A stretch of DNA of 64,000 bases from Acidiferrobacter thiooxydans (lineage in GTDB: Bacteria; Pseudomonadota; Gammaproteobacteria; Acidiferrobacterales; Acidiferrobacteraceae). The position numbers and the translations under genes are program-made. Each line of letters opens with the position of its first letter. Within the stretch, counting starts at the first letter, position 1. Shown here in pieces: positions 1-64,000 of the stretch. The notes under the pieces were generated by a model. That model saw nothing but the letters and a program-made list of their open reading frames with translations, did no database searches and was not told where the DNA came from. The DNA is taken from assembly GCF_003333315.1 (NCBI RefSeq), contig NZ_PSYR01000001.1:1266501-1330500 (forward strand), read 5' to 3'.

Positions 1-331
1 TGCCGGGCGGCGGATCCGGGCCGGGATCACGGCGCCTTTGGCGGGGCGTTCACAGCAGACCGTGAGCGGGGCCAGGATGCGGCGGGGCGGCGCTTGGCGC
101 AAGTCCCTAGGCGCTCGTCCGGCTTGGGCCCGCTTAGGGCAGGTCTTGCGCGTGGCGGTCCACCAGCGACGCCGGTGTTCCTCCGGGAACCGCCGGATGC
201 GAGATTGCGCGCTCGGTGGCGCGAGTCGGTGTGAGGAGGTGCCCCTTCGGCTACTCGCTGGCACGGGCTATGCAAGGATTATCGGGGGACTATGCAGGGA
301 TTATCAGGGAACAAGGAACCGAGGGTACGAG
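1..331. other. Leader region without a convincing gene
   Basis: Open frames exist here, including an in-frame extension of the downstream cyclase from a TTG at 38, but their Arg/Gly/Pro-rich translations resemble no protein family and look like GC-rich background. The only structured element is a tandem 22-bp repeat at 268-311 just before the cyclase gene. Confidence 0.6.
268..311 (+). repeat. Tandem 22-bp direct repeat upstream of the cyclase gene
   Basis: Two adjacent 22-bp units (268-289 and 290-311) share the core CTATGCARGGATTATC and agree at 19 of 22 positions. The period equals about two helical turns and the block ends 20 bp before the cyclase start codon. This is the geometry of a paired operator for a DNA-binding regulator. 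Function is inference. Confidence 0.6.
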
Positions 332-1747
332 ATGGGTCAGGACGGGGAGGAGTATCTGGTACTGACGCTCGGTCAGGCGCCGGCCACGGCCTCGGTGCGT
401 ATGGCCGCCGCCGCCATTATCGGGACGCTTGCGGTGGTGACACTCGTGGTCGCCACGCACGCCCGGGCCCCGATGCTCATCCTGCCGGGTTTTCTGCCGG
501 CCCTTGCCCCATTGACCGCGCTCGCCGACATGTTGACCGCCTACCTGTTATGGGGGCAGGCACGGGCCGGCGAGGAGCCGGCACTGGCGCTGCTGGCGGT
601 CACCTATCTCGGCAGTGCGGTCTTGGTGGCGGCCAACGCCTGGCTCTTTCCGGCGGCGTTTTTCGTGGCCAGAGGACGCATGGGCGAGGCCTCAGCCTGG
701 CTATGGGTCTTCTGGCACGCGCTCTTTGCCGGCGGCGTCACGGCCTATGGCCTGTACCCGGCCGCCTGGTCGCGCCCCGCGAACTTCCCGCGCGTCGCGC
801 GACGCAGCGCCGGGATCATGGCGATTTTGGTGGTCGTGGCCGTGACGCTGGCGCGATCGGGGTCTCTGCCGGCGCTTGTCGGCAGTGCGCGCTTTCATGT
901 GCCCGCCTTTCTGATGGCCTTGATGCCGGTTGCCATGGTATTGGCGATGGTGGCGCTGGCTTATGGCCGCAGGGCACGGACCGTACTCGATACCTGGCTA
1001 TTCGTGGCCATGGCCGGGATATGGTGTGACGCCGCGCTCATGCATCGCGGGGCGGGGCGGTTTAGCGTCGGCTGGTATGCCGCCCACGCCGTGAGCCTCG
1101 CGGCGTCCCTGGCGGTGCTCCTTGGCTGTTTGGCGGAGGTGAACCGTCTCTATGGCCGGCTCGTGTGGCGCGAGGCGCGCATGAATCACGCCAATGCCCA
1201 CCTGCGCGCCGTAAACAGCGAATTGAGCACCATCGCCGAGCGCGACGCCCTGACGCAGCTTTTGAACCGCCGTGCCGTCTTTCAGCATCTGAGCGAGCAC
1301 TTCGAGGCCTGGCGTCTGGGCGATGCGCCGTTTGGCATCCTCATGATCGATCTCGATCATTTCAAGATGATCAACGATGAACGGGGGCATCTCGCCGGCG
1401 ACGAGGTGTTGGCACAGGTCGCCGCGCGTCTGCGTATGACGGTGCGTAGAAGCGATGTCGTCGGACGCTATGGCGGCGAGGAGTTTCTGGTGGTGTTGCC
1501 GGGCACCGGTGCGCAAGGCGTGCGCGCCACCGCCGCGAAGCTGCTCGAGGCGGTGCGCAGTACGCCTTTCGGGTACCAGGACCGGCTGATCCCAGTGACC
1601 GTGAGCATCGGCGCGACGTGCGTGGATGACAAGGATGCTGACGCCGACAGTATCATTGCCCGCGCTGATCGCGCCCTTTATGCCGCCAAGCGCGATGGGC
1701 GGGATCGTCAGGTGTGGGCGGACCCTGCGGCGGACCAGTGTGCCTGA
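332..1747 (+). CDS. Membrane diguanylate cyclase (MASE-type sensor plus GGDEF)
   Basis: This protein should make cyclic di-GMP from two GTP at the inner membrane. With the ATG at 332 it is 471 aa. The first ~280 residues are very hydrophobic, with about seven to eight membrane segments, and resemble a MASE4-type integral sensor. A short linker leads to a GGDEF domain (about 305-460). The active-site loop is GGEEF at residues 381-385, and the upstream RRSD at 372-375 supplies the RxxD inhibitory site, so product inhibition is likely. No EAL domain follows. A longer TTG start at 38 would add 98 low-complexity residues and is rejected. The tandem repeat at 268-311 is a candidate control site. 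The input signal is unknown. Confidence 0.88.
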   Translation: MGQDGEEYLVLTLGQAPATASVRMAAAAIIGTLAVVTLVVATHARAPMLILPGFLPALAPLTALADMLTAYLLWGQARAGEEPALALLAVTYLGSAVLVAANAWLFPAAFFVARGRMGEASAWLWVFWHALFAGGVTAYGLYPAAWSRPANFPRVARRSAGIMAILVVVAVTLARSGSLPALVGSARFHVPAFLMALMPVAMVLAMVALAYGRRARTVLDTWLFVAMAGIWCDAALMHRGAGRFSVGWYAAHAVSLAASLAVLLGCLAEVNRLYGRLVWREARMNHANAHLRAVNSELSTIAERDALTQLLNRRAVFQHLSEHFEAWRLGDAPFGILMIDLDHFKMINDERGHLAGDEVLAQVAARLRMTVRRSDVVGRYGGEEFLVVLPGTGAQGVRATAAKLLEAVRSTPFGYQDRLIPVTVSIGATCVDDKDADADSIIARADRALYAAKRDGRDRQVWADPAADQCA

Positions 1748-1772
1748 CATCGGGGGGCGGATGTCAGGCACA
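1739..1772 (+). terminator. Perfect 12-bp hairpin at the end of the cyclase gene
   Basis: Arms TGTGCCTGACAT (1739-1750) and ATGTCAGGCACA (1761-1772) are perfectly complementary around a 10-nt G-rich loop. The left arm contains the stop codon. No T-run follows, so it is either a weak or Rho-assisted terminator or a 3'-end stabilising structure. Confidence 0.5.
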
Positions 1773-2149
1773 GGGGCGGGGAGTTATCCGCGGCCGGATA
1801 GTCGTTCCTTCCTCCCCATCTCACCGAATGGCCATTGGCCTTCGTCAAACTTGACCACGCTCGCTCGTGAAGCGGGCTAAGGGCGCGCAGGGCCCGCGCA
1901 TCGTCCAGGGACTTTAGGATCTCGCCGCCGGCCTTGGGTCTCGTGCATTGCCGCGATCGCCGATGGAGAGGCCCGCGCCAAGGTATGGGCCGCCCTCCGG
2001 ATCGAGTGGGCACAGGGCCGTTATTGTGCATCGCCACGATTTGAGGATAGGCCGGGGATGTTCAGGGACAGGGTCAGGATGATGAAGTCTCCTGGGACTC
2101 CATGGCGGATTCCGCGTTATCATGGAGCCTCACCCCACGGAGGTCACGC
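1748..2149. other. Intergenic, no gene seen
   Basis: Apart from the hairpin at its left edge, nothing recognisable is present. Open frames on the minus strand translate to Pro/Arg/His-rich sequence without family character. The last 15 bases carry the GGAGG ribosome site of the next gene. Confidence 0.55.
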
Positions 2150-2488
2150 ATGAAGGTCGCCTATATCTTCACCACCCAAGGCCACACGGTTTCTTACAAA
2201 TTGGGCAAAATGATCCTACCTCAGCTCGAGGCGGGTGTGCATGGCGTGGATGTGGTTGGCATGTTCTTCTTCGAAGATAATAATTACGTTCTGGTGCGGG
2301 GCAATCCCTTGGGTGAGCGCCTGGCAACGGTCGCCCGCGCGCAAGGGATGTTGTTGATGGGATGCGATCAATGCTGCTATGAGCGTGGGATTGCAGAATC
2401 CCTGGTGGATGGGGCTGTAATCGGGTGTTTCCCCAATCTCTACCGGGCATTGGCCCCCGCAGCCCCCGATCATGTGATCACCCTCTGA
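2150..2488 (+). CDS. DsrE-superfamily protein with a C-x2-CC motif
   Basis: A 112-aa soluble protein. The start MKVAYIFTTQGHTVSYKLGK, the MFFFEDN segment and the Cys-rich turn GCDQCCYE (C72, C75, C76) identify the DsrE/DsrF/TusD superfamily, whose members pass sulfane sulfur on cysteine or regulate sulfur metabolism. The triple-Cys motif recalls the SaoD-type subgroup rather than classical TusD, which has one conserved Cys. Start chosen for GGAGG six bases before ATG 2150. It stands alone, with no tusBC or dsr genes beside it, so the acceptor is unknown. Sulfur trafficking or thiol sensing is inference. Confidence 0.75.
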   Translation: MKVAYIFTTQGHTVSYKLGKMILPQLEAGVHGVDVVGMFFFEDNNYVLVRGNPLGERLATVARAQGMLLMGCDQCCYERGIAESLVDGAVIGCFPNLYRALAPAAPDHVITL

Positions 2489-3036
2489 AAAGACGGCAGG
2501 GATAGCGCGGAAACTGAAACGAGCTTGGCGTTTATGAAACCGAACCGTTCATGGGCGGCCGGACGAGCGCGGTGACGGCGCCTTGGTGCGATGGCCCGAA
2601 ACGGGGGTGATAGACCCGTGCCGCGGGGGCAGATCCTTTAGGTCTTTTCGTGTCAGGAAGAGAAGATAAGGATCGGTAGGGCTGGGCGCTTGCGGATGGG
2701 CCCTATGCAGTCCTGAAAGGTGGCATCAAGGGGTCTCGCGGCCTCGATCTAGGGGCCGCCTTATCAGCCATGGATCTTGAGTTCCTCTCGTTCGCCCGTA
2801 TCCTTGTCGAACGTATCGCGATCGGCAAAGACGGTATCGCCTGGCCTTGCCGGGATCCGATACGGGGAGAGGACCGGGATCTGTAGGGACCCTTGCATGA
2901 CCTCAGGGATGGCCAAAGCAGATGCCGGCACCAGGATGGTGTTGCTGTGGGAGTTGCGTATTATCCCTTTCCGAGCCGGATCCGGGCGGCGGCCTACCAA
3001 GGGTGGCCACCGGTGTCGGGGACCGAGGAGGCCGGC
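2489..3036. other. Intergenic with a possible minus-strand mini-gene
   Basis: No plus-strand gene is convincing. On the minus strand 2764-2898 carries the tail of a frame with unusually protein-like composition (separate entry). The rest looks non-coding. Confidence 0.5.
2764..2898 (-). CDS. Possible 44-aa protein or gene fragment
   Basis: The minus-strand frame ends with a balanced sequence (MQGSLQIPVLSPYRIPARPG, then an acidic/basic stretch ending in ELKIHG) unlike the Arg/Pro-rich noise nearby. An ATG at 2898 is preceded by TGAGG, only three or four bases away. The protein-like character may extend some 15 codons further upstream (a NTILVPASALAIPEV stretch), which suggests the 3' remnant of a longer gene. 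Family not recognised. It may be chance. Confidence 0.3.
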   Translation of the reverse strand: MQGSLQIPVLSPYRIPARPGDTVFADRDTFDKDTGEREELKIHG

Positions 3037-3417
3037 ATGATGATACAGTCCTATGCGGCCGATGCGATCCTGATCGTGCACTTCGCCTACGTGGCGTTCG
3101 TGGCGAGCGGCTTCCTGCTGATCCCGCTGGGGGCGTGGCGCGTGTGGCGGTGGACGCGTAGTGTCCGCTATCGGGTCCTCCATGGTGTCGCGATCGGCTA
3201 TGTGGCGTGCGAGCAGCTGCTTGGCATCACCTGCCCTTTGACGCTCTGGGAATACCGGTTGCGCGGTGGCGAAGGCGCGCCGCGTGCCTTCGTGCCGCGA
3301 CTGTTGCAGGCGATACTCTTCCATGCATGGCCGCCGATGGTGTTTACCGGACTCTACCTGGGACTCGTGGCGTTGGCAGTATTCTATTGGTGGCGGTTGC
3401 CACCCGATCATTACTGA
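3037..3417 (+). CDS. DUF2784 membrane protein
   Basis: A 126-aa inner-membrane protein with three or four hydrophobic segments. The pattern VHFAYVAFVASGF, then GVAIGYVACEQLLGITCPLT with a Cys, then FHAWPPMVFTGLYLGLVAL matches the DUF2784 family; its function is unknown. ATG 3037 (MMIQSYAAD) is chosen because GAGGAGG lies close upstream and the hydrophobic segment begins soon after; upstream in-frame sequence is not family-like. It is 84 bp from uppP on the same strand. Confidence 0.75.
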   Translation: MMIQSYAADAILIVHFAYVAFVASGFLLIPLGAWRVWRWTRSVRYRVLHGVAIGYVACEQLLGITCPLTLWEYRLRGGEGAPRAFVPRLLQAILFHAWPPMVFTGLYLGLVALAVFYWWRLPPDHY

Positions 3418-3501
3418 AAGGCGAGCGCGCGGTGCCCGCGGTCGCCTTGGCGCATGCGGGCCGGTCCTTTATACTGCCGCGAACACATCGAGGGACGCGG
3501 G

Positions 3502-4329
3502 ATGCAGTTGGGGCAGATGTTGGTGTTGGCGGTGGTTCAGGGCGTCACCGAGCTTTTTCCGATCAGTAGCCTAGGCCACAGCGTCCTCATCCGCACCATC
3601 CTCGGTTGGCACATCGCCAAGGCGAGCCCCGACTTCCTGCCGTTTTTGGTGGTCCTCCATGTCGGTACCGCAAGCGCCCTGCTGCTCTATTTCTGGCGGG
3701 ATTGGCGCGACATCCTGGTGGGACTCTGGCGCGCGCGCGGGCGGGCGCGCAACGAGCACGCGCGGCTCTTCTGGTTGCTGGTGGTGGCGTCGATACCGGC
3801 GGGTCTCATCGGCCTTCTGTTCGAAAAGAAGATCAAGCTGCTGTTTGCCAATCTGCTGGTGGCGGCGACCTTTCTCATGGTGAACGGTGTCGTGCTCCTG
3901 ATCGGCGATGTCTTGAAGAAGCGCCGTCCGGACCACACGCTTGAGCACATGAATTGGAGCAAGGCGCTCATCATAGGGGCCGCCCAGGCGCTCGCGCTTA
4001 TACCGGGCATGTCGCGCTCAGGGGTGACGGTGGTAGCCGGTCTTGGCAAGGGCTTCGACTACGCAGTGGCGGCGCGCTTTTCGTTTCTCATGGCGACGCC
4101 GATCATAGGTGCGGCGGCGCTGCTCGAGGTTCCGAAGCTCTTTCGGATTACGGGCCACGTGGATCTCGGCGGGATCTTTCTGTCGGGCGCTCTCGCCGGG
4201 GTGTTCGCCTACCTCAGTACCTGGATCCTGATGCGCTATTTTCGCAAACAGGAGGTGCAGGCCTTGCGTCCGTTCGGCTATTACTGCCTGGCGGCCGGGG
4301 CCGCGGCGCTCGCCTGGTACTTTGTCTAG
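3502..4329 (+). CDS. uppP: Undecaprenyl-diphosphatase UppP/BacA
   Basis: This inner-membrane enzyme recycles undecaprenyl pyrophosphate to the monophosphate lipid carrier for peptidoglycan and O-antigen synthesis, and confers bacitracin tolerance. At 275 aa from ATG 3502 it has family length and about eight membrane segments. Motif 1 is QGVTELFPISSLGHS near residue 12, differing slightly from the usual TEFLPISSTGH but keeping the catalytic Gln/Glu and Ser. Motif 2 is PGMSRSG at 168-174. An upstream in-frame extension from 3454 adds a non-hydrophobic tail and is less likely. Confidence 0.93.
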   Translation: MQLGQMLVLAVVQGVTELFPISSLGHSVLIRTILGWHIAKASPDFLPFLVVLHVGTASALLLYFWRDWRDILVGLWRARGRARNEHARLFWLLVVASIPAGLIGLLFEKKIKLLFANLLVAATFLMVNGVVLLIGDVLKKRRPDHTLEHMNWSKALIIGAAQALALIPGMSRSGVTVVAGLGKGFDYAVAARFSFLMATPIIGAAALLEVPKLFRITGHVDLGGIFLSGALAGVFAYLSTWILMRYFRKQEVQALRPFGYYCLAAGAAALAWYFV

Positions 4330-4349
4330 GCGCGTGTCGGGCCGTTATC

Positions 4350-5996
4350 TCACGGCCAGTGGTCGCCCGGTAGCCGGCAGGCCTGAGCGAAGTGTGGCGG
4401 GGTGAGGACGGTATCGCGCGCCGGGCGCGTGCGATCCGGTTCGGGGTAATCGCGCGAGTAGTGCAGGCCGCGGCTTTCGGTGCGCGATTGCGCGGAGCGA
4501 ATGATGAGCTCGGCCACCTGCACGAGATTACGCAATTCGATCAGGTCGTTTGAGATCTTGAAGTTGGCGTAGTACTCGTGGATCTCCTGGTTCAGGAGCG
4601 CCACGCGGTGGAGGGCGCGCTCCAGGCGCTTATTGGTGCGCACGATACCGACATAATCCCACATGAAACGCCGCAGCTCTTCCCAATTGTGCGATACCAC
4701 GACGCCCTCGTCGGCGTCGGTTACGCGGCTCTCGTCCCATGGCGGGAGCGCGACCGGCGGGTGGCTTGTGGCGAGGCCCGTGATGGCATCCAAGGCGGCG
4801 GCGCGTCCGAGCACGAGGCATTCGAGCAGCGAGTTGCTGGCCAGGCGGTTGGCGCCATGAAGCCCCGTGTAGGCGCATTCGCCGATGGCGTAGAGGGCGG
4901 CGAGATCGGTGCGGCCGCGCAGGTCGGTGAGGATGCCGCCGCAGGTGTAGTGGGCGGCGGGCACCACCGGGATGGGGCCCTGCGCCATGTCATAACCAAA
5001 GCCCAGGCAGCGTTCATAGATATTCGGGAAGTGATCGACGATGAACGCGCGCCCCTTATGGCTGATATCGAGGCCGACGGCATCGAGACCTAGACGTTTC
5101 ATCTCGCTGTCGATGGCGCGCGCCACGATGTCGCGTGGCGCGAGTTCCGCGCGCGCATCGTAGTCGGGCATAAAGCGCGTCCCGTCGGGCAACAGCAAGA
5201 GGCCGCCCTCGCCCCGCACGGCCTCGGAGATCAGGAAGGATTTGGCCTGCGGATGATAGAGGCAGGTCGGATGGAACTGCACGAACTCCAGGTTGGCCGT
5301 GCGGCAACCCGCGCGCCAGGCCATGCTGATGCCGTCGCCTGTGGAGGTGTCGGGGTTGCTGCTGTAGAGATAGGCCTTGGAGGCGCCGCCGGTGGCGAGC
5401 GCGGTGAGGCGCGCGCCATAGGCGTCGACCGTCCCGGTGGTCTTGTTCAGGGCATAGAGCCCGAGGCAGCGGTTGGGCCCGCTTACGCCGAGTTTGGCGC
5501 TGGTGATGAGGTCGACTGCGATGTGATCGGTGAGGATATGGATGCGCGGGTGGGCCGCGGCCTTGGCGGCCAATGTGGTCTCGACCGCCCGCCCGGTGGC
5601 ATCGGCGGCATGTACCACGCGCCGCTGGCTGTGGCCGCCCTCGCGCGTGAGATGGTAGCGGCCGTCGTGGGTGGTAAACGGCGCACCCTCGGCGATCAGC
5701 CAGCGGATCGCCTGCGGGGCATGCTCCACCACGAACCGTACCGCACTCTCCCGGCACAGGCCGGCGCCGGCATCGAGCGTGTCCTGGACGTGCGACTCGA
5801 ACGAGTCCTCTGGACTCAGGACCGCGGCGATCCCCCCCTGCGCATAGAGGCTCGAACCATCGACCAAACCGTCTTTGGCAAACAGTGCCACGCGGCCGTG
5901 GTCAGCCAGATGCAGGGCCATGGTCAGTCCGGCGAGTCCGGAGCCTATGATCGCAAAATCGAAGTCATGGGGTTTGGGGTCTGCGGGTTTCTTCAT
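4350..5996 (-). CDS. nadB: L-aspartate oxidase NadB
   Basis: Oxidises L-aspartate to iminoaspartate with FAD, the first step of de novo NAD synthesis in the cytoplasm. The 548-aa protein begins with the FAD-binding GSGLAG at residues 18-23. It carries the succinate-dehydrogenase-type core motifs [23 protein letters not shown] and FVQFHPTCL, plus [20 protein letters not shown] near the C-terminus. Length and motif order are complete. It is divergent from rpoE, as in many gammaproteobacteria, and convergent with uppP. Confidence 0.96.
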
Positions 5997-6178
5997 CGGT
6001 GATGCAACGCGCCGGCGGGTTTTGCGCTATCATAGTGGCTTTGGTCCTTATTGCAAAACGAGTCGTCGAAGCGATAGATACGCCCACCTATGCCAACTGC
6101 CATGGATACCGCAAAATCTTTGCCGAGGAGCGAACCTTTTCCCATGGCCGTGGTCACTTACAAGTGGTAGGAAGCCCT

Positions 6179-6766
6179 TTGAACGACAACTCGGACCAGA
6201 GCCTCGATCAGGAACTGGTGGCGCGCGTCAAGAAGGGCGAGAAGGGCGCTTTCGATCTGCTGGTGCGTAAGTACCAGCACAAGATTGCGAAGCTCGTGGC
6301 CCGCTACGTGTACGACAGGACCGAGGTCGAGGATGTCACCCAGGAGGCCTTCATCAAGGCCTACCGGGCGTTGAACGGCTTTCGTGGAGAGAGCGCGTTC
6401 TATACTTGGCTGTATCGCATCGCGATCAATACCGCCAAGAATCATCTGGTGTTCCAGGGGCGGCGGCCGCCGTCTTCCGACCTCGAGGCTGACGAAATGG
6501 AGTTGGCCGAAGAAGGTTCGAGTCTGCGCGAGATTGCGACGCCCGAACACAGCGTATTAACCGATGAGATCGCACGCACCGTGACGCGGGTGCTGGAGGC
6601 CTTACCGGAGGATTTGCGGACGGCCATTACCCTGCGCGAGATAGAAGGGTTAAGCTACGAAGAGATCGCCGCGATCATGGAATGCCCCATCGGCACCGTC
6701 CGGTCACGGATCTTCCGGGCGCGCGAGGCGATAGACAAGGAATTGAAGCCGTTGCTTGAGCTGTGA
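6179..6766 (+). CDS. rpoE: RNA polymerase sigma-E factor RpoE (AlgU)
   Basis: Extracytoplasmic-function sigma factor for the envelope-stress response. From the TTG at 6179 it is 195 aa, the family length. Region 2 contains DVTQEAFIKAYRALNGFRG and FYTWLYRIAINTAKN; region 4 contains LPEDLRTAITLREIEGLSYE and IGTVRSRIFRAREAID. Start reasoning: AGGAAG sits just upstream of TTG 6179 and homologues begin about ten residues before the QELVARV stretch; longer in-frame starts back to 5999 add unrelated sequence. It heads an operon with its anti-sigma rseA, then rseB and mucD. Confidence 0.95.
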   Translation: MNDNSDQSLDQELVARVKKGEKGAFDLLVRKYQHKIAKLVARYVYDRTEVEDVTQEAFIKAYRALNGFRGESAFYTWLYRIAINTAKNHLVFQGRRPPSSDLEADEMELAEEGSSLREIATPEHSVLTDEIARTVTRVLEALPEDLRTAITLREIEGLSYEEIAAIMECPIGTVRSRIFRAREAIDKELKPLLEL

Positions 6767-6792
6767 TGGGTCTTCGTGGGCGGAGAGGGTGT

Positions 6793-7371
6793 ATGAAAGA
6801 GACACTGTCGGCGTTGATGGATGCGGAACTGGAGGCGAAGGAGCGCGGAAAGCTGCTGGATGTGGTGGTGGAGGACAGTGCGTTGCAGGCGCTCTGGGGC
6901 CGCTATCACATGACGCGCGCGATCCTGCGCGGAGAGTGGGACGGCAAGCCGCTCGCCGACCTGTCGGCGCATGTCCTCGCGGCGCTGGCCGAGGACGAGG
7001 CGGCGCCCGCGACACCGACCTTCTGGGGTCCGCTCGGGCGCCAGCGGGGATGGCAGGTGGCGCGTTTTGCACTCGCCGCGTCGTTGACCGCCGCCACCGC
7101 GCTGTTTGCGTTGCGCGTGGCGGTGGTGGGTACGCCATCGGCCGGGGTATCACCGGCGTCGGTCCAGACGGCGCTCGCATCACCCTTGCCGACGCCGCCA
7201 CGTTACGTGGAAAGGGCGCACTGGCAGGGGCCCCAGTGGCGACGTCGGCTCAACGCCTTCCTGCTCGAGCATTCGGCGGTTGCGCCGCTTGCCGGGATCA
7301 ATGGCCTCTCCTATGTCCGATTGGCGGCCTATAACGGCCCGCCGGCACAGGGGGTACGGAATAAGCCATGA
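6793..7371 (+). CDS. rseA: Anti-sigma-E factor RseA (MucA)
   Basis: A single-pass inner-membrane protein whose cytoplasmic part holds RpoE inactive until regulated proteolysis. It is 192 aa from ATG 6793. The N-terminus METLSALMDAE-like region (KETLSALMDAELEAKERGKL) and the WGRYHMTRAILRGE stretch match the RseA N-terminal domain. One membrane segment lies near residues 93-112. The periplasmic part is short, ending in LSYVRLAAYNG. It starts 26 bp after rpoE and overlaps rseB by 4 bp, so it is co-translated. Confidence 0.9.
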   Translation: MKETLSALMDAELEAKERGKLLDVVVEDSALQALWGRYHMTRAILRGEWDGKPLADLSAHVLAALAEDEAAPATPTFWGPLGRQRGWQVARFALAASLTAATALFALRVAVVGTPSAGVSPASVQTALASPLPTPPRYVERAHWQGPQWRRRLNAFLLEHSAVAPLAGINGLSYVRLAAYNGPPAQGVRNKP

Positions 7372-8348
7372 AGGGTCGGCGGCCGCTGTGGGCCGCGGGC
7401 CTTGTGTTGATCAGCGGCGCAGCCTTTGCCGACAGTGCGCGTGTCTGGCTCGAACGTATGCAGAATGCCGCGCGTACTCTCAATTACACCGGTACCTTCG
7501 TTTATCGCCATGACCGCCTGTTGTCGGCCATGCGCATCGTGCATCGCGTGGCCCACGGCCGGGTGACCGAGCGTCTCACCACCCTCGATGGGCGTCGCCA
7601 GGTGATCATCCGTCGCCATGGACAGATCCAATGCTATTTGCCCCATGATCACGTGGAGTTCATCGAGCAGCGGGTCATGGCCTTGAAGGCCTTCCCGGCG
7701 CTCATACCCACTCACCTAAAGACCCTGCGCCGGTACTATGCGATTCATCTCGGCGGGCTGGGGCGCGTGGCCGGGGCGGTGGCGAGGCTCGTGGTGATCG
7801 ACCCGCGTGACGACTTCCGCTATGGATATAGGCTGTGGGCGGACCGCAAGAACGGCCTGTTGCTGAAGGCCACGGTCATAAACCAGGGCGGCAAGGCCAT
7901 CGAGCAATTTCTGTTCGCCCATCTCCATCTGCGGCGCACGATTCCCGCCTCGGCCGTTGGACCGATTGGCGTAGGGCACGCCGACACCTATAAAGAGGAA
8001 CGGGGCGAGCTGTTTCCCGATCCCACGCCGACCTGGACGGTGACGCGGGTGCCTCCGGGATTTCGGTTGGCCATGCACCTCATGCGGCGCATGGCCGGAC
8101 ACAAGGGGATCGTGCAGCATCTGGTCTATTCGGACGGTCTCGCGGGGGTATCGGTATTCATAGGGCGGCGCGCGCCGCGCAAGCCGGTCCATGCGCAGCT
8201 CTATCGCCTGGGGGCCTTGCACGTCTTTCGCGCGGTCGTGGACCATAGGATGGTGACAGCACTTGGGGATGTACCGACCTTGACGGTCGAGACCATGGCG
8301 CTGTCGGTGCGACCGCTCACCCGGAGGCTCGGGCCCGCGGCGCCCTGA
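7368..8348 (+). CDS. rseB: Periplasmic sigma-E regulator RseB (MucB)
   Basis: Binds periplasmic RseA and protects it from DegS-type cleavage; in the family it senses mislocalised lipid or LPS. The 326-aa protein begins with a signal peptide (cleavage near AAFADS). It has the MucB/RseB N-terminal domain with WLERMQNAARTLNYTGTFVY, followed by the C-terminal domain with the GVSVFIG strand. ATGA overlap with rseA. Confidence 0.9.
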   Translation: MKGRRPLWAAGLVLISGAAFADSARVWLERMQNAARTLNYTGTFVYRHDRLLSAMRIVHRVAHGRVTERLTTLDGRRQVIIRRHGQIQCYLPHDHVEFIEQRVMALKAFPALIPTHLKTLRRYYAIHLGGLGRVAGAVARLVVIDPRDDFRYGYRLWADRKNGLLLKATVINQGGKAIEQFLFAHLHLRRTIPASAVGPIGVGHADTYKEERGELFPDPTPTWTVTRVPPGFRLAMHLMRRMAGHKGIVQHLVYSDGLAGVSVFIGRRAPRKPVHAQLYRLGALHVFRAVVDHRMVTALGDVPTLTVETMALSVRPLTRRLGPAAP

Positions 8349-9791
8349 ATGGACGGGGGGTTTCAAAGGATGGTCATGATCGCGCGCAGGATGATGCTGT
8401 CGGTTTGGTTCATGGTGATGACGGCGGGCAGCGCGGCGTGTGCGGCGCGCTTGCCCGATTTCGCCCACATCGTGCGCGAGAACCGCGCGGCGGTGGTCAA
8501 TATCAGCAGCACCCAGGTCATGAAGGGCGTGGTGCCCGGATTCGGGTTCGGTGCCCCCGAGGGGCCCGGGGGGCCCGGGGGGCCCGGGGTCCCCTCGAAC
8601 CCGCTCTTTCATGGCCTGCCGCACGACAAACAGGCAAACCCGCAGCAGTTCGTGACCAAGTCCCTGGGGTCAGGCTTCATCATCGCGTCCGATGGCTACA
8701 TATTGACATGCGCGCATGTCATCGACCACGCCACGCAAGTGATCGTGAAGCTCGCTGACAATCAGGACTATGTGGCGCACGTGGTCGGCCTCGATACCAA
8801 GAGCGATGTGGCGCTCCTGAAGATCCCCGCGACGCATCTCGCGACTGTGCATATCGGCCATGTATCGCGCCTGCAGGTGGGTGACTGGGTGCTCGCCATA
8901 GGGGCTCCATTCGGGTTCGAGAATTCGGCCACGTCCGGGATCGTGTCGGCGATCGGGCGCAATCTCCCGGGCTCCGATTATGTGCCTTTCATCCAGACCG
9001 ATGTACCGATCAATCCCGGCAACTCCGGCGGCCCGCTGTTCAACACCCGCGGCCAGGTCATCGGCATAAACTCGCAGATCTACAGTCGCACCGGTGGCTT
9101 CATGGGCCTGTCATTTGCGATCCCGATCAATCTCGCCCTGCGCATAAGCCACGACCTGAAGACCAACGGGCATGTGCAGTGGGGCTGGCTTGGGGTCACG
9201 ATCCAGGATGTGACACGCAAGCTCGCGGCATCGTTCGATCTGCCCAAGCCCTATGGGGCGCTGGTCTCCGAGGTTCTGCCCGGCAGCCCGGCCGCGCATT
9301 CGCGCTTACAGGCAGGTGACGTCATCGTGCGCTACGACGGCCATCCGATCACGCGTTCGTCGGAGCTCCCGCCGCTCGTGGGGTTTAGCCCCATCGGCAC
9401 AACCGCGCATCTCGAGGTCATCCGCAATGGCCACCCACAGACCCTGTCGGTGGTGGTCGGGGCCCTGCCCGAGACCTTGCCGGTGAGCTACACGCGGCCG
9501 TCGCATAAGCCGCGCCACAATGCCTCGCTCGGGCTTGCGCTGCGCGATCTCACCGTCCATGAGCGGCGCGAACTCGGTGTAAGCCGGGGGGTGTTCGTCG
9601 ACGGGGTGAGCCAGGGCCCCGGCGAGAAGGCCGGTATTGCGCCGGGCGATGTAATCCTGAGTCTCGCGGGCCACCCGGTGGCGAGCGTGTCGGCGTTCAT
9701 GACGATATTGGCGCACGTCCCGTCGCAGCACCCGGTCCCGGTACTTATCCACAGGGATGGGAGTTCCGTGTTCCTGGCCCTGACCAAATAG
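8349..9791 (+). CDS. mucD: Periplasmic serine protease MucD/DegQ (HtrA family)
   Basis: Quality-control protease/chaperone of the envelope. The 480-aa protein has a signal peptide, a trypsin-like domain with catalytic triad H123 (CAHVID), D153 (KSDVALLKI) and S226 (GNSGG), and two PDZ domains at about 280-370 and 385-475. An unusual run of Gly-Pro repeats (EGPGGPGGPGVPS) sits in the LA-loop region before the protease core, encoded by near-perfect GGGGCCC repeats at about 8564-8592. The start is uncertain: ATG 8349 directly abuts the rseB stop, while ATG 8370 has AAAGGA just ahead. As the fourth gene of the sigma-E operon it likely answers RpoE. Confidence 0.93.
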   Translation: MDGGFQRMVMIARRMMLSVWFMVMTAGSAACAARLPDFAHIVRENRAAVVNISSTQVMKGVVPGFGFGAPEGPGGPGGPGVPSNPLFHGLPHDKQANPQQFVTKSLGSGFIIASDGYILTCAHVIDHATQVIVKLADNQDYVAHVVGLDTKSDVALLKIPATHLATVHIGHVSRLQVGDWVLAIGAPFGFENSATSGIVSAIGRNLPGSDYVPFIQTDVPINPGNSGGPLFNTRGQVIGINSQIYSRTGGFMGLSFAIPINLALRISHDLKTNGHVQWGWLGVTIQDVTRKLAASFDLPKPYGALVSEVLPGSPAAHSRLQAGDVIVRYDGHPITRSSELPPLVGFSPIGTTAHLEVIRNGHPQTLSVVVGALPETLPVSYTRPSHKPRHNASLGLALRDLTVHERRELGVSRGVFVDGVSQGPGEKAGIAPGDVILSLAGHPVASVSAFMTILAHVPSQHPVPVLIHRDGSSVFLALTK

Positions 9792-9877
9792 TTGGTGTGA
9801 CCCGCGAAACCCGGTATGATGCGGCAACACGCCCGTGACCGGTTTTCGCGGTAAACATCCACGCATCAAGGCCAAGC

Positions 9878-11671
9878 TTGCAAGATCGCATTCGAAACTT
9901 TTCGATCATCGCCCATATCGATCATGGCAAGTCGACGCTCGCCGATCGCTTCATTGAATTGTGCGGGGGTTTGAGTGCGCGCGAGATGGCAAGCCAGGTG
10001 CTCGATTCCATGGACCTGGAGCGCGAGCGCGGCATCACCATAAAGGCCCAGAGCGTCACGTTGCGCTATGTCGCGCGCGATGGCCTGACCTACGAGTTGA
10101 ACCTCATCGATACCCCCGGACACGTCGACTTCTCCTACGAGGTATCGCGCTCGTTGACCGCCTGTGAAGGCGCGCTGCTGGTCGTCGATGCCGCGCAAGG
10201 GGTGCAGGCGCAGAGCGTCGCCAATTGCTATACCGCCGCCGAACTCAATCTCGAGATCGTTCCGGTCTTAAACAAGATCGACCTGCCGGCCGCCGATCCC
10301 GAGCGCGTGGCACGCGAGATCGAGGACATCATCGGCGTGCCGGCTGCCGGTGCCATCCGCGCGAGCGCCAAGACCGGTGAAGGCATACGCGACATCCTGG
10401 AGGCGATCGTGGCGTTGGTGCCACCGCCGCAGGGGGATGAAGCGGCGCCCTTGAAGGCGTTGATCGTCGATTCCTGGTTCGATGCCTACCTCGGCACCAT
10501 AGCCCTCGTGCGCGTGGTCGATGGCGTGCTTGCCCGCGGCCTGCGCGTGCGCATGATGGCTACGGGCCGCGACTACGATGTGGAACAGGTCGGGGTGTTC
10601 ACGCCCAAGCGTCAGGCGGTCGAGGCGCTGCACACAGGCGAGGTCGGATACGTGGTGGCCGGCGTCAAGGACGTCAAGGGGGCGCGGGTGGGCGACACCA
10701 TCACCGAGGCCAGGCGCCCGGCCGCCGCGCCGCTGCCCGGGTTCAAGGAGATCAAGCCGCGGGTGTTCGCCGGCCTCTATCCGATCGAGGCCGGGGATTA
10801 CGACGGCTTTCGCGAGGCCCTGGACAAGCTCAAGCTGAACGACGCGTCTTTGCATTTCGAGCCCGAGACCTCGGAGGCGCTCGGTTTCGGGTTCCGGTGC
10901 GGCTTTCTCGGCATGCTGCATATGGAAATCATCCAGGAGCGCCTCGAGCGGGAATATGGCCTGAACCTGATCACCACCGCCCCGACTGTGATCTACGAGG
11001 TGGAGACCGCCAAGGGGGAATGCCTGCGCATCGACAATCCGGCGCGCCTGCCCGAGCCCGGCAGCGTACGCGAGATCCGCGAGCCGATCATCGCCTGCCG
11101 CGTGCTGGTGCCCCAGGAGTATCTGGGTCCTGTGATCCAGCTGTGCGTGGAAAAGCGCGGGGTGCAGACCGACCTGCGGTTTCTCGGGCGCCAGGCGATG
11201 CTGTCCTATGAGTTGCCGATGAACGAGGTGGTCATGGACTTCTTTGACCGTCTGAAGTCCCTGAGCCGTGGCTACGCCTCCTTCGAGTACGATTTCCGGG
11301 AATTCCGCCCGGCCGATCTCGTGCGCGTCGATGTGCTCATCAATGGCGACCGGGTCGATGCGTTGTCGATCATCGTCCATCGCGCCCAGAGCCAGTATCG
11401 CGGACGCGAACTCATACACCGTCTGCGCGAACTCATACCGCGCCAGATGTTCGATGTCGCCATCCAGGCGGCGATTGGCGCGCACGTCATTGCCCGCGAG
11501 ACGGTCAAGGCGTTGCGCAAGAACGTCACGGCCAAGTGCTACGGCGGCGATGTGAGCCGTAAACGCAAACTTCTCGAACGTCAAAAAGAAGGAAAAAAGC
11601 GTATGAAACAACTCGGATCCGTTGAAATCCCCCAAGAGGCGTTCCTCGCCGTGTTGCGGGTCGATAAATAA
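9878..11671 (+). CDS. lepA: Elongation factor 4 (LepA)
   Basis: Ribosome-associated translational GTPase that promotes back-translocation and helps ribosome biogenesis. The 597-aa protein has G1 AHIDHGKST (12-20), the G2/G3 segment [18 protein letters not shown] and DTPGHVDF, and NKIDLP as G4. The C-terminal end has the LepA signature [23 protein letters not shown] 9878 is the start because the N-terminus then matches the family ([12 protein letters not shown]); its ribosome site is weak. It is followed within 2 bp by lepB. Confidence 0.96.
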
Positions 11672-11672
11672 C

Positions 11673-12440
11673 ATGCTGCTCGACGACTTTTCGGAGTGGC
11701 TCGTCGGCCTGCTCTTTTTGAGTGGCATCCTGTGGGCGATCGATGCCGTGGTGCGCAAGGACAAGACCAAGCGGCCGCCGCTGTATGCCGAGTATGCGCG
11801 GTCGTTCTTCCCGGTCATCCTGGTGGTGCTTTTGATCCGGTCGTTTGTAGTCGAACCGTTTCGCATCCCGTCTGGGTCCATGATTCCGACCCTGCACGTC
11901 GGCGACTTCATTCTCGTGAACAAGTTCGCCTACGGTCTGCGGCTGCCGATCCTGCACACCAAGATCCTGTCGGTGGGCGAGCCCAAGCGTGGGCAGGTCG
12001 TGGTATTCCGTTATCCGAAGAACCCGTCGATCGACTATATCAAGCGCATCGTCGGGCTCCCGGGGGATCACATTGCCTATATCAATAAGCAGCTCTATAT
12101 CAACGGTAAGCTGATCCCGCATTATCACAAGCGGCCTTACCTGTATACCGAGCAAAATGGTCAGGTCCTGGAGGCCTATCGGTATACGGAGAAGCTCGGA
12201 AAGATCAAGCATCACATCATCCTGATCCCGGGGCTCACCCAAAAGCCCATGCATTTTGTCGTGCCGCCGCACGAGTATTTCGTGTTGGGCGATAATCGGG
12301 ATTTGAGCGATGATAGCCGTTACTGGGGCTACGTCCCGCAAAGGAACCTGGTTGGCCAAGCGTTCCTCATCTGGTTTAGCTGGAATACGGCGCATGGCGG
12401 CGGCGTGGATTGGAAGCGGATAGGGCGTAGCATCCCCTAA
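11673..12440 (+). CDS. lepB: Signal peptidase I LepB
   Basis: Inner-membrane Ser/Lys protease that removes signal peptides from exported proteins. At 255 aa it has two N-terminal membrane helices (about 7-26 and 44-58). The catalytic Ser is in IPSGSM (S69) and the general-base Lys in DYIKRIVGLPGD (K124). The family box GDNRDLSDDSRYWGYV follows near the C-terminus. ATG 11673 gives the usual start. Coupled to lepA. Confidence 0.95.
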   Translation: MLLDDFSEWLVGLLFLSGILWAIDAVVRKDKTKRPPLYAEYARSFFPVILVVLLIRSFVVEPFRIPSGSMIPTLHVGDFILVNKFAYGLRLPILHTKILSVGEPKRGQVVVFRYPKNPSIDYIKRIVGLPGDHIAYINKQLYINGKLIPHYHKRPYLYTEQNGQVLEAYRYTEKLGKIKHHIILIPGLTQKPMHFVVPPHEYFVLGDNRDLSDDSRYWGYVPQRNLVGQAFLIWFSWNTAHGGGVDWKRIGRSIP

Positions 12441-12472
12441 AGAATATAAGGAGAACATCCGCGGGAGGGCTT

Positions 12473-12850
12473 ATGGCGTGGCGAACGGAGCGCGGTGCGT
12501 CGTTATGGAGTGCGCTGATATGCGTGATCGTCATCGGATTCTGGGTGTTTCTGGGCTTCAAGATCGGGCCGTCCTATCTGGACAATTGGCAGATCGAGAA
12601 GGCGCTTGCGAGTGTCGCCAAGCAGCCGGGGGCGGCATCCATGGGGCGCAGCGAACTGCGCGCCGCCTTGCGGCGGGAGTTCTCGGTAGGCTACGTAAGC
12701 CATGTCTCGGTGCACAGGGATCTGCATTTCCAGCGTACCGCGCAGGGGGGGCGCGTCATGGTCTTCCTTTACCATGTGCATATACCCATCATGGCTAATA
12801 TTGCCGCGGATCTGCGCTTCGACGACCGACATGCGGTGACCGGCCGTTGA
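12473..12850 (+). CDS. DUF4845 membrane-anchored protein
   Basis: A 125-aa protein with one N-terminal membrane helix (about 8-28, ASLWSALICVIVIGFWVFLG) and a small periplasmic domain, matching DUF4845. The family is commonly encoded between lepB and rnc in gamma- and betaproteobacteria, as here. Its role is unknown. Its end overlaps rnc by 4 bp. Confidence 0.85.
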   Translation: MAWRTERGASLWSALICVIVIGFWVFLGFKIGPSYLDNWQIEKALASVAKQPGAASMGRSELRAALRREFSVGYVSHVSVHRDLHFQRTAQGGRVMVFLYHVHIPIMANIAADLRFDDRHAVTGR

Positions 12851-13518
12851 CCGGGGAGGCGCGACTGTTACAGCGCTGGGGATACGTGTTTCGCGATCCC
12901 GAGCGGCTCACCCAGGCGCTGACCCACCGCAGTTACGGGGCATGCAACAATGAGCGCCTGGAGTTTTTGGGGGACGCCGTCGTGAATCTGGCCATGGCCG
13001 ATGCCCTGTCCGCGCGCTTTCCCGATCTTACCGAAGGGGAACTGACGCGGCTGCGCGTGCGCCTGGTGCGTACCGAGACCCTGGCGGCGGTGGCGCGCGA
13101 GATCGGTCTGGGAGGCTTTTTGCGGCTCGGCGGCGGGGAATTGAAGAGCGGCGGCTTCGACCGTGACTCGATCCTGGCGGATGCCTTGGAGGCGGTTGTC
13201 GGGGCCGTGTATCAGGACGGCGGCTACGAGGCCGCGCGCGCCATGCTGCTCGATCTCTTTGCCGGCCGGCTATCGGGGATCGAGGTCCATGCGCAGGTCA
13301 AGGACGCCAAGACCGCCCTCCAGGAGTTTCTGCAGGCGCGGGGCCGCGAGCGGCCGCGTTACGATCTCGTGGGTGTGACCGGACAGGATCACGAACAACA
13401 CTTCGAGGTCGCCTGCCTGGTGGCTGGGCTTGCGCCGGTGCACGGCCGAGGCGCGACCCGTCGTCATGCCGAACAGGAGGCCGCGCGGTTGGCGCTGAAG
13501 CGGTTGGGCGGCCCATGA
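12847..13518 (+). CDS. rnc: Ribonuclease III
   Basis: Double-strand-specific endoribonuclease for rRNA and mRNA processing. The 223-aa protein has the signature NERLEFLGDAV (about 35-45), carrying the Mg-binding acidic residues, a second acidic cluster in ADALEAVVGAVYQDGG, and a C-terminal dsRNA-binding domain (about 150-220, DAKTALQEFLQARG onwards). The TTG start at 12847 overlaps the upstream stop and gives the expected N-terminus. Confidence 0.95.
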   Translation: MTGEARLLQRWGYVFRDPERLTQALTHRSYGACNNERLEFLGDAVVNLAMADALSARFPDLTEGELTRLRVRLVRTETLAAVAREIGLGGFLRLGGGELKSGGFDRDSILADALEAVVGAVYQDGGYEAARAMLLDLFAGRLSGIEVHAQVKDAKTALQEFLQARGRERPRYDLVGVTGQDHEQHFEVACLVAGLAPVHGRGATRRHAEQEAARLALKRLGGP

Positions 13519-14417
13519 GCGCCTACCGGAGTGGCACGATCGCGGTCTTCGGGCGCCCCAATGTCGGTAAGTCGACGCTCATAAATCGCCTGCTCGGGCA
13601 CAAGCTTTTGATCACCTCCCCGAAGCCGCAGACCACCCGCCATCGCATCCTCGGGATCAAGACCACCGCGGACGCGCAATTTTTGTATCTCGACACCCCG
13701 GGCCTCGTGTGGGGCGGAAAGGGGGCCTTGGCGCGGCAGATGGATGGTGCCACGGCCTCGGCGCTCGCCGAGGCCGACTGCCTGGTGTTGGTGGCGGCCT
13801 GCCCGCGACTGCAGGACGATGATGAGCGGGCGCTCGATTTCGTGAAGGGCCTGCGCGGCGACCGCCCGCTGATCCTGGCCTTGAACAAGGTCGACCGCAT
13901 GGCGCACAAGGAGGCCTTGCTGCCGCTTTTGGCAGCGCTCGCCGAGCGCCGTATCGCCACCGAGATCGTGCCCCTGTCGGCGCGCGATGGCAGCAATGTC
14001 GAGGCCCTGGAGGCGGTGATCGCGCGCGCTCTACCGGAGCGCGAGGCACTCTATCCCGAGGATCAGTTGAGTGACCGCAGCGACCGCTTCGTGGCCGCCG
14101 AATTCGTGCGCGAGCAGGTGTTCCGGCGGTTTGCCCAGGAGATCCCCTATGTGACGACCGTGGACATCGAATCGTTTCGTGAGGAAAAACATCTGGTTCG
14201 CATCGAAGCGATAATCTATGTCGAAAAGGAGGGCCAGAAGGCGATCCTGGTGGGGCAGGGCGGGGCCGGCCTCAAGGCGGTGGGCAGTGCCGCCCGGCGA
14301 GCGCTCGAGCGCCATCTCGGACGCAAGGTCTATCTCGGGCTGTGGGTGAAGGTGCGGGGTGGCTGGTCCGATGATGCGCGCGCCTTGCAAAGCCTGGGTT
14401 ATGGGAGCGACAATTGA
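13515..14417 (+). CDS. era: GTPase Era
   Basis: Ribosome-assembly GTPase that binds the 3' end of 16S rRNA. The 300-aa protein has G1 GRPNVGKS (13-20), G2 region SPKPQTTRHRILGI, G3 DTPGL and G4 NKVD, then a C-terminal KH domain with VGQGGAGLKAVGSAARRALE. It overlaps rnc by 4 bp (ATGA), the standard rnc-era coupling. Confidence 0.96.
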   Translation: MSAYRSGTIAVFGRPNVGKSTLINRLLGHKLLITSPKPQTTRHRILGIKTTADAQFLYLDTPGLVWGGKGALARQMDGATASALAEADCLVLVAACPRLQDDDERALDFVKGLRGDRPLILALNKVDRMAHKEALLPLLAALAERRIATEIVPLSARDGSNVEALEAVIARALPEREALYPEDQLSDRSDRFVAAEFVREQVFRRFAQEIPYVTTVDIESFREEKHLVRIEAIIYVEKEGQKAILVGQGGAGLKAVGSAARRALERHLGRKVYLGLWVKVRGGWSDDARALQSLGYGSDN

Positions 14418-14420
14418 ATT

Positions 14421-15134
14421 ATGCGCACGGACAGCGAACGCGGCTTTGTTCTGCATCGTTACCCTTATGGGGAGACGAGTCTGCTGCTTGAGGCATTCAC
14501 CCATGGCTGCGGGCGCGTGGGGCTTGTGGCACGCGGTGTGCGCCGGCCCGGCAGGGCCTTCGCTGGGGCCCATCTGCGGCCCTTCCAGCCGCTGCTTCTG
14601 AGTTGGTCGGGGCGCGGGGAGCTCGGGACGCTCACGCGCGCCGAGGCCCCGGAGATGGCAATTGGGCTCAAGGGTAATGCCGTGTGGTGCGCCTTTTACG
14701 TGAATGAGCTCGTGCTGCGGCTCTTGCATCGCCACGAGGCGCATGCCGATCTTTATGGCGCGTATGACGATGTGTTGCGCAGGCTCGCGGAAGGGTGCTG
14801 CCAGGAACAGGCCTTGAGAATATTCGAGAAGCGCCTGCTAGCCGGCCTTGGATACGGATTGGCGCTTGCCCATGATGCGCACACCGGGGAACCATTGCGC
14901 GCCCACCGGAGCTACCGCTATCTCCCAGACGAGGGCCCCGTGGCCGACGACGGCGATTCCCGGGGTGTTGCGGTCAAGGGCGCGACCCTGATCGCATTGG
15001 CGCACGAGGCACCTCTCGATCCGGAGCAGTTGCGCGAGGCCAAGTCCTTGCTGCGCGTGGCGCTTGCCCCCTTGCTGGGAGATAAGCCCCTGTATACGCG
15101 CAGCCTCTTTCGCAGCATGCAGTCGCGCCCATAA
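14421..15134 (+). CDS. recO: DNA repair protein RecO
   Basis: Mediator that loads RecA on SSB-coated gaps (RecFOR pathway). The 237-aa protein has an N-terminal OB fold (GFVLHRYPYGETSLLLEAFT, GRVGLVARGVRRP, FQPLLLSWSGRGELGTL) and a helical C-terminal domain with FEKRLLAGLGYGLAL. No zinc-cysteine cluster is present, as usual for proteobacterial RecO. It starts 3 bp after era. Confidence 0.93.
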   Translation: MRTDSERGFVLHRYPYGETSLLLEAFTHGCGRVGLVARGVRRPGRAFAGAHLRPFQPLLLSWSGRGELGTLTRAEAPEMAIGLKGNAVWCAFYVNELVLRLLHRHEAHADLYGAYDDVLRRLAEGCCQEQALRIFEKRLLAGLGYGLALAHDAHTGEPLRAHRSYRYLPDEGPVADDGDSRGVAVKGATLIALAHEAPLDPEQLREAKSLLRVALAPLLGDKPLYTRSLFRSMQSRP

Positions 15135-15319
15135 ATGTCCTGGCAACCCGGCCACGGACGGTCTCCCGAGGTCTATGGGGCATCCCCTATCGCCGACGGA
15201 GCCCGTCCCCGGGCGCCGGGCCAAGTCCGGGCTGTGCGGCCCATGATGCGAGCGACGGGCGCATCAACACACCTTATATCTCCCGCGACGCGGGGCGCGG
15301 GTAGGCTACGAGGACCCCC

Positions 15320-16045
15320 ATGAAGCTTGGCATCAACATCGACCATGTGGCCACCTTAAGGGCGGCACGCAAGACCCGTTATCCCGACCCGGTGCAGGCC
15401 GCGCTCGTGGCCGAGCAGGCCGGGGCGGACGTGATCACCCTGCATCTGCGCGAGGACCGGCGCCATATCCAGGAGCGCGACGTGATCTTGCTCTCGGGGA
15501 TGCTGAGTGCGCGCATGAATCTCGAGATGGCGGTCACAGACGAGATGCTGGCGATCGCCGCGCGCGTGCAGCCGCAGGATTGCTGCCTCGTGCCCGAACG
15601 ACGCGAGGAACTGACGACCGAGGGCGGCCTCGACGTCGCAGGCGCCGAGGATAAGGTGGCGGCGGCTTGTGCGCGATTGGCCGAGGCGGGTGTGCGGGTC
15701 GCGCTTTTCATTGACCCGGATGCGCGCCAGGTCGAGGCCGCGGCGCGTTCGCGCGCGCCGGTGGTGGAGTTTCATACCGGCACCTATGCCGATAGCAAGG
15801 GGACCGAGCAGGCGCGCGAGTACGAGCGGTTGCGTGAGGCGGTGGCGCAGGCGCGTAGGCTCGGTCTTATCGTGCATGCCGGACACGGCCTGCATTACCA
15901 TAATGTCGAGGCGGTGGCCGCGATCCCGGGTGTGGTCGAACTCAATATTGGGCATGCGATCATCGCGCGTGCGGTGTTTACGGGTCTCGGGCCAGCGGTG
16001 GCCGAGATGAAGCGGCTCATGGTTGCCAGCGCTTCGCCCCTGTGA
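15320..16045 (+). CDS. pdxJ: Pyridoxine 5'-phosphate synthase PdxJ
   Basis: Condenses 1-deoxyxylulose 5-phosphate with aminoacetone phosphate to pyridoxine 5'-phosphate, the last ring-forming step of vitamin B6 synthesis. The 241-aa TIM barrel begins [19 protein letters not shown]. It has [13 protein letters not shown], the [16 protein letters not shown] segment, and the C-terminal [11 protein letters not shown] and [12 protein letters not shown] phosphate-binding loops. Overlaps acpS by 4 bp. Confidence 0.96.
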
Positions 16046-16422
16046 TCCTCGGGATAGGCACCGATATCGTCCAGGTGGCGCGGCTCAAGGCGGGTCTGGC
16101 GCGTTTCGGCGAGCGTTACGCGCATCGCATCCTCGATGATGGCGAATATGGCGAGTTCGCGACCAGTGCGCGCCCGGAACATTTCCTGGCCAAGCGCTTT
16201 GCCGCCAAGGAGGCCGCCGCCAAGGCCCTGGGTACCGGGTTTCGCGGGACGTTTGGCCTGCGCGACATCCGCGTGACACACGATGGCCTGGGATGCCCGC
16301 GGCTGGTATTGGCAGGCGGGGCCCACGCGCACGCCGCGCGACTCGGGGTGCGCGCTATGCACATCACCTTAAGCGACGAGGCCGACTATGCGGTGGCGTT
16401 CGTGATATTGGAGGGCCCTTGA
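16042..16422 (+). CDS. acpS: Holo-[acyl-carrier-protein] synthase AcpS
   Basis: Transfers 4'-phosphopantetheine from CoA to acyl carrier protein. The 126-aa protein has [12 protein letters not shown] (Mg-binding D8) and [18 protein letters not shown] with the second Mg-binding Glu, both hallmarks of the family. The GTG start at 16042 overlaps the pdxJ stop. This closes the conserved block. Confidence 0.95.
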
Positions 16423-16554
16423 AGCGCCCGCCGGCGGTGCCGGAGCCTGCAAGGTCCTCGGGTCCCGGGTATAGGCATTCGAACGCGAACGACGGGCGGC
16501 ACAGGAGGCTGCTATCAGATTACCCCCGTACGGCGCCCCGGCGCGGTGCCCTCT

Positions 16555-16821
16555 TTACTTCTTGCCGCCGGCGGCCTTGACGACCGGGGGGCGCCCCTCG
16601 AACAGGAAGGCGCGCATCATGGCCTCGATGTCGTTTTGGGAGTCGGGGTCGGCGGTATTGAGATGGTGGTCATTCATGAGCACCGACAGCTGGTCCAGCC
16701 ACTGGCGCCAGGCCTCTTGCGAGACCTCGTCATAGATGCGCTGGCCGAGTTCGCCCGGATAGGGGGGGCGCTCAAGACCGGGCGCGCTGCGCTTCAAGAC
16801 CCGACACTGAACCATGCGCAC
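16555..16821 (-). CDS. yggX: YggX-type Fe(II)-trafficking / oxidative-damage protection protein
   Basis: A small (88-aa) cytoplasmic protein linked to iron trafficking and protection of Fe-S clusters. The family core is clear: VQCRVLKR, then PPYPGELGQRIYDEVSQEAW and FLFEG near the end, with the conserved N-terminal Cys. The GTG start at 16821 has AGAGGA eight bases upstream and fits family length; ATG 16815 is the alternative. It is convergent with acpS and divergent from the Fe-S carrier gene. Confidence 0.92.
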   Translation of the reverse strand: MRMVQCRVLKRSAPGLERPPYPGELGQRIYDEVSQEAWRQWLDQLSVLMNDHHLNTADPDSQNDIEAMMRAFLFEGRPPVVKAAGGKK

Positions 16822-16941
16822 GGCAGACGTCCTCTGTAAGTTCGGTATTGCCAGTATAACGGAGCGCGGGGCCCCTTAGGAAGGCGCCCTTACGAGATGT
16901 CGCGGCGGGCGCTATACTGGCGCTTTCCGAAGGAGGTCCTC

Positions 16942-17346
16942 ATGGGGCAAGAACAGGCGGTGGTAAGCAGCATGCCGGTGTTTCCGGCACAGCTCACAGA
17001 CGAGATCCAGGTGACCGGTCCGGCGCAGACGAAACTGGGCGAGATCGTCGCGCAGGCGGCGGCGGACGGGGTCATCGGTATACGCGTCTATGTCTCGGGC
17101 GGAGGCTGCAGCGGTATGACCTATGGCATGGTGATGGCCGAGGCTGAAGGGCCGCGTGATGCCGTGTGGGCGAAGGATGGCCTGAAGATCTTCGTGGATG
17201 CGGTGGCCTTGAGCTATCTGGAGGGCGCCGAGATCGACTACACCGAGGATGGTGAGCCACGCTTCCTGTTCCGCAACGTGTTCGCGCGCTCCGGGGGTGG
17301 TGGGGCATGCGGCGGGTGCGGTGGCGGCGGGTGCGGGAGCCATTAA
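16942..17346 (+). CDS. A-type iron-sulfur carrier (ErpA/IscA-like) with Gly/Cys tail
   Basis: Likely receives and delivers Fe-S clusters to apoproteins. The 134-aa HesB/IscA fold includes LGEIVAQAA, IRVYVSGGGCSGMTYGM with the first ligand Cys (C56), and a C-terminal ligand pair. The tail departs from the usual CGCG: it is very Gly-rich with C123, C126 and C131 in an ACGGCGGGGCGSH arrangement, giving one more Cys than normal. Start set by AGGAGG at 16931 before ATG 16942. The yggX gene beside it also concerns iron. Confidence 0.88.
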   Translation: MGQEQAVVSSMPVFPAQLTDEIQVTGPAQTKLGEIVAQAAADGVIGIRVYVSGGGCSGMTYGMVMAEAEGPRDAVWAKDGLKIFVDAVALSYLEGAEIDYTEDGEPRFLFRNVFARSGGGGACGGCGGGGCGSH

Positions 17347-18638
17347 GGCGACCGCGACTCCTGCTCATAGCGCCGTTCGGGTCCTACCGGACGGTGCCGT
17401 TTCTGGCCGCCGCCGGCGCACGCGCGGACGTGGTACTGGTCAGCGAGGGGGCGGCGAATGTGGTGAGCAGTGGACTCCCCGGTCTGCGCCTGCCCTTGCA
17501 CGACCTCGATGCCTGCGAGCGCGCCGTGCGCCAGGAGATGGATCGCGGGGGGCCCTTTCAGGCGATCCTGGGGCTCGACGACTGGGGGACCGAGGTCGCC
17601 GGCGCGCTCGCCACGCGTCTCGGGCTTGCCGCTAACCCGCCGCAGGCGCTCGCCATCGCGCGTCGCAAGGACCGGGCGCGCGCGGTCTTGCAGGCGGCCG
17701 GCGTCCCCGTTCCGTGGCATCGGGTGCTGGCGCTCGATGATGCGCTACCGGCGCTCACCGACCTTCCCTATCCGCTGGTGTTGAAGCCGGTCGCGCTAGC
17801 GGGCAGCCGCGGGGTGATGCGCGTGGACGACGAGCCGGGGTTGCGCGCGGCGATTGTGCGGCTGCGTGCCATCCTCGGACGCGATCACCGGGCGGTATGG
17901 AACCGCGCGCTCATCGAGCGCTTCGTGCCGGGTTTCGAGATTGCGCTCGAGGGCCTGCTCGTGGGTGGCGTCTTGCGTACGCTCGCGATCTTTGACAAGC
18001 CCGAGGCCCTCGATGGACCGTTTTTCGAGGAGACCTATTACATAACCCCCTCGCGACTGGATGCCGCGACGCGTGAGGCGGTGCGCGACGTCGTGGAGCG
18101 CGGCGCGCGCGCTTATGGCCTGCGCGAAGGCCCGATCCATGCCGAGTGCCGGTTGAACGCCGAAGGCATATGGGTGATCGAGATCGCGGCGCGCACCATA
18201 GGGGGTTTGTGCGGGCGATTGCTGCGCTTCGGGACCGGGCTGTCGCTCGAGGAGCTCATCGTGCGTCACGCGTTGGGAGAGGAGGTGGCGGTGGGCGCGC
18301 GCGCGGACGCCGCGGGTGTCCTCATGATCCCGATTCCGGGGCTTGGCCTCCTGAAACGCGTCGAGGGGCTCATGGCCGCCGATCGCGTGCCGGGGGTGGT
18401 CGAGATCGTGATCGATGCCCGCGAGGGGCAGGAGCTCGTGCCGTTGCCGGAGGGGGCGAGCTATCTCGGTTTTATATTCGCCGAGGGCCCCGACCCGGCG
18501 ACGGTCTACGAGGCCCTGAAGACCGCGCATGGCCACCTGCGTTTCGTGTTGGCGCCGGTGTGGCGCCCGACGCTTATGCCGGCGGGGGAAGCTGCGGCTG
18601 ACGCAACCATGACTGCCACAGCGATGCCGCGAGCATGA
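17331..18638 (+). CDS. ATP-grasp ligase of unknown substrate
   Basis: An ATP-dependent carboxylate-amine or carboxylate-thiol ligase by fold. The 435-aa protein (from GTG 17331) has an N-terminal pre-ATP-grasp domain, then the ATP-grasp core: PLVLKPVALAGSRGVMRV as the ATP lid and IERFVPGFEIALEGLLVGG. The Mg-binding strand GPIHAECRLNAEGIWVIEIA follows, then ARTIGGLCGRLLRFGTGLSL. Related proteins make dipeptide-like or purine-type products; the substrate cannot be read from sequence. An earlier start at 17307 would overlap the Fe-S carrier by 40 bp. Its last 65 bp overlap the convergent gene. Confidence 0.8.
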   Translation: MREPLRRPRLLLIAPFGSYRTVPFLAAAGARADVVLVSEGAANVVSSGLPGLRLPLHDLDACERAVRQEMDRGGPFQAILGLDDWGTEVAGALATRLGLAANPPQALAIARRKDRARAVLQAAGVPVPWHRVLALDDALPALTDLPYPLVLKPVALAGSRGVMRVDDEPGLRAAIVRLRAILGRDHRAVWNRALIERFVPGFEIALEGLLVGGVLRTLAIFDKPEALDGPFFEETYYITPSRLDAATREAVRDVVERGARAYGLREGPIHAECRLNAEGIWVIEIAARTIGGLCGRLLRFGTGLSLEELIVRHALGEEVAVGARADAAGVLMIPIPGLGLLKRVEGLMAADRVPGVVEIVIDAREGQELVPLPEGASYLGFIFAEGPDPATVYEALKTAHGHLRFVLAPVWRPTLMPAGEAAADATMTATAMPRA

Positions 18639-19593
18639 TGAGCAGGGGGCCGGCGATGACCCCCACCAGCCCGAATACCTTGGCCCCGCCGAGGATGCTG
18701 AGCAGCAAAGCCATGAACGGCACTGAGCTCTCCTTGCCGGTCACAAGCGGACGCAGCAGCAGATCGGCGGCGGTGATGACCGCGGCCCCCCAGGCGGCGG
18801 TAAGCAGGCCGGCAAACACATGGCCTGTGAGCATGAGCCAGCCACACACCAGCGCGAGTACGGCACCGGCACCGAACGGGATCGCCGACAGCAGGGCGGT
18901 GGCGATCAGCCAGATCGACCACAGGGGCATACCGGCGAGCCCGTAGCTAAGACCGATGAGCCCCCCTTCGACCAGTCCCACGCCGATGACGCCGAGCATC
19001 ACCGAGCGCGCCGCATCGGCGGCGGCGGTAAGCACCTGCTGGCCGCGCGGACCCCATAGGGTCTCGGCGACCCAGATCAGTTCCGCACGCATCTTCTCGC
19101 CGCGCAGGGCGAGCGAAAACACCACGGCGCTCGCGATCAGGGTATGCAGCAGAAAGATCCAAACATGCCCGAGGCTTGCCTTGATGAGGTCCGAGTGATT
19201 GCCGAGATAATGGACGAGGACGTTGGCATTGAGCTTATGGAGGTGCCGCGCGAGCCACGGCCCGATGAAGCGTGCATGGGCGAGTTGCGGGGGCACGGTC
19301 ACGAGCGGCGCGCCGCTCTTCCAGCGCGCGATGCGCGGCGCGAGTTTGGCGGCGAGCGTCTGGATGACAAGCCAGGATGGCAGCACGATGACCGCAAGCC
19401 AGGTCAAGGCATGCAGCGTGGCCCCGCCCCAGCGCGGCAGGCTTAAGGCGCGTTCGACGGCGAGCTGTACGCGCCAACCCACGGTACACAAGACCGCCCC
19501 CATGAAAAGCGGCACGAAGTAGGGGCTCAAAGGGTAGAGCCCGATGGCCAGCAAGGCCGCGAGCGCCACACGCCCGTACCAGGCGTTGCGCAT
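18574..19593 (-). CDS. AI-2E/PerM family membrane protein
   Basis: A 339-aa polytopic inner-membrane protein of the AI-2E transporter (PerM/YdiK) family. Hydrophobic segments cluster at the N-terminus (LALLAIGLYPLSPYF, FMGAVLCTVGW) and in the second half. The family hallmark near the end is LLRPLVTGKESSVPFMALLL followed by GGAKVFGLVGVIAGPLLIML. Members export small molecules or act as Na/H antiporters; the substrate here is unknown. ATG 19593 is preferred over an in-frame TTG at 19602. The gene converges on and overlaps the ATP-grasp gene by 65 bp. Confidence 0.85.
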   Translation of the reverse strand: MRNAWYGRVALAALLAIGLYPLSPYFVPLFMGAVLCTVGWRVQLAVERALSLPRWGGATLHALTWLAVIVLPSWLVIQTLAAKLAPRIARWKSGAPLVTVPPQLAHARFIGPWLARHLHKLNANVLVHYLGNHSDLIKASLGHVWIFLLHTLIASAVVFSLALRGEKMRAELIWVAETLWGPRGQQVLTAAADAARSVMLGVIGVGLVEGGLIGLSYGLAGMPLWSIWLIATALLSAIPFGAGAVLALVCGWLMLTGHVFAGLLTAAWGAAVITAADLLLRPLVTGKESSVPFMALLLSILGGAKVFGLVGVIAGPLLIMLAASLWQSWLRQPQLPPPA

Positions 19594-20343
19594 CAGGCGC
19601 AAACCCAGTGGGTTACGGTGCGATGGGTCGCGGCCGGCGCGCCGATGCCGGTGTCAGCGTGCGATGATGCGTCGTCCCTGGGTGTTTTGCGTAGGCGCGC
19701 CCGGCCACAGCGTGCGTCGCAACGGGCCGACGCCTCATGTGTGATGCGAGAATGTTTCACGCTGTGCCCTCCATTGCCCCGGCGTCGAGTCTGTGATGGC
19801 CACGAGTCTATCACAACGTAAGACAGGCCCGGCGCGCCGCAGGGGCGTGGGAGGGGCCGGCGTTTGGGGCATCGTGCGGGGCGCACGGCCAGGCCGCCTG
19901 CGCCAAGCCCAGGGGTGCGAGTCTTGAGCCATCGCGCTTCGCTAGCAGGCTGCATCCCGCGTGCACGCTTGGCCCCGGTAGTGTGGTGGGCGTGCCTCGA
20001 GTGCTGCCACTGGGCGCATGCGCCTACGCGCACGGGGTGTACGGGCACCTGCGAGGCCACCGCGCCATCCCGATCAAGGCGGTTCACGCTTGCCGTCATA
20101 GCAGGGCGCACAGGAAAAACTCAGGACATCTGGGGCCCTCTCAGGACCTGGGGAGGCGCATGACGGGGTCCTGGCTTGGCATCGCCCGCGGTGGATTTCC
20201 GTGTGGGCCTCAGCTAGGCTTTAAGCCCGGTGCGCAGGCCATAAGCCCCCGGTCGTCAGGGTTTGCTAGGGCGGCGTGCGCGGGGAGATGAGGGCGCCAA
20301 GGCGGCGTGGTACACGGCAGGGAGGCCTTTGATCGGAGGTCTC
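19594..20343. other. 750-bp intergenic region, no gene seen
   Basis: Short frames on both strands are Arg/Pro/His-rich with no family character. No tRNA, riboswitch or clear repeat was found. GATCGGAGG just before 20344 is the ribosome site of the next gene. Confidence 0.5.
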
Positions 20344-20715
20344 ATGTCGGCGTCGTACGCGATCATTCGTCCTGGCGACATCCTGAAACGCCCCAAGGGC
20401 CTGCACGAGCATGTCGGGGTGGCGTGGTTCGACGGCCGGGTATTGCACAATAGTCCGCGCCGAGGCGAGCATCTGTCGAGCGTCGATGAGTTTGCGGCCG
20501 GACGCGCGGTACGCGTGCAGCCGACGCCAACACACTATCGTAGCCGCGTGCTCGCCAATGGTGCAGCGGTCTTGCGGGCGCCCCGCGGCTACCATCTCCT
20601 GTGCAATAATTGCGAACATACCGCCCACTATGTGGTGCATGGGCGACCGATGAGCCCGCAGCTCCTGGCCTGGACGGTGATCGCTCTATTCGGCGCGTTC
20701 GTCGCCTTGCGATAA
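20344..20715 (+). CDS. LRAT-like / permuted NlpC-P60 family protein
   Basis: A 123-aa protein with the permuted papain-like layout of lecithin:retinol acyltransferase homologues. The His comes first, in LHEHVGVAWFDG (H21/H23), and the Cys later, in LLCNNCEHTAHYVV (C90, followed by E91-H92). A C-terminal hydrophobic helix (LLAWTVIALFGAFVAL, about 106-121) would anchor it in a membrane, with the enzyme domain most likely facing the cytoplasm. Family members are acyltransferases, thioesterases or lipases. The GGAGG ribosome site sets ATG 20344. No partner gene is evident. Confidence 0.7.
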   Translation: MSASYAIIRPGDILKRPKGLHEHVGVAWFDGRVLHNSPRRGEHLSSVDEFAAGRAVRVQPTPTHYRSRVLANGAAVLRAPRGYHLLCNNCEHTAHYVVHGRPMSPQLLAWTVIALFGAFVALR

Positions 20716-20791
20716 CAAAATGATACGGCGGGGCCGTTCTTCGCGGCCGCCGATGGGTTATGCTGGAGTCAAGTTTGGTGTCTCGAGAGGG

Positions 20792-21157
20792 ATGGAGATG
20801 GCCATAAAGCATCCTTTTGTCACAGCCGCCGTGCTGGTCGGCAGCCTGTTCGTTGTAGCCGCCCGCGAGGCGTATGCGATGCGCCCGGTGGCGTGGACCA
20901 TGCACCCGCAACTGCTTCAGGTCGATGATGACGATGACGACGGCGGGGACGACTGGTTCCCGCTATGGTTCGGCTTTCGCGCCTTTGCCCCGCGGCGACG
21001 GGTCATCATAGAACGCAATTACTATCCGCCTCCGCCGCCGCCGCAGCCGACCTATTATTATTACTGCCGGAACCCGCAGGGGTACTATCCGCGCATACCG
21101 AACTGTCCGAGCGGCTGGCTGCGTGTCCTGCCGCCGGGCGATGCCGGTCCCCCCTAA
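20792..21157 (+). CDS. Exported Tyr/Pro-rich small protein
   Basis: Not a recognised function. From ATG 20792 the 121-aa product has a signal peptide (hydrophobic FVTAAVLVGSLFVVAA, cleavage near REAYA-M). An acidic DDDDDDGGDD run follows, then a short aromatic stretch WFPLWFGFRAF, and a Pro/Tyr-rich segment (YYPPPPPPQPTYYYY) ending with CRNPQGYYPRIPNCPSGW. The last part resembles the C-terminal motif of many small exported proteobacterial proteins with a predicted disulfide. ATG 20798 is an alternative start. Confidence 0.65.
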   Translation: MEMAIKHPFVTAAVLVGSLFVVAAREAYAMRPVAWTMHPQLLQVDDDDDDGGDDWFPLWFGFRAFAPRRRVIIERNYYPPPPPPQPTYYYYCRNPQGYYPRIPNCPSGWLRVLPPGDAGPP

Positions 21158-21176
21158 CATGGCCGGCGCAGGGATC

Positions 21177-21560
21177 ATGAGTGGGCGGGCGGTTTCGCCG
21201 GCGCGATCGGCCGAGTGGCGCGTGACGCTGAGCCCGGCGGCGCGCCGCGCCCTCGATGCGCGCGCTGCGCCCTTGTATGTGGAGATGGAGCTTTTCTTCA
21301 GCTGTCTCATCCGCAAGCGATTGCTTTGGGACCGGCCGCCACCTGCGGATACCGTTCCCCTGCCCTCAGCCGACGGCCACCCGCAGCTCGTGGTGTGGTT
21401 TCATCCGGTGATGGCCCGGCATTGCGCCCTGCCGAATGATGCCGCGCTCGAGGATCTGCCGCTCATGGATTTTCCGCTCAGCCGGCGCGAGGCCTTCCGT
21501 CCCCATTGGCTGCGCCTCGATTATCGCGACGGGGCCTTTTGCGGGGAGTTTGGCTGGTAG
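21177..21560 (+). CDS. Conserved-looking hypothetical protein
   Basis: A 127-aa soluble protein of unknown function. Visible features are YVEMELFFSCLIRKRLLW, LVVWFHPVMARHC and a C-terminal WLRLDYRDGAFCGEFGW, i.e. alternating hydrophobic/charged sequence typical of a folded domain, without membrane segments. ATG 21177 is chosen for the preceding CAGGG; ATG 21159 is possible. It lies close behind the Tyr/Pro-rich protein and is convergent with the helicase gene. Confidence 0.6.
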   Translation: MSGRAVSPARSAEWRVTLSPAARRALDARAAPLYVEMELFFSCLIRKRLLWDRPPPADTVPLPSADGHPQLVVWFHPVMARHCALPNDAALEDLPLMDFPLSRREAFRPHWLRLDYRDGAFCGEFGW

Positions 21561-21594
21561 CGCCGCCTTCGCACGTGTAAGGCCGTCCACGGCA

Positions 21595-23190
21595 TCACAG
21601 GCACAGCCAGACCTGCTCGGCGGCGCGCGTGACGGCCACGTACAGCGCCCTATGGTAATCGTCGGCATGGCCGCCGGCGGCCATGCCGTAGAGGTCTGCG
21701 ACATCGATGAGGGCATAGTGGAAGGTGCTCCCCTGGGCCTTGTGGGCGGTCACGGCATAGGCGTGCATGACCGGCGCACAGGCGCGCGTCACGGCCCACG
21801 CGCGCCGGAAGTCCTCGGGTGAGCGATGGTCGGCGGCGCGATAAGCGGCCCACGTCTTGCGCACCAGCCGTTGGTACTCGCCGGTATCGTGCGCGAGGAA
21901 GAGTTCGACCGGTTCGGCACCCTCGGCCCGGGCCTGCACGCGCCAGGCGGGTATGTCCAGGTAGGGATGGCGCAGGGGTTCGCACAAAGTCACGGTCAGT
22001 TCTGTATTGTTGGCGACGAGATCCACGAGCGCGTCCCGGCGTTCGCGATCGGCGCCGTTAGGCGATCCATTGCCCTCGACCGGGGCCAGGGCCTCTTCCC
22101 AGGCCTTCGGTGTGCGCTCGGCCATGCGCACTGCGCAGTGGAAGGCGTATAGGGTCTCGCGCGCGATCAAGGTCTCACCCGGCCAGAACGGCGCCTCGTC
22201 ACAGCCCTCCCCGTCACCGCGCCCATACAGCGCCGACAGCCCCTTGTGGATGTAGCGGTTGCGTTCGTCGACCACGCGATTGCGCCAGGCGATCACGCGG
22301 ATGTCCTTGGCCGGGCGTCGCCTGCGCAGGGTCACCGCCCCGTCGGCGGCGTGCATAGCGCGCGCCAGATGCACCCCCGGCATTTCGCCACGGCGTTCCG
22401 CCAGATAGCGACCGATGGCCGCGGGGTCGAATGTGCCTTGCGCCTCGCCTTCGATGTAGCGGCGGATCTCGCCGGCCAGCTGGATGATGGGATGGGGCCG
22501 GCCGGTCGACTTTTGGCGGACGATCTCGGTGAGATCGTGGCGCTCGGCCCCGGATGCGAAGACCGGCGGCGCCAGGGCGCCCGGCCCGCCCAAGGCGAGC
22601 CCCTGCTGCCGCTCATCGCCGGCCGGTGTTTCCTCTACGGGTAGCAATTGCCCGGGGTCTCCTATATAGACCACGCGCGTGCGCGCGCTGCGCACAAACC
22701 GTTCGATATACGCCAGCAGATCCGGGCCAACCATGCTCGATTCGTCGACGAATACGAGATCGTACGCCTCGAAATACAGGGTCTTCGGGTGGCGATCCAG
22801 GGTGATGCGCATCATCCCCTCATGCGTCTCGCGCAGCTTTAAGCCAAGCAGCGCATGCAGCGTGCCCGACCAGACCTTGGCACGCACCGGTCGCGCGAGC
22901 TTGGCGGTGATGACCGAGACCGCCTTATGGGTGGGGGCGCACACCGCCACGCGCAGGCCGCTTTGGCACGCCGCCTCGATGAGGTGTACGGCCAGCCAGG
23001 TCTTGCCGGTGCCGGCGTAGCCCGACAGCACCCGCAACCCCGCGGTCTCGGAGGGGGACAGACAGAAGGAATGCAGGGCCAGATAGGCGCGGCGCTGGCT
23101 TAACGTCGCTCCTTTCGGGCCGGCAAGGCGTTTTGGGCTCGCGGTCTTGGTGCGCATCTCGGGTGGCGGCCATGGTGTCGGCAAGGCCAT
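21595..23190 (-). CDS. RecD-like superfamily 1 DNA helicase
   Basis: ATP-driven DNA helicase of the RecD/TraA/Dda type. The 531-aa protein has Walker A GYAGTGKT (57-64), motif Ia VCAPTHKAV, Walker B with DLVFVDESSMV, motif III YIGDPGQLLPVEE, motif V AYAVTAHKAQGSTF and a C-terminal YVAVTRA motif VI. It has no RecBC partner genes. A phage/plasmid-like Dda or RecD2-like repair role is possible. The N-terminus is uncertain: ATG 23190 or ATG 23157. The frame continues further upstream, but that part is Arg/His-rich and overlaps the next gene on the other strand, so it is excluded. Confidence 0.83.
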   Translation of the reverse strand: MALPTPWPPPEMRTKTASPKRLAGPKGATLSQRRAYLALHSFCLSPSETAGLRVLSGYAGTGKTWLAVHLIEAACQSGLRVAVCAPTHKAVSVITAKLARPVRAKVWSGTLHALLGLKLRETHEGMMRITLDRHPKTLYFEAYDLVFVDESSMVGPDLLAYIERFVRSARTRVVYIGDPGQLLPVEETPAGDERQQGLALGGPGALAPPVFASGAERHDLTEIVRQKSTGRPHPIIQLAGEIRRYIEGEAQGTFDPAAIGRYLAERRGEMPGVHLARAMHAADGAVTLRRRRPAKDIRVIAWRNRVVDERNRYIHKGLSALYGRGDGEGCDEAPFWPGETLIARETLYAFHCAVRMAERTPKAWEEALAPVEGNGSPNGADRERRDALVDLVANNTELTVTLCEPLRHPYLDIPAWRVQARAEGAEPVELFLAHDTGEYQRLVRKTWAAYRAADHRSPEDFRRAWAVTRACAPVMHAYAVTAHKAQGSTFHYALIDVADLYGMAAGGHADDYHRALYVAVTRAAEQVWLCL

Positions 23191-23415
23191 CGCGCCGGTC
23201 CGCCGGGACCAGGGCGATAGGCCGGCCTTGGTACCGGCGCGGTGCCCGTCACCATAGCATGGGCCGGGCCGCCACCAAAGGCGGATAATCGCCGCGCGAT
23301 AAACGGGGGGTCGGGCGGCCGGGGACGCCGCGTCGGGGTGTAACCTTAGGGCGGGCTCGGCCGTCTTAGTCAGCGAATCGAGGCCATGGGGGCCTTTTTG
23401 ACGGAGCTTACACAA

Positions 23416-24174
23416 ATGACGATACGAAGCGGATTGGCGGTACTTGCGCTCATGGCGGCCACGCCCGCGTTCGCGGCCTCGGCGGTCGCGACCTCCCAGG
23501 TGGCGGCGAGCTTGCAGCAGCAGGGCTTTCCCGCGAGCCGGGCGGCGGCGGTGGCGCGCGTTGCGACCGATCATTATCGCGGGGCGGCGCTGGTGAGGCT
23601 GGCCACGGCCCTCCACCATCTCCCAAGCCTGCCGCGCGGCGATTATGCGGGCGCGACCTTGAAGGCGGGCGCGGCCGATGCCTACGCCCTGGTCCTCACC
23701 AAGGCTATGATCCGTAGCACGCCGCCGGTCGAGGTGATGGCGGCCGGTCACGCCTTTAGCAAGGCCGTGGATACCGGTACCGATCCGCAGGTGACCGCAC
23801 GGCTGGTGATCCAGGGGCTGGCCCACGGGCTGCACGGCCGGGCCCTGGCGCGCCTGGCCGATCATTATGCGCAGCGCATCCACAAGGGTGTGGCCGAGAA
23901 GGCCGCGTATCGTGAGTCGCTGGCGGCGAGCCTGAGGTCGCGGCCGTCGCCGGTGGGAGGGCCCACGGCCCTCGATCCCACCTCGGGCGCCATGGGCGCT
24001 CATGTCAATGGGATGGGTGGTGCCACCGGCGGCGGGATGGCCGGGGCCATGACCATGGGGGCCGGCGCCCCGGGCGGGCCAGGGGCGGCGATGTCCGGGG
24101 CGGTCTCGGCAGGCGGTGGCACCCCGATGGGCGGTGGTGCGGCGATGGGGGGCGGTGCTATGGGGCGTCCCTGA
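23416..24174 (+). CDS. Exported helical protein with Gly/Met-rich tail (1)
   Basis: Unrecognised family. The 252-aa product has a clean signal peptide (LAVLALMAATPAFAAS, cleavage near residue 22) and an Ala-rich helical body to about residue 180, with repeated helix-turn units. From about residue 195 it has a low-complexity tail rich in Gly, Met and Ala (GAMGAHVNGMGGATGGGM onwards) ending MGGGAMGRP. The tail's ending recurs in the protein at 26868. It is the first of seven co-oriented genes and sits divergent from the helicase. Met-rich exported tails can bind Cu(I), but no Cys/His cluster supports that directly. Confidence 0.7.
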   Translation: MTIRSGLAVLALMAATPAFAASAVATSQVAASLQQQGFPASRAAAVARVATDHYRGAALVRLATALHHLPSLPRGDYAGATLKAGAADAYALVLTKAMIRSTPPVEVMAAGHAFSKAVDTGTDPQVTARLVIQGLAHGLHGRALARLADHYAQRIHKGVAEKAAYRESLAASLRSRPSPVGGPTALDPTSGAMGAHVNGMGGATGGGMAGAMTMGAGAPGGPGAAMSGAVSAGGGTPMGGGAAMGGGAMGRP

Positions 24175-24244
24175 TCGCGGCCTCAGGTAACGGCGGGACG
24201 GGTGGACACCCGCCCGCCTTGGTGATCGGCAGCGAGGAGGCATC

Positions 24245-24568
24245 ATGAGTAATGACAGGCGTTTGGTGTGGGTTTTGGTGGGGGTGATGATGGCCGCGCC
24301 GACTTGGGCGGGGATACGGGCGGCGGCCATCGGCGAGGGGGGCGACGGCATCGGGGCCCAGGCCTTGCATCGCCAGATCGCCTCGCCCGAGAGCGGGTAT
24401 TTCTCGCCCAGGGCGCAATTCAACAATGCGGGGGCAAACGTCGCGAGCCCGGTCGGGGGCTACACCGCCAACGGCTTTATGACATCGTCGGGGCAGGTCA
24501 TGAGCAGCCCGCAGGGGATGGGCGGCACGGCGCCGGGCGGTGGGATGGGCGCGGCGGGCATGCCCTAA
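24245..24568 (+). CDS. Small exported Gly/Met-rich protein (2)
   Basis: A 107-aa protein with a signal peptide (VWVLVGVMMAAPTWAG, cleavage near 23) and a short mature part ending in a Gly/Met-rich tail, GGTAPGGGMGAAGMP. No catalytic motif. The tail style links it to its neighbours at 23416 and 26868. GAGGAGG precedes ATG 24245. It is probably co-expressed with the beta-barrel gene that follows after 29 bp. Confidence 0.65.
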   Translation: MSNDRRLVWVLVGVMMAAPTWAGIRAAAIGEGGDGIGAQALHRQIASPESGYFSPRAQFNNAGANVASPVGGYTANGFMTSSGQVMSSPQGMGGTAPGGGMGAAGMP

Positions 24569-24597
24569 GGTCCACGGATGGGTGATAAGGGGGTTGC

Positions 24598-25356
24598 GTG
24601 AACAAACGATTCAGGGGATGGGCCGCGGTGGCCGGATTCGTCGTGGGCACCGGTGCCGCGCATGCCACATTTTTCGGGGGCGTCGATGCCGGGGCGCTTT
24701 GGGAAAGCAATTTCACGGGGGCGACCAATGGGATCCTGGCGTCCTCGGTGTTGATGGGGGTCTATTCGGGTTATGTCGGTGCCTATAAGGGCTTTGACAA
24801 GAATCGCGGGGCGTGGGTGGCGTCTGTGAACCTGCAGGCCAACCGCCTGCGCCGCTACAGCGTCCTCGATAACGATATCTTCGGAGGATCGGCCGGTGTG
24901 TTTCACGATCTGGGGAAGGACGCCTCGGTGCTCGCCACGGTCGGTGGAGAGACCGTGCGTTTTAGTAACACTGTGCGGAATCTGGCGATTTATATGGCGC
25001 GCCTACATTTTAAGGAGGGTAGCCAGACCCTATGGGTGGGAGAGACCGGAGAGTACGATGACGCCCGCGGCCAAGCTGGCTTCAACACCTACCGCGGTTA
25101 CAGCGCCACGCTCGCCGGCAACTGGAAGCCCATCGCATCCGACGTGATCACCGTGTCGGCGGCGCACGCCTACGATCACTATGACGTCGCGACCGCCTCG
25201 ATCCGCACGTCCAACGCCGCGAGCCTGGGTTGGCTGCAAGAGCTTGGTCACGGCATCTATATCCGTGCCCAGGCGAGCCGCGAATATGTCCATGTCGCGG
25301 GCGGGGGAAGCTTTTACACGACCATCTACGCCACGGGCCTTGGGGCCACGTTCTAG
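24598..25356 (+). CDS. Outer-membrane beta-barrel-like protein
   Basis: A 252-aa protein with a signal peptide (cleavage near GAAHA) and alternating amphipathic strands. It contains many Gly/aromatic pairs such as GVYSGYVGAYKGF, LWVGETGEYDDARG and IYIRAQASREYVHV, and ends in a C-terminal F (LGATF). That is the usual C-terminal signature of BAM-assembled barrels. GTG start at 24598. It resembles small TonB-independent or surface-lipoprotein barrels, but no family could be named. It may be the outer-membrane partner of the Gly/Met-tailed exported proteins around it. Confidence 0.65.
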   Translation: MNKRFRGWAAVAGFVVGTGAAHATFFGGVDAGALWESNFTGATNGILASSVLMGVYSGYVGAYKGFDKNRGAWVASVNLQANRLRRYSVLDNDIFGGSAGVFHDLGKDASVLATVGGETVRFSNTVRNLAIYMARLHFKEGSQTLWVGETGEYDDARGQAGFNTYRGYSATLAGNWKPIASDVITVSAAHAYDHYDVATASIRTSNAASLGWLQELGHGIYIRAQASREYVHVAGGGSFYTTIYATGLGATF

Positions 25357-25394
25357 GGCTTTGGCGGTGTCCGGAGGGTTGTTATAGTGACGGC

Positions 25395-25730
25395 ATGGAA
25401 GCAACAACAGGAAGCGCACGGCGCCGAGGGCGACAGCTCGTGTGGGCGCTGGTGGTCGCGGGTATGGGATGCGCGTGGGCGCGGCAGGTGCCGTTTCGCC
25501 TGCACGCCCCGCACGCGCGCCAGGTACTCGTGTGCGGGAGTTTTACGCATTGGCGCTGCGTGGCATTGCATCGGGGCCGGCACGGGGTATTCCGGGGCCG
25601 CCTAGCGGTGGCGCCGGGGCTTTATGAGTACGGTTTTCGGGTCGACGGTCATTGGCGTCTGGGGCGGCACGCGCCGCGCGTGCGCGATGGCCTTGGCGGC
25701 CACAACGATCTGTTGGTGGTGGGTCGCTAG
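25395..25730 (+). CDS. Exported glycogen-binding-type (AMPK/CBM48-like) domain protein
   Basis: A 111-aa protein: a signal-anchor or signal peptide (LVWALVVAGMGCAWA) followed by a single early-set beta-sandwich. VLVCGSFTHW corresponds to the VxVxGsFNxW core, then GLYEYGFRVDGHW and a GGHNDLLVVG end strand. Such domains bind alpha-glucans in AMPK beta subunits, but the starch-contact residues are not fully conserved here. The same domain forms the outer part of the anti-sigma factor at 26350, suggesting the two compete for or share a ligand. Confidence 0.75.
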   Translation: MEATTGSARRRGRQLVWALVVAGMGCAWARQVPFRLHAPHARQVLVCGSFTHWRCVALHRGRHGVFRGRLAVAPGLYEYGFRVDGHWRLGRHAPRVRDGLGGHNDLLVVGR

Positions 25731-25778
25731 CAAGAGACGATCGCTAGGCGTAAGCGCCGGCCGGGGTCTGTGGCGGTG

Positions 25779-26369
25779 ATGATGACCGGGTCGGTGGAGG
25801 ATCAGGACCATGGAGATGACGAAGAGCGTGCCTGGATCGCGCGTTGCCTGGCCGGGGACAAGACGGCGTTTCGACCGCTCGTCGCCCGGTACGCGCGCAT
25901 GGTGCACGGCGTCATCGCCCGATTGGCGCCCGAGGCCGACGTCGACGACCTCGCGCAGCAGACCTTCCTGGCGGCCTTTGAGCACCTCGATCAGTACCGC
26001 CAGGCGTCGCGATTTTCGACATGGCTCTGTCAGATCGCGGTTAACAAGGTGCGTGACGAGCAGCGCGCCGCGCGTCGCCGCCCGGAGTTGCGCGGCGATG
26101 ACGATTACGACGGGCGTTACGAAGAGGGGCCTGAGGATCAGGCGCTCGGGCGCGAGCATGGGCGGCGGCTTGCCGCCGCGCTCGCGCAACTGGGCGCGGG
26201 CGATCGCGAGCTTTTGGTGTTGAAGTATGTCATGGAGGAGGGCTTCGAGACGGTCGCCGAGATCCTGGGTACGAGCGTCGGGACGGCCAAGGTGCGCGCC
26301 CTGCGCGCGCGCGAGCGGTTGCGGCGGATACTGAACGGCGGTGGGATGTATGGCAGACGAGACGGATAG
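25779..26369 (+). CDS. ECF-type RNA polymerase sigma factor
   Basis: Second sigma factor in the window, about 196 aa. Region 2: FRPLVARYARMVHGVIARL, DVDDLAQQTFLAAFEHLDQY and FSTWLCQIAVNKVRDEQRAA. Region 4: LGAGDRELLVLKYVMEEGFE and LGTSVGTAKVRALRARERLR. It differs strongly from the RpoE at 6179. Start is uncertain among GTG 25770, ATG 25779 and ATG 25782. It overlaps its putative anti-sigma gene by 20 bp, the typical ECF/anti-sigma pairing, so it probably drives the surrounding exported-protein cluster. Confidence 0.9.
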   Translation: MMTGSVEDQDHGDDEERAWIARCLAGDKTAFRPLVARYARMVHGVIARLAPEADVDDLAQQTFLAAFEHLDQYRQASRFSTWLCQIAVNKVRDEQRAARRRPELRGDDDYDGRYEEGPEDQALGREHGRRLAAALAQLGAGDRELLVLKYVMEEGFETVAEILGTSVGTAKVRALRARERLRRILNGGGMYGRRDG

Positions 26370-26871
26370 ACCACTTTCGGAAGGCGAGATCGATGCCGCC
26401 TTGAGGCGCTGGCGGCAGCCGCTCGTGGCCGACGATTTCGTGGATCGGGTGATGGTGCGCATCGAGACCGCCGACAGGCGGCGGCTGCGCCGCGCCATGA
26501 TGCGCCCGTGGGCGATCGCCGCCGGGGTCGCGATCGCGGTCTTGGCGGCGACCCTGCTGCTGCACGCGGGGGGCGCGCGCGTGGCGCCGCCGGGTACGCG
26601 CTTCGTGCGTTTTTCGCTCAGGATGCCGCACGCCGAGCAGGTCGCGGTGGCCGGCAGTTTCAACGGCTGGGGGCGGCGCATCGCCCTGCATGCGCGCGGT
26701 CATGGCCTGTGGACGGTGCGCATCCCCTTGCGCGCCGGGCAATACAGCTATGTGTTCGTGGTGAATGGGCACCAGGTGATGCCCGATCCGCATGCCGAAG
26801 GCTATCGTCCCGACGGCTTCGGCGGCCGGAATTCCGTGATCATCGTCGGATCGGGGGGGATGACGGCATGA
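26350..26871 (+). CDS. Membrane anti-sigma factor with outer glycogen-binding-type domain
   Basis: From ATG 26350, 173 aa. The cytoplasmic part (about 1-55, LSEGEIDAALRRWRQPLVAD, then FVDRVMVRIETADRRRL) is a short helical anti-sigma-like region without the zinc HxxxCxxC motif. One membrane helix follows (about 56-74, WAIAAGVAIAVLAATLLL). The periplasmic part is an AMPK/CBM48-type domain with VAVAGSFNGWGRRIAL, GQYSYVFVVNGHQVMPDP and GGRNSVIIVG. The position between sigma factor and exported-protein gene, overlapping both, argues for an anti-sigma function sensed through the outer domain. That role is inference; the domain call is clear. Confidence 0.78.
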   Translation: MADETDRPLSEGEIDAALRRWRQPLVADDFVDRVMVRIETADRRRLRRAMMRPWAIAAGVAIAVLAATLLLHAGGARVAPPGTRFVRFSLRMPHAEQVAVAGSFNGWGRRIALHARGHGLWTVRIPLRAGQYSYVFVVNGHQVMPDPHAEGYRPDGFGGRNSVIIVGSGGMTA

Positions 26872-27749
26872 GACGCGCACGCCTGCTGCTCTGGGCCGGG
26901 CTTGCGGTGCTGGCCGCCGGTACGGCGGCGTGGGCGTCGGTGTCACCGGTGGCCGCGCTACGGCATGCCGGCGTATCCGCGCCCAGGGCGCGCAGGCTCA
27001 TGCGGGAGGCGCACGCGGCAGGGGTAGGGGCGGCGACCGTCGAGCGCTGGGCGCGGCGCTTATCGGGACTGCATCGCGAGCGGCTGCCGGTGTCGCTGGC
27101 CGTGGATCAAATCTTTGAGGGTCTCATGAAAGGGGTGCCGGCGCCGCGCATTAGCGACGGCTTGCGCGTGTTTGCGCGCGATCTGCGGGGCGCGCGCCGG
27201 ACGCTCGAGCGCCACGCCACCCCCGGGTCGATCGGCGGCCACCCGCGCGCGGTGCGCCACGCGCTGTCGGATCTCGTGATCGCGCGTCGCGCGGGGCTCG
27301 ATGGGCACGCCCTCGATCGCCTCCTGGGTCGGCGACGACTTACGGTGTCGCGGTTATCGGCCTATGTCCAGGTGGCCACCGATCTGCGCGGCTGGGGCGT
27401 GGGGCGTGGCGATGTGGTGCGTACGCTGGGCGCGGCCCGGCGCCAGGGCGTGTCGCGACAGAGGTTGTTCGTGCTCGATAGGGCGCTCGCCCGCAAGGCC
27501 GCCGCTGGGCAAGGACCCCGGGACCTTGGCGGGATGCTGAGAGACGGATTGGGGTTGCGGTCGCCGATGGGCCCCGGGCCCTTATCGGGACCGGCGGGCG
27601 CCGTCGGGATGCCCGGGGCTGGGGGAGGCATGATGGGTCCAGGATCCGGCCCCACGCCGGGCCCCGGCGGCGGCATGACGGGTCCGGGTGGCATGACGGG
27701 CCCCGGCGGCATGGCAGGCCCCGGCGGGGCGGCAATGGGTCGGCCGTGA
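26868..27749 (+). CDS. Exported helical protein with Gly/Met/Pro-rich tail (3)
   Basis: A 293-aa protein with a signal peptide (LLLWAGLAVLAAGTAAWAS) and an Arg/Ala-rich helical body of about 200 residues built from helix pairs. Its tail, from about residue 225, is Gly/Met/Pro repeats (GPGGMTGPGGMAGPGG) closing with AAMGRP. Body layout and tail match the protein at 23416, so they are probably paralogues. ATGA overlap with the anti-sigma gene shows coupling. No enzymatic motif. Confidence 0.7.
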   Translation: MRRARLLLWAGLAVLAAGTAAWASVSPVAALRHAGVSAPRARRLMREAHAAGVGAATVERWARRLSGLHRERLPVSLAVDQIFEGLMKGVPAPRISDGLRVFARDLRGARRTLERHATPGSIGGHPRAVRHALSDLVIARRAGLDGHALDRLLGRRRLTVSRLSAYVQVATDLRGWGVGRGDVVRTLGAARRQGVSRQRLFVLDRALARKAAAGQGPRDLGGMLRDGLGLRSPMGPGPLSGPAGAVGMPGAGGGMMGPGSGPTPGPGGGMTGPGGMTGPGGMAGPGGAAMGRP

Positions 27750-27763
27750 CCAACGCCCATTCC

Positions 27764-27784
27764 CGGCCCGCGGGCCGCGGTTTT
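27764..27784 (+). terminator. GC palindrome between convergent genes
   Basis: CGGCCCGCGGGCCG (27764-27777) is a perfect palindrome followed by CGG and TTTT, 15 bp after the stop of the Gly/Met-tail gene and before the end of the convergent uup. It is a plausible terminator for the plus-strand cluster, with a short T-run. Confidence 0.45.
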
Positions 27785-27852
27785 CCCCGATCATCCGAGG
27801 GTTCAGGCGCATCTCTCGTGCCGGCCGCCGGCGCCCGGGCGGCGCCGATGAG

Positions 27853-29721
27853 TCACGATGACTCGAGGGACTCCCAGCGCGCATAGTGCGCCTGCAACTC
27901 CCGTTCGATGGCGGCCAGATGCTCGAAGAGACTCGCGATCTGGGCCTGGTCCTGCTCATAGAAGCGCGGATCGGCGCTGGCGGCCTGAAGCGAGGCGCGC
28001 TCGGCCTCCAGGGCCTCGATGCGCGCCGGGAGCTCATCGAGCTCGCGTTGTTCCTTATAGGGGCGCTTGCGCGGCGGCGCGACGGCGGGCGCGGTCGGGG
28101 CCTTCGGGCGCGCAGGGGGTGTCGAGGGTGGCGCGGGCGATGGCAGGTCGCTGTAGCCGCCGACGTGTTCGCAGACGCCGCCTTGGCCATCGAACAGCCA
28201 CGTGCTGGTTGCCACGTGATCTATGAAGGCGCGGTCGTGGCTTACGATCAGGATGGTGCCCGTAAACTCCATCAAGGTCTCCTCGAGGAGCTCCAGGGTG
28301 TCGGCATCGAGGTCGTTGGTCGGTTCGTCCAGGACCAGGAGGTTGGCGGGCTTGGCGAACAGGCGCGCGAGCAAGAGGCGGTTACGTTCGCCGCCGGAGA
28401 GCATGGCAACCGGTGAGCGCAGGCGCTCGGGCGGAAACAGGAAGCGACGCAGGTAGCCTGCGACGTGCTCCTGGCGGCCGCCGACGGTGATGGTGAGCCG
28501 TCCTTCGCCGACACTGTCCATGACCGTGGCCTCGGGATCGAGCTGCTCGCGTTGCTGATCGAAGTACGCCACCTCCAGGCGCGTGCCCCGCCGGATCGAG
28601 CCGCCGGACGGCGCGACGTCACCCAACAGGGCGCGCAGGAGGGTGGTCTTGCCGACCCCGTTGGGACCGACGAGCGCGATCCGGTCGCCGCGTTGGACGG
28701 TGGCGCTGAAGTCGCGGACCAGGGTGCGCTGCTCGTAGCTGAGCGTCAGGCGATCGGTCTCGAAGACGATGCGGCCGGAGGGGTCGGCGCCATCCAGGCG
28801 CAATTCGGCGCGCCCCACGCGCTCGCGTCGTGCGCGCTGCTCGCGGCGCATGGCCTCGAGCGCCCGGACCCGGCCCTCGTTACGCGTGCGCCGCGCCTTG
28901 ATGCCCTGCCGGATCCAGCGCTCCTCCTCGGATAGGCGCTTGTCGAACAGGGCGTCGCGCGTCTCCTCCGCAGCCAGGGCCTCGGCCTTGCGGCGCACAT
29001 AGTCCTCATAGGTCCCGGGCCATGACGACAGGATGCCGCGGTCGAGTTCGATGATGCGCGTGGCAAGCCGTCTGAGGAAGGCGCGATCATGGCTGACGAA
29101 CAGTACCCCGCCGGTGAAGTTCGCGAGATAGTTCTCGAGCCACAGGATGGCGCCGATGTCGAGGTGGTTCGTGGGCTCGTCGAGCAGCAGCAGGTCGGGT
29201 TCCGCGACCAGGGCCCGTCCGAGCATGACACGCCGCCGCCATCCGCCCGATAGTTCGCCCATGCGCGCATGGGGATCGAGAGACAGTTCGCTGATGACGG
29301 TGTGCACGCGCTGCTGGAATCGCCAGCCGTCCTGGCTGTCTAGGATCTGCTGCACGGCCCCCAGGCGCGCCAGGGTCGCGTCATCGGCACCTTCGGCGAG
29401 GCATCCCGTCAGATGATCGTATTCGGCCAGCGCAGCGCCGAGGGCCGCCAAGCCCCCGGAGACGATCTCGAAGACATTCGCGGTATCGGCGCACGCGACC
29501 TCTTGATCGAGGGTGGCGATGCGCACGCCCGGTGACGTGCTGCACGTGCCGCTATCGGGCCTGATGGCCCCGGCGACGATGCGCAGGAGCGAGGATTTGC
29601 CCTCGCCGTTGCGCCCTATGAGGCAGACGCGCTCGCCGGCCTCGATGGCAAGCGAGGCGTGGTCGAGCAAGGGGTGGTGGCCGTAGGCAAGGCTGATATC
29701 ATCGAGACGCAGTAGGGGCAT
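27853..29721 (-). CDS. uup: ABC-F family ATPase Uup
   Basis: Soluble duplicated ATPase acting on ribosomes or on DNA/transposon stability, with no membrane domain. The 622-aa protein has two ATP-binding cassettes: Walker A GRNGEGKSS and GPNGVGKTT, signatures LSGGWRRR and LSGGERNR, and Walker B LLLLDEPTNHLD and LLVLDEPTNDLD. A charged linker lies between them (RKAEALAAEETRDALFDKRL). The C-terminal extension after about residue 530 is Pro/Ala-rich then coiled coil (ELPARIEALEAERASLQAAS), the Uup-type DNA-binding tail. Confidence 0.93.
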   Translation of the reverse strand: MPLLRLDDISLAYGHHPLLDHASLAIEAGERVCLIGRNGEGKSSLLRIVAGAIRPDSGTCSTSPGVRIATLDQEVACADTANVFEIVSGGLAALGAALAEYDHLTGCLAEGADDATLARLGAVQQILDSQDGWRFQQRVHTVISELSLDPHARMGELSGGWRRRVMLGRALVAEPDLLLLDEPTNHLDIGAILWLENYLANFTGGVLFVSHDRAFLRRLATRIIELDRGILSSWPGTYEDYVRRKAEALAAEETRDALFDKRLSEEERWIRQGIKARRTRNEGRVRALEAMRREQRARRERVGRAELRLDGADPSGRIVFETDRLTLSYEQRTLVRDFSATVQRGDRIALVGPNGVGKTTLLRALLGDVAPSGGSIRRGTRLEVAYFDQQREQLDPEATVMDSVGEGRLTITVGGRQEHVAGYLRRFLFPPERLRSPVAMLSGGERNRLLLARLFAKPANLLVLDEPTNDLDADTLELLEETLMEFTGTILIVSHDRAFIDHVATSTWLFDGQGGVCEHVGGYSDLPSPAPPSTPPARPKAPTAPAVAPPRKRPYKEQRELDELPARIEALEAERASLQAASADPRFYEQDQAQIASLFEHLAAIERELQAHYARWESLESS

Positions 29722-29829
29722 GACGGGCTTTCAGGGTGCGGCATGGGCCGGGAAAGCCGGGTATAATCGCAGGTCTGCGGGATCTGGGCAACGGTCATCA
29801 AGGCCGGGCCTGCCACCGGGAGGATATTC

Positions 29830-30512
29830 ATGCTCGACCTCTATTATTGGCCGACACCCAACGGCCACAAAATCACCATCTTTCTGGAAGAGGCCGGCCT
29901 GGCTTATCGCATCATGCCGGTCAATATCGGCCGCGGTGAACAGTTTGCGCCGGATTTCCTGGCCATAGCCCCCAACAATCGCATGCCCGCGCTGGTCGAT
30001 GCCGATGTCGAGGGCGAACCGATCCGGCTGTTTGAGTCGGGGGCCATCCTCCAGTATCTCGCGGAGAAGACAGGGCGTTTCCTGCCGACCGACCTACGGG
30101 CCCGGTTTATGGTCCTGCAATGGCTCTACTGGCAGATGGCGGGCCTGGGTCCGATGGCCGGCCAGAACCACCATTTCGCGCGCTACGCCCCGGAGAAGAT
30201 CCCTTACGCCATCGACCGTTATGTGCGTGAGACGGCACGCCTCTATGGTGTGCTCGATCGCAGGCTCGCCCAAAGCCCGTTCGTGGGGGCCGCGAGTACT
30301 CGATCGCCGACATGGCCTGCTACCCATGGATCGTGCCGCATCGCGATCAGCAGCAAGACCTGGAGGCCTTTACGCACCTGAAGCGCTGGTTTACGCAGAT
30401 GGCGGCGCGCCCGGCGGTGGTGCGCGCCTATGCCGTCGGCGCACGCATCAGCCAGGGCGGCCCCTTGGACGAGGAGGCGCGGCGTCACCTGTTTGGTCAG
30501 GGGCGCCCTTGA
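29830..30512 (+). pseudogene. Glutathione S-transferase (YfcG/YghU-like), frameshifted
   Basis: The first frame gives the thioredoxin-like domain (MLDLYYWPTPNGHKITIFLE, NNRMPALVD, FESGAILQYLAEKTGRF) and most of the helical domain to about residue 155. The frame is lost at a G5 run near 30284-30288: one additional G would restore VGGREYSIADMACYPW and continuity to the stop at 30512, giving about 227 aa. The second half (ACYPWIVPHRDQQQDLEAFT to LFGQGRP) is intact in the next frame. This is a recent inactivation or a sequencing error in the homopolymer. The intact family uses glutathione disulfide-bond chemistry. Confidence 0.85.
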
Positions 30513-30586
30513 TCGCAGCACGGTTTCGGGTCATTTAAAGGGGGGCGCGGCGCGCCCGGGGGTATTGTCATGCCTAAAGGATCTCC

Positions 30587-30994
30587 ATGCTATCGTTGAT
30601 CGGCAATGTGTTGTGGTTTGTCCTGGGGGGTGCGGCCATGGGCCTTGCCTGGTGGCTTGCCGGGCTGATTGCCCTTGTGTCCATTGTGGGCATTCCCTGG
30701 GCGCGCGCGTGCTTTGTCATCGGGCAGTTCACGTTCTGGCCGTTCGGACGCGAGGCGGTCAGTCGCAGCGCGGTGGGCCGCCCGGACATCGGCACGGGCC
30801 CTCTTGGGCTCATCGGCAATGTGTTGTGGTTCCTGTTGCTCGGGGTGTGGCTTGCGATCGGCCATATCTTGGCGGCACTCGCCAATTTCGTCACCATCAT
30901 CGGCATTCCGTTTGGCATCCAGCACCTGAAGCTCGCCGTGATCGCCATGGCCCCCATCGGCATGACGATCGTGGACAAACGCCCCGCCCGGTAA
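30587..30994 (+). CDS. yccF: YccF domain membrane protein
   Basis: A 135-aa inner-membrane protein with a duplicated YccF unit. Each repeat starts with a GNVLW motif (LIGNVLWFVLGG and LIGNVLWFLLLG) and includes an IVGIPWARACF- or IIGIPFGIQHLKL-type loop. About four membrane helices. Function unknown. It stands alone between the broken GST gene and the riboswitch leader. Confidence 0.88.
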   Translation: MLSLIGNVLWFVLGGAAMGLAWWLAGLIALVSIVGIPWARACFVIGQFTFWPFGREAVSRSAVGRPDIGTGPLGLIGNVLWFLLLGVWLAIGHILAALANFVTIIGIPFGIQHLKLAVIAMAPIGMTIVDKRPAR

Positions 30995-31048
30995 TCCCCG
31001 TCGGCCCGTCCGCGGGCCGTCCCCACGCACCACAAGAGCGCACGCGCA

Positions 31049-31146
31049 CCGGTTTGGCCCGGTGGCAGGGCGCCTATCCCTCGGCGCGACGCGCCCGGGA
31101 CCGCGCCCGTAGCGCGCATCGGGGCCGGTTTGGGCCCGGTGGCGCG
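31049..31146 (+). repeat. Direct repeat in front of the riboswitch
   Basis: CCGGTTTGGCCCGGTGGC at 31049-31066 recurs with one extra G beginning near 31125. Both copies lie in an IR-rich non-coding stretch that also holds the hairpin CGGCCCG/CGGGCCG (31002-31019), probably the yccF 3' end. The repeats could be operators upstream of the guanidine operon promoter; evidence is positional only. Confidence 0.4.
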
Positions 31147-31228
31147 TGGCATGGAGATTGCTAAACCCTGGGTGCAGGGATTTTTTGAGGATGACATGGC
31201 TTAGGGTTGCATCGATCGAGAAGGCGTA

Positions 31229-31350
31229 ACGGATTCTAGGGTTCCAGCCGCGTGCGGTGTTCGGTCCGAGAGAATCCGCCCCGCGATGTGCGGGGTACAC
31301 GGAGGGATAAAAACCCGGGAGGCAGCATGTTGCCGTCCCGGGTTTTTTTT
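31229..31350 (+). ncRNA. Guanidine-I (ykkC) riboswitch
   Basis: The leader carries the ykkC-class hallmarks in order: CTAGGGTTCC (31236-31245), the GGTCCGAGAG block (31263-31272), a helix with loop (CCGCCCCGCGATGTGCGGGG), then ACACGGAGGGATAAAA, followed by the CCCGGGAGG segment that enters a terminator hairpin. This class binds free guanidinium and turns on export or carboxylation genes. Here it precedes an ABC-transporter/DUF1989/carboxylase operon, a known target type. Boundaries are approximate. Confidence 0.93.
31312..31350 (+). terminator. Riboswitch-controlled intrinsic terminator
   Basis: CCCGGGA (31314-31320) pairs with TCCCGGG (31336-31342), extended inside by GGCA/TGCC, and is followed by T8 (31343-31350). 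The 5' arm is part of the conserved riboswitch core, so guanidinium binding should block hairpin formation and allow read-through into the operon. Confidence 0.92.
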
Positions 31351-31379
31351 GGTTTGGGCAAAAATTGCGAGGGGATGAT

Positions 31380-32360
31380 ATGCACACGGTGAAGAAGCTT
31401 CTGGTGGCCGCGGGTTTTGTGGTCTGCGCGCAGTTGGGTCTCATGACGCAGGCCAGCGCGCGTATCACGCTCGGGCTGTCGGATTGGCCGGGGTGGGTGG
31501 CGTGGTATGTGGCGCAACACAACGGCTATCTGAAGAAGTACGGGGCGCATGTGCGGCTGGTGTGGTTTCCGAGCTATATGACCTCGGTCGAGGCGCTGTC
31601 GGCCGGTCGCATAGACGCCAACTGCCAGGCGCTGATCGATACCATCGCGCCGATCGTGAAGAAGGTGCCGCTCAAGGTGATCCTGGTCACCGACAACTCC
31701 GCTGGCAACGACGCCTTGATGGTGAACAACTCCATCCATTCGTTCGCGGGATTGAAGGGGAAGTCGATTGCCGTCGAAATGAATTCGATCGAGGAGTACC
31801 TCGATGTGACGGCCCTTCAGGAGCATCACATGAGCGCCGCCGACGTGCATTTCATCAACATGTCGACCGGTGATTCCGCCGCTGCGCTCATCACCGGACG
31901 TGTGGCCGCAGCCGGGGTGTGGAATCCGTGGATCCAGAGGATCGAGGCGCGGCACGCCGGACATGCGCTCTTTACGAGCGCCCAGGCCCCGGGACTCATT
32001 CCCGACCTCGTGGTCGCCCGCGCTAGCGTCGTCGCCGCCCACCGAAAGGATTTCGTGGGGCTCGCCAAGGCCTGGTTTGCGACCGTGCGCTTCATTAAGG
32101 CCCACCCCCGCAAGGCGGCGGCGATCATGGCCCCGCATGTGGATCTCACGCCCGCGGTCTATGCCGCAAGCCTGTCTGGCACCAGGCTTTTCGGAAAACA
32201 CCTGAATCACATTGCCATGAATCCCGGTCCATCGAGTGCCTCGCTCTATAACAGCACCGTCCACACCGGGCGTTTCCTGGAGCAGGTGAAGATGGTCAAG
32301 GCGATCCCCAACCCGCGTACCTTTATCGACGCGGGTATCGTGGATCAGGCGGGGCGGTGA
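31380..32360 (+). CDS. ABC transporter substrate-binding protein (NMT1/SsuA type), guanidine operon
   Basis: Periplasmic binding protein of 326 aa. Signal peptide (LLVAAGFVVCAQLGLMTQASA), then an NMT1/taurine-type fold: LGLSDWPGWVAWYVAQHNGY, GLKGKSIAVE and the AAGVWNPWIQRIE segment. These proteins bind small nitrogen or sulfur compounds. Regulation by a guanidine riboswitch makes guanidine or a derivative the likely ligand. ATG 31380 has GAGGGG upstream. Stop overlaps the permease start (TGATG). Confidence 0.9.
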   Translation: MHTVKKLLVAAGFVVCAQLGLMTQASARITLGLSDWPGWVAWYVAQHNGYLKKYGAHVRLVWFPSYMTSVEALSAGRIDANCQALIDTIAPIVKKVPLKVILVTDNSAGNDALMVNNSIHSFAGLKGKSIAVEMNSIEEYLDVTALQEHHMSAADVHFINMSTGDSAAALITGRVAAAGVWNPWIQRIEARHAGHALFTSAQAPGLIPDLVVARASVVAAHRKDFVGLAKAWFATVRFIKAHPRKAAAIMAPHVDLTPAVYAASLSGTRLFGKHLNHIAMNPGPSSASLYNSTVHTGRFLEQVKMVKAIPNPRTFIDAGIVDQAGR

Positions 32361-33220
32361 TGGGCGCCGTGACCGCAAGGACCCACGGGACATCCAGCGT
32401 CGGCGGCCGCAAGGCGGCCGCGCAGCGCACCCGGGTGCGTGCCTGGTTTTCACGCATACGCGCACCGATCCCAAGGGCGCTGTATGTGGGTCTTGCGGTC
32501 GCGGGGTTTTTGCTGCCGCTCGCCTTCTGGCAGGCGCTGTGTGCGTGGCATCTCGTAGGGGCGCTTTTTCTGCCGTCGCCGGCCGATGTGTGGATGTCGC
32601 TGCGCCATTGGTATGCAAGCGGGCTTTTGCACGATACCGGCATCAGCATCTATCGCGTGGTCGCGGGCTTTGTGTTGGCGGCCTTGATCGGGGTGCCGCT
32701 TGGGCTTTTCATCGGCGCCTACAAGTGGTGTGAGGCGCTCTTGCAGCCGATCAACGACTTCGTGCGCTACATGCCGGCCTCGGCCTTCATACCGCTCGTC
32801 ATCCTGTGGGTGGGCATAGGCGAGGGATCGAAGATCGCCATCATCTTCATAGGGGTCGTGTTCCAGATCGTGGTGATGGTCGCCGATGCCGTGCGCAAGC
32901 TCCCGGACCGCTATCTGGAGGCCGCCTATACCATGGGGGCGCGCCCGGGGGAGACCATGAAGCTTGTCGTGTGGCGCGGCACATGGCCGCAGATCGTCGA
33001 CATCCTGCGTATCAACATGGGTTGGGCCTGGACCTATCTGGTGGTGGCCGAGATGGTGGCCGCCGACAGCGGCCTTGGGTTTGCCATCCTTCAGGCGCAA
33101 CGCTTCCTTGATACCGCGAAGATCTTCGTCGGGATCATCGTCATAGGTCTCATAGGGCTTGCCTTCGATCTCATGTTTCGTGCGCTGCACAAGCAGCTTT
33201 TTCCCTGGTACCGGCCATGA
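32360..33220 (+). CDS. ABC transporter permease (SsuC/TauC type), guanidine operon
   Basis: A 286-aa inner-membrane permease with about six helices and the EAA-loop region (YLEAAYTMGARPGETMKLVV), preceded by VRYMPASAFIPLVILWVGIG typical of the nitrate/sulfonate/taurine permease family. The N-terminal 40 residues are basic and cytoplasmic. ATG 32360 overlaps the upstream stop; GTG 32357 is an alternative. Translationally coupled to its ATPase by ATGA. Confidence 0.9.
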   Translation: MGAVTARTHGTSSVGGRKAAAQRTRVRAWFSRIRAPIPRALYVGLAVAGFLLPLAFWQALCAWHLVGALFLPSPADVWMSLRHWYASGLLHDTGISIYRVVAGFVLAALIGVPLGLFIGAYKWCEALLQPINDFVRYMPASAFIPLVILWVGIGEGSKIAIIFIGVVFQIVVMVADAVRKLPDRYLEAAYTMGARPGETMKLVVWRGTWPQIVDILRINMGWAWTYLVVAEMVAADSGLGFAILQAQRFLDTAKIFVGIIVIGLIGLAFDLMFRALHKQLFPWYRP

Positions 33221-34086
33221 GCGCGCCGCGTGTCAGTGTGGAGGGCGTGGGCCGGGACTATGAGGGCCGGGACGGTGTCCCGTTCCCGGTCCTGAAGGGT
33301 CTCGACATGGTGGCGTCCGACCATGAGTTCGTGGCCATCGTCGGGGCCTCGGGGTGTGGCAAGTCCACGCTCTTACGGCTCGTCGCCGGGCTCGATGAGG
33401 TCACCGAGGGGGTGATCCGGGTGGACGGACGTCCCGTCACGGGGCCTGGGCCGGATCGCGGGATGGTATTCCAGCAATCGACCCTGTTTCCGTGGCTCAC
33501 GGTCTGGCAGAACCTGCGTTTCCCGCGCGGCCTTGCGGTCCACGCCGAGGCCACCAGCCGCGAGGTGTCGGAGTACCTCTCGCGAAGCGAGGCCCTGCTC
33601 AACATGATGGGTCTTGCGCGCGTCCGCGACAGCTACCCAAACCAGTTGAGCGGCGGCATGCAGCAGCGCGTCAATATTGCGCGCGCGCTGGTGGCCAACC
33701 CGGCGGTGCTGCTGATGGACGAGCCCTTCGGGGCGCTCGACGCGCAGACCCGCGAGACCATGCATGACCTCGTGCTGCATCTGTTCGCCGCCGAGAAGAC
33801 CACGGCCTTGTTCGTGACCCATGACGTCGAGGAGGCGATCTATCTCGCGGACCGGGTGATCGTGCTGGCCCCCAACCCCGGGCGCGTGGACTCCGTGCAC
33901 AGCATCCCCTGGGGGCGCGCGCGCACCCAGGATCTCAAGCTCGATGGCGCGTTCGTGAGACTGAAAGGCGAGATCCTGGCGCGCATCCGCGCCACCACCG
34001 CGGTCCATGCCGATCGCGAATTATTGGAAAGTATGACGGCGCGCACGCGCGCATCGTCGCTTGCAGAGGAGAAAGGAAAGTCATGA
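33217..34086 (+). CDS. ABC transporter ATP-binding protein (SsuB/TauB type), guanidine operon
   Basis: A 289-aa ATPase with Walker A GASGCGKST, Q-loop FQQSTLFPWLTV, signature LSGGMQQR, Walker B VLLMDEPFGALD and H-loop VTHDVEEA. It energises uptake through the adjacent permease. The C-terminal ~40 residues extend beyond the cassette. GAGGAGAAAGGAAAG near its end serves the next gene, which overlaps by 4 bp. Confidence 0.93.
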   Translation: MSAPRVSVEGVGRDYEGRDGVPFPVLKGLDMVASDHEFVAIVGASGCGKSTLLRLVAGLDEVTEGVIRVDGRPVTGPGPDRGMVFQQSTLFPWLTVWQNLRFPRGLAVHAEATSREVSEYLSRSEALLNMMGLARVRDSYPNQLSGGMQQRVNIARALVANPAVLLMDEPFGALDAQTRETMHDLVLHLFAAEKTTALFVTHDVEEAIYLADRVIVLAPNPGRVDSVHSIPWGRARTQDLKLDGAFVRLKGEILARIRATTAVHADRELLESMTARTRASSLAEEKGKS

Positions 34087-34814
34087 AGGAACGGGAAACA
34101 AGCGAACGGACCGTACTTTGGCAGGAGCATGTGCCCGGGGGATGCCACGCCTCGTTTCGGCTAGGGCGCGGCCAGGGCCTGCGGCTTACAGCGCTCGCGC
34201 CCAAGGCCAATGCCTCGGTGCTGCTCTTTAATGACGACGACCGCAGCGAGCGCTACAACATGGCCGACACCCTGAAGGCCCAGCATACCGCGGCACTCGG
34301 CGCCGGGCATGTCCTCATGTCGGATATGGGGCGGGCGCTGGCGGCGATCTGCGAAGAGAGCGTGAGCGACCATGATCCGATCTGCGGGGCCTCCAGCCGC
34401 GCAGACATCGAGCGGTGCTTTGGCGCGCGCCGCTTCGAGCATGCGCGCAACGCCATGCACCGCAGCGGCCAGGAGGGCCTTTTGATCGAGCTCGCCAAGT
34501 GGGGCCTCGGTAAGGAGGATCTGGTGGCGCCGATCAATTTCTTTAGCGCGCTTGCGATCGACGACGAGGGCCGCGTGGCGTTGCGTGGCGATGGCGTCGA
34601 TTGCGGCGATTTCGTGGAGTGGACGGCGGTCTTGAATCTCCTGTGTGTAATATCGGCGGCCCCCCATCCCTTGGCCGCCCCCGGCACCTATGCCCCGGCC
34701 GACCTGCGCGTCATAGCCTACGCCCAAGGCGGCGACACCGGCGCAAGCGTCGCGCGATGCGCGGAGAACGCGCGCGCCTTCATGAACAGCCACCGTTATC
34801 TCGGAGATTGCTGA
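34083..34814 (+). CDS. Urea-carboxylase-associated protein 1 (DUF1989; carboxyguanidine deiminase type)
   Basis: One of two DUF1989 subunits that in characterised guanidine pathways form carboxyguanidine deiminase (CgdAB), converting carboxyguanidine to allophanate and ammonia. The 243-aa protein has [20 protein letters not shown], the metal-site region [32 protein letters not shown] and the [10 protein letters not shown] strand, as in UAAP1. The following gene is its partner. Cytoplasmic. The TGATG overlap shows tight coupling. Confidence 0.88.
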
Positions 34815-35482
34815 TGCCAAAGCCCATATTGCAGGAAAGCGCCCGCGACCCGGCCGACGCCCTGTGGGATGTCGTATGCCCGGCGGGCGAGCCGTGGATG
34901 GGGGAGGTGCTTGCCGGCCAGACCGTGCGCATCGTCGACCTCATGGGCAACCAGGCGGTCGATACGCTTTTTTATAACCGGCATGACCGTCGCGAGCGCT
35001 ACAGCGCGCAGGCCACCATCGTCGCCCAAAGGGCCCTCTATCTTACGACCGGCTCGGTATTGATGTCGTCGGAGGGGCGGCCCATGCTGACTATCGTCGC
35101 CGATACCTGCGGGCGCCACGATACCCTGGGCGGGGCCTGTTCCGCGGAGAGCAACACGGTCCGCTATGGTCATGACAAGGGATATATGCACAGCTGCCGG
35201 GACAATTTCCTGCAGGCCTCGCACCACTGCGCATGCGGCCAGCGTCTGGGCCTTGGCAAGCGCGACCTCGCTTCCAACATCAATTTCTTCATGAATGTCC
35301 CGGTAGAGGGTCGCGCATTGCGGTTCGCAGACGGGGTCTCGGCTCCCGGAAAATATGTCGAGATGCGCGCCTGCCAGGATGTGGTGATCCTTATTTCGAA
35401 TTGCCCGCAATTGAACAATCCCTGCAACGCCTATGATCCGACCCCGATTCGCATCATGGCCTGGGGGGCGGCGGAGGGTTGA
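34814..35482 (+). CDS. Urea-carboxylase-associated protein 2 (DUF1989; carboxyguanidine deiminase type)
   Basis: The second DUF1989 subunit, 222 aa. It has the family's zinc-type motif [20 protein letters not shown], then [30 protein letters not shown] and [20 protein letters not shown]-like sequence at the end. The metal-binding Cys/His set looks complete. It should assemble with the preceding subunit. A 63-bp gap separates it from the carboxylase-like gene. Confidence 0.9.
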
Positions 35483-35545
35483 TCGGCATGGGGACGACCC
35501 CGTGGCCTATGAATTTTGCGGGACGGCCCGCCGATGCGAGGTGTC

Positions 35546-38500
35546 ATGTTAAAGACCGTATGGGTGGCCGATTCCGGAGTGGGTGCTACGCGCGTGAGAC
35601 AAACGCTTGAGCGTCTGGGGATCGCCATGCGCTGTGCGCCGCCTGTGATCGTAGAAGGGGCGGAGGTGCGCGCGATCACCGCCCTGGCGGCCGCCGCCGG
35701 GGCCGATGTCGTCCATCCCGGATATGGCGTCCGCGCCCGCGATGCGCAGCTCGCGCGCGCGCTCGCAGGCTCCGGGATCGCCTTTGCCGGGGCGCGCGCC
35801 GACGACATCGAGGCGTTCTCGGACCCCGGGCGGGCGCGCGCGCTCGCTTGCGAGGCCGATCTGCCGCTGCTTGCGAGGAGCCGTCCCCTGGAGGATCTTG
35901 CGGATATCCTGGCGGTGGCGGCGACGATCGGCTACCCGGTGGCGCTGTGCTGCGAGAGCGCCCTGTGGGAGCGGCGCTGTGCGCACCCCGAGGCCGTGCG
36001 TGCGGCCTGGGAGCAGTGGCGGCGATCGCCGCCTCCCGGCCTGGGGGCGCTGTGTGTGGAAAGGCGTCTGGCCCAGGCCCGTTGCCTGGAGGTCCCGGTG
36101 TGGGGCGATGGGCGCGGCGCGGTACGGGCCTTGGGCGTGCACGATGTAAGCCTGCGGCGCGACGGCCGGGTGCTGCTGGAAGAGGCGCCCGCCGGGGGAT
36201 TGGCGTCCGGGGAATGCCAGCAGCTCATGGATAGGGCGGTGCGCCTGGCGCGCCACGTGCGCTATCGATCCGCGGGCGTGGTGCGTTTCATCTATGATGA
36301 GCGCGAGCGCGTGTCCTATTTCGTAGCCCTGGACGCGGCGCTCGGGGCCGCGCACGCGCTCGCCTCGATGGTCATCGGGAGCGATATCGTCGCGTGGACG
36401 TTGCGACTCGCGGCCGGGGAAGACGGTGTGTTGGACGACGATCCGCGAGGCGCCGTCGGGCATGCGATCCTGGCGCATGTACGCGCCGAGGATTGGGCGC
36501 GCGGACTGGCACGTTCCGCAGGACGCGTGACCACGGTGTCGTGGCCACCGGGGGCAGAGATCGCGGCCGCCATCGCCGCGGGATCGGAGGTGGCGCTGGC
36601 GGGCGATGGCGAGCTTGCGCATATCGGTGTGGCGGCGGATGATCGCAGGCAGGCATGGCAGGCGCTCGATGAGGCGCTGGCGCAGACCGTGGTGCGCGGG
36701 GTCGAGACCAATAGGGAGTGGCTGCGCGCCTGGGCGCAGGATCCGCGGGTGCGCGCGGGCCGTCCGGATGTCGATATCCTGGCATCCGACCGGCGGCCGG
36801 CCCCGGTGGTGGAGGTCCTGAAGGGGGGGGCGCAGACCACCCTCCAGGACTGGCCGGGACGGCTCGGGTATTGGCAGGTGGGCGTGCCGCCGTCGGGGCC
36901 CATGGATGCGCTCGCGCATCGCTACGCCAACGGGCTTGTGGGCAACGATCCGGGGGCCGTGGTTTTGGAGATGACGCTGGCCGGCCCGCATCTCAAATTC
37001 CATGCGCCGGCGCTGATCGCGCTCACCGGCGCGCCATTTTCGGCACGGCTCGACGGACGCGTACTGCCGATGTGGCAGGTATGTCGGGTGGAGGCCGGCA
37101 GCGAGTTGCTGTGCGGCACGGTGCGTACCGCCGGGGCGCGCGCCTATCTGGCCGTGCAGGGAGGCTTTGTCGCCGATTGCTATCTCGGCAGTGCGGCGAC
37201 GTTTGCCCTCGGCGGTTTTGGTGGTCACGAGGGGCGCGCCCTGAAGGCGGGTGACCGCCTGACCATAACCGCCATCCGGGACGATAGCGTAGTCGGTCGG
37301 CCATTGTCGCGGCGTTTGCGGCCGCGCTACGAACGCCACTGGACGCTCGCGGTCTTGTATGGGCCGCACGGCGCCGATGATTTCTTTACCACAGACGACA
37401 TTGAGGCCTTTTTTGCCGCCGATTGGCAGGTCCACCCGCAGTCCAATCGAACCGGTGTGCGCTTGATCGGTCCGCGTCCGCAGTGGGCGCGCCCCGATGG
37501 CGGAGAGGCCGGTCTCCACCCTTCGAATATTCATGATAATGCCTACGCCATAGGCGCGATCGACTATACCGGCGACATGCCGGTGATCCTGGGGCCGGAT
37601 GGACCGAGTCTCGGCGGCTTCGTGTGCCCGGCGGTGGTGGTGTCCGCGGACCTTTGGAAGCTCGGGCAGTTGCGTCCGGGGGATACGGTGCGTTTTGTGC
37701 GTGTCAGTCTCGCGGCGGCGCGTGCCTTGCACCGGGATCAGGAGCAGGCATTGGATCTGCGTCCGCCGCCACTCAGGCCGGGCCTGCCGGTCATGGCCCA
37801 TGAAGCGGATGCAAGGGAGGCGATCATCGCGCGCAGCGACGGGTCGCAAGCAGGGGTTGCGGTCGTGTATCGACGCGCCGGCGATGCCAATGTCCTGATC
37901 GAGTACGGGCCACCGATCCTCGATATCGGTCTGCGCCTGCGCGTCCATGCGCTCATGGAGTGGCTGCAGTCGCGCCGCCACGAGCGCTTGAACGACGCCG
38001 TGATCGACCTCACGCCCGGCATACGCTCGTTGCAGGTCCATTACCGCCCCGATCGGCTCTCGCAGGCGGCGCTGGTGGCCGTGCTCGGCGAGGCCGAGGC
38101 CGACCTCGGGGACTTGCGCGAGGCCTGTGTGGCCTCGCGCATCGTGCATCTGCCGCTCGCCTGGGATGACAGTCAGACGCGGCTTGCCACCGCCCGTTAT
38201 CAGCAGCTCGTGCGTCCCGATGCCCCCTGGTGCCCGCGCAACATCGAATTCATTCGCCGCATCAACGGGCTAGACAGCGAGGAGGCGGTGCGCGATATCG
38301 TCTTGGCCGCCGAGTATCTGGTGCTCGGCCTGGGGGATGTGTATCTCGGGGCACCGGTCGCGACCCCGGTCGATCCCCGCCACCGGCTGGTCACCACCAA
38401 GTACAACCCGGCGCGTACCTGGACCCCGGAGAATGCGGTGGGCATAGGCGGGGCCTATCTGTGCATTTATGGCATGGAGGGCCCGGGGGGTTATCAGTTC

Positions 38501-38824
38501 GTGGGGCGCACGCTGCAGATGTGGAACCGGGGGCCTGCGGTCGCGCCGTTTGTAGACGGTGCCCCGTGGCTGTTGCGGTTCTTCGATCGCATCCGGTTTT
38601 TCCCGGTGAGCGAGGAGCAGCTATTGGCGATGCGCGCGGATTTCGCGCAAGGTCGCTTGCCGCTACGTATCGAGGACGGGCGCTTCTCATGGGCCGAGTA
38701 CCAGCGGTTCCTGGAGGCCGAGAGGCCCGGCATCGAGGCCTTCAAGGCGCGTCAACAGGCGGCGTTCGTGCGCGAGCGCGAGTCCTGGGCGCGCAGCGCC
38801 GATGCCGCCGCCTGCGGGGCTTAG
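35546..38824 (+). CDS. Urea/guanidine-carboxylase-like protein lacking biotin carboxylase active site and biotin carrier domain
   Basis: The 1092-aa protein aligns with urea/guanidine carboxylase (normally ~1200 aa). The carboxyltransferase half is well conserved: KipA/AHS2-type domain from about 420 ([20 protein letters not shown]), KipI/AHS1-type domain from about 780, and the late motif [20 protein letters not shown]. The N-terminal biotin-carboxylase domain is degenerate. The Gly-rich ATP loop after GYPV is replaced ([13 protein letters not shown], Lys to C135). The catalytic strand EMNTRLQVEH becomes [10 protein letters not shown] (261-270), losing Glu, Asn, Arg, Gln and Glu; the KxxEEAP Lys is also gone. 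The protein stops at [13 protein letters not shown] where a carrier domain with an AMKM-type biotinyl-Lys should begin. Start from GAGG before ATG 35546. Biotin-dependent carboxylation by this chain alone seems impossible. Confidence 0.88.
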
Positions 38825-38968
38825 CCTCGCGCCTGCGCGCTCTCGGGGCGTGGCCTGTTTGGTGGAGGCGCGGACGTCGTATTAAGCTTGCGCTCGGTTG
38901 CATCCGCGGCGTCCTCGCTAGGGTCGCCTGGGTGTCGTCTTGCGGAAAGACCGCGGGGCCGTTGCGGA

Positions 38969-40276
38969 ATGGGGATGATGGCGAGCGGAGATCTGGGCGG
39001 CCTTGCGCAATCGCCCGAGCGGGTGCTGTATTTCGTGCTGCTGCAGCTGGTGGCGATCATCGCCTTGGCGCGGGCGCTGGGGTGGCTTGCGAGAAAGGTG
39101 GGCCAGCCGCGCTCGGTGGGCGAGATCATCGCCGGCGTGCTGCTCGGTCCCTCCCTGTTCGGGCGCCTCGATCCCGGATTGTTTCATTATGTCTTTGCGC
39201 GCATTACGCCCCTGCCGCTTGTGATCATGAGCCAGATCGGGCTTACCTTGCTCATGTTTCAAATCGGCATGGGCTTTGATTTCTCACACCTCAAGGAGGC
39301 GGCGAACGGGCGCGCGGCGGCGGCCACGGCGGCGGGCTCGATCGCCCTGCCGTTTGTGCTAGGCGTGGTCCTGGGAATCGCCTCCCAGCCCTATCTGGCG
39401 CGCGGGATCCCGGTCGTCCCCTATAGCCTTTTTATCGGCACCGCGTTTGCCATTACCGCCGTGCCCGTGCTCGGCCGGATCCTGGTGGAGTACGGTCTGG
39501 CGCGCACCCGCCTAGGGGCGATCGCCATCAGCGCCGCGGCCGCCAATGACGTGGCCGGTTGGCTCTTGCTGCTGGCGGTGGCGGCATTTGCGAGCGCGCG
39601 GTTCTCGGCGGCGGCCATGGCCTGGCGCCTTGCGTTTCTCGGGCTTTATCTCGCCGTGGCCTTGGCGGTGGTGAAACCGCTCGTGCACCGCATGCTGGCG
39701 CGCCTGTCGTGGCCCGAGGGGCCGGGGCTGCCGCCGGATGTGCTGGCGGCGACGCTGCTTTTGGTGTTCATATCGGGCATGATGACCTACGAGATCGGTA
39801 TATTTACCATCTTCGGCGGTTTCGTGATGGGCGTGATCGTCAACGCCAACACCGAGTTCGTGACCCGGTTTCAGCAAACGGTCGGCGATTTCATCTTCGT
39901 GTTCTTCCTGCCGATCTTTTTTACCTACGCCGGTCTGCGTGCCGATCTCGGCGGCATCGACAATGGCATGCTGTGGCTATGGTGCGGGGTCATTGTGCTC
40001 GCCGCCACGGTGGGCAAGGGCGCCGGGGCCTATGCCGGTGCGCGCCTCGGGGGACTCGACGCCATGAGCGCGCTGGTCATGGGGGCGCTGATGAATACCC
40101 GCGGGCTCATGGAACTGATCGTCATCAATATCGGGTACAGCGCCGGATTCATACCGCATATCGTCTATACGCTGCTCGTGGTCATGGCGATCGTGACCAC
40201 GATGACCACAGGGCCTGCGTTACGCGTGTCCTTGCCGCGGCTTGGCCATGTGATCCCAAGAGACATAGACGCCTAG
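38969..40276 (+). CDS. Kef-type (CPA2) cation:proton antiporter
   Basis: Monovalent-cation/H+ antiporter of 435 aa with about twelve membrane helices. Family stretches: VGQPRSVGEIIAGVLLGPSL, QIGLTLLMFQIGMGFD, FAITAVPVLGRILVEY, AAAANDVAGWLLL (the ND ion-binding region) and MGALMNTRGLMELIVINIGY. No RCK/TrkA-N regulatory domain is attached, unlike KefB/C. It follows the guanidine operon after 144 bp; a shared role is not shown. Confidence 0.9.
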   Translation: MGMMASGDLGGLAQSPERVLYFVLLQLVAIIALARALGWLARKVGQPRSVGEIIAGVLLGPSLFGRLDPGLFHYVFARITPLPLVIMSQIGLTLLMFQIGMGFDFSHLKEAANGRAAAATAAGSIALPFVLGVVLGIASQPYLARGIPVVPYSLFIGTAFAITAVPVLGRILVEYGLARTRLGAIAISAAAANDVAGWLLLLAVAAFASARFSAAAMAWRLAFLGLYLAVALAVVKPLVHRMLARLSWPEGPGLPPDVLAATLLLVFISGMMTYEIGIFTIFGGFVMGVIVNANTEFVTRFQQTVGDFIFVFFLPIFFTYAGLRADLGGIDNGMLWLWCGVIVLAATVGKGAGAYAGARLGGLDAMSALVMGALMNTRGLMELIVINIGYSAGFIPHIVYTLLVVMAIVTTMTTGPALRVSLPRLGHVIPRDIDA

Positions 40277-40505
40277 GTGGGGCCGGGCGGTGTGTCCTAA
40301 GGATACCCGGGATGCGGCTATGTCTCGCGAAAGGTCGCGCGACGCCGGTGCCCTTTATGGCCGCCACCACGCCCGCGTCGGGCCGCCGCGGTCAGGGAGG
40401 GTGACCGTGGCGCCGGTCTCTCCCCGGGTATGGGCGATGGCGGGGCCAAGACCCTCGCTTGCGCTGGTGGTGCGTGCGCCCCGATCCACGAGACAGGGGG
40501 GGGTA

Positions 40506-42860
40506 TCAGGGGCCCCTTCTGATATCGATGTGAAAGTCCTGACCCACCCAATCCCCGGTCTGCCAGCGCAGGGTGAACTGCACGGTGTTTGCGGTGCGTA
40601 ACGCCTCGCGCGTTAGGATGGCGACATGCAAAAGCCCCCAGTCCTCGGACGGCGTGTCGCGCACTGCCTGCCAGCCGTCCTGACCCCAGTGGACGGTAAA
40701 GGGTGCGGCGAGCGCAATGCGCAGTTCCTCGCCGACACGCAGGTACTGGGGGCGCTGGTGGAACTGCCAGATGCAGAACCCAGGTGTGGGGCGCACGCCC
40801 CGATAGCGTCTCCAGGTCGCCACCGGGCGATCGACCGGGACGCCAAGCACGTGGCTGTGGCAGAGCTTCACGAATTCGCCGTGTGCCCACACGAGCGGCA
40901 TGGCCGATCCGCTCGGGTGTCCCGGGGTGAGATCGTACTCCGGGATCGGGGCGCTGTCCCATACCTGCTCCGGCAGCAGACCTCCTTGTCCGGTCATCGC
41001 GGCCATCGCCCGCAGGTAGGGGAGCGCGTCCTCGCCGGCGGCGATCGCATAATGGCCGCGTTCGCCGGTGAGCAAGGGCCAGCCCCGGCCGATGCCGGTG
41101 CCGTCGAAGGGCCGGCCATCGGCGTGTTCCCCATAGCCGTCGCCATTGTAGCGGTGCCAGACGGGCCCGCTTGGTGTCTCGGTCTTCAAAAGACCGTCCA
41201 TGACGGCCACGGAGGCCAGGATGCGCGGATCGTGGGCGTCGCGCAGACCATAGCGCACGAGTTGCAGGAAATCGTTGGATACCTGGCAGCAGGCGGCGAG
41301 TTGCGGGTCGTCGGCGCGGTTTTTGATGGGCAGCACCTCGCGGTCGGCGTCGCGGTCGGTGAGGATGTCGGGCGGGGCCACGCGGATGTAGTGGCCGGGA
41401 ACCTGGAACTGCTGGGACAATGGATCGCCCACGGCATAGGTCCAGGCCTCGATGCGCGCATTCCAGTAGTCGGCGAACATGAGTGCGCACGCTTGGGCGC
41501 GACCGTCAAGAAACGCCGCCCCTTCGACCAGCGCGGCGATCATCACGGCCAGCGTGAAGGCGTTGATGCCGGCGTCTTCCTCCCAGCGATCTTGGGCGGT
41601 GACCGGGCCTTCGCAGACGATGAAGGAGAGCGCACGGAAGACCATGTCGGTGACCGCCATGTCGCCCAAGGCCCCATGCGCCTTGAGGGCGCTTGCCAGC
41701 AGCACCGGAAAGCCCGCCTCATCGAGCTGTACGCCATTCCAGAAGGGTTTGCCCCCGAGCCACTGGTTTTGCAGCCAGTGACCGTCGGCCTGCTGTGTCC
41801 CGATCAGATAGGCGAGGATCTGACGGGCCTCCTTGTGCGCACCGAGGGCGAGGAGCGCGCCCGCGCTCTCGACCAAGTCGCGGGACCATACGAGATGGTA
41901 GCCGCCCAGGGTGTCGCTGGTCTCGCCCCATGGCACCGAGAGGCTCGCCACCAACGCCCCCGGGAAGGTGTGATCCTCGTGGACCTTGATCACCGTAGCC
42001 GAGCGCGCATAGAGCTCGGCGATGCCGGATGGGAGTCGTGCGCCGATGTCCTGGGGGCAGACGCGGGCCGCGTGCCATGCGTGCCAGCGCGCAGCGTATT
42101 CTCGGGCGGCGCGCGGAAATCCCTCGGCAAGCGCCGACCACGCGTTGGTCGCGGCGGCCTCCTTGCTACTGCCAAGCCCGAGGGCGAGTGTGCCACGGGG
42201 CGGCAGGGCGCCGCCGAGCGCAACCTGTCCGGGCCCGGCCTCCGTATATCCCCAGGTCATGCGGCCATTGAGATGAAAGTCCTGCCAGAGGTCGCTCGCG
42301 CCGACTTCGCCCACCGAGCAGGTATCAAGCGCCGCATAGCCATCGGCATCACGGCAGTGGATCGCCAATCCAAAGGGCCCTTGTTCGGCCCACAATACGC
42401 GCCGCCCCTCCCACGCGCCGACCCACGCGCGATTGGCGTGCGCGTCCTCACCGAGACGCGGGGCGCACAGCAGGTAGGGGCGCAGCCCGGCGTTCCCAGT
42501 GAGCGCGAAATCGATCAAAAGGACATCGCGGTCGGGATCGGCGCAGACATGAAGGGTGAATTCGAAGCGTTCGTGGTGGTGACGCAGGCGCGGCAAGGGG
42601 ACGTGCGTATCCTCGAGTTCTAGTACGCAGTCGGGCAAGGCCTTGATCTCCTGCCAGAAACCGCGCCCGTCTGCGATCAGGAACCCGAGGTCGCGAATCT
42701 GCGGGATATCGATGCGCGGATAAAAGACCTCGGTGACAATGCCGTGACCGATAGTAAACCAGAGCCGGCTGTAACCAAGCGCTGTACCCACGCAGTCCTT
42801 GCGACCCGTAGACCACACCGGACGGCGCCAGAGCGCGACAGGGGCGCGTATGGTCCTCAT
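40506..42860 (-). CDS. GH15 glucan 1,4-alpha-glucosidase (glucoamylase)
   Basis: Releases glucose from non-reducing ends of alpha-1,4-glucans or glycogen. The 784-aa protein has an N-terminal beta-sandwich (about 1-260) and the GH15 (alpha/alpha)6 barrel (about 280-690). The substrate-binding stretch is GGYHLVWSRDLVESAGALLA, the general acid lies in RWEEDAGINAF and the general base in LLPEQVWDSA. A beta-rich tail (about 700-784, FHQRPQYLRVGEELRIALAA) follows. No signal peptide, so cytoplasmic glycogen or maltodextrin turnover is likely. ATG 42860 is preferred over an upstream in-frame GTG. Convergent with the antiporter. Confidence 0.9.
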   Translation of the reverse strand: MRTIRAPVALWRRPVWSTGRKDCVGTALGYSRLWFTIGHGIVTEVFYPRIDIPQIRDLGFLIADGRGFWQEIKALPDCVLELEDTHVPLPRLRHHHERFEFTLHVCADPDRDVLLIDFALTGNAGLRPYLLCAPRLGEDAHANRAWVGAWEGRRVLWAEQGPFGLAIHCRDADGYAALDTCSVGEVGASDLWQDFHLNGRMTWGYTEAGPGQVALGGALPPRGTLALGLGSSKEAAATNAWSALAEGFPRAAREYAARWHAWHAARVCPQDIGARLPSGIAELYARSATVIKVHEDHTFPGALVASLSVPWGETSDTLGGYHLVWSRDLVESAGALLALGAHKEARQILAYLIGTQQADGHWLQNQWLGGKPFWNGVQLDEAGFPVLLASALKAHGALGDMAVTDMVFRALSFIVCEGPVTAQDRWEEDAGINAFTLAVMIAALVEGAAFLDGRAQACALMFADYWNARIEAWTYAVGDPLSQQFQVPGHYIRVAPPDILTDRDADREVLPIKNRADDPQLAACCQVSNDFLQLVRYGLRDAHDPRILASVAVMDGLLKTETPSGPVWHRYNGDGYGEHADGRPFDGTGIGRGWPLLTGERGHYAIAAGEDALPYLRAMAAMTGQGGLLPEQVWDSAPIPEYDLTPGHPSGSAMPLVWAHGEFVKLCHSHVLGVPVDRPVATWRRYRGVRPTPGFCIWQFHQRPQYLRVGEELRIALAAPFTVHWGQDGWQAVRDTPSEDWGLLHVAILTREALRTANTVQFTLRWQTGDWVGQDFHIDIRRGP

Positions 42861-43342
42861 GCGTCGATCCGTGCGCGCGGGGCTTGTTGCGGTGCGCACC
42901 GGAATGCGCGTGTCGGCCCTATCGTGTCCACCAAACCCCCCTCATGTGGCTGTCCAAGGCCCTAGTCTAGACGTCCGGGACCAGGTCGGGAATGCGGATG
43001 GACCCGCTGCCGGCATGATGGCCTCGATCGTCCGCCGGCGAGGCAAGAAAAGACGCAGTCGTGTCGCTGGGGCCTGAGCGGGGTCAGGCGATGGCCGCGC
43101 ACCCGACCCGAGACTACCGCGTGCCCGGAGGTGGCGCGTGGCCCATTACGCCTTGTGGTGTCGGCCGGGGTGTCGGGGTTTTGGTGCTGGGGGACCGGGC
43201 CGGTCGTGGCGGTTTTTCGTGAGAGGTATCGGCGGGTCGCTTGGAGCTTGATTTTGCGCAGGGTTACTCTTAGAGTAGCGAGCCTTCCATGCCCATCGCA
43301 GGCGCCACCGCGAGCAGGGTCGAGGCGCAGAGCATTAAAGTA
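42861..43342. other. Intergenic region before tRNA-Glu
   Basis: No gene is convincing; both strands give Arg/Pro-rich frames. A near-palindrome TACTCT-T-AGAGTA (43265-43277) lies about 65 bp before the tRNA and may sit in its promoter region. Confidence 0.5.
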
Positions 43343-43418
43343 GTCCCCATCGTCTAGAGGCCTAGGACATCGCCCTTTCACGGCGGTAACAGGGGTTCGA
43401 ATCCCCTTGGGGACGCCA
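43343..43418 (+). tRNA. tRNA-Glu (anticodon TTC)
   Basis: A full 76-nt cloverleaf with encoded CCA: acceptor GTCCCCA pairing with TGGGGAC, D-arm CGTCTAGAGGCCTAGG, anticodon loop CTTTCAC (anticodon TTC) on a CGCC/GGCG stem, and TpsiC arm AGGGGTTCGAATCCCCT. A tyrosine integrase gene starts 92 bp downstream, so its 3' end is the probable attachment site. Confidence 0.97.
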
Positions 43419-43509
43419 ATAAAATCAACAACTTACAGAAAACCCTCCCGAAAATAACCCCATTTGGTAACCTGATGGTAACTTCAGATACCAAAACGGG
43501 AGGGCTGTC

Positions 43510-44262
43510 ATGGCATGCTTTCAAAAGCGGTCGGGGTCTTGGCGCGCCATCATTAAACGCAAGGGTTACCCCACCCAGACCCGCACGTTTGACCTGAAAG
43601 GCCAAGCGGAAACCTGGGCCAAGCAAATCGAAAATGAAATGGATCGCGGCGTCTTTGTCTCGCGGGCCGAGGCGGAGTCCACTACGCTTGCCGAACTCCT
43701 CGACCGGTATGAGAACGAGATCACCCCACAAAAGCGTGGGGCCGCAATGGAGCGGTCCCATCTAAAGGTGATCGGCCAAGATCCTATCGCCCGCTGCTTT
43801 GCCGCGCGGATCACCGGCCGGGAGTTGACGGCCTACAAGAATCGACGCCTCGCGGTGGTGGCGGGGTCCACTCTGAACCGCGAACTGAATGTCCTCTCCC
43901 ACGTCTTTACGGTCGCCGCGCAGGAATGGCACATCCACCTGCCGTGGGGCAACCCGGTACGATTGCTGAGCCGCCCGCGCGTGAACGACAAGAGAGACCG
44001 CCGTCTGGTCGGCGACGAACTGCCGCGCCTCCTGGCCGCCGCGCAGACCTATGGCGGCTCGGCCCCCCAGATGGCGGGCCATATCGGCCCGATCATCACC
44101 TGGGCCATCGAGACCGCGATGCGCCGCGGGGAGATTGCCGCCATGCGCTGGGAACACCTAGACCGCAAGGCCCGGGTGCTCCTGATTCCGGAAACGAAAA
44201 ACGGGACGCCCCGGCGGGTGCCGCTCTCCACGGCGGCGCTGGGGGTGCCGGTCCGGCATTAG
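43510..44262 (+). pseudogene. Site-specific tyrosine integrase, 3'-truncated
   Basis: The 250-aa frame has the SAM-like core-binding domain (STTLAELLDRYENEITPQKR) and the start of the catalytic domain with the first Arg (ETAMRRGEIAAMRWEHLDRK) and KNGTPRRVPLS. It then ends with GVPVRH before the HxxR box and the nucleophilic Tyr. About 80-100 residues are missing, so it cannot recombine. Sequence beyond the break belongs to another gene. It lies directly behind the tRNA, as expected for the original element. Confidence 0.88.
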
Positions 44263-44273
44263 CCGAAGCGTAC

Positions 44274-44468
44274 AACCGGATTGCCCGGCAGGTCGCCGAG
44301 AAAAAACTGAAGCCGATCGATGCCCCTGCACCAGCCGCAACCGGGACCGCCACCAAGCCCCGGACAACGGCAACGGGAACCCCGGCGACCGTTGCGCCCG
44401 GCTACCACCCTTCGGGGCGGCGACTGGCACCCGGGGAAAAAGTCCGGGAGGACGGGTTAGATTTTTGA
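44274..44468 (+). pseudogene. 3' fragment of an unknown mobile-element gene
   Basis: A frame beginning inside the integrase break reads AEAYNRIARQVAEKKLKPID, then a Pro/Thr/Ala-rich linker and HPSGRRLAPGEKVREDGLDF before a stop. It has protein-like composition but no start of its own, so it looks like the tail of a gene fused to the broken integrase. A conjugation/mobilisation origin is suggested only by the P-loop fragment that follows. Confidence 0.45.
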
Positions 44469-44520
44469 CACATTTCCTCCCCTCTCGTAGGGGAGACACA
44501 CACTCACATAGGAGCACATC

Positions 44521-44640
44521 ATGACCGACAGACTGAAACTTTTTATCTCCCACGGGGACAATGGCGGCACAGGCAAATCGATGGCCGCCGCCATAGCCCT
44601 CGATCACTGCCAAGGCGACCGCCCAAGCGCCGCGGATTAG
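44521..44640 (+). pseudogene. 5' fragment of a P-loop NTPase gene
   Basis: ATG 44521 is preceded by TAGGAG and opens MTDRLKLFISHGDNGGTGKS, a typical N-terminal Walker A of ParA/MobD-like ATPases, but a stop comes after only 39 residues, where unrelated sequence begins. It is the start of a truncated gene. Confidence 0.6.
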
Positions 44641-44672
44641 CGCCACGGCCGCCAACCAGCCGCCGGTGATCG

Positions 44673-44873
44673 TTGTATTGCCGCATCACCCACGGCTTTA
44701 ATCGCAAGTGTGAAGAGGAACTGCGGAGGAGGGAGAACAAGGCGATGGTATTGGTGTCGCACCACCTGGATATCATCCGTAACAACTGTGATCACGCGGC
44801 CTTTTTGCAACACGGCAAGCTGCACTTTTTTGATTCGGTGGACGAAGCCATCTCCGCCTATGAGCAGATGTGA
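44673..44873 (+). pseudogene. 3' fragment of a polysaccharide-export ABC ATPase (KpsT/Wzt type)
   Basis: The ~66-residue frame holds the last part of a nucleotide-binding domain: FNRKCEEELRRRENKAMVLV, the H-loop SHHLDIIRNNCDHAAFLQHG, and DSVDEAISAYEQM. These match the end of KpsT/Wzt ATPases that export capsule or O-antigen. Walker A, signature and Walker B are absent. Together with the FkbH-like gene it points to a lost polysaccharide cluster. Confidence 0.8.
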
Positions 44874-44981
44874 TCGAGCCTGTTGAGTCTTTTGCCTGGT
44901 AGTGCCGAACTTGACGAAAAACGGTGCTTTGTAGTAACGTTTATACGTGTTAGTTTGTCATGAGATATCTGGGGTACCACC

Positions 44982-45236
44982 ATGGCCATCACAACCTTGA
45001 CTAGCCGTGAGTTCAATCAAGATACTGGTCGCGCCAAGAAGGCCGCGGCTGTGGGGCCCGTGTTTATCACGGACCGGGGGAAACCTGCCCATGTGCTCCT
45101 CAGCATTGAGGAATATCAACGGCTCACAGGCCGACACCGGAACATCATCGAAGCCCTGTCCATGCCGGGCCTCTCGGATATCGATGTGGAATTTCCCCGA
45201 TTGCGGGATCTCACGCGTTCAGTTGATTTTGCGTGA
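44982..45236 (+). CDS. Type II antitoxin, Phd/YefM family
   Basis: An 84-aa antitoxin. The N-terminal Phd/YefM DNA-binding fold is clear (LTSREFNQDTGRAKKAAAVG, then GPVFITDRGKPAHVLLSIEE) and the C-terminal acidic part (LSMPGLSDIDVEFPRLRD) would wrap the toxin. It should repress its own promoter with the toxin; TTTATACGTGTT at 44939-44950 lies in the right place for an operator or -10. The stop overlaps the toxin ATG. Confidence 0.9.
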   Translation: MAITTLTSREFNQDTGRAKKAAAVGPVFITDRGKPAHVLLSIEEYQRLTGRHRNIIEALSMPGLSDIDVEFPRLRDLTRSVDFA

Positions 45237-45682
45237 TGTTCTTATTGGACACCAATGTTATTTCCGAGTTGCGCAAGGCTGGCGATGGCAAGGCGGACGG
45301 TCGGGTCGTAGCCTGGCTTTCCAGCGTGGATGCCGCGGCCTTTTATCTCTCCACTGTTACGATCATGGAGCTCGAGCTCGGCATTTTGCGGATTGAGCGG
45401 CGCGATGCGGCCCAAGGAGCGATGCTCCGATCCTGGATGGATGGTTATGTCCTACCGGAATTCTCGGAACGCACCTTTTCAATCGACACGCGTGTGGCGC
45501 TGCGCTGTGCCCGCCTGCATGTGCCCGATCCTTGTTCTGATAGGGACGCGCTGATCGCCGCCACCGCATTGGTGTATGGCATGACGGTCGTTACTCGGAA
45601 TATGGCCGACTTTGCGCCAACCGGCGTTCCTCTATTGAACCCATGGGATGCGCCCGTGGTAAATAAACATAAAGACAAATAA
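45236..45682 (+). CDS. Type II toxin, PIN-domain ribonuclease (VapC/FitB-like)
   Basis: A 148-aa PIN-domain endoribonuclease. The first acidic residue is in MFLLDTNVISELRK, a second in TIMELELGILRIERRD, and the third and fourth in DRDALIAATALVYGMTVVTR followed by NMADF. All four Mg-binding acids appear present, so it should be active. Coupled to the antitoxin by TGATG. It is one of the few intact genes in the island. Confidence 0.9.
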   Translation: MFLLDTNVISELRKAGDGKADGRVVAWLSSVDAAAFYLSTVTIMELELGILRIERRDAAQGAMLRSWMDGYVLPEFSERTFSIDTRVALRCARLHVPDPCSDRDALIAATALVYGMTVVTRNMADFAPTGVPLLNPWDAPVVNKHKDK

Positions 45683-47033
45683 TTGGGTTTGTTGCAAATG
45701 CCTCTAAAACCCCGCTGGCCTTTCGCGACGCGATTAGAGCCCGCCCTGATTGCGCTCTCGGATGCCGACTTTGTAGAAGCGCTCTATCAGCGTCACCTCG
45801 GTCGAGTCGCCGATGGCCACGGGAAGGCGTATTACCTGCGCTTATTGCAGCACGGCTGGACGCGACCTCGGGTGCTGCGGGACTTCAAGCGCTCGCCGGA
45901 GGCTCGCCGGTACGCCCAGCATCAAAAACGCCGCGATCTCCTGAAGGCGATTTTGCGCCCGGAGCAGCCCCCCTTACTGCCTGATGAACTGCGCCGATGT
46001 CCGGCACAAAAAACCGCGTACCGCGCTGCTCGGTACCTGCCTTGCGGAGAGCTTGCTGCAGGTGGCCCTGGATGGGGGCTGGCCCATACGGCATTTCCTC
46101 ATGGATTCAGGCTTGCAGGAAGTCGATCGGCAGATAGTTGCCGAGGCCTTTGATGCGGTTCTCGTCAATCTCACCCTGCGCACCCTCCTCAGTATGTCCG
46201 TAGAAGAGGGCGATGGTGATCTTTTTTATCTGCGCCCAGAGCGGAATATGGGGCAGATTCAGGCGCAGGCGGTCCTCAACTTGCGGCAGGTGGTGGACCA
46301 TATATTAGCCGCCATTCCCCCAGGGTTACCTGTGTTCTTCGTGTCCTTACTGGAGCCTCCTGCGCAGGTGGAAGGGGTGCTGGGGCGTAATCGTCATGGT
46401 TCTTTGTATCGCCTTGTCCGAAGTCTGAACGATGCCCTGGAGGATCATCTGTCCGCGTTGCCGCAGGGCCATTATCTGGAAATTAACGATATCTGCCGCT
46501 ATTACGGCGACGCTAGCGTGTACGACGGCTATCTATCCCACTACACCCATAACGGTTTATCGCCATTGAGTGTGCAGGGCGAATGGATAGCGCGGGATAT
46601 TCTGGAGCGCCTGGATGGCGCCGTGCGGGTATTGCGCGCGGAGGACCCCGTCAAACTGATCATCACCGACCTGGATAATACCCTGTGGCGGGGCGTGTTG
46701 GCAGAAGAGGACGAGATCATCCCCTGGCAGCATACCGAAGGCTGGCCGTTGGGCTATGCCGAGGCCCTGCTGGCCTGTAAACAGCGCGGCATTCTGCTGG
46801 CGATATGCAGCAAGAACGAGGAGGGACCGACTTGCGAAAGGTTCCGACAGCTGTGGGGTCAGCGCTTGCGTCTTGAAGATTTTTGCTCCGTGCGGATCAA
46901 CTGGCAGCCCAAATCCCAAAACATTGCCCAGATTCTGCGCACCGCGAACATTCTACCTGATCATGCCTTGTTTATCCTTGACGCTCACGCGAACGAACCC
47001 ACCTTTGCTCATGGTAACGGACCCACCCAATAA
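45683..47033 (+). pseudogene. DUF4214-FkbH-like HAD-IIIC protein, frameshifted and 3'-truncated
   Basis: The first frame (TTG 45683) encodes a DUF4214-type segment (FVEALYQRHLGRVADGHGKA, FKRSPEARRYA). At an A6 run near 46009-46014 the frame shifts by one base. The next frame carries KPRTALLGTCLAESLLQ, an SGNH-like part and the HAD-IIIC phosphatase domain with LIITDLDNTLWRGVLAEEDE and AICSKNEE. Homology fades at LFILDAHANEP, where the family motif FIDDNPxER would follow. Such proteins load glyceryl units or act in polysaccharide and polyketide pathways. Both defects suggest a dead gene. Confidence 0.75.
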
Positions 47034-47184
47034 ACGGACCCACCCCACAATCGCCCCCTTGAGGTCACGGCAGGTCCGCATTCGCTGCCATCCCTTGGGT
47101 CATCCTTAAAGCATCGCGCATTGACCTCCCGCCGGTTCGCGGCATTCTCGCAATCGGGATTCCGGGGCAAGGGAGGGGACCACG

Positions 47185-47604
47185 ATGTCGACCATGCAGC
47201 GATGCGCCGGCTGTCGGCGACTCTTTCGGGGGCGCGCGCAAGTCCGCGGCCAACGCTATTGTGCGGCGCGTGCCTGCCAACGCGTGCGCCGTAAGCGCTG
47301 GCAAAGAGCCAAGCGCCGCACCGACCCCGACTACCGCGAGAACCAGGCGCGCGCCCAGGAGGCCTGGCGCATCCGCCACCCCGACTACTGGCGGGTCTAT
47401 CGCGCCACCCATACGCACTATACGAACGCCAATCGCGCCCAACAGGCCCGCCGGGACGCCGCTCGCCATCTTGCAAAGAGGGACGTGTCAACGGCCTTTT
47501 CCCCTGGAGTTTCCGGTATTTACCGATTGTCTGCGGCCGGCGGCGGCGATCTTGCAAAGAGTGACGCGTGGACCGTGGAATTGACTGTGCTATCAAGGAT
47601 TTAA
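47185..47604 (+). CDS. Cys/Arg-rich conserved hypothetical protein
   Basis: A 139-aa basic protein. The N-terminus MQRCAGCRRLFRGRAQVRGQ, then RYCAARACQRVRRKRW, forms a likely zinc ribbon with CxxC and CxxxxC pairs. It continues with NQARAQEAWRIRHPDYWRVY and two similar short C-terminal segments (LAKRDVSTAFSPGVSGIYRL and LAKSDAWTVELTVLS). Proteins of this layout occur near transposases in GC-rich proteobacteria; the role is not known. ATG 47185 is used. Confidence 0.6.
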   Translation: MSTMQRCAGCRRLFRGRAQVRGQRYCAARACQRVRRKRWQRAKRRTDPDYRENQARAQEAWRIRHPDYWRVYRATHTHYTNANRAQQARRDAARHLAKRDVSTAFSPGVSGIYRLSAAGGGDLAKSDAWTVELTVLSRI

Positions 47605-48100
47605 AGCGCCTTCAGTGTAAATAATCGGCCAACCCGTCTTGAGTCAGTTGAAGCTTTGAGTTAGGAGCGGGGCGGTTATCAGGCCCACCCAAAAAAGATT
47701 GCTGGACACGAGGATGACGGTGCTTTAGTATTCCCTTCATGTTGTACGAAGCCTCGCACACCCCTGATATGTATTGACCTGTCAACTACTGGTATGGGGT
47801 TTTCTTTTGTCTTTTCGCTCCTTTTGTCCGTAAGTCTTTGAGTCAAGGCACGAGCGGCTGTTAACGACGGTCGATCACTCTGATATACGCGGGTTGGATA
47901 CCGCCTGACTTCGCTTCGTCGTGGAGCTGCCTCGCTCTATAATCGAGGGTCACCGGGTTGAATCGGCGCCTCATAGGGGGGCCGAGGATTCTCCCACCGG
48001 GCCACTCCTGCCTTGATATAAAGACTCACGTCTCATGGTTAATAGTTTACCAGTCACACTGACAATTATAGTATACTCGAAGTCTTATGCGCTATGTTGG
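47605..48100. other. AT-richer spacer in the island
   Basis: About 500 bp of clearly lower GC than its surroundings without a convincing frame. It contains T-rich stretches near 47800-47840 and a TATAGTATACTCG motif at 48067-48079. Likely foreign DNA whose genes are lost. Confidence 0.5.
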
Positions 48101-48509
48101 TTACTGGGTCTCCGTCTGGACGGCACAGGCCACGGCCCACAGGAAGCCTGTGAGCTCACGGGCAATGGCCGTGCACACCTGCACCTTGTCTTGCCGGCGC
48201 GGATCAGGTGCTGGTAACGGCCGCAGAGCCGCTTTTGGGCCTTCCAGGCGATGGCCTGCACGGGATCGCTGGTGTTCTTGGCCCGCCGTTGCAGATGCGC
48301 GGTCTTGCGCGCCGGGAAGCGGTAGCACCAGGCGGCCTCGGTGAGCACCCGCCGGACGTGCCCATTGCCGGTCTTAGGTGTCCGCCGCGGCGGGTGGTGG
48401 CGCCGCTCGAGGATTCGGAGGGCACGAGCCCCAGAGTGCTCATGAGCTGCCGGGGCGAGGTAAAGCGCGTGAGATCGCCGATCTCAGCGACCACGGTGAG
48501 GGCCGTCAC
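48101..48509 (-). pseudogene. IS110/IS1111-family transposase remnant
   Basis: On the minus strand three frames join to one transposase C-terminus. VVAEIGDLTRFTSPRQLMST and LGLVPSESSSG come first, then VLTEAAWCYRFPARKTAHLQ with AIAWKAQKRLCGRYQHLI, then VCTAIARELTGFLWAVACAV. This is the transposase-20 domain of IS110-type elements. At least two frameshifts separate the parts and the N-terminal RuvC-like half is missing. No end repeats were identified. Confidence 0.82.
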
Positions 48510-49042
48510 GAGCTGTATGTGTTACGTACCGCTCTAATTTCGGCCCAGCGTCCCGACCTATTTAAGGTGCGACAAGGGAGACTCTCCCGCGTTTCGTGCG
48601 GACGAATCGCCGCCTAGCGGAGCGCGGGAGAGATCTCGGGTTTTAGGGTGGGGAGACCGTACCCCACAGAGAGAGGATGGGCTGCATCTGATGGGGGGTG
48701 ACGAGGCAGTCGAGCCGCAGATTGCGCGCATGAAGGATTTTCGTCAAGGTGAGCAGATCGCTGAACAGGCGGTCATCGGTATCCGCTCCATTAGCCCCAC
48801 CGTCCCATACCTGGCTTCGCACTGATATCGCGTAAGCCATGGATAGGTCGATCGGGTGAACGAGGCAACCGGAGTGGGCATCGCGTCGATCTCGTATCTC
48901 GCCCTGAAGTGTTACGATAGGCGTTGCCGCGGAGGGTGGTGCTTGGGGGCACCTTCCAAGGGTTGTCCGACAGCGGCCGTGGGGGCACCCTTCACGTTTA
49001 TCGAATCCGGCTACATACTGACACTGAAGGAACCGATTGATC
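48510..49042. other. Intergenic with a branched-hairpin element
   Basis: No gene is assigned. The block at 48576-48632 folds into competing hairpins (separate entry). On the minus strand 48643-48850 a frame with a protein-like stretch (RSQVWDGGANGADTDD, LTLTKILHARNLRLDCLVTP) might be a gene fragment, not identified. Confidence 0.5.
48576..48632. repeat. Nested inverted repeats, three-way junction
   Basis: CTCTCCCGCG (48582-48591) pairs perfectly with CGCGGGAGAG (48623-48632). Inside lie two small hairpins, TTCG/CGAA (48593-48606) and CCGC/GCGG (48610-48620 region). The left arm can instead pair with the preceding GGGAGA as GGGAGA-C-TCTCCC (48576-48588), so two folds exclude each other. Confidence 0.6.
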
Positions 49043-49534
49043 ATGGATAACACCGAATACTCCGACGGCATCGAGCGTAGTACGGCCATCCAGGCCTCGC
49101 GCGGGCGGGTATGGCGCGCGCTTACGAGCGCGGAGGAGTTCGGGCGCTGGTTTGGCGTCGACCTGAAGGGCCAGGCCTTCGTGGTAGGGCAGCAAACGCG
49201 GGGCCAGACCATCTACCCCGGATACGAGCACATGAAGTTCGACGTAGTCGTGGAGCGCATCGAGCCGATGGATCTGTTCTCTTTTCGCTGGCATCCCTAC
49301 GCCGTTGATCCCACCGTGGACTACGCGCAGGAGCAGAAGACGCTCGTGACTTTCACGCTCACGGATGCCCCGCGAAATGGCACCCTGCTCACGGTTGTGG
49401 AGTGTGGATTTGATCATGTGCCCCCGCATCGCCGCGTGGAGGCATTTGGCATGAATAGTCGCGCGTGGGAGTACCAGATGAATAACATCATGCAATATAT
49501 CGCCACCTACCCGGGAGAGCATGGTCGTCGTTGA
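49043..49534 (+). CDS. SRPBCC/AHSA1-family protein
   Basis: A 163-aa START-like helix-grip protein. The AHSA1-type beginning IQASRGRVWRALTSAEEFGR WF-type motif (residues 12-33), then FRWHPYAVDP, TLVTFTLTDAPRNGTLLTVV and the long C-terminal helix are typical. Family members bind small hydrophobic ligands or act as Hsp90 co-chaperone-like proteins. Substrate unknown. AAGGAA precedes ATG 49043. It lies just right of the decayed island. Confidence 0.85.
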   Translation: MDNTEYSDGIERSTAIQASRGRVWRALTSAEEFGRWFGVDLKGQAFVVGQQTRGQTIYPGYEHMKFDVVVERIEPMDLFSFRWHPYAVDPTVDYAQEQKTLVTFTLTDAPRNGTLLTVVECGFDHVPPHRRVEAFGMNSRAWEYQMNNIMQYIATYPGEHGRR

Positions 49535-49783
49535 GGGCTGCGGTCTGGGCGGGGATTACGGGCGCGCAGGCGGGGCTTGCCATCATGCGGGGGAGCGCGG
49601 TGGCCGCGCGCTTTTCCGGTCGCCCCGTTGTCCCGGCGGCGTGTGTTCGATCGCATAATGGCGTGCGTGGGCCCGTACCGGCCGGCGAGACGGGCGCGTC
49701 GGCCCGTCGTGCGTCGGATCTCTTTCGCCCCATGGACCGCCGGTGACGTGGCGCCGGGTGAAGGCGCGGGGTGATGCCGGCGT

Positions 49784-50245
49784 TTAAGGCCTGGGCAGCG
49801 GCTGCGCCAGTACCCATTCATTCGTGCGCATCTGACGCGCCAGTCGGTGCGCGCGATCCCCGACCTGTTGGGCCCATAGGCTGTCCAGCATCTGGTGGGC
49901 GCAGGCCTCGTGGTCGCCACGACGGGCCGCCGCCAGGGCCCGATGAAAGCCGTTCAGGCGCCCTATACCCATGTTGAAGGCCATATTGACGAATACCGCG
50001 TGGCGCACAGGGCCGAGCCTCCTGGCCCACGGTAAGACCCGATCCACGTCGCGCAAGGCGGCCGCGCAATCGGCGCGCAGCATCGCGAGCGCCTGATCGT
50101 GCGTCCAGATCATGCCGGGGCGCGATGGCGTGTGGCCATAGCCGATGGTCCAGTGCCCGAACACGTCCTGATAGGCGGTCAGGCGCAGACCCTCGTCTTG
50201 TTGGAGTTGCGCGATCAACTCCTCTGGCACATCGCTATCAGTCAT
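49784..50245 (-). CDS. Phage-type lysozyme (GH24)
   Basis: A 153-aa T4-lysozyme-like muramidase: catalytic Glu in QQDEGLRLTAYQD (E18), partner Asp D27, and the GHWTIGYGHTPSRPG loop with the conserved Thr. VFVNMAFNMGIGRLNGFHRA follows as the core helix. It has neither signal peptide nor SAR helix, so it would need a holin or lysis partner. None is nearby and no other phage genes surround it. GGAGG precedes ATG 50245. It may be a domesticated phage gene or a peptidoglycan-remodelling enzyme. Confidence 0.9.
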   Translation of the reverse strand: MTDSDVPEELIAQLQQDEGLRLTAYQDVFGHWTIGYGHTPSRPGMIWTHDQALAMLRADCAAALRDVDRVLPWARRLGPVRHAVFVNMAFNMGIGRLNGFHRALAAARRGDHEACAHQMLDSLWAQQVGDRAHRLARQMRTNEWVLAQPLPRP

Positions 50246-50342
50246 TCACCGTCCTCCAGGCTTCGCGTCGGTTACGGGCGTATCCGCTCGCATGATGCCA
50301 GCGATATCGCAGGCCTTCGAGCCCCGCCATGGCCCTTAGCGG

Positions 50343-52079
50343 CTAGGCGGGGGTCAGCTGTTCGACTATGGGGCCAAGGGCCAAGGCCGGGAAGAAGTTA
50401 AGGGCCCCCACGAGCAGGATGACACCGATGACAAGGGTCCCAAACAGCAGTCCGTGCGTCGCGAGCGTGCCCGGGCTCTGAGGGACACGCGGCTTGCGAG
50501 CCAATGAGGCCGCCATGGCCATGAGTGGCAGATAGCTTCCATAGCGACCGACAAGGATGCATAGGCCGAGCGCCGTATTATAAAAGCCGGTGTCGGCGTT
50601 CAATCCGGCGAACGCGCTTCCGTTATTGCTGGAGGCGCTAGTGAAGGCGTAGAGGATCTCGCTGAAACCCTGGGGTCCGGGATTGAAGGTGCCGGCGCGG
50701 CCGGCTGCGAGCGATACCGCAACGGCGGTCCCGACCAGCACCAAGAGCGGCATCACCAGGATCGCGAGCGAGGCCATGGTGATCTCAAAGGATTCGATCT
50801 TCTTGCCGAGATATTCGGGTGTGCGTCCGATCATGAGCCCGCCCAGAAAGACCGCGAATATCAGGAACGCAAGGATTGTGGCAAGCCCCGTGCCCACGCC
50901 ACCGAACACGATCTCGCCGAGCTGCATGAAGAAGAGATTGACGAGGCCCGAGATTGGCATGAACGAGTCGAAGGCGCTGTTGCCGGTACCTGTCGAGGTG
51001 GCCGTGGCGAGACTGCCAAAGAGCGCGGAATTGGCGACCCCAAACCGATCTTCGACGCCCACCATATTGCCGCCGCCGGCGTCCGCGGCATGATTGGCGG
51101 CGGTGATGGTGAGGCGATGAAGGGCAGGGTTGCCCAAAAGCTCGAAATGCTGACTTACGAGCGCAAGCGGCAAAAACAATGCCAGCATCACCCCCATAAT
51201 GAGCGCGCCTTGCCGGCGATCACGAACCATATGGCCAAACATGATGACGACGGCCGCGGGGATCAGGATCATGGCCACCATCTGCAGAAAGTTCGTAAAT
51301 GCGGTGGGATTCTCAAAGGGGTGCGCCGAACTCACGTTGAAAAAACCACCACCGTTATTGCCGAGCATCTTGATTGCTTCTTGCGATGCCACCGGCCCAA
51401 GCGCGATAGTCTGATGCGTGATCTCCCTATGGTCGTGCCGGAAGGCAGCGATGAGGTGGGCGTGCGCGTAGGGGCTTAGTGTCTGTGGTACCCCTTGCGC
51501 TATCAGGACGAGCGCAAAGAGGATAGACAGCGGTAACAGAATGTAGAGCATGCTGCGGGTCATGTCGACCCAGAAATTCCCCAGGGTCCCGGTGCGAACC
51601 CCGACAAGGCCGCGGATGATCATCAGTGCGATGGCAAGACCCTCGGCCGGGGCCAGGAACATCTGTGCCCCGAGCCCCAGCATCTGCGAGAGATAGCTCA
51701 TGGTCGATTCCCCGGCGTAGGCCTGCCAGTCCGTGGCCGTGAGGAAACTTGCGGCGGTATTGAAGGACAACGCCGCCGAAAGATCGGGGAGGTGTTCCGG
51801 GTTCAAGGGTAGGCCCTGCTGTACGAGCAGGAGGGCATAGAGAAATGTGGTACTCAGGAGGCTAAAGACGATGAGCGCAAAGGCGTAGCGTTTCCAATCC
51901 ATCTCATCGTCGGGGGGTATGCCGCAGAGGCGGTAGAGCCCGCGCTCGACCGGACCGAGCCATCGGGTCACAAAAAACGACTCGCCGGCATAGACGCGTG
52001 CCATGTAGCGCCCGAGTGGAACGGCCAGGATGAGGGCGACGAGCAAGACGGCGCTGGTGCTTTCCAGGGCGGACATCAT
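50343..52079 (-). CDS. kdpA: Potassium-transporting ATPase subunit A (KdpA), orphan
   Basis: The K+-translocating subunit of the Kdp P-type ATPase, 578 aa, full length with about ten membrane helices. The four selectivity-filter-like loops are intact: NTAASFLTATDWQAYAGEST, GNNGGGFFNVSSAHPFENPT, ATSTGTGNSAFDSFMP and ASSNNGSAFAGLNADTGFYN. kdpB and kdpC, which normally follow directly, are absent: the gene ends 98 bp before a lysozyme gene, and 760 bp upstream hold no kdp gene. kdpF is not seen. Whether the rest of the operon is elsewhere or lost cannot be told. ATG 52079 or 52076. Confidence 0.93.
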   Translation of the reverse strand: MMSALESTSAVLLVALILAVPLGRYMARVYAGESFFVTRWLGPVERGLYRLCGIPPDDEMDWKRYAFALIVFSLLSTTFLYALLLVQQGLPLNPEHLPDLSAALSFNTAASFLTATDWQAYAGESTMSYLSQMLGLGAQMFLAPAEGLAIALMIIRGLVGVRTGTLGNFWVDMTRSMLYILLPLSILFALVLIAQGVPQTLSPYAHAHLIAAFRHDHREITHQTIALGPVASQEAIKMLGNNGGGFFNVSSAHPFENPTAFTNFLQMVAMILIPAAVVIMFGHMVRDRRQGALIMGVMLALFLPLALVSQHFELLGNPALHRLTITAANHAADAGGGNMVGVEDRFGVANSALFGSLATATSTGTGNSAFDSFMPISGLVNLFFMQLGEIVFGGVGTGLATILAFLIFAVFLGGLMIGRTPEYLGKKIESFEITMASLAILVMPLLVLVGTAVAVSLAAGRAGTFNPGPQGFSEILYAFTSASSNNGSAFAGLNADTGFYNTALGLCILVGRYGSYLPLMAMAASLARKPRVPQSPGTLATHGLLFGTLVIGVILLVGALNFFPALALGPIVEQLTPA

Positions 52080-52842
52080 GCCGGAGCCCTCGGGGTCTGG
52101 ACAGCGACGGCGACCGGCGGGTGGAGTCGACGGGTCTCCTGGACAGCAAGACCCGTGCGTGCGGCCCTGTGGGGGATCATGCGCCGCGATTGAATTCCGC
52201 GATGGCCAAGCGAAACCTGCGCTGCTTTCATGGCCCGGTGTGTGTCGGGGGCCTGTGTTCGTGGGCCGCCCGCAGCGCGCGCTCGTGACGGGGCCCGGTG
52301 AATCGGGCTTGGGCCCCGTGGATCGCGGTAAGGGTGCTTGGTCCTATGGGGAATGGATGTGTGTCTATTCAGAGGATCCTCCTGTGCCTGATCGGTTCCG
52401 GTCTCGTGGTGGCGCTGGCCCTAGGCGTACCACCGCGGCCTGTGAGCCCGCATGAGAGGGCGTAAGCCGCAGCGGTATCGGCCTTCAATAAACCGAGGGG
52501 CGTTATGACGGCATTGCGGGGATCACCCTGGGCTCGGCCCGATACCTGCCGTCGTCTTTCGGTGGCAATATCCGTGCCGGGCAGGAAACCGCAATAGGGA
52601 CAATCAGTTGGCGTATGCCCAGGGCGGTGCTGGGATCATAGGCCCGCGGGACGCCGCCCGGGCGCGGTGGCCATGAAAGAAGGAAGGGGGTCGGCGTGGC
52701 GAGGTCGCGGAGCGATGGGCTCAGGCCGCGCTTGTGGTCGGTCGTCCGCCGTGACGCAAAATGGCCGGCCAGGCGCCAGCAGCCCTCTCAGGGCGAACTC
52801 ACTGGCGCCGGCGGCTATTCCCTGCGGTTTGGCAGGAGGGCC
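52080..52842. other. 760-bp region without a clear gene
   Basis: Two plus-strand scraps stand out from noise. One is a hydrophobic mini-frame near 52356-52465 reading SIQRILLCLIGSGLVVALAL from an in-frame GTG. The other, at 52492-52641, reads GRYDGIAGITLGSARYLPSS, then FGGNIRAGQETAIGTISWRM, a protein-like sequence with no start codon. They could be remnants of an exported protein gene; neither is identified. Confidence 0.4.
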
Positions 52843-53982
52843 TTACAGGGACCTTTGATCGACGCGCGGCCAGTGTGCGTCGCGGTCACTTAGCTGCGAT
52901 GCGCTGCGGCGCAAAACGCCATAGCGGATGGTGGAAATGGCCGGGGCCACGGGCGCGTCGCGTGAGTCCTCGAAGCGCGTGAATTCTAAACGCCCTGCCG
53001 GCTGACTGGCGCGCGCCATGGTGCCGCCAATCGTGTGGGCCATCTCGCTGGGCGGCATGCCATGCAAAAGCACTGCGGCGGCCACCAGGGCCGCCCCCAG
53101 AAAGCCGGTTTCGATCGCCACCGAGCGTGCGAGGTGGGAGAATGCGCGTTCGTCGGCCTCGTGCGCGGGGGCGCTCAGGTTGTGTGGTGCCGGTGTGGCG
53201 GCTCGGATTCGGGGCACGAACACGAAGCGGTTGGCGGCGCCCAGGGCTATGGCGATCGCGACAAGCGCGAGCTTCACCAGCAGTGTGTGTCCGTAGGCCG
53301 AATGAAACAACGGCCCTAAGCCGCCGAGGTAGTGATAGGCGGACAGGACCCCGGTTACGAGAATGGCGGCGAGCGCGATGGCGGCCACTGACGAGAGCCT
53401 TTCTACCAGGGCCAGGCGGACGGGTGTCGATAGCTGCGCCTTGGGTAGAAGCGGGAATATCGCGACCGTCATCGCAAATAGCCCCCCGGCCCACACCGAG
53501 GCCGCCATGAGGTGCACGAAATCCACCCATTCAGGCGCCGTCCATTGTCCCTGGTCTGCGGGATGGCCGGTCGCGCTACGCGTAAAGGCGATAACGGCGG
53601 CGGCCAGCAGCAGGCCATAGGCGGCGCGATGGCGGGCCGGCCTGCGCCCTATGAACCATGCCGCCCAGGCCACGATCAGCATGACCGGCCGCACCATCCA
53701 GATGTGACCAAAAGAGGTCTCGCGCACGACCAGGGGTAGCCAGTGGCCGACATGGCGGAGCGATTGACGGCTCATCTCGAGGGTGCGCCCAACGAGCAGC
53801 ACGACGCTGCTCACGGTGAGCGCCACAAGACTGAGGCCAGTCAGGCGCCACAGGCGGCGATGGAAGGACTCGCGGGCCCCCTCGGGGATGATCCATAGAC
53901 CGGTGGCAAGCGCGCCGATGACCGCGGCGAGCGCCATGATGTCAAAGGCGCTGATGGCGATATAGGGCAGATGGGACGGCAT
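52843..53982 (-). CDS. copD: CopD/YcnJ-family copper transport membrane protein
   Basis: Inner-membrane protein thought to move copper inward in partnership with CopC. The 379-aa protein has eight or nine membrane helices. The CopD domain is recognisable by WMVRPVMLIVAWAAWF, TGHPADQGQWTAPEWVDFVH (conserved His residues) and the SVWAGGLFAMTVAIFPLLP helix. The final ~60 residues (after MARASQPAGRLEFTRFEDSR) are hydrophilic and unusual. It begins 5 bp after copC on the same strand. Confidence 0.88.
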   Translation of the reverse strand: MPSHLPYIAISAFDIMALAAVIGALATGLWIIPEGARESFHRRLWRLTGLSLVALTVSSVVLLVGRTLEMSRQSLRHVGHWLPLVVRETSFGHIWMVRPVMLIVAWAAWFIGRRPARHRAAYGLLLAAAVIAFTRSATGHPADQGQWTAPEWVDFVHLMAASVWAGGLFAMTVAIFPLLPKAQLSTPVRLALVERLSSVAAIALAAILVTGVLSAYHYLGGLGPLFHSAYGHTLLVKLALVAIAIALGAANRFVFVPRIRAATPAPHNLSAPAHEADERAFSHLARSVAIETGFLGAALVAAAVLLHGMPPSEMAHTIGGTMARASQPAGRLEFTRFEDSRDAPVAPAISTIRYGVLRRSASQLSDRDAHWPRVDQRSL

Positions 53983-53987
53983 TGGTA

Positions 53988-54365
53988 TTAACCCCCGACA
54001 CGGAACATGTAATGACCCTCGGTGTGATGGCCGTCGACTGCCACGACACTCCAGTAGACGCGGTATTTGCCGGGCGCCAGCGGCTTGACGGTCGTTTCCA
54101 GGAGCCGGTCATGGCTCCCGGAGACGACATGGCCGCGTCCTTGACTTACCACCTGCCCGGCTGCGTTTTTCACGATGAGCGAACAAAACAGCGCCTCAAG
54201 GCCGGCATCGAACCAGATGCGCACATGGTGCGGCGCGGTCTTCACAGTGGCGCCCACGCGCGGTCGCGATCGATCGGGAAATGCGTGCGCGTAGGCGGCG
54301 ACGGGGACTAGGAGGGTGAGGAGTACGGTCAGTGCGGCGCGTGTCACAGGTGGTCTGGTGGTCAT
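53988..54365 (-). CDS. copC: Copper-binding protein CopC
   Basis: Periplasmic copper chaperone of 125 aa. Signal peptide (LTVLLTLLVPVAAYAHA) leaves a mature N-terminus beginning with His, the usual Cu(II) ligand. The cupredoxin-like domain contains RSRPRVGATVKTAPHHVRIW, VYWSVVAVDGHHTEGHYMFR with the second His set, and ends FRVGG. No Met-rich Cu(I) loop is visible, so a Cu(II)-only type is likely. ATG 54365 follows the upstream stop by 1 bp. Confidence 0.9.
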   Translation of the reverse strand: MTTRPPVTRAALTVLLTLLVPVAAYAHAFPDRSRPRVGATVKTAPHHVRIWFDAGLEALFCSLIVKNAAGQVVSQGRGHVVSGSHDRLLETTVKPLAPGKYRVYWSVVAVDGHHTEGHYMFRVGG

Positions 54366-54366
54366 T

Positions 54367-55275
54367 TTAGGTGGTCCTTGGGGTTGCGGGGAAGAGTGGT
54401 GCGCCCAGGCTATGGGGAAAGAGGTCGTCAAGATAGAAGCCGACGCCCAGTATCACGCCCAGGCCCCGGCCGCTCGCCCGGTTGACCGGGATCGTCGCTT
54501 CTATACCGACCTGCCCATAATGCCCAATCCAGACAAAGCCCGGATCGATAGTGCCGAGCGTCTGTCCGGCATATGGCCCGCTCGTATAGGTCTGCATGGG
54601 GATTTCCACGAGCGGCACGAGGTTGTTGAAAGGGGCGTGTAGTCCGATATCGCGCACGTAGGACTGGAGATAGGGGAGGCTGTATTGGACCGACACACCC
54701 CAGCTGACGGATCGTGCGACGTTCGCCGCCGACGGGATATTGGCGGCCACCATACCGGTTATCGCAAACGGCCGCAGCAGCCGGATCTTGCTTGGCAGAT
54801 CGCCGAGACCGCGCCCAAATAGCAGTGTCGGGGAGAATACCGAGTAGGGTTCACCCACCCCCGCGCTGCCGGTATCGTTGAGGGATTCGTTCAGGGCGCC
54901 GGTGATAAGCGCCTCTTGGCTATCGCTCTTCCACAGCAGATAGCTAAGGCCCACCGCAGCGTTCCCGAAACCGCTCGGCCCGGCGTTACCGCTGGCGCCC
55001 TGGTAGCTACCACCGATACTGAAGGCCAGGTCTTTTGTGATGGTCTTGGATTCCGTCGCGGAGGTCGTCGAGACGTAAGGAGAAGGGCCGCCTGGCGTCG
55101 TGCTGAGGGCCGCGCGGCCAAATCCCAAGTCGAACTCGTCGGTGACCCCTGGATCCGGGAAGGTCAGGGTTCCAGGGAAGACGCGCATGCCGGCAATGGC
55201 GTGCGCCTGAGCGCTTACGGTGAGCGTGCGCAAAACGACCGCCACAGCGATCGCGGCGTATCTTCGGACAGGCAT
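54367..55275 (-). CDS. Outer-membrane porin-like protein in the copper operon
   Basis: A 302-aa protein with a signal peptide (cleavage near VSAQAHA) and alternating beta-strand sequence, e.g. DEFDLGFGRAALSTT, LAFSIGGSYQGAS, YGQVGIEATIPVNR and GLGVILGVGFYLDDLFPH. It fits transporter-type outer-membrane barrels found beside copCD. Specific family not named. First gene of an operon with copC and copD. A TATTAT near 55288 on the minus strand could be the -10 element. Confidence 0.7.
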   Translation of the reverse strand: MPVRRYAAIAVAVVLRTLTVSAQAHAIAGMRVFPGTLTFPDPGVTDEFDLGFGRAALSTTPGGPSPYVSTTSATESKTITKDLAFSIGGSYQGASGNAGPSGFGNAAVGLSYLLWKSDSQEALITGALNESLNDTGSAGVGEPYSVFSPTLLFGRGLGDLPSKIRLLRPFAITGMVAANIPSAANVARSVSWGVSVQYSLPYLQSYVRDIGLHAPFNNLVPLVEIPMQTYTSGPYAGQTLGTIDPGFVWIGHYGQVGIEATIPVNRASGRGLGVILGVGFYLDDLFPHSLGAPLFPATPRTT

Positions 55276-55742
55276 GGATGATTCCTGATAATAGGGTTGT
55301 CGGTCAGTTTTTATGAGCCTAGGGGACCTTATATTACCATCGCTTGAGACACGGGCTCAGCTATTTTGTTCCATGGCCGATAGGAAACCGCAAGCAGCGA
55401 CAAAGCGGCCGGGGAAGGTAGGGCATTCCCATGCCCCATACCGCTCGTGGTGGCCCGGGATCTGTCCGGCGCCCCGCGCCCTGGCGACTGAGTGGGGCGG
55501 GTCGAGCATCAGGGATGACACGGGGGCGGACCGATGCTGACCGGCGCTTGGCCGGGCAGGGCCTGTATACTAGGCCGCGTACCGGGGCCCGTGAACGCAA
55601 TCCGAGCGGTCCAACCCGCGGGCGCCGGCGGGGGTCGGCGCGGGGGCATAACACCCCCGTTTGAGGGTGGCTCAACCAATAGCCCCGCGTTCTGGGGCGC
55701 GAGCTGTCGGTAGGCGTGTGTTATATCGGATGGGAGATCGTA
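55276..55742. other. Divergent promoter region
   Basis: Lies between the minus-strand copper operon and the plus-strand DUF4337 gene. The left 100 bp are AT-rich and likely hold the copper operon promoter; the rest is GC-rich without a credible frame. No operator of a known copper regulator was recognised. Confidence 0.5.
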
Positions 55743-56324
55743 ATGACCGAGAACGGAGTCCACACCCATGCGCCGCATGAGGAGTTCGTCCAAGAGGCCG
55801 CACAAGGCCCTCACAAGCATCATAGCTTGAATCAGTGGGTGGCGATCTTTACGGCCATCCTCGCCTCCCTGGGCGCGATGGTGAGCTACCAGGGCACGCG
55901 CACCATGAACGAGGTGCTCCTTTATAAAAACGAGGCCATCTTGCAAAAGACCCATGCGGCCGACCAGTGGAATTATTACCAAGCGGTCAGTACCAAGGCG
56001 CATATCATGCAGTTGGCCCTGGCCCTCGTGCCGCCTTCGAAGGCAAGGCTGTTTCGCGAGAAGATTGCAAAGTACACGGCGCAAAAGGTGACCATTAAGG
56101 CACGCGCCGATGCCCTGGAGGCGCGTTCGCGGCACGCGGACCGGGAATCGGCGCGACTTGATCGGCCTCACAACGGCATGGCCTTGAGCCTCATCTTCAT
56201 TCAGATCGCCATTTCGCTCGCCTCGATCACGGCGCTGACTGGCCGTAGGTGGCTCTTTATCGCGGCGGGTGTCGCGGCGGCCCTGGGCGCGGGGCTGTGG
56301 GGTTACGCCCTGTGGTTGGTGTGA
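55743..56324 (+). CDS. DUF4337 membrane protein
   Basis: A 193-aa protein with an N-terminal His-rich stretch (VHTHAPHEEFVQEAAQGPHK), a membrane helix (WVAIFTAILASLGAMVSY), a long charged helical middle and two C-terminal helices (ALSLIFIQIAISLASITAL, WLFIAAGVAAALGAGLWGYA). This matches DUF4337, unknown function. The N-terminal His cluster could bind metal, which would suit the neighbouring copper genes, but that is conjecture. GGGAG precedes ATG 55743. Confidence 0.85.
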   Translation: MTENGVHTHAPHEEFVQEAAQGPHKHHSLNQWVAIFTAILASLGAMVSYQGTRTMNEVLLYKNEAILQKTHAADQWNYYQAVSTKAHIMQLALALVPPSKARLFREKIAKYTAQKVTIKARADALEARSRHADRESARLDRPHNGMALSLIFIQIAISLASITALTGRRWLFIAAGVAAALGAGLWGYALWLV

Positions 56325-56625
56325 ATGCGGCCGTCGGCGGGCAGCGCGCACGGGGGCCAGCGAAGCCTATGTGCCGGTACGCGAGGCACCGCAAGCTCCG
56401 GCGCGCCTGTCCCCATGCGCCGGGGTGGGTGATGCGCGCCTTTGTAGCCGGTCGCTGTCGGCCTGTCGGGGATGCCGGCGCCATTGACGGCTAACGGCGC
56501 GTGGCAGGCTGTCGGAGGTTGACCAGGATATTCGAAGAATATCCTGAGTAGACCTTGCGAACGGTGTGATGGCCTAGTCGCCATGGTGTCTATCTGGCGG
56601 GCTATGGGGGATGGTCAGGGTACGT
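56325..56625. other. Convergent intergenic region
   Basis: About 300 bp with no gene. It contains the inverted repeat AGGATATTC-GAA-GAATATCCT at 56525-56545, described separately. Confidence 0.55.
56525..56545. repeat. Perfect 9-bp inverted repeat with 3-nt centre
   Basis: AGGATATTC and GAATATCCT flank GAA. No T-run follows on either strand, and it is AT-rich against a GC-rich background, more like a protein-binding dyad than a terminator. It lies between convergent genes, so its target is unclear. Confidence 0.5.
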
Positions 56626-58134
56626 CTATCGAGGCCTGTGTAATGTCGGCGCCGCGCGCGGGATCAGGGCGGAATCGCGAAACAGCGCGGCTCGATATCG
56701 GTAATAATCGGTGAGGGCGCGTAGCTGGGTGATGCGCGAGGCGACTAAGTTGGACTCCGCGGAGATCAGGTCGAGCATATTGGCAAGGCCGATCCGATAC
56801 TGCGTACCTATGCCCGAGAGCGCGCGCCGTGCACTGATCGTGGCGATCGTCGCGCTGTGATAGGAGCGCATGCTGCTTTGCAGTCCATAGAAGGCCTGCC
56901 ATACCGCCAGCAATACCCGATGCGCCTGTTCGCGTGTCTGCGCGCGTGCGGCGCGGTATGTGGCCCGCTGCTGTTCAATACGATAGGTGTTCGCAAAGTT
57001 GATATTGAAAGGCACGTTGATCTGAAGTCCGACAGCAAAGCTGTTCACATCGGGGCCATGGGGAAATTCGTCGTTGCCGGCACTCCCAAGAAGGGATACC
57101 GACGGAAGCGCCTGGGCGGCGGCCTCACGGATCGCTTGGTGTGCCTCTCGCGCTAGGGCAAGGTCGGCGAGCAGTGACGGGTTATGGGCAAGCGCCGCCT
57201 GCAGCCAGTGTCGTATGGTGTAAGGAAGCGGGCCTGCGGGAGCCGGCAGGGAAACGACGCTGAGCGGGGTCCCCACGGGTAGCCCGGCGGCTTGCGCGAG
57301 TTCGCCACGGCGCACGCGTTCGAGCCCCCTGGCCTCGGATAGGCTGGCGCGTGCCTGCGCCCATAGGGTTTTGGCGAGATCGAGATCGGTTATGGGCTTT
57401 AGGTGGGCATGATACAGGCGGCGGGCGGCTGTATAGACGCGCCGGGCCTCTCGGACATCGTAACGGTAAATCGCAACGTCCTGGTGGGCTTCGGCCAGAT
57501 CATAGTAACGATCGGCCACTGCCAGGGCAATTTGCTGAATGGCATCGTCGACGTTATAGCGTGCCGCGAGGAAGGCGGCCCGCGCCTTCGCGACCGAGGC
57601 GCGGCGGTATCCGAAATGAAACAGCACCTCGTCGAGAGACAGGGTGCTGTATAGCCCGTTGGCCGGGCCCACGGAGGCCGCGGGTGCGCGCACCATGGTG
57701 GCGCTGCGTTGGGCTGCGAAGACGCCGTTTACTGCTGGGAGCCAGACACTCTTGGCCACGCCGAGCGCGGCGGCCTCTGCGCGCCATTCCTGCCACGCAA
57801 GGGCTGTGCGCGGGTTGTGACGCAGGGCCCAGGCGGTGAGCGCGGGCAGGGAACGCAAATCGGCCAGTACGGCGCGCGGGGGTCGCTTGGGCCTGCGGAT
57901 CCGCGGCAGGTGATGGCGCCCTGGGCTGTAGGTCCCGGGCGGCGCCACGCGCGTCATGAGCCCCCACGGGTCATCGAGGATGCCGGGGGTGACGGATCGC
58001 CCGTGCGCGGCGGCCGACCCGACACCGGCCATGACCAGCGAGGCGAGCACGAGCGCGCGCCGCGCCCGGCACGGCCCTTGGGGCCTTCGAGCCGGATCCC
58101 CCGGGATGCGTATGCCCTCAGCCCTCTGTGGCAA
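56626..58134 (-). CDS. TolC-family outer-membrane channel of the peptide exporter
   Basis: The outer-membrane efflux channel for the adjacent peptide exporter. The 502-aa protein has an N-terminal signal segment (ALVLASLVMAGVGSAAAHG) and two homologous OEP halves typical of TolC: ALTAWALRHNPRTALAWQEW and WLQAALAHNPSLLADLALAR repeat starts, and coiled-coil parts such as QQRATYRAARAQTREQAHRV. The TTG start at 58134, with GAGG six bases upstream inside the exporter gene, overlaps that gene by 17 bp and shows operon coupling. Confidence 0.88.
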   Translation of the reverse strand: MPQRAEGIRIPGDPARRPQGPCRARRALVLASLVMAGVGSAAAHGRSVTPGILDDPWGLMTRVAPPGTYSPGRHHLPRIRRPKRPPRAVLADLRSLPALTAWALRHNPRTALAWQEWRAEAAALGVAKSVWLPAVNGVFAAQRSATMVRAPAASVGPANGLYSTLSLDEVLFHFGYRRASVAKARAAFLAARYNVDDAIQQIALAVADRYYDLAEAHQDVAIYRYDVREARRVYTAARRLYHAHLKPITDLDLAKTLWAQARASLSEARGLERVRRGELAQAAGLPVGTPLSVVSLPAPAGPLPYTIRHWLQAALAHNPSLLADLALAREAHQAIREAAAQALPSVSLLGSAGNDEFPHGPDVNSFAVGLQINVPFNINFANTYRIEQQRATYRAARAQTREQAHRVLLAVWQAFYGLQSSMRSYHSATIATISARRALSGIGTQYRIGLANMLDLISAESNLVASRITQLRALTDYYRYRAALFRDSALIPRAAPTLHRPR

Positions 58135-60274
58135 GGTGTACCTCGCCGGGCCGATAACTGTCCATGGAGACGGCCGTGAGAACGCCGTTATCGAGGCGAT
58201 AGATGTGATCGCACTGGGCGATAGTTTCGCGTCGGTGGGCGATGTGGATACGCGTCACTCCGAGGGCGCGCAGGTGGTCGTTGACCGCCTTCTCGCGAAC
58301 GGTATCGAGATGGCTTGTGGCCTCATCCAGGATCAAGAGCCGCGGGCATCGTAATAGGGCGCGCGCGAGTAATATGCGTTGTTTTTGCCCGTCGGACAGC
58401 ACCGATCCCATGTCGCCGACGAGGGTCTCGTAGCCCATGGGCATGGCCATGACCTCGTCGTGGATGGCGGCCTGCTGGGAGGCCGTGACAATATCGTCCA
58501 GAGACGCGTCGGGGTATCCCAAGGCGATGTTGTTGGCGATGGTGCCAGCAAACAGAGGGTCGGACTGCAATACGCAGCCGACCATGTGCCGGTAGCGGGC
58601 GAGGCCCAATTGGCGGATCTCGATGCCACCGAGCATGATCGTGCCGGCGGTAGGTGTCATCAGGCCGAGCAGCAGCTTGGCCAGGGTGGACTTGCCGGTG
58701 CCTGAGGGGCCTATGATCGCCACCGCGCTGCCGGGCTCGACGGTAAGGTCTATGTGGCGCAGGATCCAGGGGTCGGATTGCGAGTAGCGAAACGCAAGGC
58801 CGCTGACGGTGAGTCGCGGGCCAGGATCGGGTCCCGCATAGGTACCATCAATGGCCTCTTCGGGCGGCGTCAAGGCAAGGTCGGCCAAGCGTTCGCCGTA
58901 TAGGCGCAGCATCCGGAACTCCATGACGATGTTCACGAGTGTGTCGCCGCGGGTGAGGAATTGGCTCGCGAAAAGCGAGTAGGTCACGAGCATGCCCACC
59001 GTAAACGCCCCGCGCATGACCATGAGCGCCGCGATCCAGATAACCACCACGTGGCCCACGCCCATCAGGAACTGCTGGCTGGCATGGGACAGCGCGGACA
59101 ACTGCTGGACACGGACATCCTCGTTCGTGGAGTCGACGACGAGATGGGCAAATTGTGCGGCCCGGCGGCCCTCGCCGTTGAAGAGCTTTATGGATTGGGC
59201 GCCGCGCAGGGATTCCAGTAGATAGGTCTGCTGTCTTGCGAGGGCGTGGATATGGCGTTCGGTGGCGTCCCGTAGCGGGCGATACGTTATCCAGCGGGCG
59301 CTGAGATAGAGCAGGAATACCGCCAACACGAGGATCGTGAGTTTCACGCTATAGAGGGTCAGGACGACGATGATGGCCACGGCCATGACACCATCGAGCA
59401 GCGCCGACACCGAATGGGCCGTGATCGTTTTCTGGATGTTACGGATGGCGTCATAGCGCGATACGATATCGCCGATGTGGCGTTTCTCGTAGAACGTCTG
59501 CGGCAGCCGCATCATGTGGGAAAACAGGTTAGTAGCCCATTGCGATCCGACGATGGCATTGACATGGATGACGACCCACGAGCGCAGCATGGAAAAGAGC
59601 GCGGAAAAGATCGTGACGGCGACATAGGCCACGCCCAGCAGCGTGAGCAGGTGGTGATCATTGATGACCAGGACACGGTCAATGAGCCACTGCATGAAAA
59701 ACGGTCCCAGGATGCCCAGGATCTCCAATGTCGAGGAAAGGGCCAGGACGCGTGCGATCGCGCCGCCGAGCCCGCGCGTCGGCCCGATCAGGGTGCGCCA
59801 GGAGATGGGGGTCTTGTGTGTGGCCGGGCGGAAGCCTGGGGCAGGGATGAGCTCGAGGGCGATTCCGGTGAAGGCGTCCGAGATTTCCGATGGCGACACG
59901 AAGCGAGCCCCGCGCGCAGGGTCACGGATGACGGCGCCGCGCTTGGTGAGCCGTTCGAGCACCACATAGTGGTTCATCTCCCAATGGAGGATGCATGGCA
60001 ACCGCAGGTGATGGAAATCCGAGGGCTCGATGCGTAGGGCGCGCGCATTGAGCTGGCAGTCCCTCGCCATTTGTATCAGGCGCCCAAGGCCTGTGCCCTT
60101 CAGCGAGGCCCCGAAGCGCCGGCGCATAGTGGCGATGTCGCTATGATAACCGTGGAAGGCTGCGACCATGACCAGACAAGCCAGGCCGCATTCGGAGATC
60201 TCTGATTGAAGGATGGTCGGCATCGGCCGCCGGAAGCCTAGACGCAAATGGGCGGCAACCTCGGCGGGTCTCAC
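58118..60274 (-). CDS. Peptidase C39 ABC transporter (PCAT) for double-glycine peptides
   Basis: Bifunctional exporter that cuts the leader after Gly-Gly and pumps the peptide out. The 718-aa protein has an N-terminal C39 peptidase with Q23, C29 (QSEISECGLACL), H102 (HWEMNHYVVLE) and D118 (IRDPARG), all intact. Six membrane helices (about 160-430) follow, then the nucleotide-binding domain with GPSGTGKST, LSDGQKQRILLARALL and LLILDEATSHLD. The signature is LSDGQ rather than LSGGQ, a common variant in this group. GTG 60274 overlaps the adaptor stop (GTGA) and removes a spurious 46-residue extension. Confidence 0.94.
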   Translation of the reverse strand: MRPAEVAAHLRLGFRRPMPTILQSEISECGLACLVMVAAFHGYHSDIATMRRRFGASLKGTGLGRLIQMARDCQLNARALRIEPSDFHHLRLPCILHWEMNHYVVLERLTKRGAVIRDPARGARFVSPSEISDAFTGIALELIPAPGFRPATHKTPISWRTLIGPTRGLGGAIARVLALSSTLEILGILGPFFMQWLIDRVLVINDHHLLTLLGVAYVAVTIFSALFSMLRSWVVIHVNAIVGSQWATNLFSHMMRLPQTFYEKRHIGDIVSRYDAIRNIQKTITAHSVSALLDGVMAVAIIVVLTLYSVKLTILVLAVFLLYLSARWITYRPLRDATERHIHALARQQTYLLESLRGAQSIKLFNGEGRRAAQFAHLVVDSTNEDVRVQQLSALSHASQQFLMGVGHVVVIWIAALMVMRGAFTVGMLVTYSLFASQFLTRGDTLVNIVMEFRMLRLYGERLADLALTPPEEAIDGTYAGPDPGPRLTVSGLAFRYSQSDPWILRHIDLTVEPGSAVAIIGPSGTGKSTLAKLLLGLMTPTAGTIMLGGIEIRQLGLARYRHMVGCVLQSDPLFAGTIANNIALGYPDASLDDIVTASQQAAIHDEVMAMPMGYETLVGDMGSVLSDGQKQRILLARALLRCPRLLILDEATSHLDTVREKAVNDHLRALGVTRIHIAHRRETIAQCDHIYRLDNGVLTAVSMDSYRPGEVHLATEG

Positions 60275-61638
60275 GGCCGTGATCCGGGTAGTGAGGGCAT
60301 GGCAGCGGTCGATGCGGGGGTCGCGCTCGCGGCGGCACGAATGGCGCGGGGCGGACGATTCGCGCCCTTGTGATGCGCCGGGAGGGGGCCATAAATGGAG
60401 TTGATGGCCCACTGGAAGAGGCGTTGGCGGCTCAGCGGGATTTCGGCTGTGACCGGCATGCCGGGACGTAGGGGGCGCCGCTGTCCGTTGACCGTAATGA
60501 CGGTGCGCCGCAACGCCACTTGCACGGGATAAAGGGGTTCGGTGCCTGGCCGCCAGGCGACGCGCCGCGATTCGCTGCGTGTGAGCGCGCTATAGGACAC
60601 GCTCTTTACGGTGCCGTGAAAGGCCCCAAACTCCTGGTATGGAAATGCCGCATAGTGCAGGAGAACTGGTGATCCGGGATGCAGGAACGAGACCGCCGTG
60701 GCGGGCACCAGGAGCCGGGCCATGAGTGCGTCATGGCGGCCGACGATAGTCAGTAGCGTGCGGCCTTCGGTGACTGCCTGTCCCGCATGGACGGCGAGAT
60801 TGGCAATCACGCCGCTGCGGGGCGCGAGCACCGTAAGGGTATGGCGGGCGGAAGTCTGGGCGATCGCGCGGCGGATCGCCTGGAGGCGCGCTTTGGCGTG
60901 CGACTCATGGCGCGCGCGGGTAAGTGGCAAGGCCATGAGCTCATGGCGTGTCGCGCGCAGCTTGTCGGCGAGCGCCTGGCGCTCGCGCGCCACATGCGCC
61001 CATTGGGCGTGGGCGTTCAACACCGCGAGGCGCTGTTGTTCGAGGATGGGGTCCGAGACCAGGCCGCGGGCCCGGACGCTCAGGAAATCCTTCAGGACCC
61101 GCTTGGTATCGACGATATCTTGGGCGCGGATACGCAGCTCGCGGCGGGTTTGTGCGTACTGCGCGCGCAGATCCAGAAGCCGATCTTGCAGGGTCTTGCG
61201 CTGTATGGCGGCCAGCGATGCGTCGCGCTGAATATCGCGGATCAGCAGGCGGCGTTCCTCGGCCAGCGAACCCCGGATGATCCGGTCGACGGGACCGAGC
61301 GCCGGACTGAACGGTCTTTGCGAGACCGTCAATAGCGGGCGACCGGCGGTGACGTCCTGACCTAGGTGGACCAGGAGATGCGTGGCGGTGCCGGTGAGGG
61401 GTGCGCGAATAGACAACACCCCGCCACGAGGCACCAAGGTACCGCGCGCCTTCAAGTGGCTGGTGTAGCGCCCGAAAATGAGGAACGCCGCAAGGGTCAA
61501 GGCAAAAAGGGTCGCCGACCACGCAAAAAGGTAATGACTTGCCGGAGCCCGGACCGTGATCGTGCCGATCCAGGACGATGCGGCGCGGGCCCGCGCCTGC
61601 GGACGATAAAGGGGAGGAGGGGCGTTTGCGGGGGTCAT
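60271..61638 (-). CDS. HlyD-family membrane-fusion adaptor of the peptide exporter
   Basis: Periplasmic adaptor linking the PCAT to the TolC channel. The 455-aa protein has one N-terminal membrane helix (about 36-56, FAWSATLFALTLAAFLIFG), a lipoyl-like half (LKARGTLVPRGGVLSIRAPL), a long coiled-coil (about 130-270, RTQDIVDT and QQRLAVLNAHAQWAHVARER region), and the second lipoyl half VLAPRSGVIANLAVHAGQAV. The C-terminal tail is Ala/Pro-rich. Similar to the CvaA/MchE adaptors of microcin exporters. Confidence 0.9.
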   Translation of the reverse strand: MTPANAPPPLYRPQARARAASSWIGTITVRAPASHYLFAWSATLFALTLAAFLIFGRYTSHLKARGTLVPRGGVLSIRAPLTGTATHLLVHLGQDVTAGRPLLTVSQRPFSPALGPVDRIIRGSLAEERRLLIRDIQRDASLAAIQRKTLQDRLLDLRAQYAQTRRELRIRAQDIVDTKRVLKDFLSVRARGLVSDPILEQQRLAVLNAHAQWAHVARERQALADKLRATRHELMALPLTRARHESHAKARLQAIRRAIAQTSARHTLTVLAPRSGVIANLAVHAGQAVTEGRTLLTIVGRHDALMARLLVPATAVSFLHPGSPVLLHYAAFPYQEFGAFHGTVKSVSYSALTRSESRRVAWRPGTEPLYPVQVALRRTVITVNGQRRPLRPGMPVTAEIPLSRQRLFQWAINSIYGPLPAHHKGANRPPRAIRAAASATPASTAAMPSLPGSRP

Positions 61639-61640
61639 GC

Positions 61641-61733
61641 GTTATTCGCGCACCGACGGCTCCGGAGATGAGATGAACGGGCTTGCGATGGGCGCATTTC
61701 CGGTCGCACGTTCGTAGAGGGCGGATGGCGAGG
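61641..61733 (+). repeat. Diverged direct repeat, copy A
   Basis: About 93 bp starting GTTATTCGCGCACC aligns without gaps to 62463-62555, roughly three quarters identical, sharing GTTATTC, GGCTCCG, TGCGATGGGCG, GGTCGC and GCGAGG. The copy lies between the precursor gene and the adaptor start. Confidence 0.7.
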
Positions 61734-61830
61734 ATCGCGCGGCGCCCGTTCGTGCGTCCCGGGTTCAGCTATCGGTGGTGGATGCGTGACGCGCACCGCA
61801 CGGCGACGGCCTGTCATTTTCCGCCGAATC

Positions 61831-61871
61831 AAAAGTGGAGACGCAAGCCACCATCCGCTGGCGGCTTGCGT
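61831..61871 (-). terminator. Hairpin behind the precursor gene
   Basis: On the minus strand ACGCAAGCC and GGCTTGCGT (arms 61863-61871 and 61841-61849) form a 9-bp stem followed after six bases by TTTT. It lies about 50 bp after the precursor stop and could act as a partial terminator, giving more precursor than exporter mRNA. Confidence 0.55.
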
Positions 61872-61923
61872 GGCAGGCCGCACCCCCATTAGCGTGCGGC
61901 CGGCCGGTGTTACACGTCCCTGT

Positions 61924-62118
61924 TCAGAGCTTTCCGAGCACGCCGCCGACGGCAGTACCGACCAGCGAGAGCGTGGGGGTGACGATACCTGTGGTGCTGA
62001 CGCCCACGCCTACGATCGGCATGCCGAGCGCATCAACACTGACGCCAACACTCGCGCCCCCGGATACTTGGGCGATCTCTTCCTGGCTGAGTTCTCTGAT
62101 GGAATGCGTGTTGTCCAT
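61924..62118 (-). CDS. Double-glycine leader peptide, putative class II bacteriocin/microcin precursor
   Basis: A 64-aa precursor. The leader (1-21) is HSIRELSQEEIAQVSGG in its C-terminal part, matching the LS-xx-E-xx-VSGG pattern recognised by C39 peptidases, with cleavage after G21. The 43-aa core is Cys-free, rich in Gly, Val, Thr and Ser (ASVGVSVDALGMPIVGVGVS, ending GTAVGGVLGKL), hydrophobic and nearly uncharged. That fits a membrane-active microcin/bacteriocin, though a signalling peptide is possible. AAGGAG lies eight bases before ATG 62118. The processing exporter follows on the same strand. No immunity gene was recognised. Confidence 0.85.
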   Translation of the reverse strand: MDNTHSIRELSQEEIAQVSGGASVGVSVDALGMPIVGVGVSTTGIVTPTLSLVGTAVGGVLGKL

Positions 62119-62180
62119 GAATGGCTCCTTGCAGTAATTTCTGACATTTTCCGTGTCGATATAGATAGGTTGATTACTAC

Positions 62181-62214
62181 GCAGGCGATGGAATAGTCGC
62201 CTGCGGATTTTTTT
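62181..62214 (+). terminator. Intrinsic terminator oriented against the precursor gene
   Basis: GCAGGCGA (62181-62188) pairs with TCGCCTGC (62197-62204), followed by GGATTTTTTT. It reads on the plus strand, inside what would be the 5' leader of the minus-strand precursor gene. No plus-strand gene precedes it, so it may end an antisense RNA running across the precursor. Confidence 0.75.
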
Positions 62215-62462
62215 AACACCGCATCAAAGGGGCTGTCAATGCCGGGTGGGCGTTTAATGGGATGGATGGCCCGCTGTGCCGGACATGCGGTCTTTGGCAC
62301 GGTGTGGCCGGCGGCAGTTCCCAATGTTCAAACCATTCCGCAGGCCGCCCGCCATGCGCGGGATGGTGATCGTTTCTATGGGTGTGTTGACAAAGGGCGG
62401 CCCTTCCTGATCGGCGCACGAAGGAGATAGCAAGGGAGCCGCGGCATGTGCGGGTGTCTGTG

Positions 62463-62555
62463 GTTATTCACGCACCCAGGGCTCCGAGGTAAACTGGAAT
62501 CGGCGTGCGATGGGCGTATGCATGGTCGCGCGTCCGTACAGGACAGATTGCGAGG
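62463..62555 (+). repeat. Diverged direct repeat, copy B
   Basis: Starts GTTATTCACGCACC and aligns gap-free with 61641-61733. The two copies are 822 bp apart and bracket the precursor gene, as if a precursor-containing unit had been duplicated or inserted. Confidence 0.7.
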
Positions 62556-62958
62556 GGTACAGTGATCCCGCCTTGCCGGGCCCCGAGTTGCGCCGAGGCT
62601 TTCCTGGCACGCCCTGCATGGGCACACTCTATGGTGCTGCCAGCCCCCGTGAGATGACCATAGTGAGCGCAGCGCCACCGCGAAAGGGTGATCACTCATG
62701 GGGAAGAAACATGAAGCGAGCCTGCGAGAGATCATCCCATTCACAATGTTCCGCTCGCCCTGGATAAACAATCGCATCGCAGCTCAGGACTTTAGGAGGT
62801 CCACGATAGCTGCCGTCGCGAGGATTTTGCAGCCCGGCAAACTGTCTCCACGAGGAACCATCGTCATCTTTCGCCAGCGCGATCTCCGTTAAGCCCGCAG
62901 AGGCTTTTGGGTAATGGCCGTTGCAACAAGGCGGCGATCTCGCCTTCCCTCGTGGAAA

Positions 62959-63201
62959 TCACATTGGCATCGCAGTGAAGTGCGGCCGGATGTCCGCCAA
63001 CAAGGCCATGAAGATCACGTCCTCGCGGCAGCCGCGCTCGACCAGACCGCTGGAGGCGATGGCGCGTGCGTAGGCGTAGAGAACCGTCTTCAGTAACGGC
63101 ACCATGTCATAGGTCGCTGTGCCGGTTTCATCATTGCCATAACGCGGTTCGAATATTGATATGCCGATCGTATGATCGAGGATAGCGGGGCGTGTATTCA
63201 A
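62959..63201 (-). pseudogene. N-terminal fragment of an IS1182-type transposase
   Basis: The 80-aa frame MNTRPAILDHTIGISIFEPR, then VPLLKTVLYAYARAIASSGL and CREDVIFMALLADIRPHFTA, is the DUF772/N-terminal region of IS1182-like transposases. The catalytic DDE part is absent, and unrelated sequence ends the frame. No terminal repeats were identified. Confidence 0.8.
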
Positions 63202-63453
63202 AGCGGCCGGGTAGGATTTTCTCAGAAAAGCTGATCCGGATCAGACTCGTCTGGCGATAATCGTAGTCCTCGTATCGCGCCAGGGACTTAACCCCCCCCT
63301 CAGCAAGGGACTGTCACCGGTCATACGCATATTTCTCGGGCATTGGTAGCGCTCTTGTGATGTTTTCGACAGCCTAAACGTTTGCTACAACCGGCTGCCC
63401 AAAGCCGCCTAGCGAAGCGCCGCAGCTTTTGGCAGTCCGAGGTGGCACCGTTG

Positions 63454-64000
63454 TTAGGTTGCGGGTTTGATGGCCTCGATGGTTGCCGATACCACATATT
63501 CCGCAATATCTGTTCCTGGCGCCCAATCGCCGATGAAAGACTTGCTCTCATCTTTCGGTGCCACGCGAATCTCCGTAAATCCGCACTCCTGCAGCATGGC
63601 TTCGACTTCCGATACCAAGGAAGCGCCGGCCATACAACCTGTATAAAGCGTCATGTCCTTCCGGACTGCCTCCGGCAACAAGGCGAAGGCGACGACATCC
63701 GAAATCGCCAATCGTCCTCCCGGCTTCAAAACGCGGTGCGCCTCCCTGAATACGCGCGCCTTATCGGGCGACAGATTGATGACACAGTTGGAGATGATGA
63801 CATCCACGGCGCCATCCGCCGCTGGCAAATTCTCGATTTCGCCAAGGCGGAATTCGGCGTTACGATAACCGCCTTTCTCGGCATGGGCTCGGGCCTTGGA
63901 AATCATTTCAGGGGTCATGTCCACGCCGATGACCCGACCTGTGTCGCCCACTTGCCGGGCCGCGAGAAAACAGTCAAAACCGCCACCGCTGCCAAGGTCG
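63454..64000 (-). CDS. arsM: Arsenite S-adenosylmethionine methyltransferase ArsM, 5'-partial
   Basis: Methylates As(III) to volatile or excretable forms. The gene runs off the right edge; 182 codons remain. The SAM-binding motif I (DLGSGGGFDCFLAARQVG) is at the edge, followed by VIGVDMTPEMISKARAHAEK, ISNCVINLSPDKARVFREAH with one As-binding Cys, and LYTGCMAGASL with another. The N-terminal Cys lies outside. With the copper operon it suggests a metal-rich habitat. Confidence 0.9.
   Translation of the reverse strand, partial: DLGSGGGFDCFLAARQVGDTGRVIGVDMTPEMISKARAHAEKGGYRNAEFRLGEIENLPAADGAVDVIISNCVINLSPDKARVFREAHRVLKPGGRLAISDVVAFALLPEAVRKDMTLYTGCMAGASLVSEVEAMLQECGFTEIRVAPKDESKSFIGDWAPGTDIAEYVVSATIEAIKPAT

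Follow-up and report, generated by a model that had tools for sequence, protein, structure and literature searches.

How can a carboxylase act once the domain that charges biotin has degenerated and the domain that carries it is missing? This question is raised by a gene in the window (the whole 64,000-nucleotide stretch of Acidiferrobacter thiooxydans DNA analysed in this study), whose product resembles guanidine carboxylase, with a dead biotin carboxylase (BC) domain and no biotin carboxyl carrier (BCCP) domain. To our knowledge, urea- and guanidine-type carboxylases are self-sufficient single chains, and a foreign carrier or a biotin-free carboxyltransferase (CT) would be new. Conservation of such a donor-less form would mean that a urea-type CT either uses a foreign biotin carrier or works without biotin; the former, if true, would reveal the modularity of biotin enzymes and link guanidine use to lipid synthesis. 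The best-hit label “urea carboxylase” also conceals members that are not self-sufficient.

The guanidine operon

The gene (35546..38824, + strand) is a single open frame of 1092 codons, located in an operon headed by a Guanidine-I riboswitch (31225..31323, +; Rfam RF00442, 86.4 bits versus a gathering threshold of 63). The preceding genes of the + strand encode (i) an SsuA/NMT1-like substrate-binding protein of an ABC transporter (31365..32360; Pfam NMT1), which is kin to a model of putative urea-binding proteins and scores below the cut-offs of TIGR01728 (157.9 bits) and TIGR03427 (136.9 bits), (ii) the permease (32357..33220; PF00528) and ATPase (33217..34086; PF00005) of the transporter, and (iii) two DUF1989 proteins, the carboxyguanidine deiminase subunits CgdA (34083..34814; UAAP1, which we take to be CgdA; TIGR03425, 254.9 bits, cut-off 205.95) and CgdB (34814..35482; UAAP2; TIGR03424, 323 bits, cut-off 284.7). 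The start of CgdB was placed by the L117 orthologue, and its reading frame stays open further upstream. Between cgdB and the carboxylase gene lies a Guanidine-II (mini-ykkC) riboswitch (35486..35530, +; Rfam RF01068, 38.1 bits, gathering threshold 32), which ends 15 bases before the start codon. It occupies the same spot 5' of the gene at loci L117, L118, L119 and L121, as well as at the canonical loci L122 and L123, and has been retained upstream of the pseudo-BC gene in all five genomes in which that stretch is assembled.

The riboswitch, transporter, CgdA and CgdB are all present, which makes this a guanidine utilisation operon. The sequence-only reading had described it as intact and equipped with both deiminase subunits; this holds, with the second riboswitch to be added, except that the operon does not comprise the whole pathway. 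The allophanate hydrolase, with both domains and the amidase motifs, is encoded at an unlinked site (G000:C2:365584-367254; 773 bits versus a cut-off of 511.05). An allophanate hydrolase above cut-off was found in 6/6 genomes with the pseudo-BC gene versus 2/8 others of the genus, a comparison confounded by kinship and incomplete genomes. Two other members of the genus (G012 and G004) carry apparent broken remnants of the pathway.

Loss of the biotin carboxylase and carrier functions

The protein consists of a pseudo-BC domain of predicted fold (residues 1-413; 35546..36784, +), in which the catalytic residues are lost, CT domains AB and CD (residues 414-1000; 36785..38545, +) and a C-terminal tail (residues 1001-1092 plus stop; 38546..38824, +). 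Complete canonical homologues run approximately 90-107 aa past its end, BCCP included. A Pfam scan returned Biotin_carb_N (34.5 bits), CPSase_L_D2 (78.8), Biotin_carb_C (51.8), CT_A_B (322.9) and CT_C_D (131.6), with Biotin_lipoyl absent, and the TIGR02712 score (1254.4) falls below the curated cut-off (1303.85).

The BC domain was aligned to E. coli AccC and compared at 20 catalytic positions (AccC numbering). Only E201 is kept; I287 is Val, and the remaining 18 positions are changed or deleted, namely K116P, K159C (residue 135), G164L with the following three residues deleted, H209C, Q233R, H236G, K238V (the Lys preceding EEAP), E276R, E288A, N290D, R292A, Q294G, V295A, E296A and R338H. The losses of R167 and H236 carry little weight, because canonical rows vary there (Ile at R167; often Asn at H236). 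The genome's own AccC and a PycA-type protein, placed in the same alignment, keep the 20 residues with two exceptions, AccC having Lys at R167 and the PycA-type protein Met at I287; the residues of the window protein are therefore lost and not displaced, and misalignment was ruled out. The protein keeps 55 of 104 near-invariant BC columns. All 13 tested catalytic columns are kept by 82/82 canonical relatives, and 82/82 have an MK motif near the end.

When the entire genome was searched in six frames, none of the six Biotin_lipoyl matches lay near the gene, which ruled out a BCCP frame directly downstream. The dead BC domain and the missing C-terminal carrier proposed by the sequence-only reading were thus both confirmed. 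Judged by the lost BC residues, the missing BCCP and the TIGR02712 score, the window protein is not a complete, self-sufficient guanidine carboxylase.

In an AlphaFold model the pseudo-BC fold scores well (best structure matches 5i8i and 3va7), a score that is partly borrowed, because 23 of the 27 rows of the underlying alignment were canonical sequences. Parts of the CT active site have pLDDT <50, and the VIA-align list of structure matches is full of BC chains and carries little information on the CT.

Conservation in the genus

Homologues sharing both losses were looked for and found in five congeners, as far as the assemblies extend. G005, G002 and G013 each have a complete open frame devoid of BCCP; the G011 orthologue has its 5' end cut by a contig edge, and that of G003 contains a run of N in the BC domain. 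The same losses in three complete orthologues rule out a local sequencing error or assembly artefact. They are common to genomes down to 75-76 percent identity, and the orthologues contain no internal stops and, where complete, at most one internal gap column.

The dN/dS of the BC domain (NG86) is 0.22-0.41, approximately three times the CT value and well under 1, the ratios being rough in the wider pairs, where dS is near or above 1; the 95 percent upper bounds are 0.39-0.52 (6/15 pairs bootstrapped). The CT value falls within the range of the canonical enzymes, i.e. the CT is not relaxed. By these ratios, the pseudo-BC domain is relaxed yet constrained, which agrees with the earlier proposal that selection has kept the single frame. 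The outcomes named beforehand as contrary to that proposal (a nearby BCCP frame, displaced catalytic residues, a BC dN/dS near 1) did not appear.

Slow decay, in which the BC domain drifts after the loss and the rest of the gene is to follow, would find support in the raised BC ratio and in the pathway remnants of G012 and G004. It is contradicted by the loss common to such distant genomes, by the upper bounds of dN/dS and by the uninterrupted frames, and we consider it barely credible.

Conservation of the carboxyltransferase

The CT half, which the sequence-only reading described as strongly conserved, keeps 184/185 near-invariant columns (93/93 in CT-CD); the five orthologues keep 183 or 184. 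The one exception, P611, is not conserved in any of the six pseudo-BC proteins. In the alignment, D673, D931 and K952 (the last within TKYNP) correspond to D1330, D1584 and K1605 of K. lactis urea carboxylase, and Asp at the 1330 column is also found in 81/82 canonical rows. According to PMC11410670, Asp at the 1330 and 1584 columns marks the guanidine type, and PMC5770610 gives K1605 as the general-base Lys. Both Asp residues and this Lys being present, the CT of the window protein is of the guanidine type by its residues.

The sequence-only reading held that the protein had been kept for another task, which the kept CT columns do not bear out. One of its options was an amidohydrolase like 5-oxoprolinase: the CT would have become biotin-independent and would activate guanidine differently, as PxpBC does with 5-oxoproline. 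PxpC/PxpB, homologues of the CT, themselves have neither BC nor BCCP, and the double loss fits. At the 108 near-invariant CT columns where E. coli PxpC/PxpB differ or gap, however, the window protein keeps the biotin-enzyme residue in 107, and its scores are far below the PxpC and PxpB equivalog cut-offs (NF045499, 165.4 versus 500; TIGR00370, 33.7 versus 145.55). Moreover, no PxpA-like protein was found among the seven scanned (the operon and its downstream neighbour). A drift of the CT toward PxpBC was therefore rejected, and we judge a biotin-independent CT unlikely.

The other option, a scaffold or sensor, belongs to a reading in which the protein is no longer an enzyme and serves as a guanidine-binding scaffold, sensor, buffer or CT-derived inhibitor. 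The dead BC and absent BCCP would suit it, and KipA/KipI, of the same CT family, serve as regulators. Such a role is very improbable in view of the 184/185 CT columns, among them the complete set in CT-CD, the kept catalytic Lys, the unrelaxed CT and the presence of the remaining pathway genes.

Candidate donors of carboxybiotin

Six-frame searches of the genome revealed three Biotin_carb_C genes (AccC, the PycA type and the pseudo-BC gene itself), and the six Biotin_lipoyl matches were AccB, a PycB type, two within a single 542-aa frame that carries a lipoyl-type motif, and two weak matches with no biotin motif. The sequence-only reading had suggested looking for an unlinked BC-BCCP gene: AccC, AccB and a PycA/PycB-type pair were found, and a dedicated additional BC or BCCP gene was rejected after this inventory. 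Very divergent proteins can escape profile searches, and a dedicated pair of a type unseen by the models might be encoded elsewhere; with none among the matches, we give this next to no credence.

The PycA-type BC (477 aa, C2:577474) adjoins a 619-aa protein (C2:575371) with an EAMKM motif, which scores above the cut-offs of the pyruvate carboxylase subunit B and OadA models. Both genes are matched in all five genus-mates with the pseudo-BC gene. PycA may load the BCCP of PycB, which would then visit the CT of the pseudo-BC protein. The presence of this pair makes the gene inventory of the window's genome compatible with either donor, and the conservation of the CT would by itself be compatible with a donor other than AccB. 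The carrier of PycB, however, is tethered to its own CT, and the genomes described below, each with one BC beside AccB, also speak against this donor, which we consider rather unlikely.

CT-only guanidine operons in another family

Five genomes of a different gammaproteobacterial family (G174, G462, G464, G467 and G458) encode CT-only proteins of 661-666 aa, which keep 180-182/185 near-invariant CT columns; that of L213 has the biotin-enzyme residue at 104 of the 108 columns where PxpC/PxpB differ or gap. Their genes reside in guanidine operons that also encode CgdAB and allophanate hydrolase. In each of these genomes (four of the five are drafts, 85-96 percent complete) exactly one Biotin_carb_C gene was found, at approximately 1.1-1.3 kb from a Biotin_lipoyl match resembling AccB, and AccBC is therefore the only BC source seen there. 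In G174 this BC and carrier score above the equivalog cut-offs for AccC and AccB, and only one of six Biotin_lipoyl matches, namely AccB, has a biotin-type motif. Possible other carriers are a full OadA in G462 (605 aa, above the TIGR01108 cut-off), a 608-aa relative in G458 (judged by eye) and, in G467, a 109-aa frame that contains a biotin domain of the OadA type; two Biotin_lipoyl frames on contig C181 of G464 match neither the biotin nor the lipoyl motif.

The CT-only proteins form a branch apart from the pseudo-BC proteins in a CT tree, obtained by a quick search with SH-aLRT only from 36 rows, 9 of them of unusual composition and with 15 of 38 chosen canonical rows left out since their start motif was not detected. 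By analogy, these operons lend independent, parallel support to the proposed function of the pseudo-BC protein. Of the three options of the sequence-only reading, the one that fits best is a carboxyltransferase to which separate subunits of the AccB/AccC type supply the carboxyl group.

Proposed mechanism

We read the window protein and the CT-only proteins as probable guanidine carboxyltransferases that are given carboxybiotin by a carrier encoded elsewhere, most likely AccB, with PycB possible in the window's genome. We lean towards the explanation that the pseudo-BC protein is fed in trans by AccC-loaded AccB. Its ancestor would have been a complete guanidine carboxylase (BC-CT-BCCP) that lost its own biotin loading. 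Guanidine would be imported by the ABC transporter, and both riboswitches would then turn the operon on. AccC, with ATP and bicarbonate, would form carboxybiotin on AccB, as for acetyl-CoA carboxylase, and carboxybiotin-AccB would dock at the CT site of the pseudo-BC protein in place of the acetyl-CoA carboxyltransferase. The carboxyl group would pass to guanidine, with K952 as the base and D673 and D931 assigned to the substrate; CgdAB would convert carboxyguanidine to allophanate, and the unlinked allophanate hydrolase would complete the pathway. The pseudo-BC domain may be retained as a folded part with a structural or docking role. In this explanation we infer guanidine as the transporter's cargo, the CT activity, the donor in trans, its identity as AccB and whatever function the pseudo-BC domain has.

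More broadly, guanidine assimilation may have joined acetyl-CoA carboxylase on two or more occasions, a urea-type CT (unrelated to the AccA/AccD carboxyltransferase) taking the carboxybiotin of AccB: once with BC and BCCP lost, and here with a dead BC kept for docking or BC pairing. We regard this proposition as evenly balanced. If it is true, one biotin carrier feeds both fat synthesis and nitrogen assimilation, which sets the two in competition. A literature search, with subscription papers mostly outside its scope, found no published urea- or guanidine-type CT using AccB, and gave nothing pertinent on a degenerate or shared BC, or a CT-only form, in the urea/guanidine carboxylase family.

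Comparison with known systems

In acyl-CoA carboxylases one BC-BCCP subunit can serve several CTs. PMC3199775 describes BC-BCCP and CT of these enzymes as separate chains, and their CT as non-homologous to the urea-type CT; no report of BC-BCCP sharing with a urea/guanidine-type CT was found in the literature search. The 5-oxoprolinase subunits PxpB/PxpC (KipI/KipA) have a CT homologous to that of the window protein and no biotin parts, but of the 167 near-invariant CT columns that could be aligned (18 more are gapped) they share 77, versus 184/185 kept by the window protein.

Guanidine carboxylase (TIGR02712; K. lactis urea carboxylase, 3VA7/5I8I) resembles the window protein in BC-CT order, CT residues and guanidine-type Asp, and its operons likewise contain Guanidine-I and Guanidine-II riboswitches and CgdAB; the window protein differs in having no BCCP, no BC catalytic residues and a TIGR02712 score below cut-off. 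A CT-BCCP protein found in Nitrosomonas europaea (L054) and in a Nitrosospira MAG (L044) has no BC, a kept CT and the guanidine-type Asp; in L054 its gene is accompanied by CgdAB-like ORFs and by a Guanidine-I riboswitch. In contrast to the window protein, it retains BCCP, and a complete carboxylase gene is present on the same contig. The CT-only proteins share with the window protein the absence of BC activity and BCCP, the guanidine operon, CgdAB and allophanate hydrolase; they differ in that the BC domain, absent there, is kept in the window protein as a pseudo-domain.

Gene context and domain composition

The window frame 35546-38824 (+) encodes a protein of 1092 aa. Pfam recognises in it three pieces of biotin carboxylase (BC) with low scores (34.5, 78.8 and 51.8 bits), the carboxyltransferase (CT) domains CT_A_B (322.9 bits) and CT_C_D (131.6 bits), and no Biotin_lipoyl domain, which corroborates the sequence-only reading that the 1092-codon frame lacks the biotin carrier (BCCP). 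The NCBIfam urea carboxylase equivalog scores 1254.4 bits (profile positions 62-1112 of 1201), slightly below its cut-off of 1303.85.

The operon starts with a Guanidine-I riboswitch (31225-31323), followed by genes for a substrate-binding protein, a permease, an ATPase and the carboxyguanidine deiminase subunits CgdA and CgdB, both of which exceed their cut-offs. A Guanidine-II riboswitch (35486-35530) lies between the CgdB gene and the gene with the depleted BC (pseudo-BC); a class II switch ahead of the carboxylase gene, in a tandem layout, is described for other guanidine operons (PMC12508155, PMC12186494). The next gene downstream (38888-40276) encodes a CPA2-type cation:proton antiporter; by eye, such a gene also adjoins the pseudo-BC gene in the genus-mates G005, G002 and G013.

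Degeneration of the BC and retention of the CT

The BC was aligned with AccC of E. coli and with the AccC and PycA-type proteins of the same genome. Of 20 catalytic AccC positions compared, only E201 is kept, and I287 is replaced by Val. The losses include the Lys of the ATP loop and some of the glycine loop, the two metal-binding Glu, the N-x-R-x-QVE series, the Lys ahead of EEAP and Arg 338, and the domain earlier called dead indeed appears so. The loss of R167 and H236 is uninformative, since both vary among canonical guanidine carboxylases (BC-CT-BCCP). All 13 tested catalytic columns, and the MK motif of the last part, are kept in 82/82 canonical relatives, a set from which we left out pseudo-BC rows and copies, three loci cut by contig ends (L069, L099, L123) and frames shorter than 1100 aa.

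A column was regarded as near-invariant when at least 97 percent of these relatives share the same residue. Of such columns, the window protein retains 55/104 in the BC (another 8 are deleted), 91/92 in CT-AB and all 93 in CT-CD. By alignment, D673 is the guanidine-type Asp (K. lactis position 1330), D931 the conserved Asp at 1584, and K952 corresponds to K1605, the likely general base; the roles of these positions follow two papers (PMC11410670, PMC5770610). The CT might instead run a biotin-free chemistry like that of the 5-oxoprolinase PxpBC, a reading opposed by the 107 near-invariant columns retained out of 108 at which E. coli PxpC/PxpB differ or have a gap.

The pseudo-BC gene is present in 6/14 genomes of the genus, the window's own included. 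Identity to the window gene is 91 percent in G005, 83 in G002, 76 in G013, 75 in G011 (5' end lost at a contig edge) and, over the CT, 86 in G003 (a run of N inside the BC); complete orthologues show at most one internal gap column. The dN/dS check proposed earlier for this domain gave 0.22-0.41 (NG86) across all 15 pairs, which indicates purifying selection. In six bootstrapped pairs the 95 percent upper bounds were 0.39-0.52 for the BC and 0.12-0.17 for the CT, while in 13 canonical pairs both halves were constrained alike (BC 0.055-0.162, CT 0.042-0.150). Constraint on the pseudo-BC is therefore about three times looser than on the CT, but purifying selection still acts on it. An AlphaFold model (mean pLDDT 79.2, pTM 0.68; mostly 80-94 in the BC region) matched best 5i8i and 3va7, then BC chains; its BC fold is weak evidence alone, because canonical sequences were in its alignment.

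Origin of the pseudo-BC form

An unlinked allophanate hydrolase (C2:365584-367254; 773 bits, cut-off 511.05) has both domains and the amidase motifs. This enzyme exceeds its cut-off in 6/6 pseudo-BC genomes versus 2/8 others of the genus (one-sided chance 28/3003, calculated by hand and uncorrected for kinship or missing draft-genome pieces). The two others are G012 and G004. Directly ahead of the G012 hydrolase lies a remnant of a canonical guanidine-carboxylase BCCP, the C-terminal end of a 167-aa frame (L176:6585-7088; over 98 aa it is 72 percent identical to that of G017, a genome of the same family), which suggests that a complete enzyme was once present; CT and BC searches of this stretch gave no match beyond chance-level hits. 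The G004 hydrolase is split over two frames (L177 on G004:C10; HMM positions 2-420 and 430-563) and is possibly decaying; this genome has no match to the CT of the pseudo-BC gene. A UreG-like ORF was seen by eye between the pseudo-BC gene and the hydrolase in G011 (L120:3276-3953).

In G017 the operon is canonical: the carboxylase is complete and an allophanate hydrolase adjoins it. In the CT tree the pseudo-BC clade groups with the two canonical rows of its own family (SH-aLRT 99). These data indicate that the pseudo-BC form descends from a complete carboxylase.

A CT-only parallel and the rarity of reduced forms

The CT half was used to search 369 genomes of the class; 33 had a match, and the one in G174 was a frame of only 668 aa. 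Its operon comprises a Guanidine-I riboswitch, CgdA and CgdB (by eye), a 666-aa protein without BC and BCCP (CT-only), and an allophanate hydrolase. The same gene and operon occur in four more genomes of the family (G462, G464, G467, G458; 76-77 percent identity). Seven of its 53 genomes have a CT match: these five, G430 with a complete carboxylase at the same place, and G431 with a piece containing stops. Of 185 near-invariant CT columns, 180-182 are retained in the CT-only proteins, which also have the guanidine-type Asp.

The CT-only guanidine genes have genes for type III glutamine synthetase and for creatininase-family proteins as neighbours (L213:13965-16122; by eye also L235-L238). Inside guanidine operons, a Guanidine-II riboswitch precedes two uncharacterised genes (L213:12081-13956, L239:2041-3913). 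One product is of the fatty-acid-desaturase type, with weak similarity in L213 to the arginine hydroxylase GntB; the other is a TIM barrel of the xylose-isomerase type (L239 by eye). The two genes may provide a pathway for substituted guanidines.

Both reduced forms are rare. Among the loci obtained by sampling the class and the phylum, all 53 complete frames (some overlapping the 82 canonical relatives) have BC and BCCP motifs; apart from these, L193 is G174 itself, and L209 and L210 are fragments, either broken or cut. The phylum sample had matches in 46/398 genomes. A third reduced form, CT-BCCP without BC, occurs at L054:1172-3532 (Nitrosomonas europaea ATCC 25978) and L044:108-2381, both with the guanidine-type Asp. 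In L054 a Guanidine-I riboswitch precedes CgdAB-like ORFs and then this gene; a complete carboxylase gene, which has a separate Guanidine-I riboswitch, is oriented divergently from it.

Possible carboxyl donors

Searches of the window's genome found three Biotin_carb_C genes: AccC (above the TIGR00514 cut-off), a second BC that we label PycA, adjoining a pyruvate-carboxylase-B/OadA-type protein (PycB), and the pseudo-BC gene. Of its six Biotin_lipoyl matches, AccB (above the TIGR00531 cut-off) and the PycB C-terminus have a biotin-type motif, two are lipoyl-type and two weak without the biotin motif. Searches with both profiles found no dedicated spare BC or BCCP in this genome.

Exactly one Biotin_carb_C gene, beside an AccB-like gene, was found in each CT-only genome (completeness ratings 85-100 percent; G174, 100 percent). 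In G174 the pair exceeds the AccC and AccB cut-offs, and by the motif rule that separates biotin-type from lipoyl-type domains, AccB alone among six Biotin_lipoyl matches is biotin-type (three lipoyl-type, two weak). Other possible carriers are OadA (G462), a 608-aa OadA relative (G458) and a 109-aa frame with an OadA-type biotin domain (G467); no other biotin-type motif was found among the matches read in G464.

In the CT tree the pseudo-BC and CT-only lineages branch separately, and the genes of both sit inside guanidine-responsive operons. The donor half of guanidine carboxylase has thus been lost in two lineages, with the acceptor half kept almost unchanged. The simplest account would be that carboxybiotin reaches the CT of both reduced forms in trans. 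AccB would be the natural carrier for the CT-only proteins, because the only BC found there adjoins it; in the window's genome PycB is a possible carrier besides AccB. We would guess that the pseudo-BC docks or pairs with AccC.

Comparison with known systems

In acyl-CoA carboxylases, one BC-BCCP is shared among several CTs. Our literature search found no report of such sharing for a urea/guanidine-type CT, and where a survey of how biotin carboxylases evolved deals with urea-type CTs, it names complete urea carboxylases, fused forms and two-gene homologues, but no other forms (PMC3199775). The window protein resembles guanidine carboxylase in its CT, but differs from a self-sufficient one in its BC, its BCCP and its score against the equivalog cut-off.
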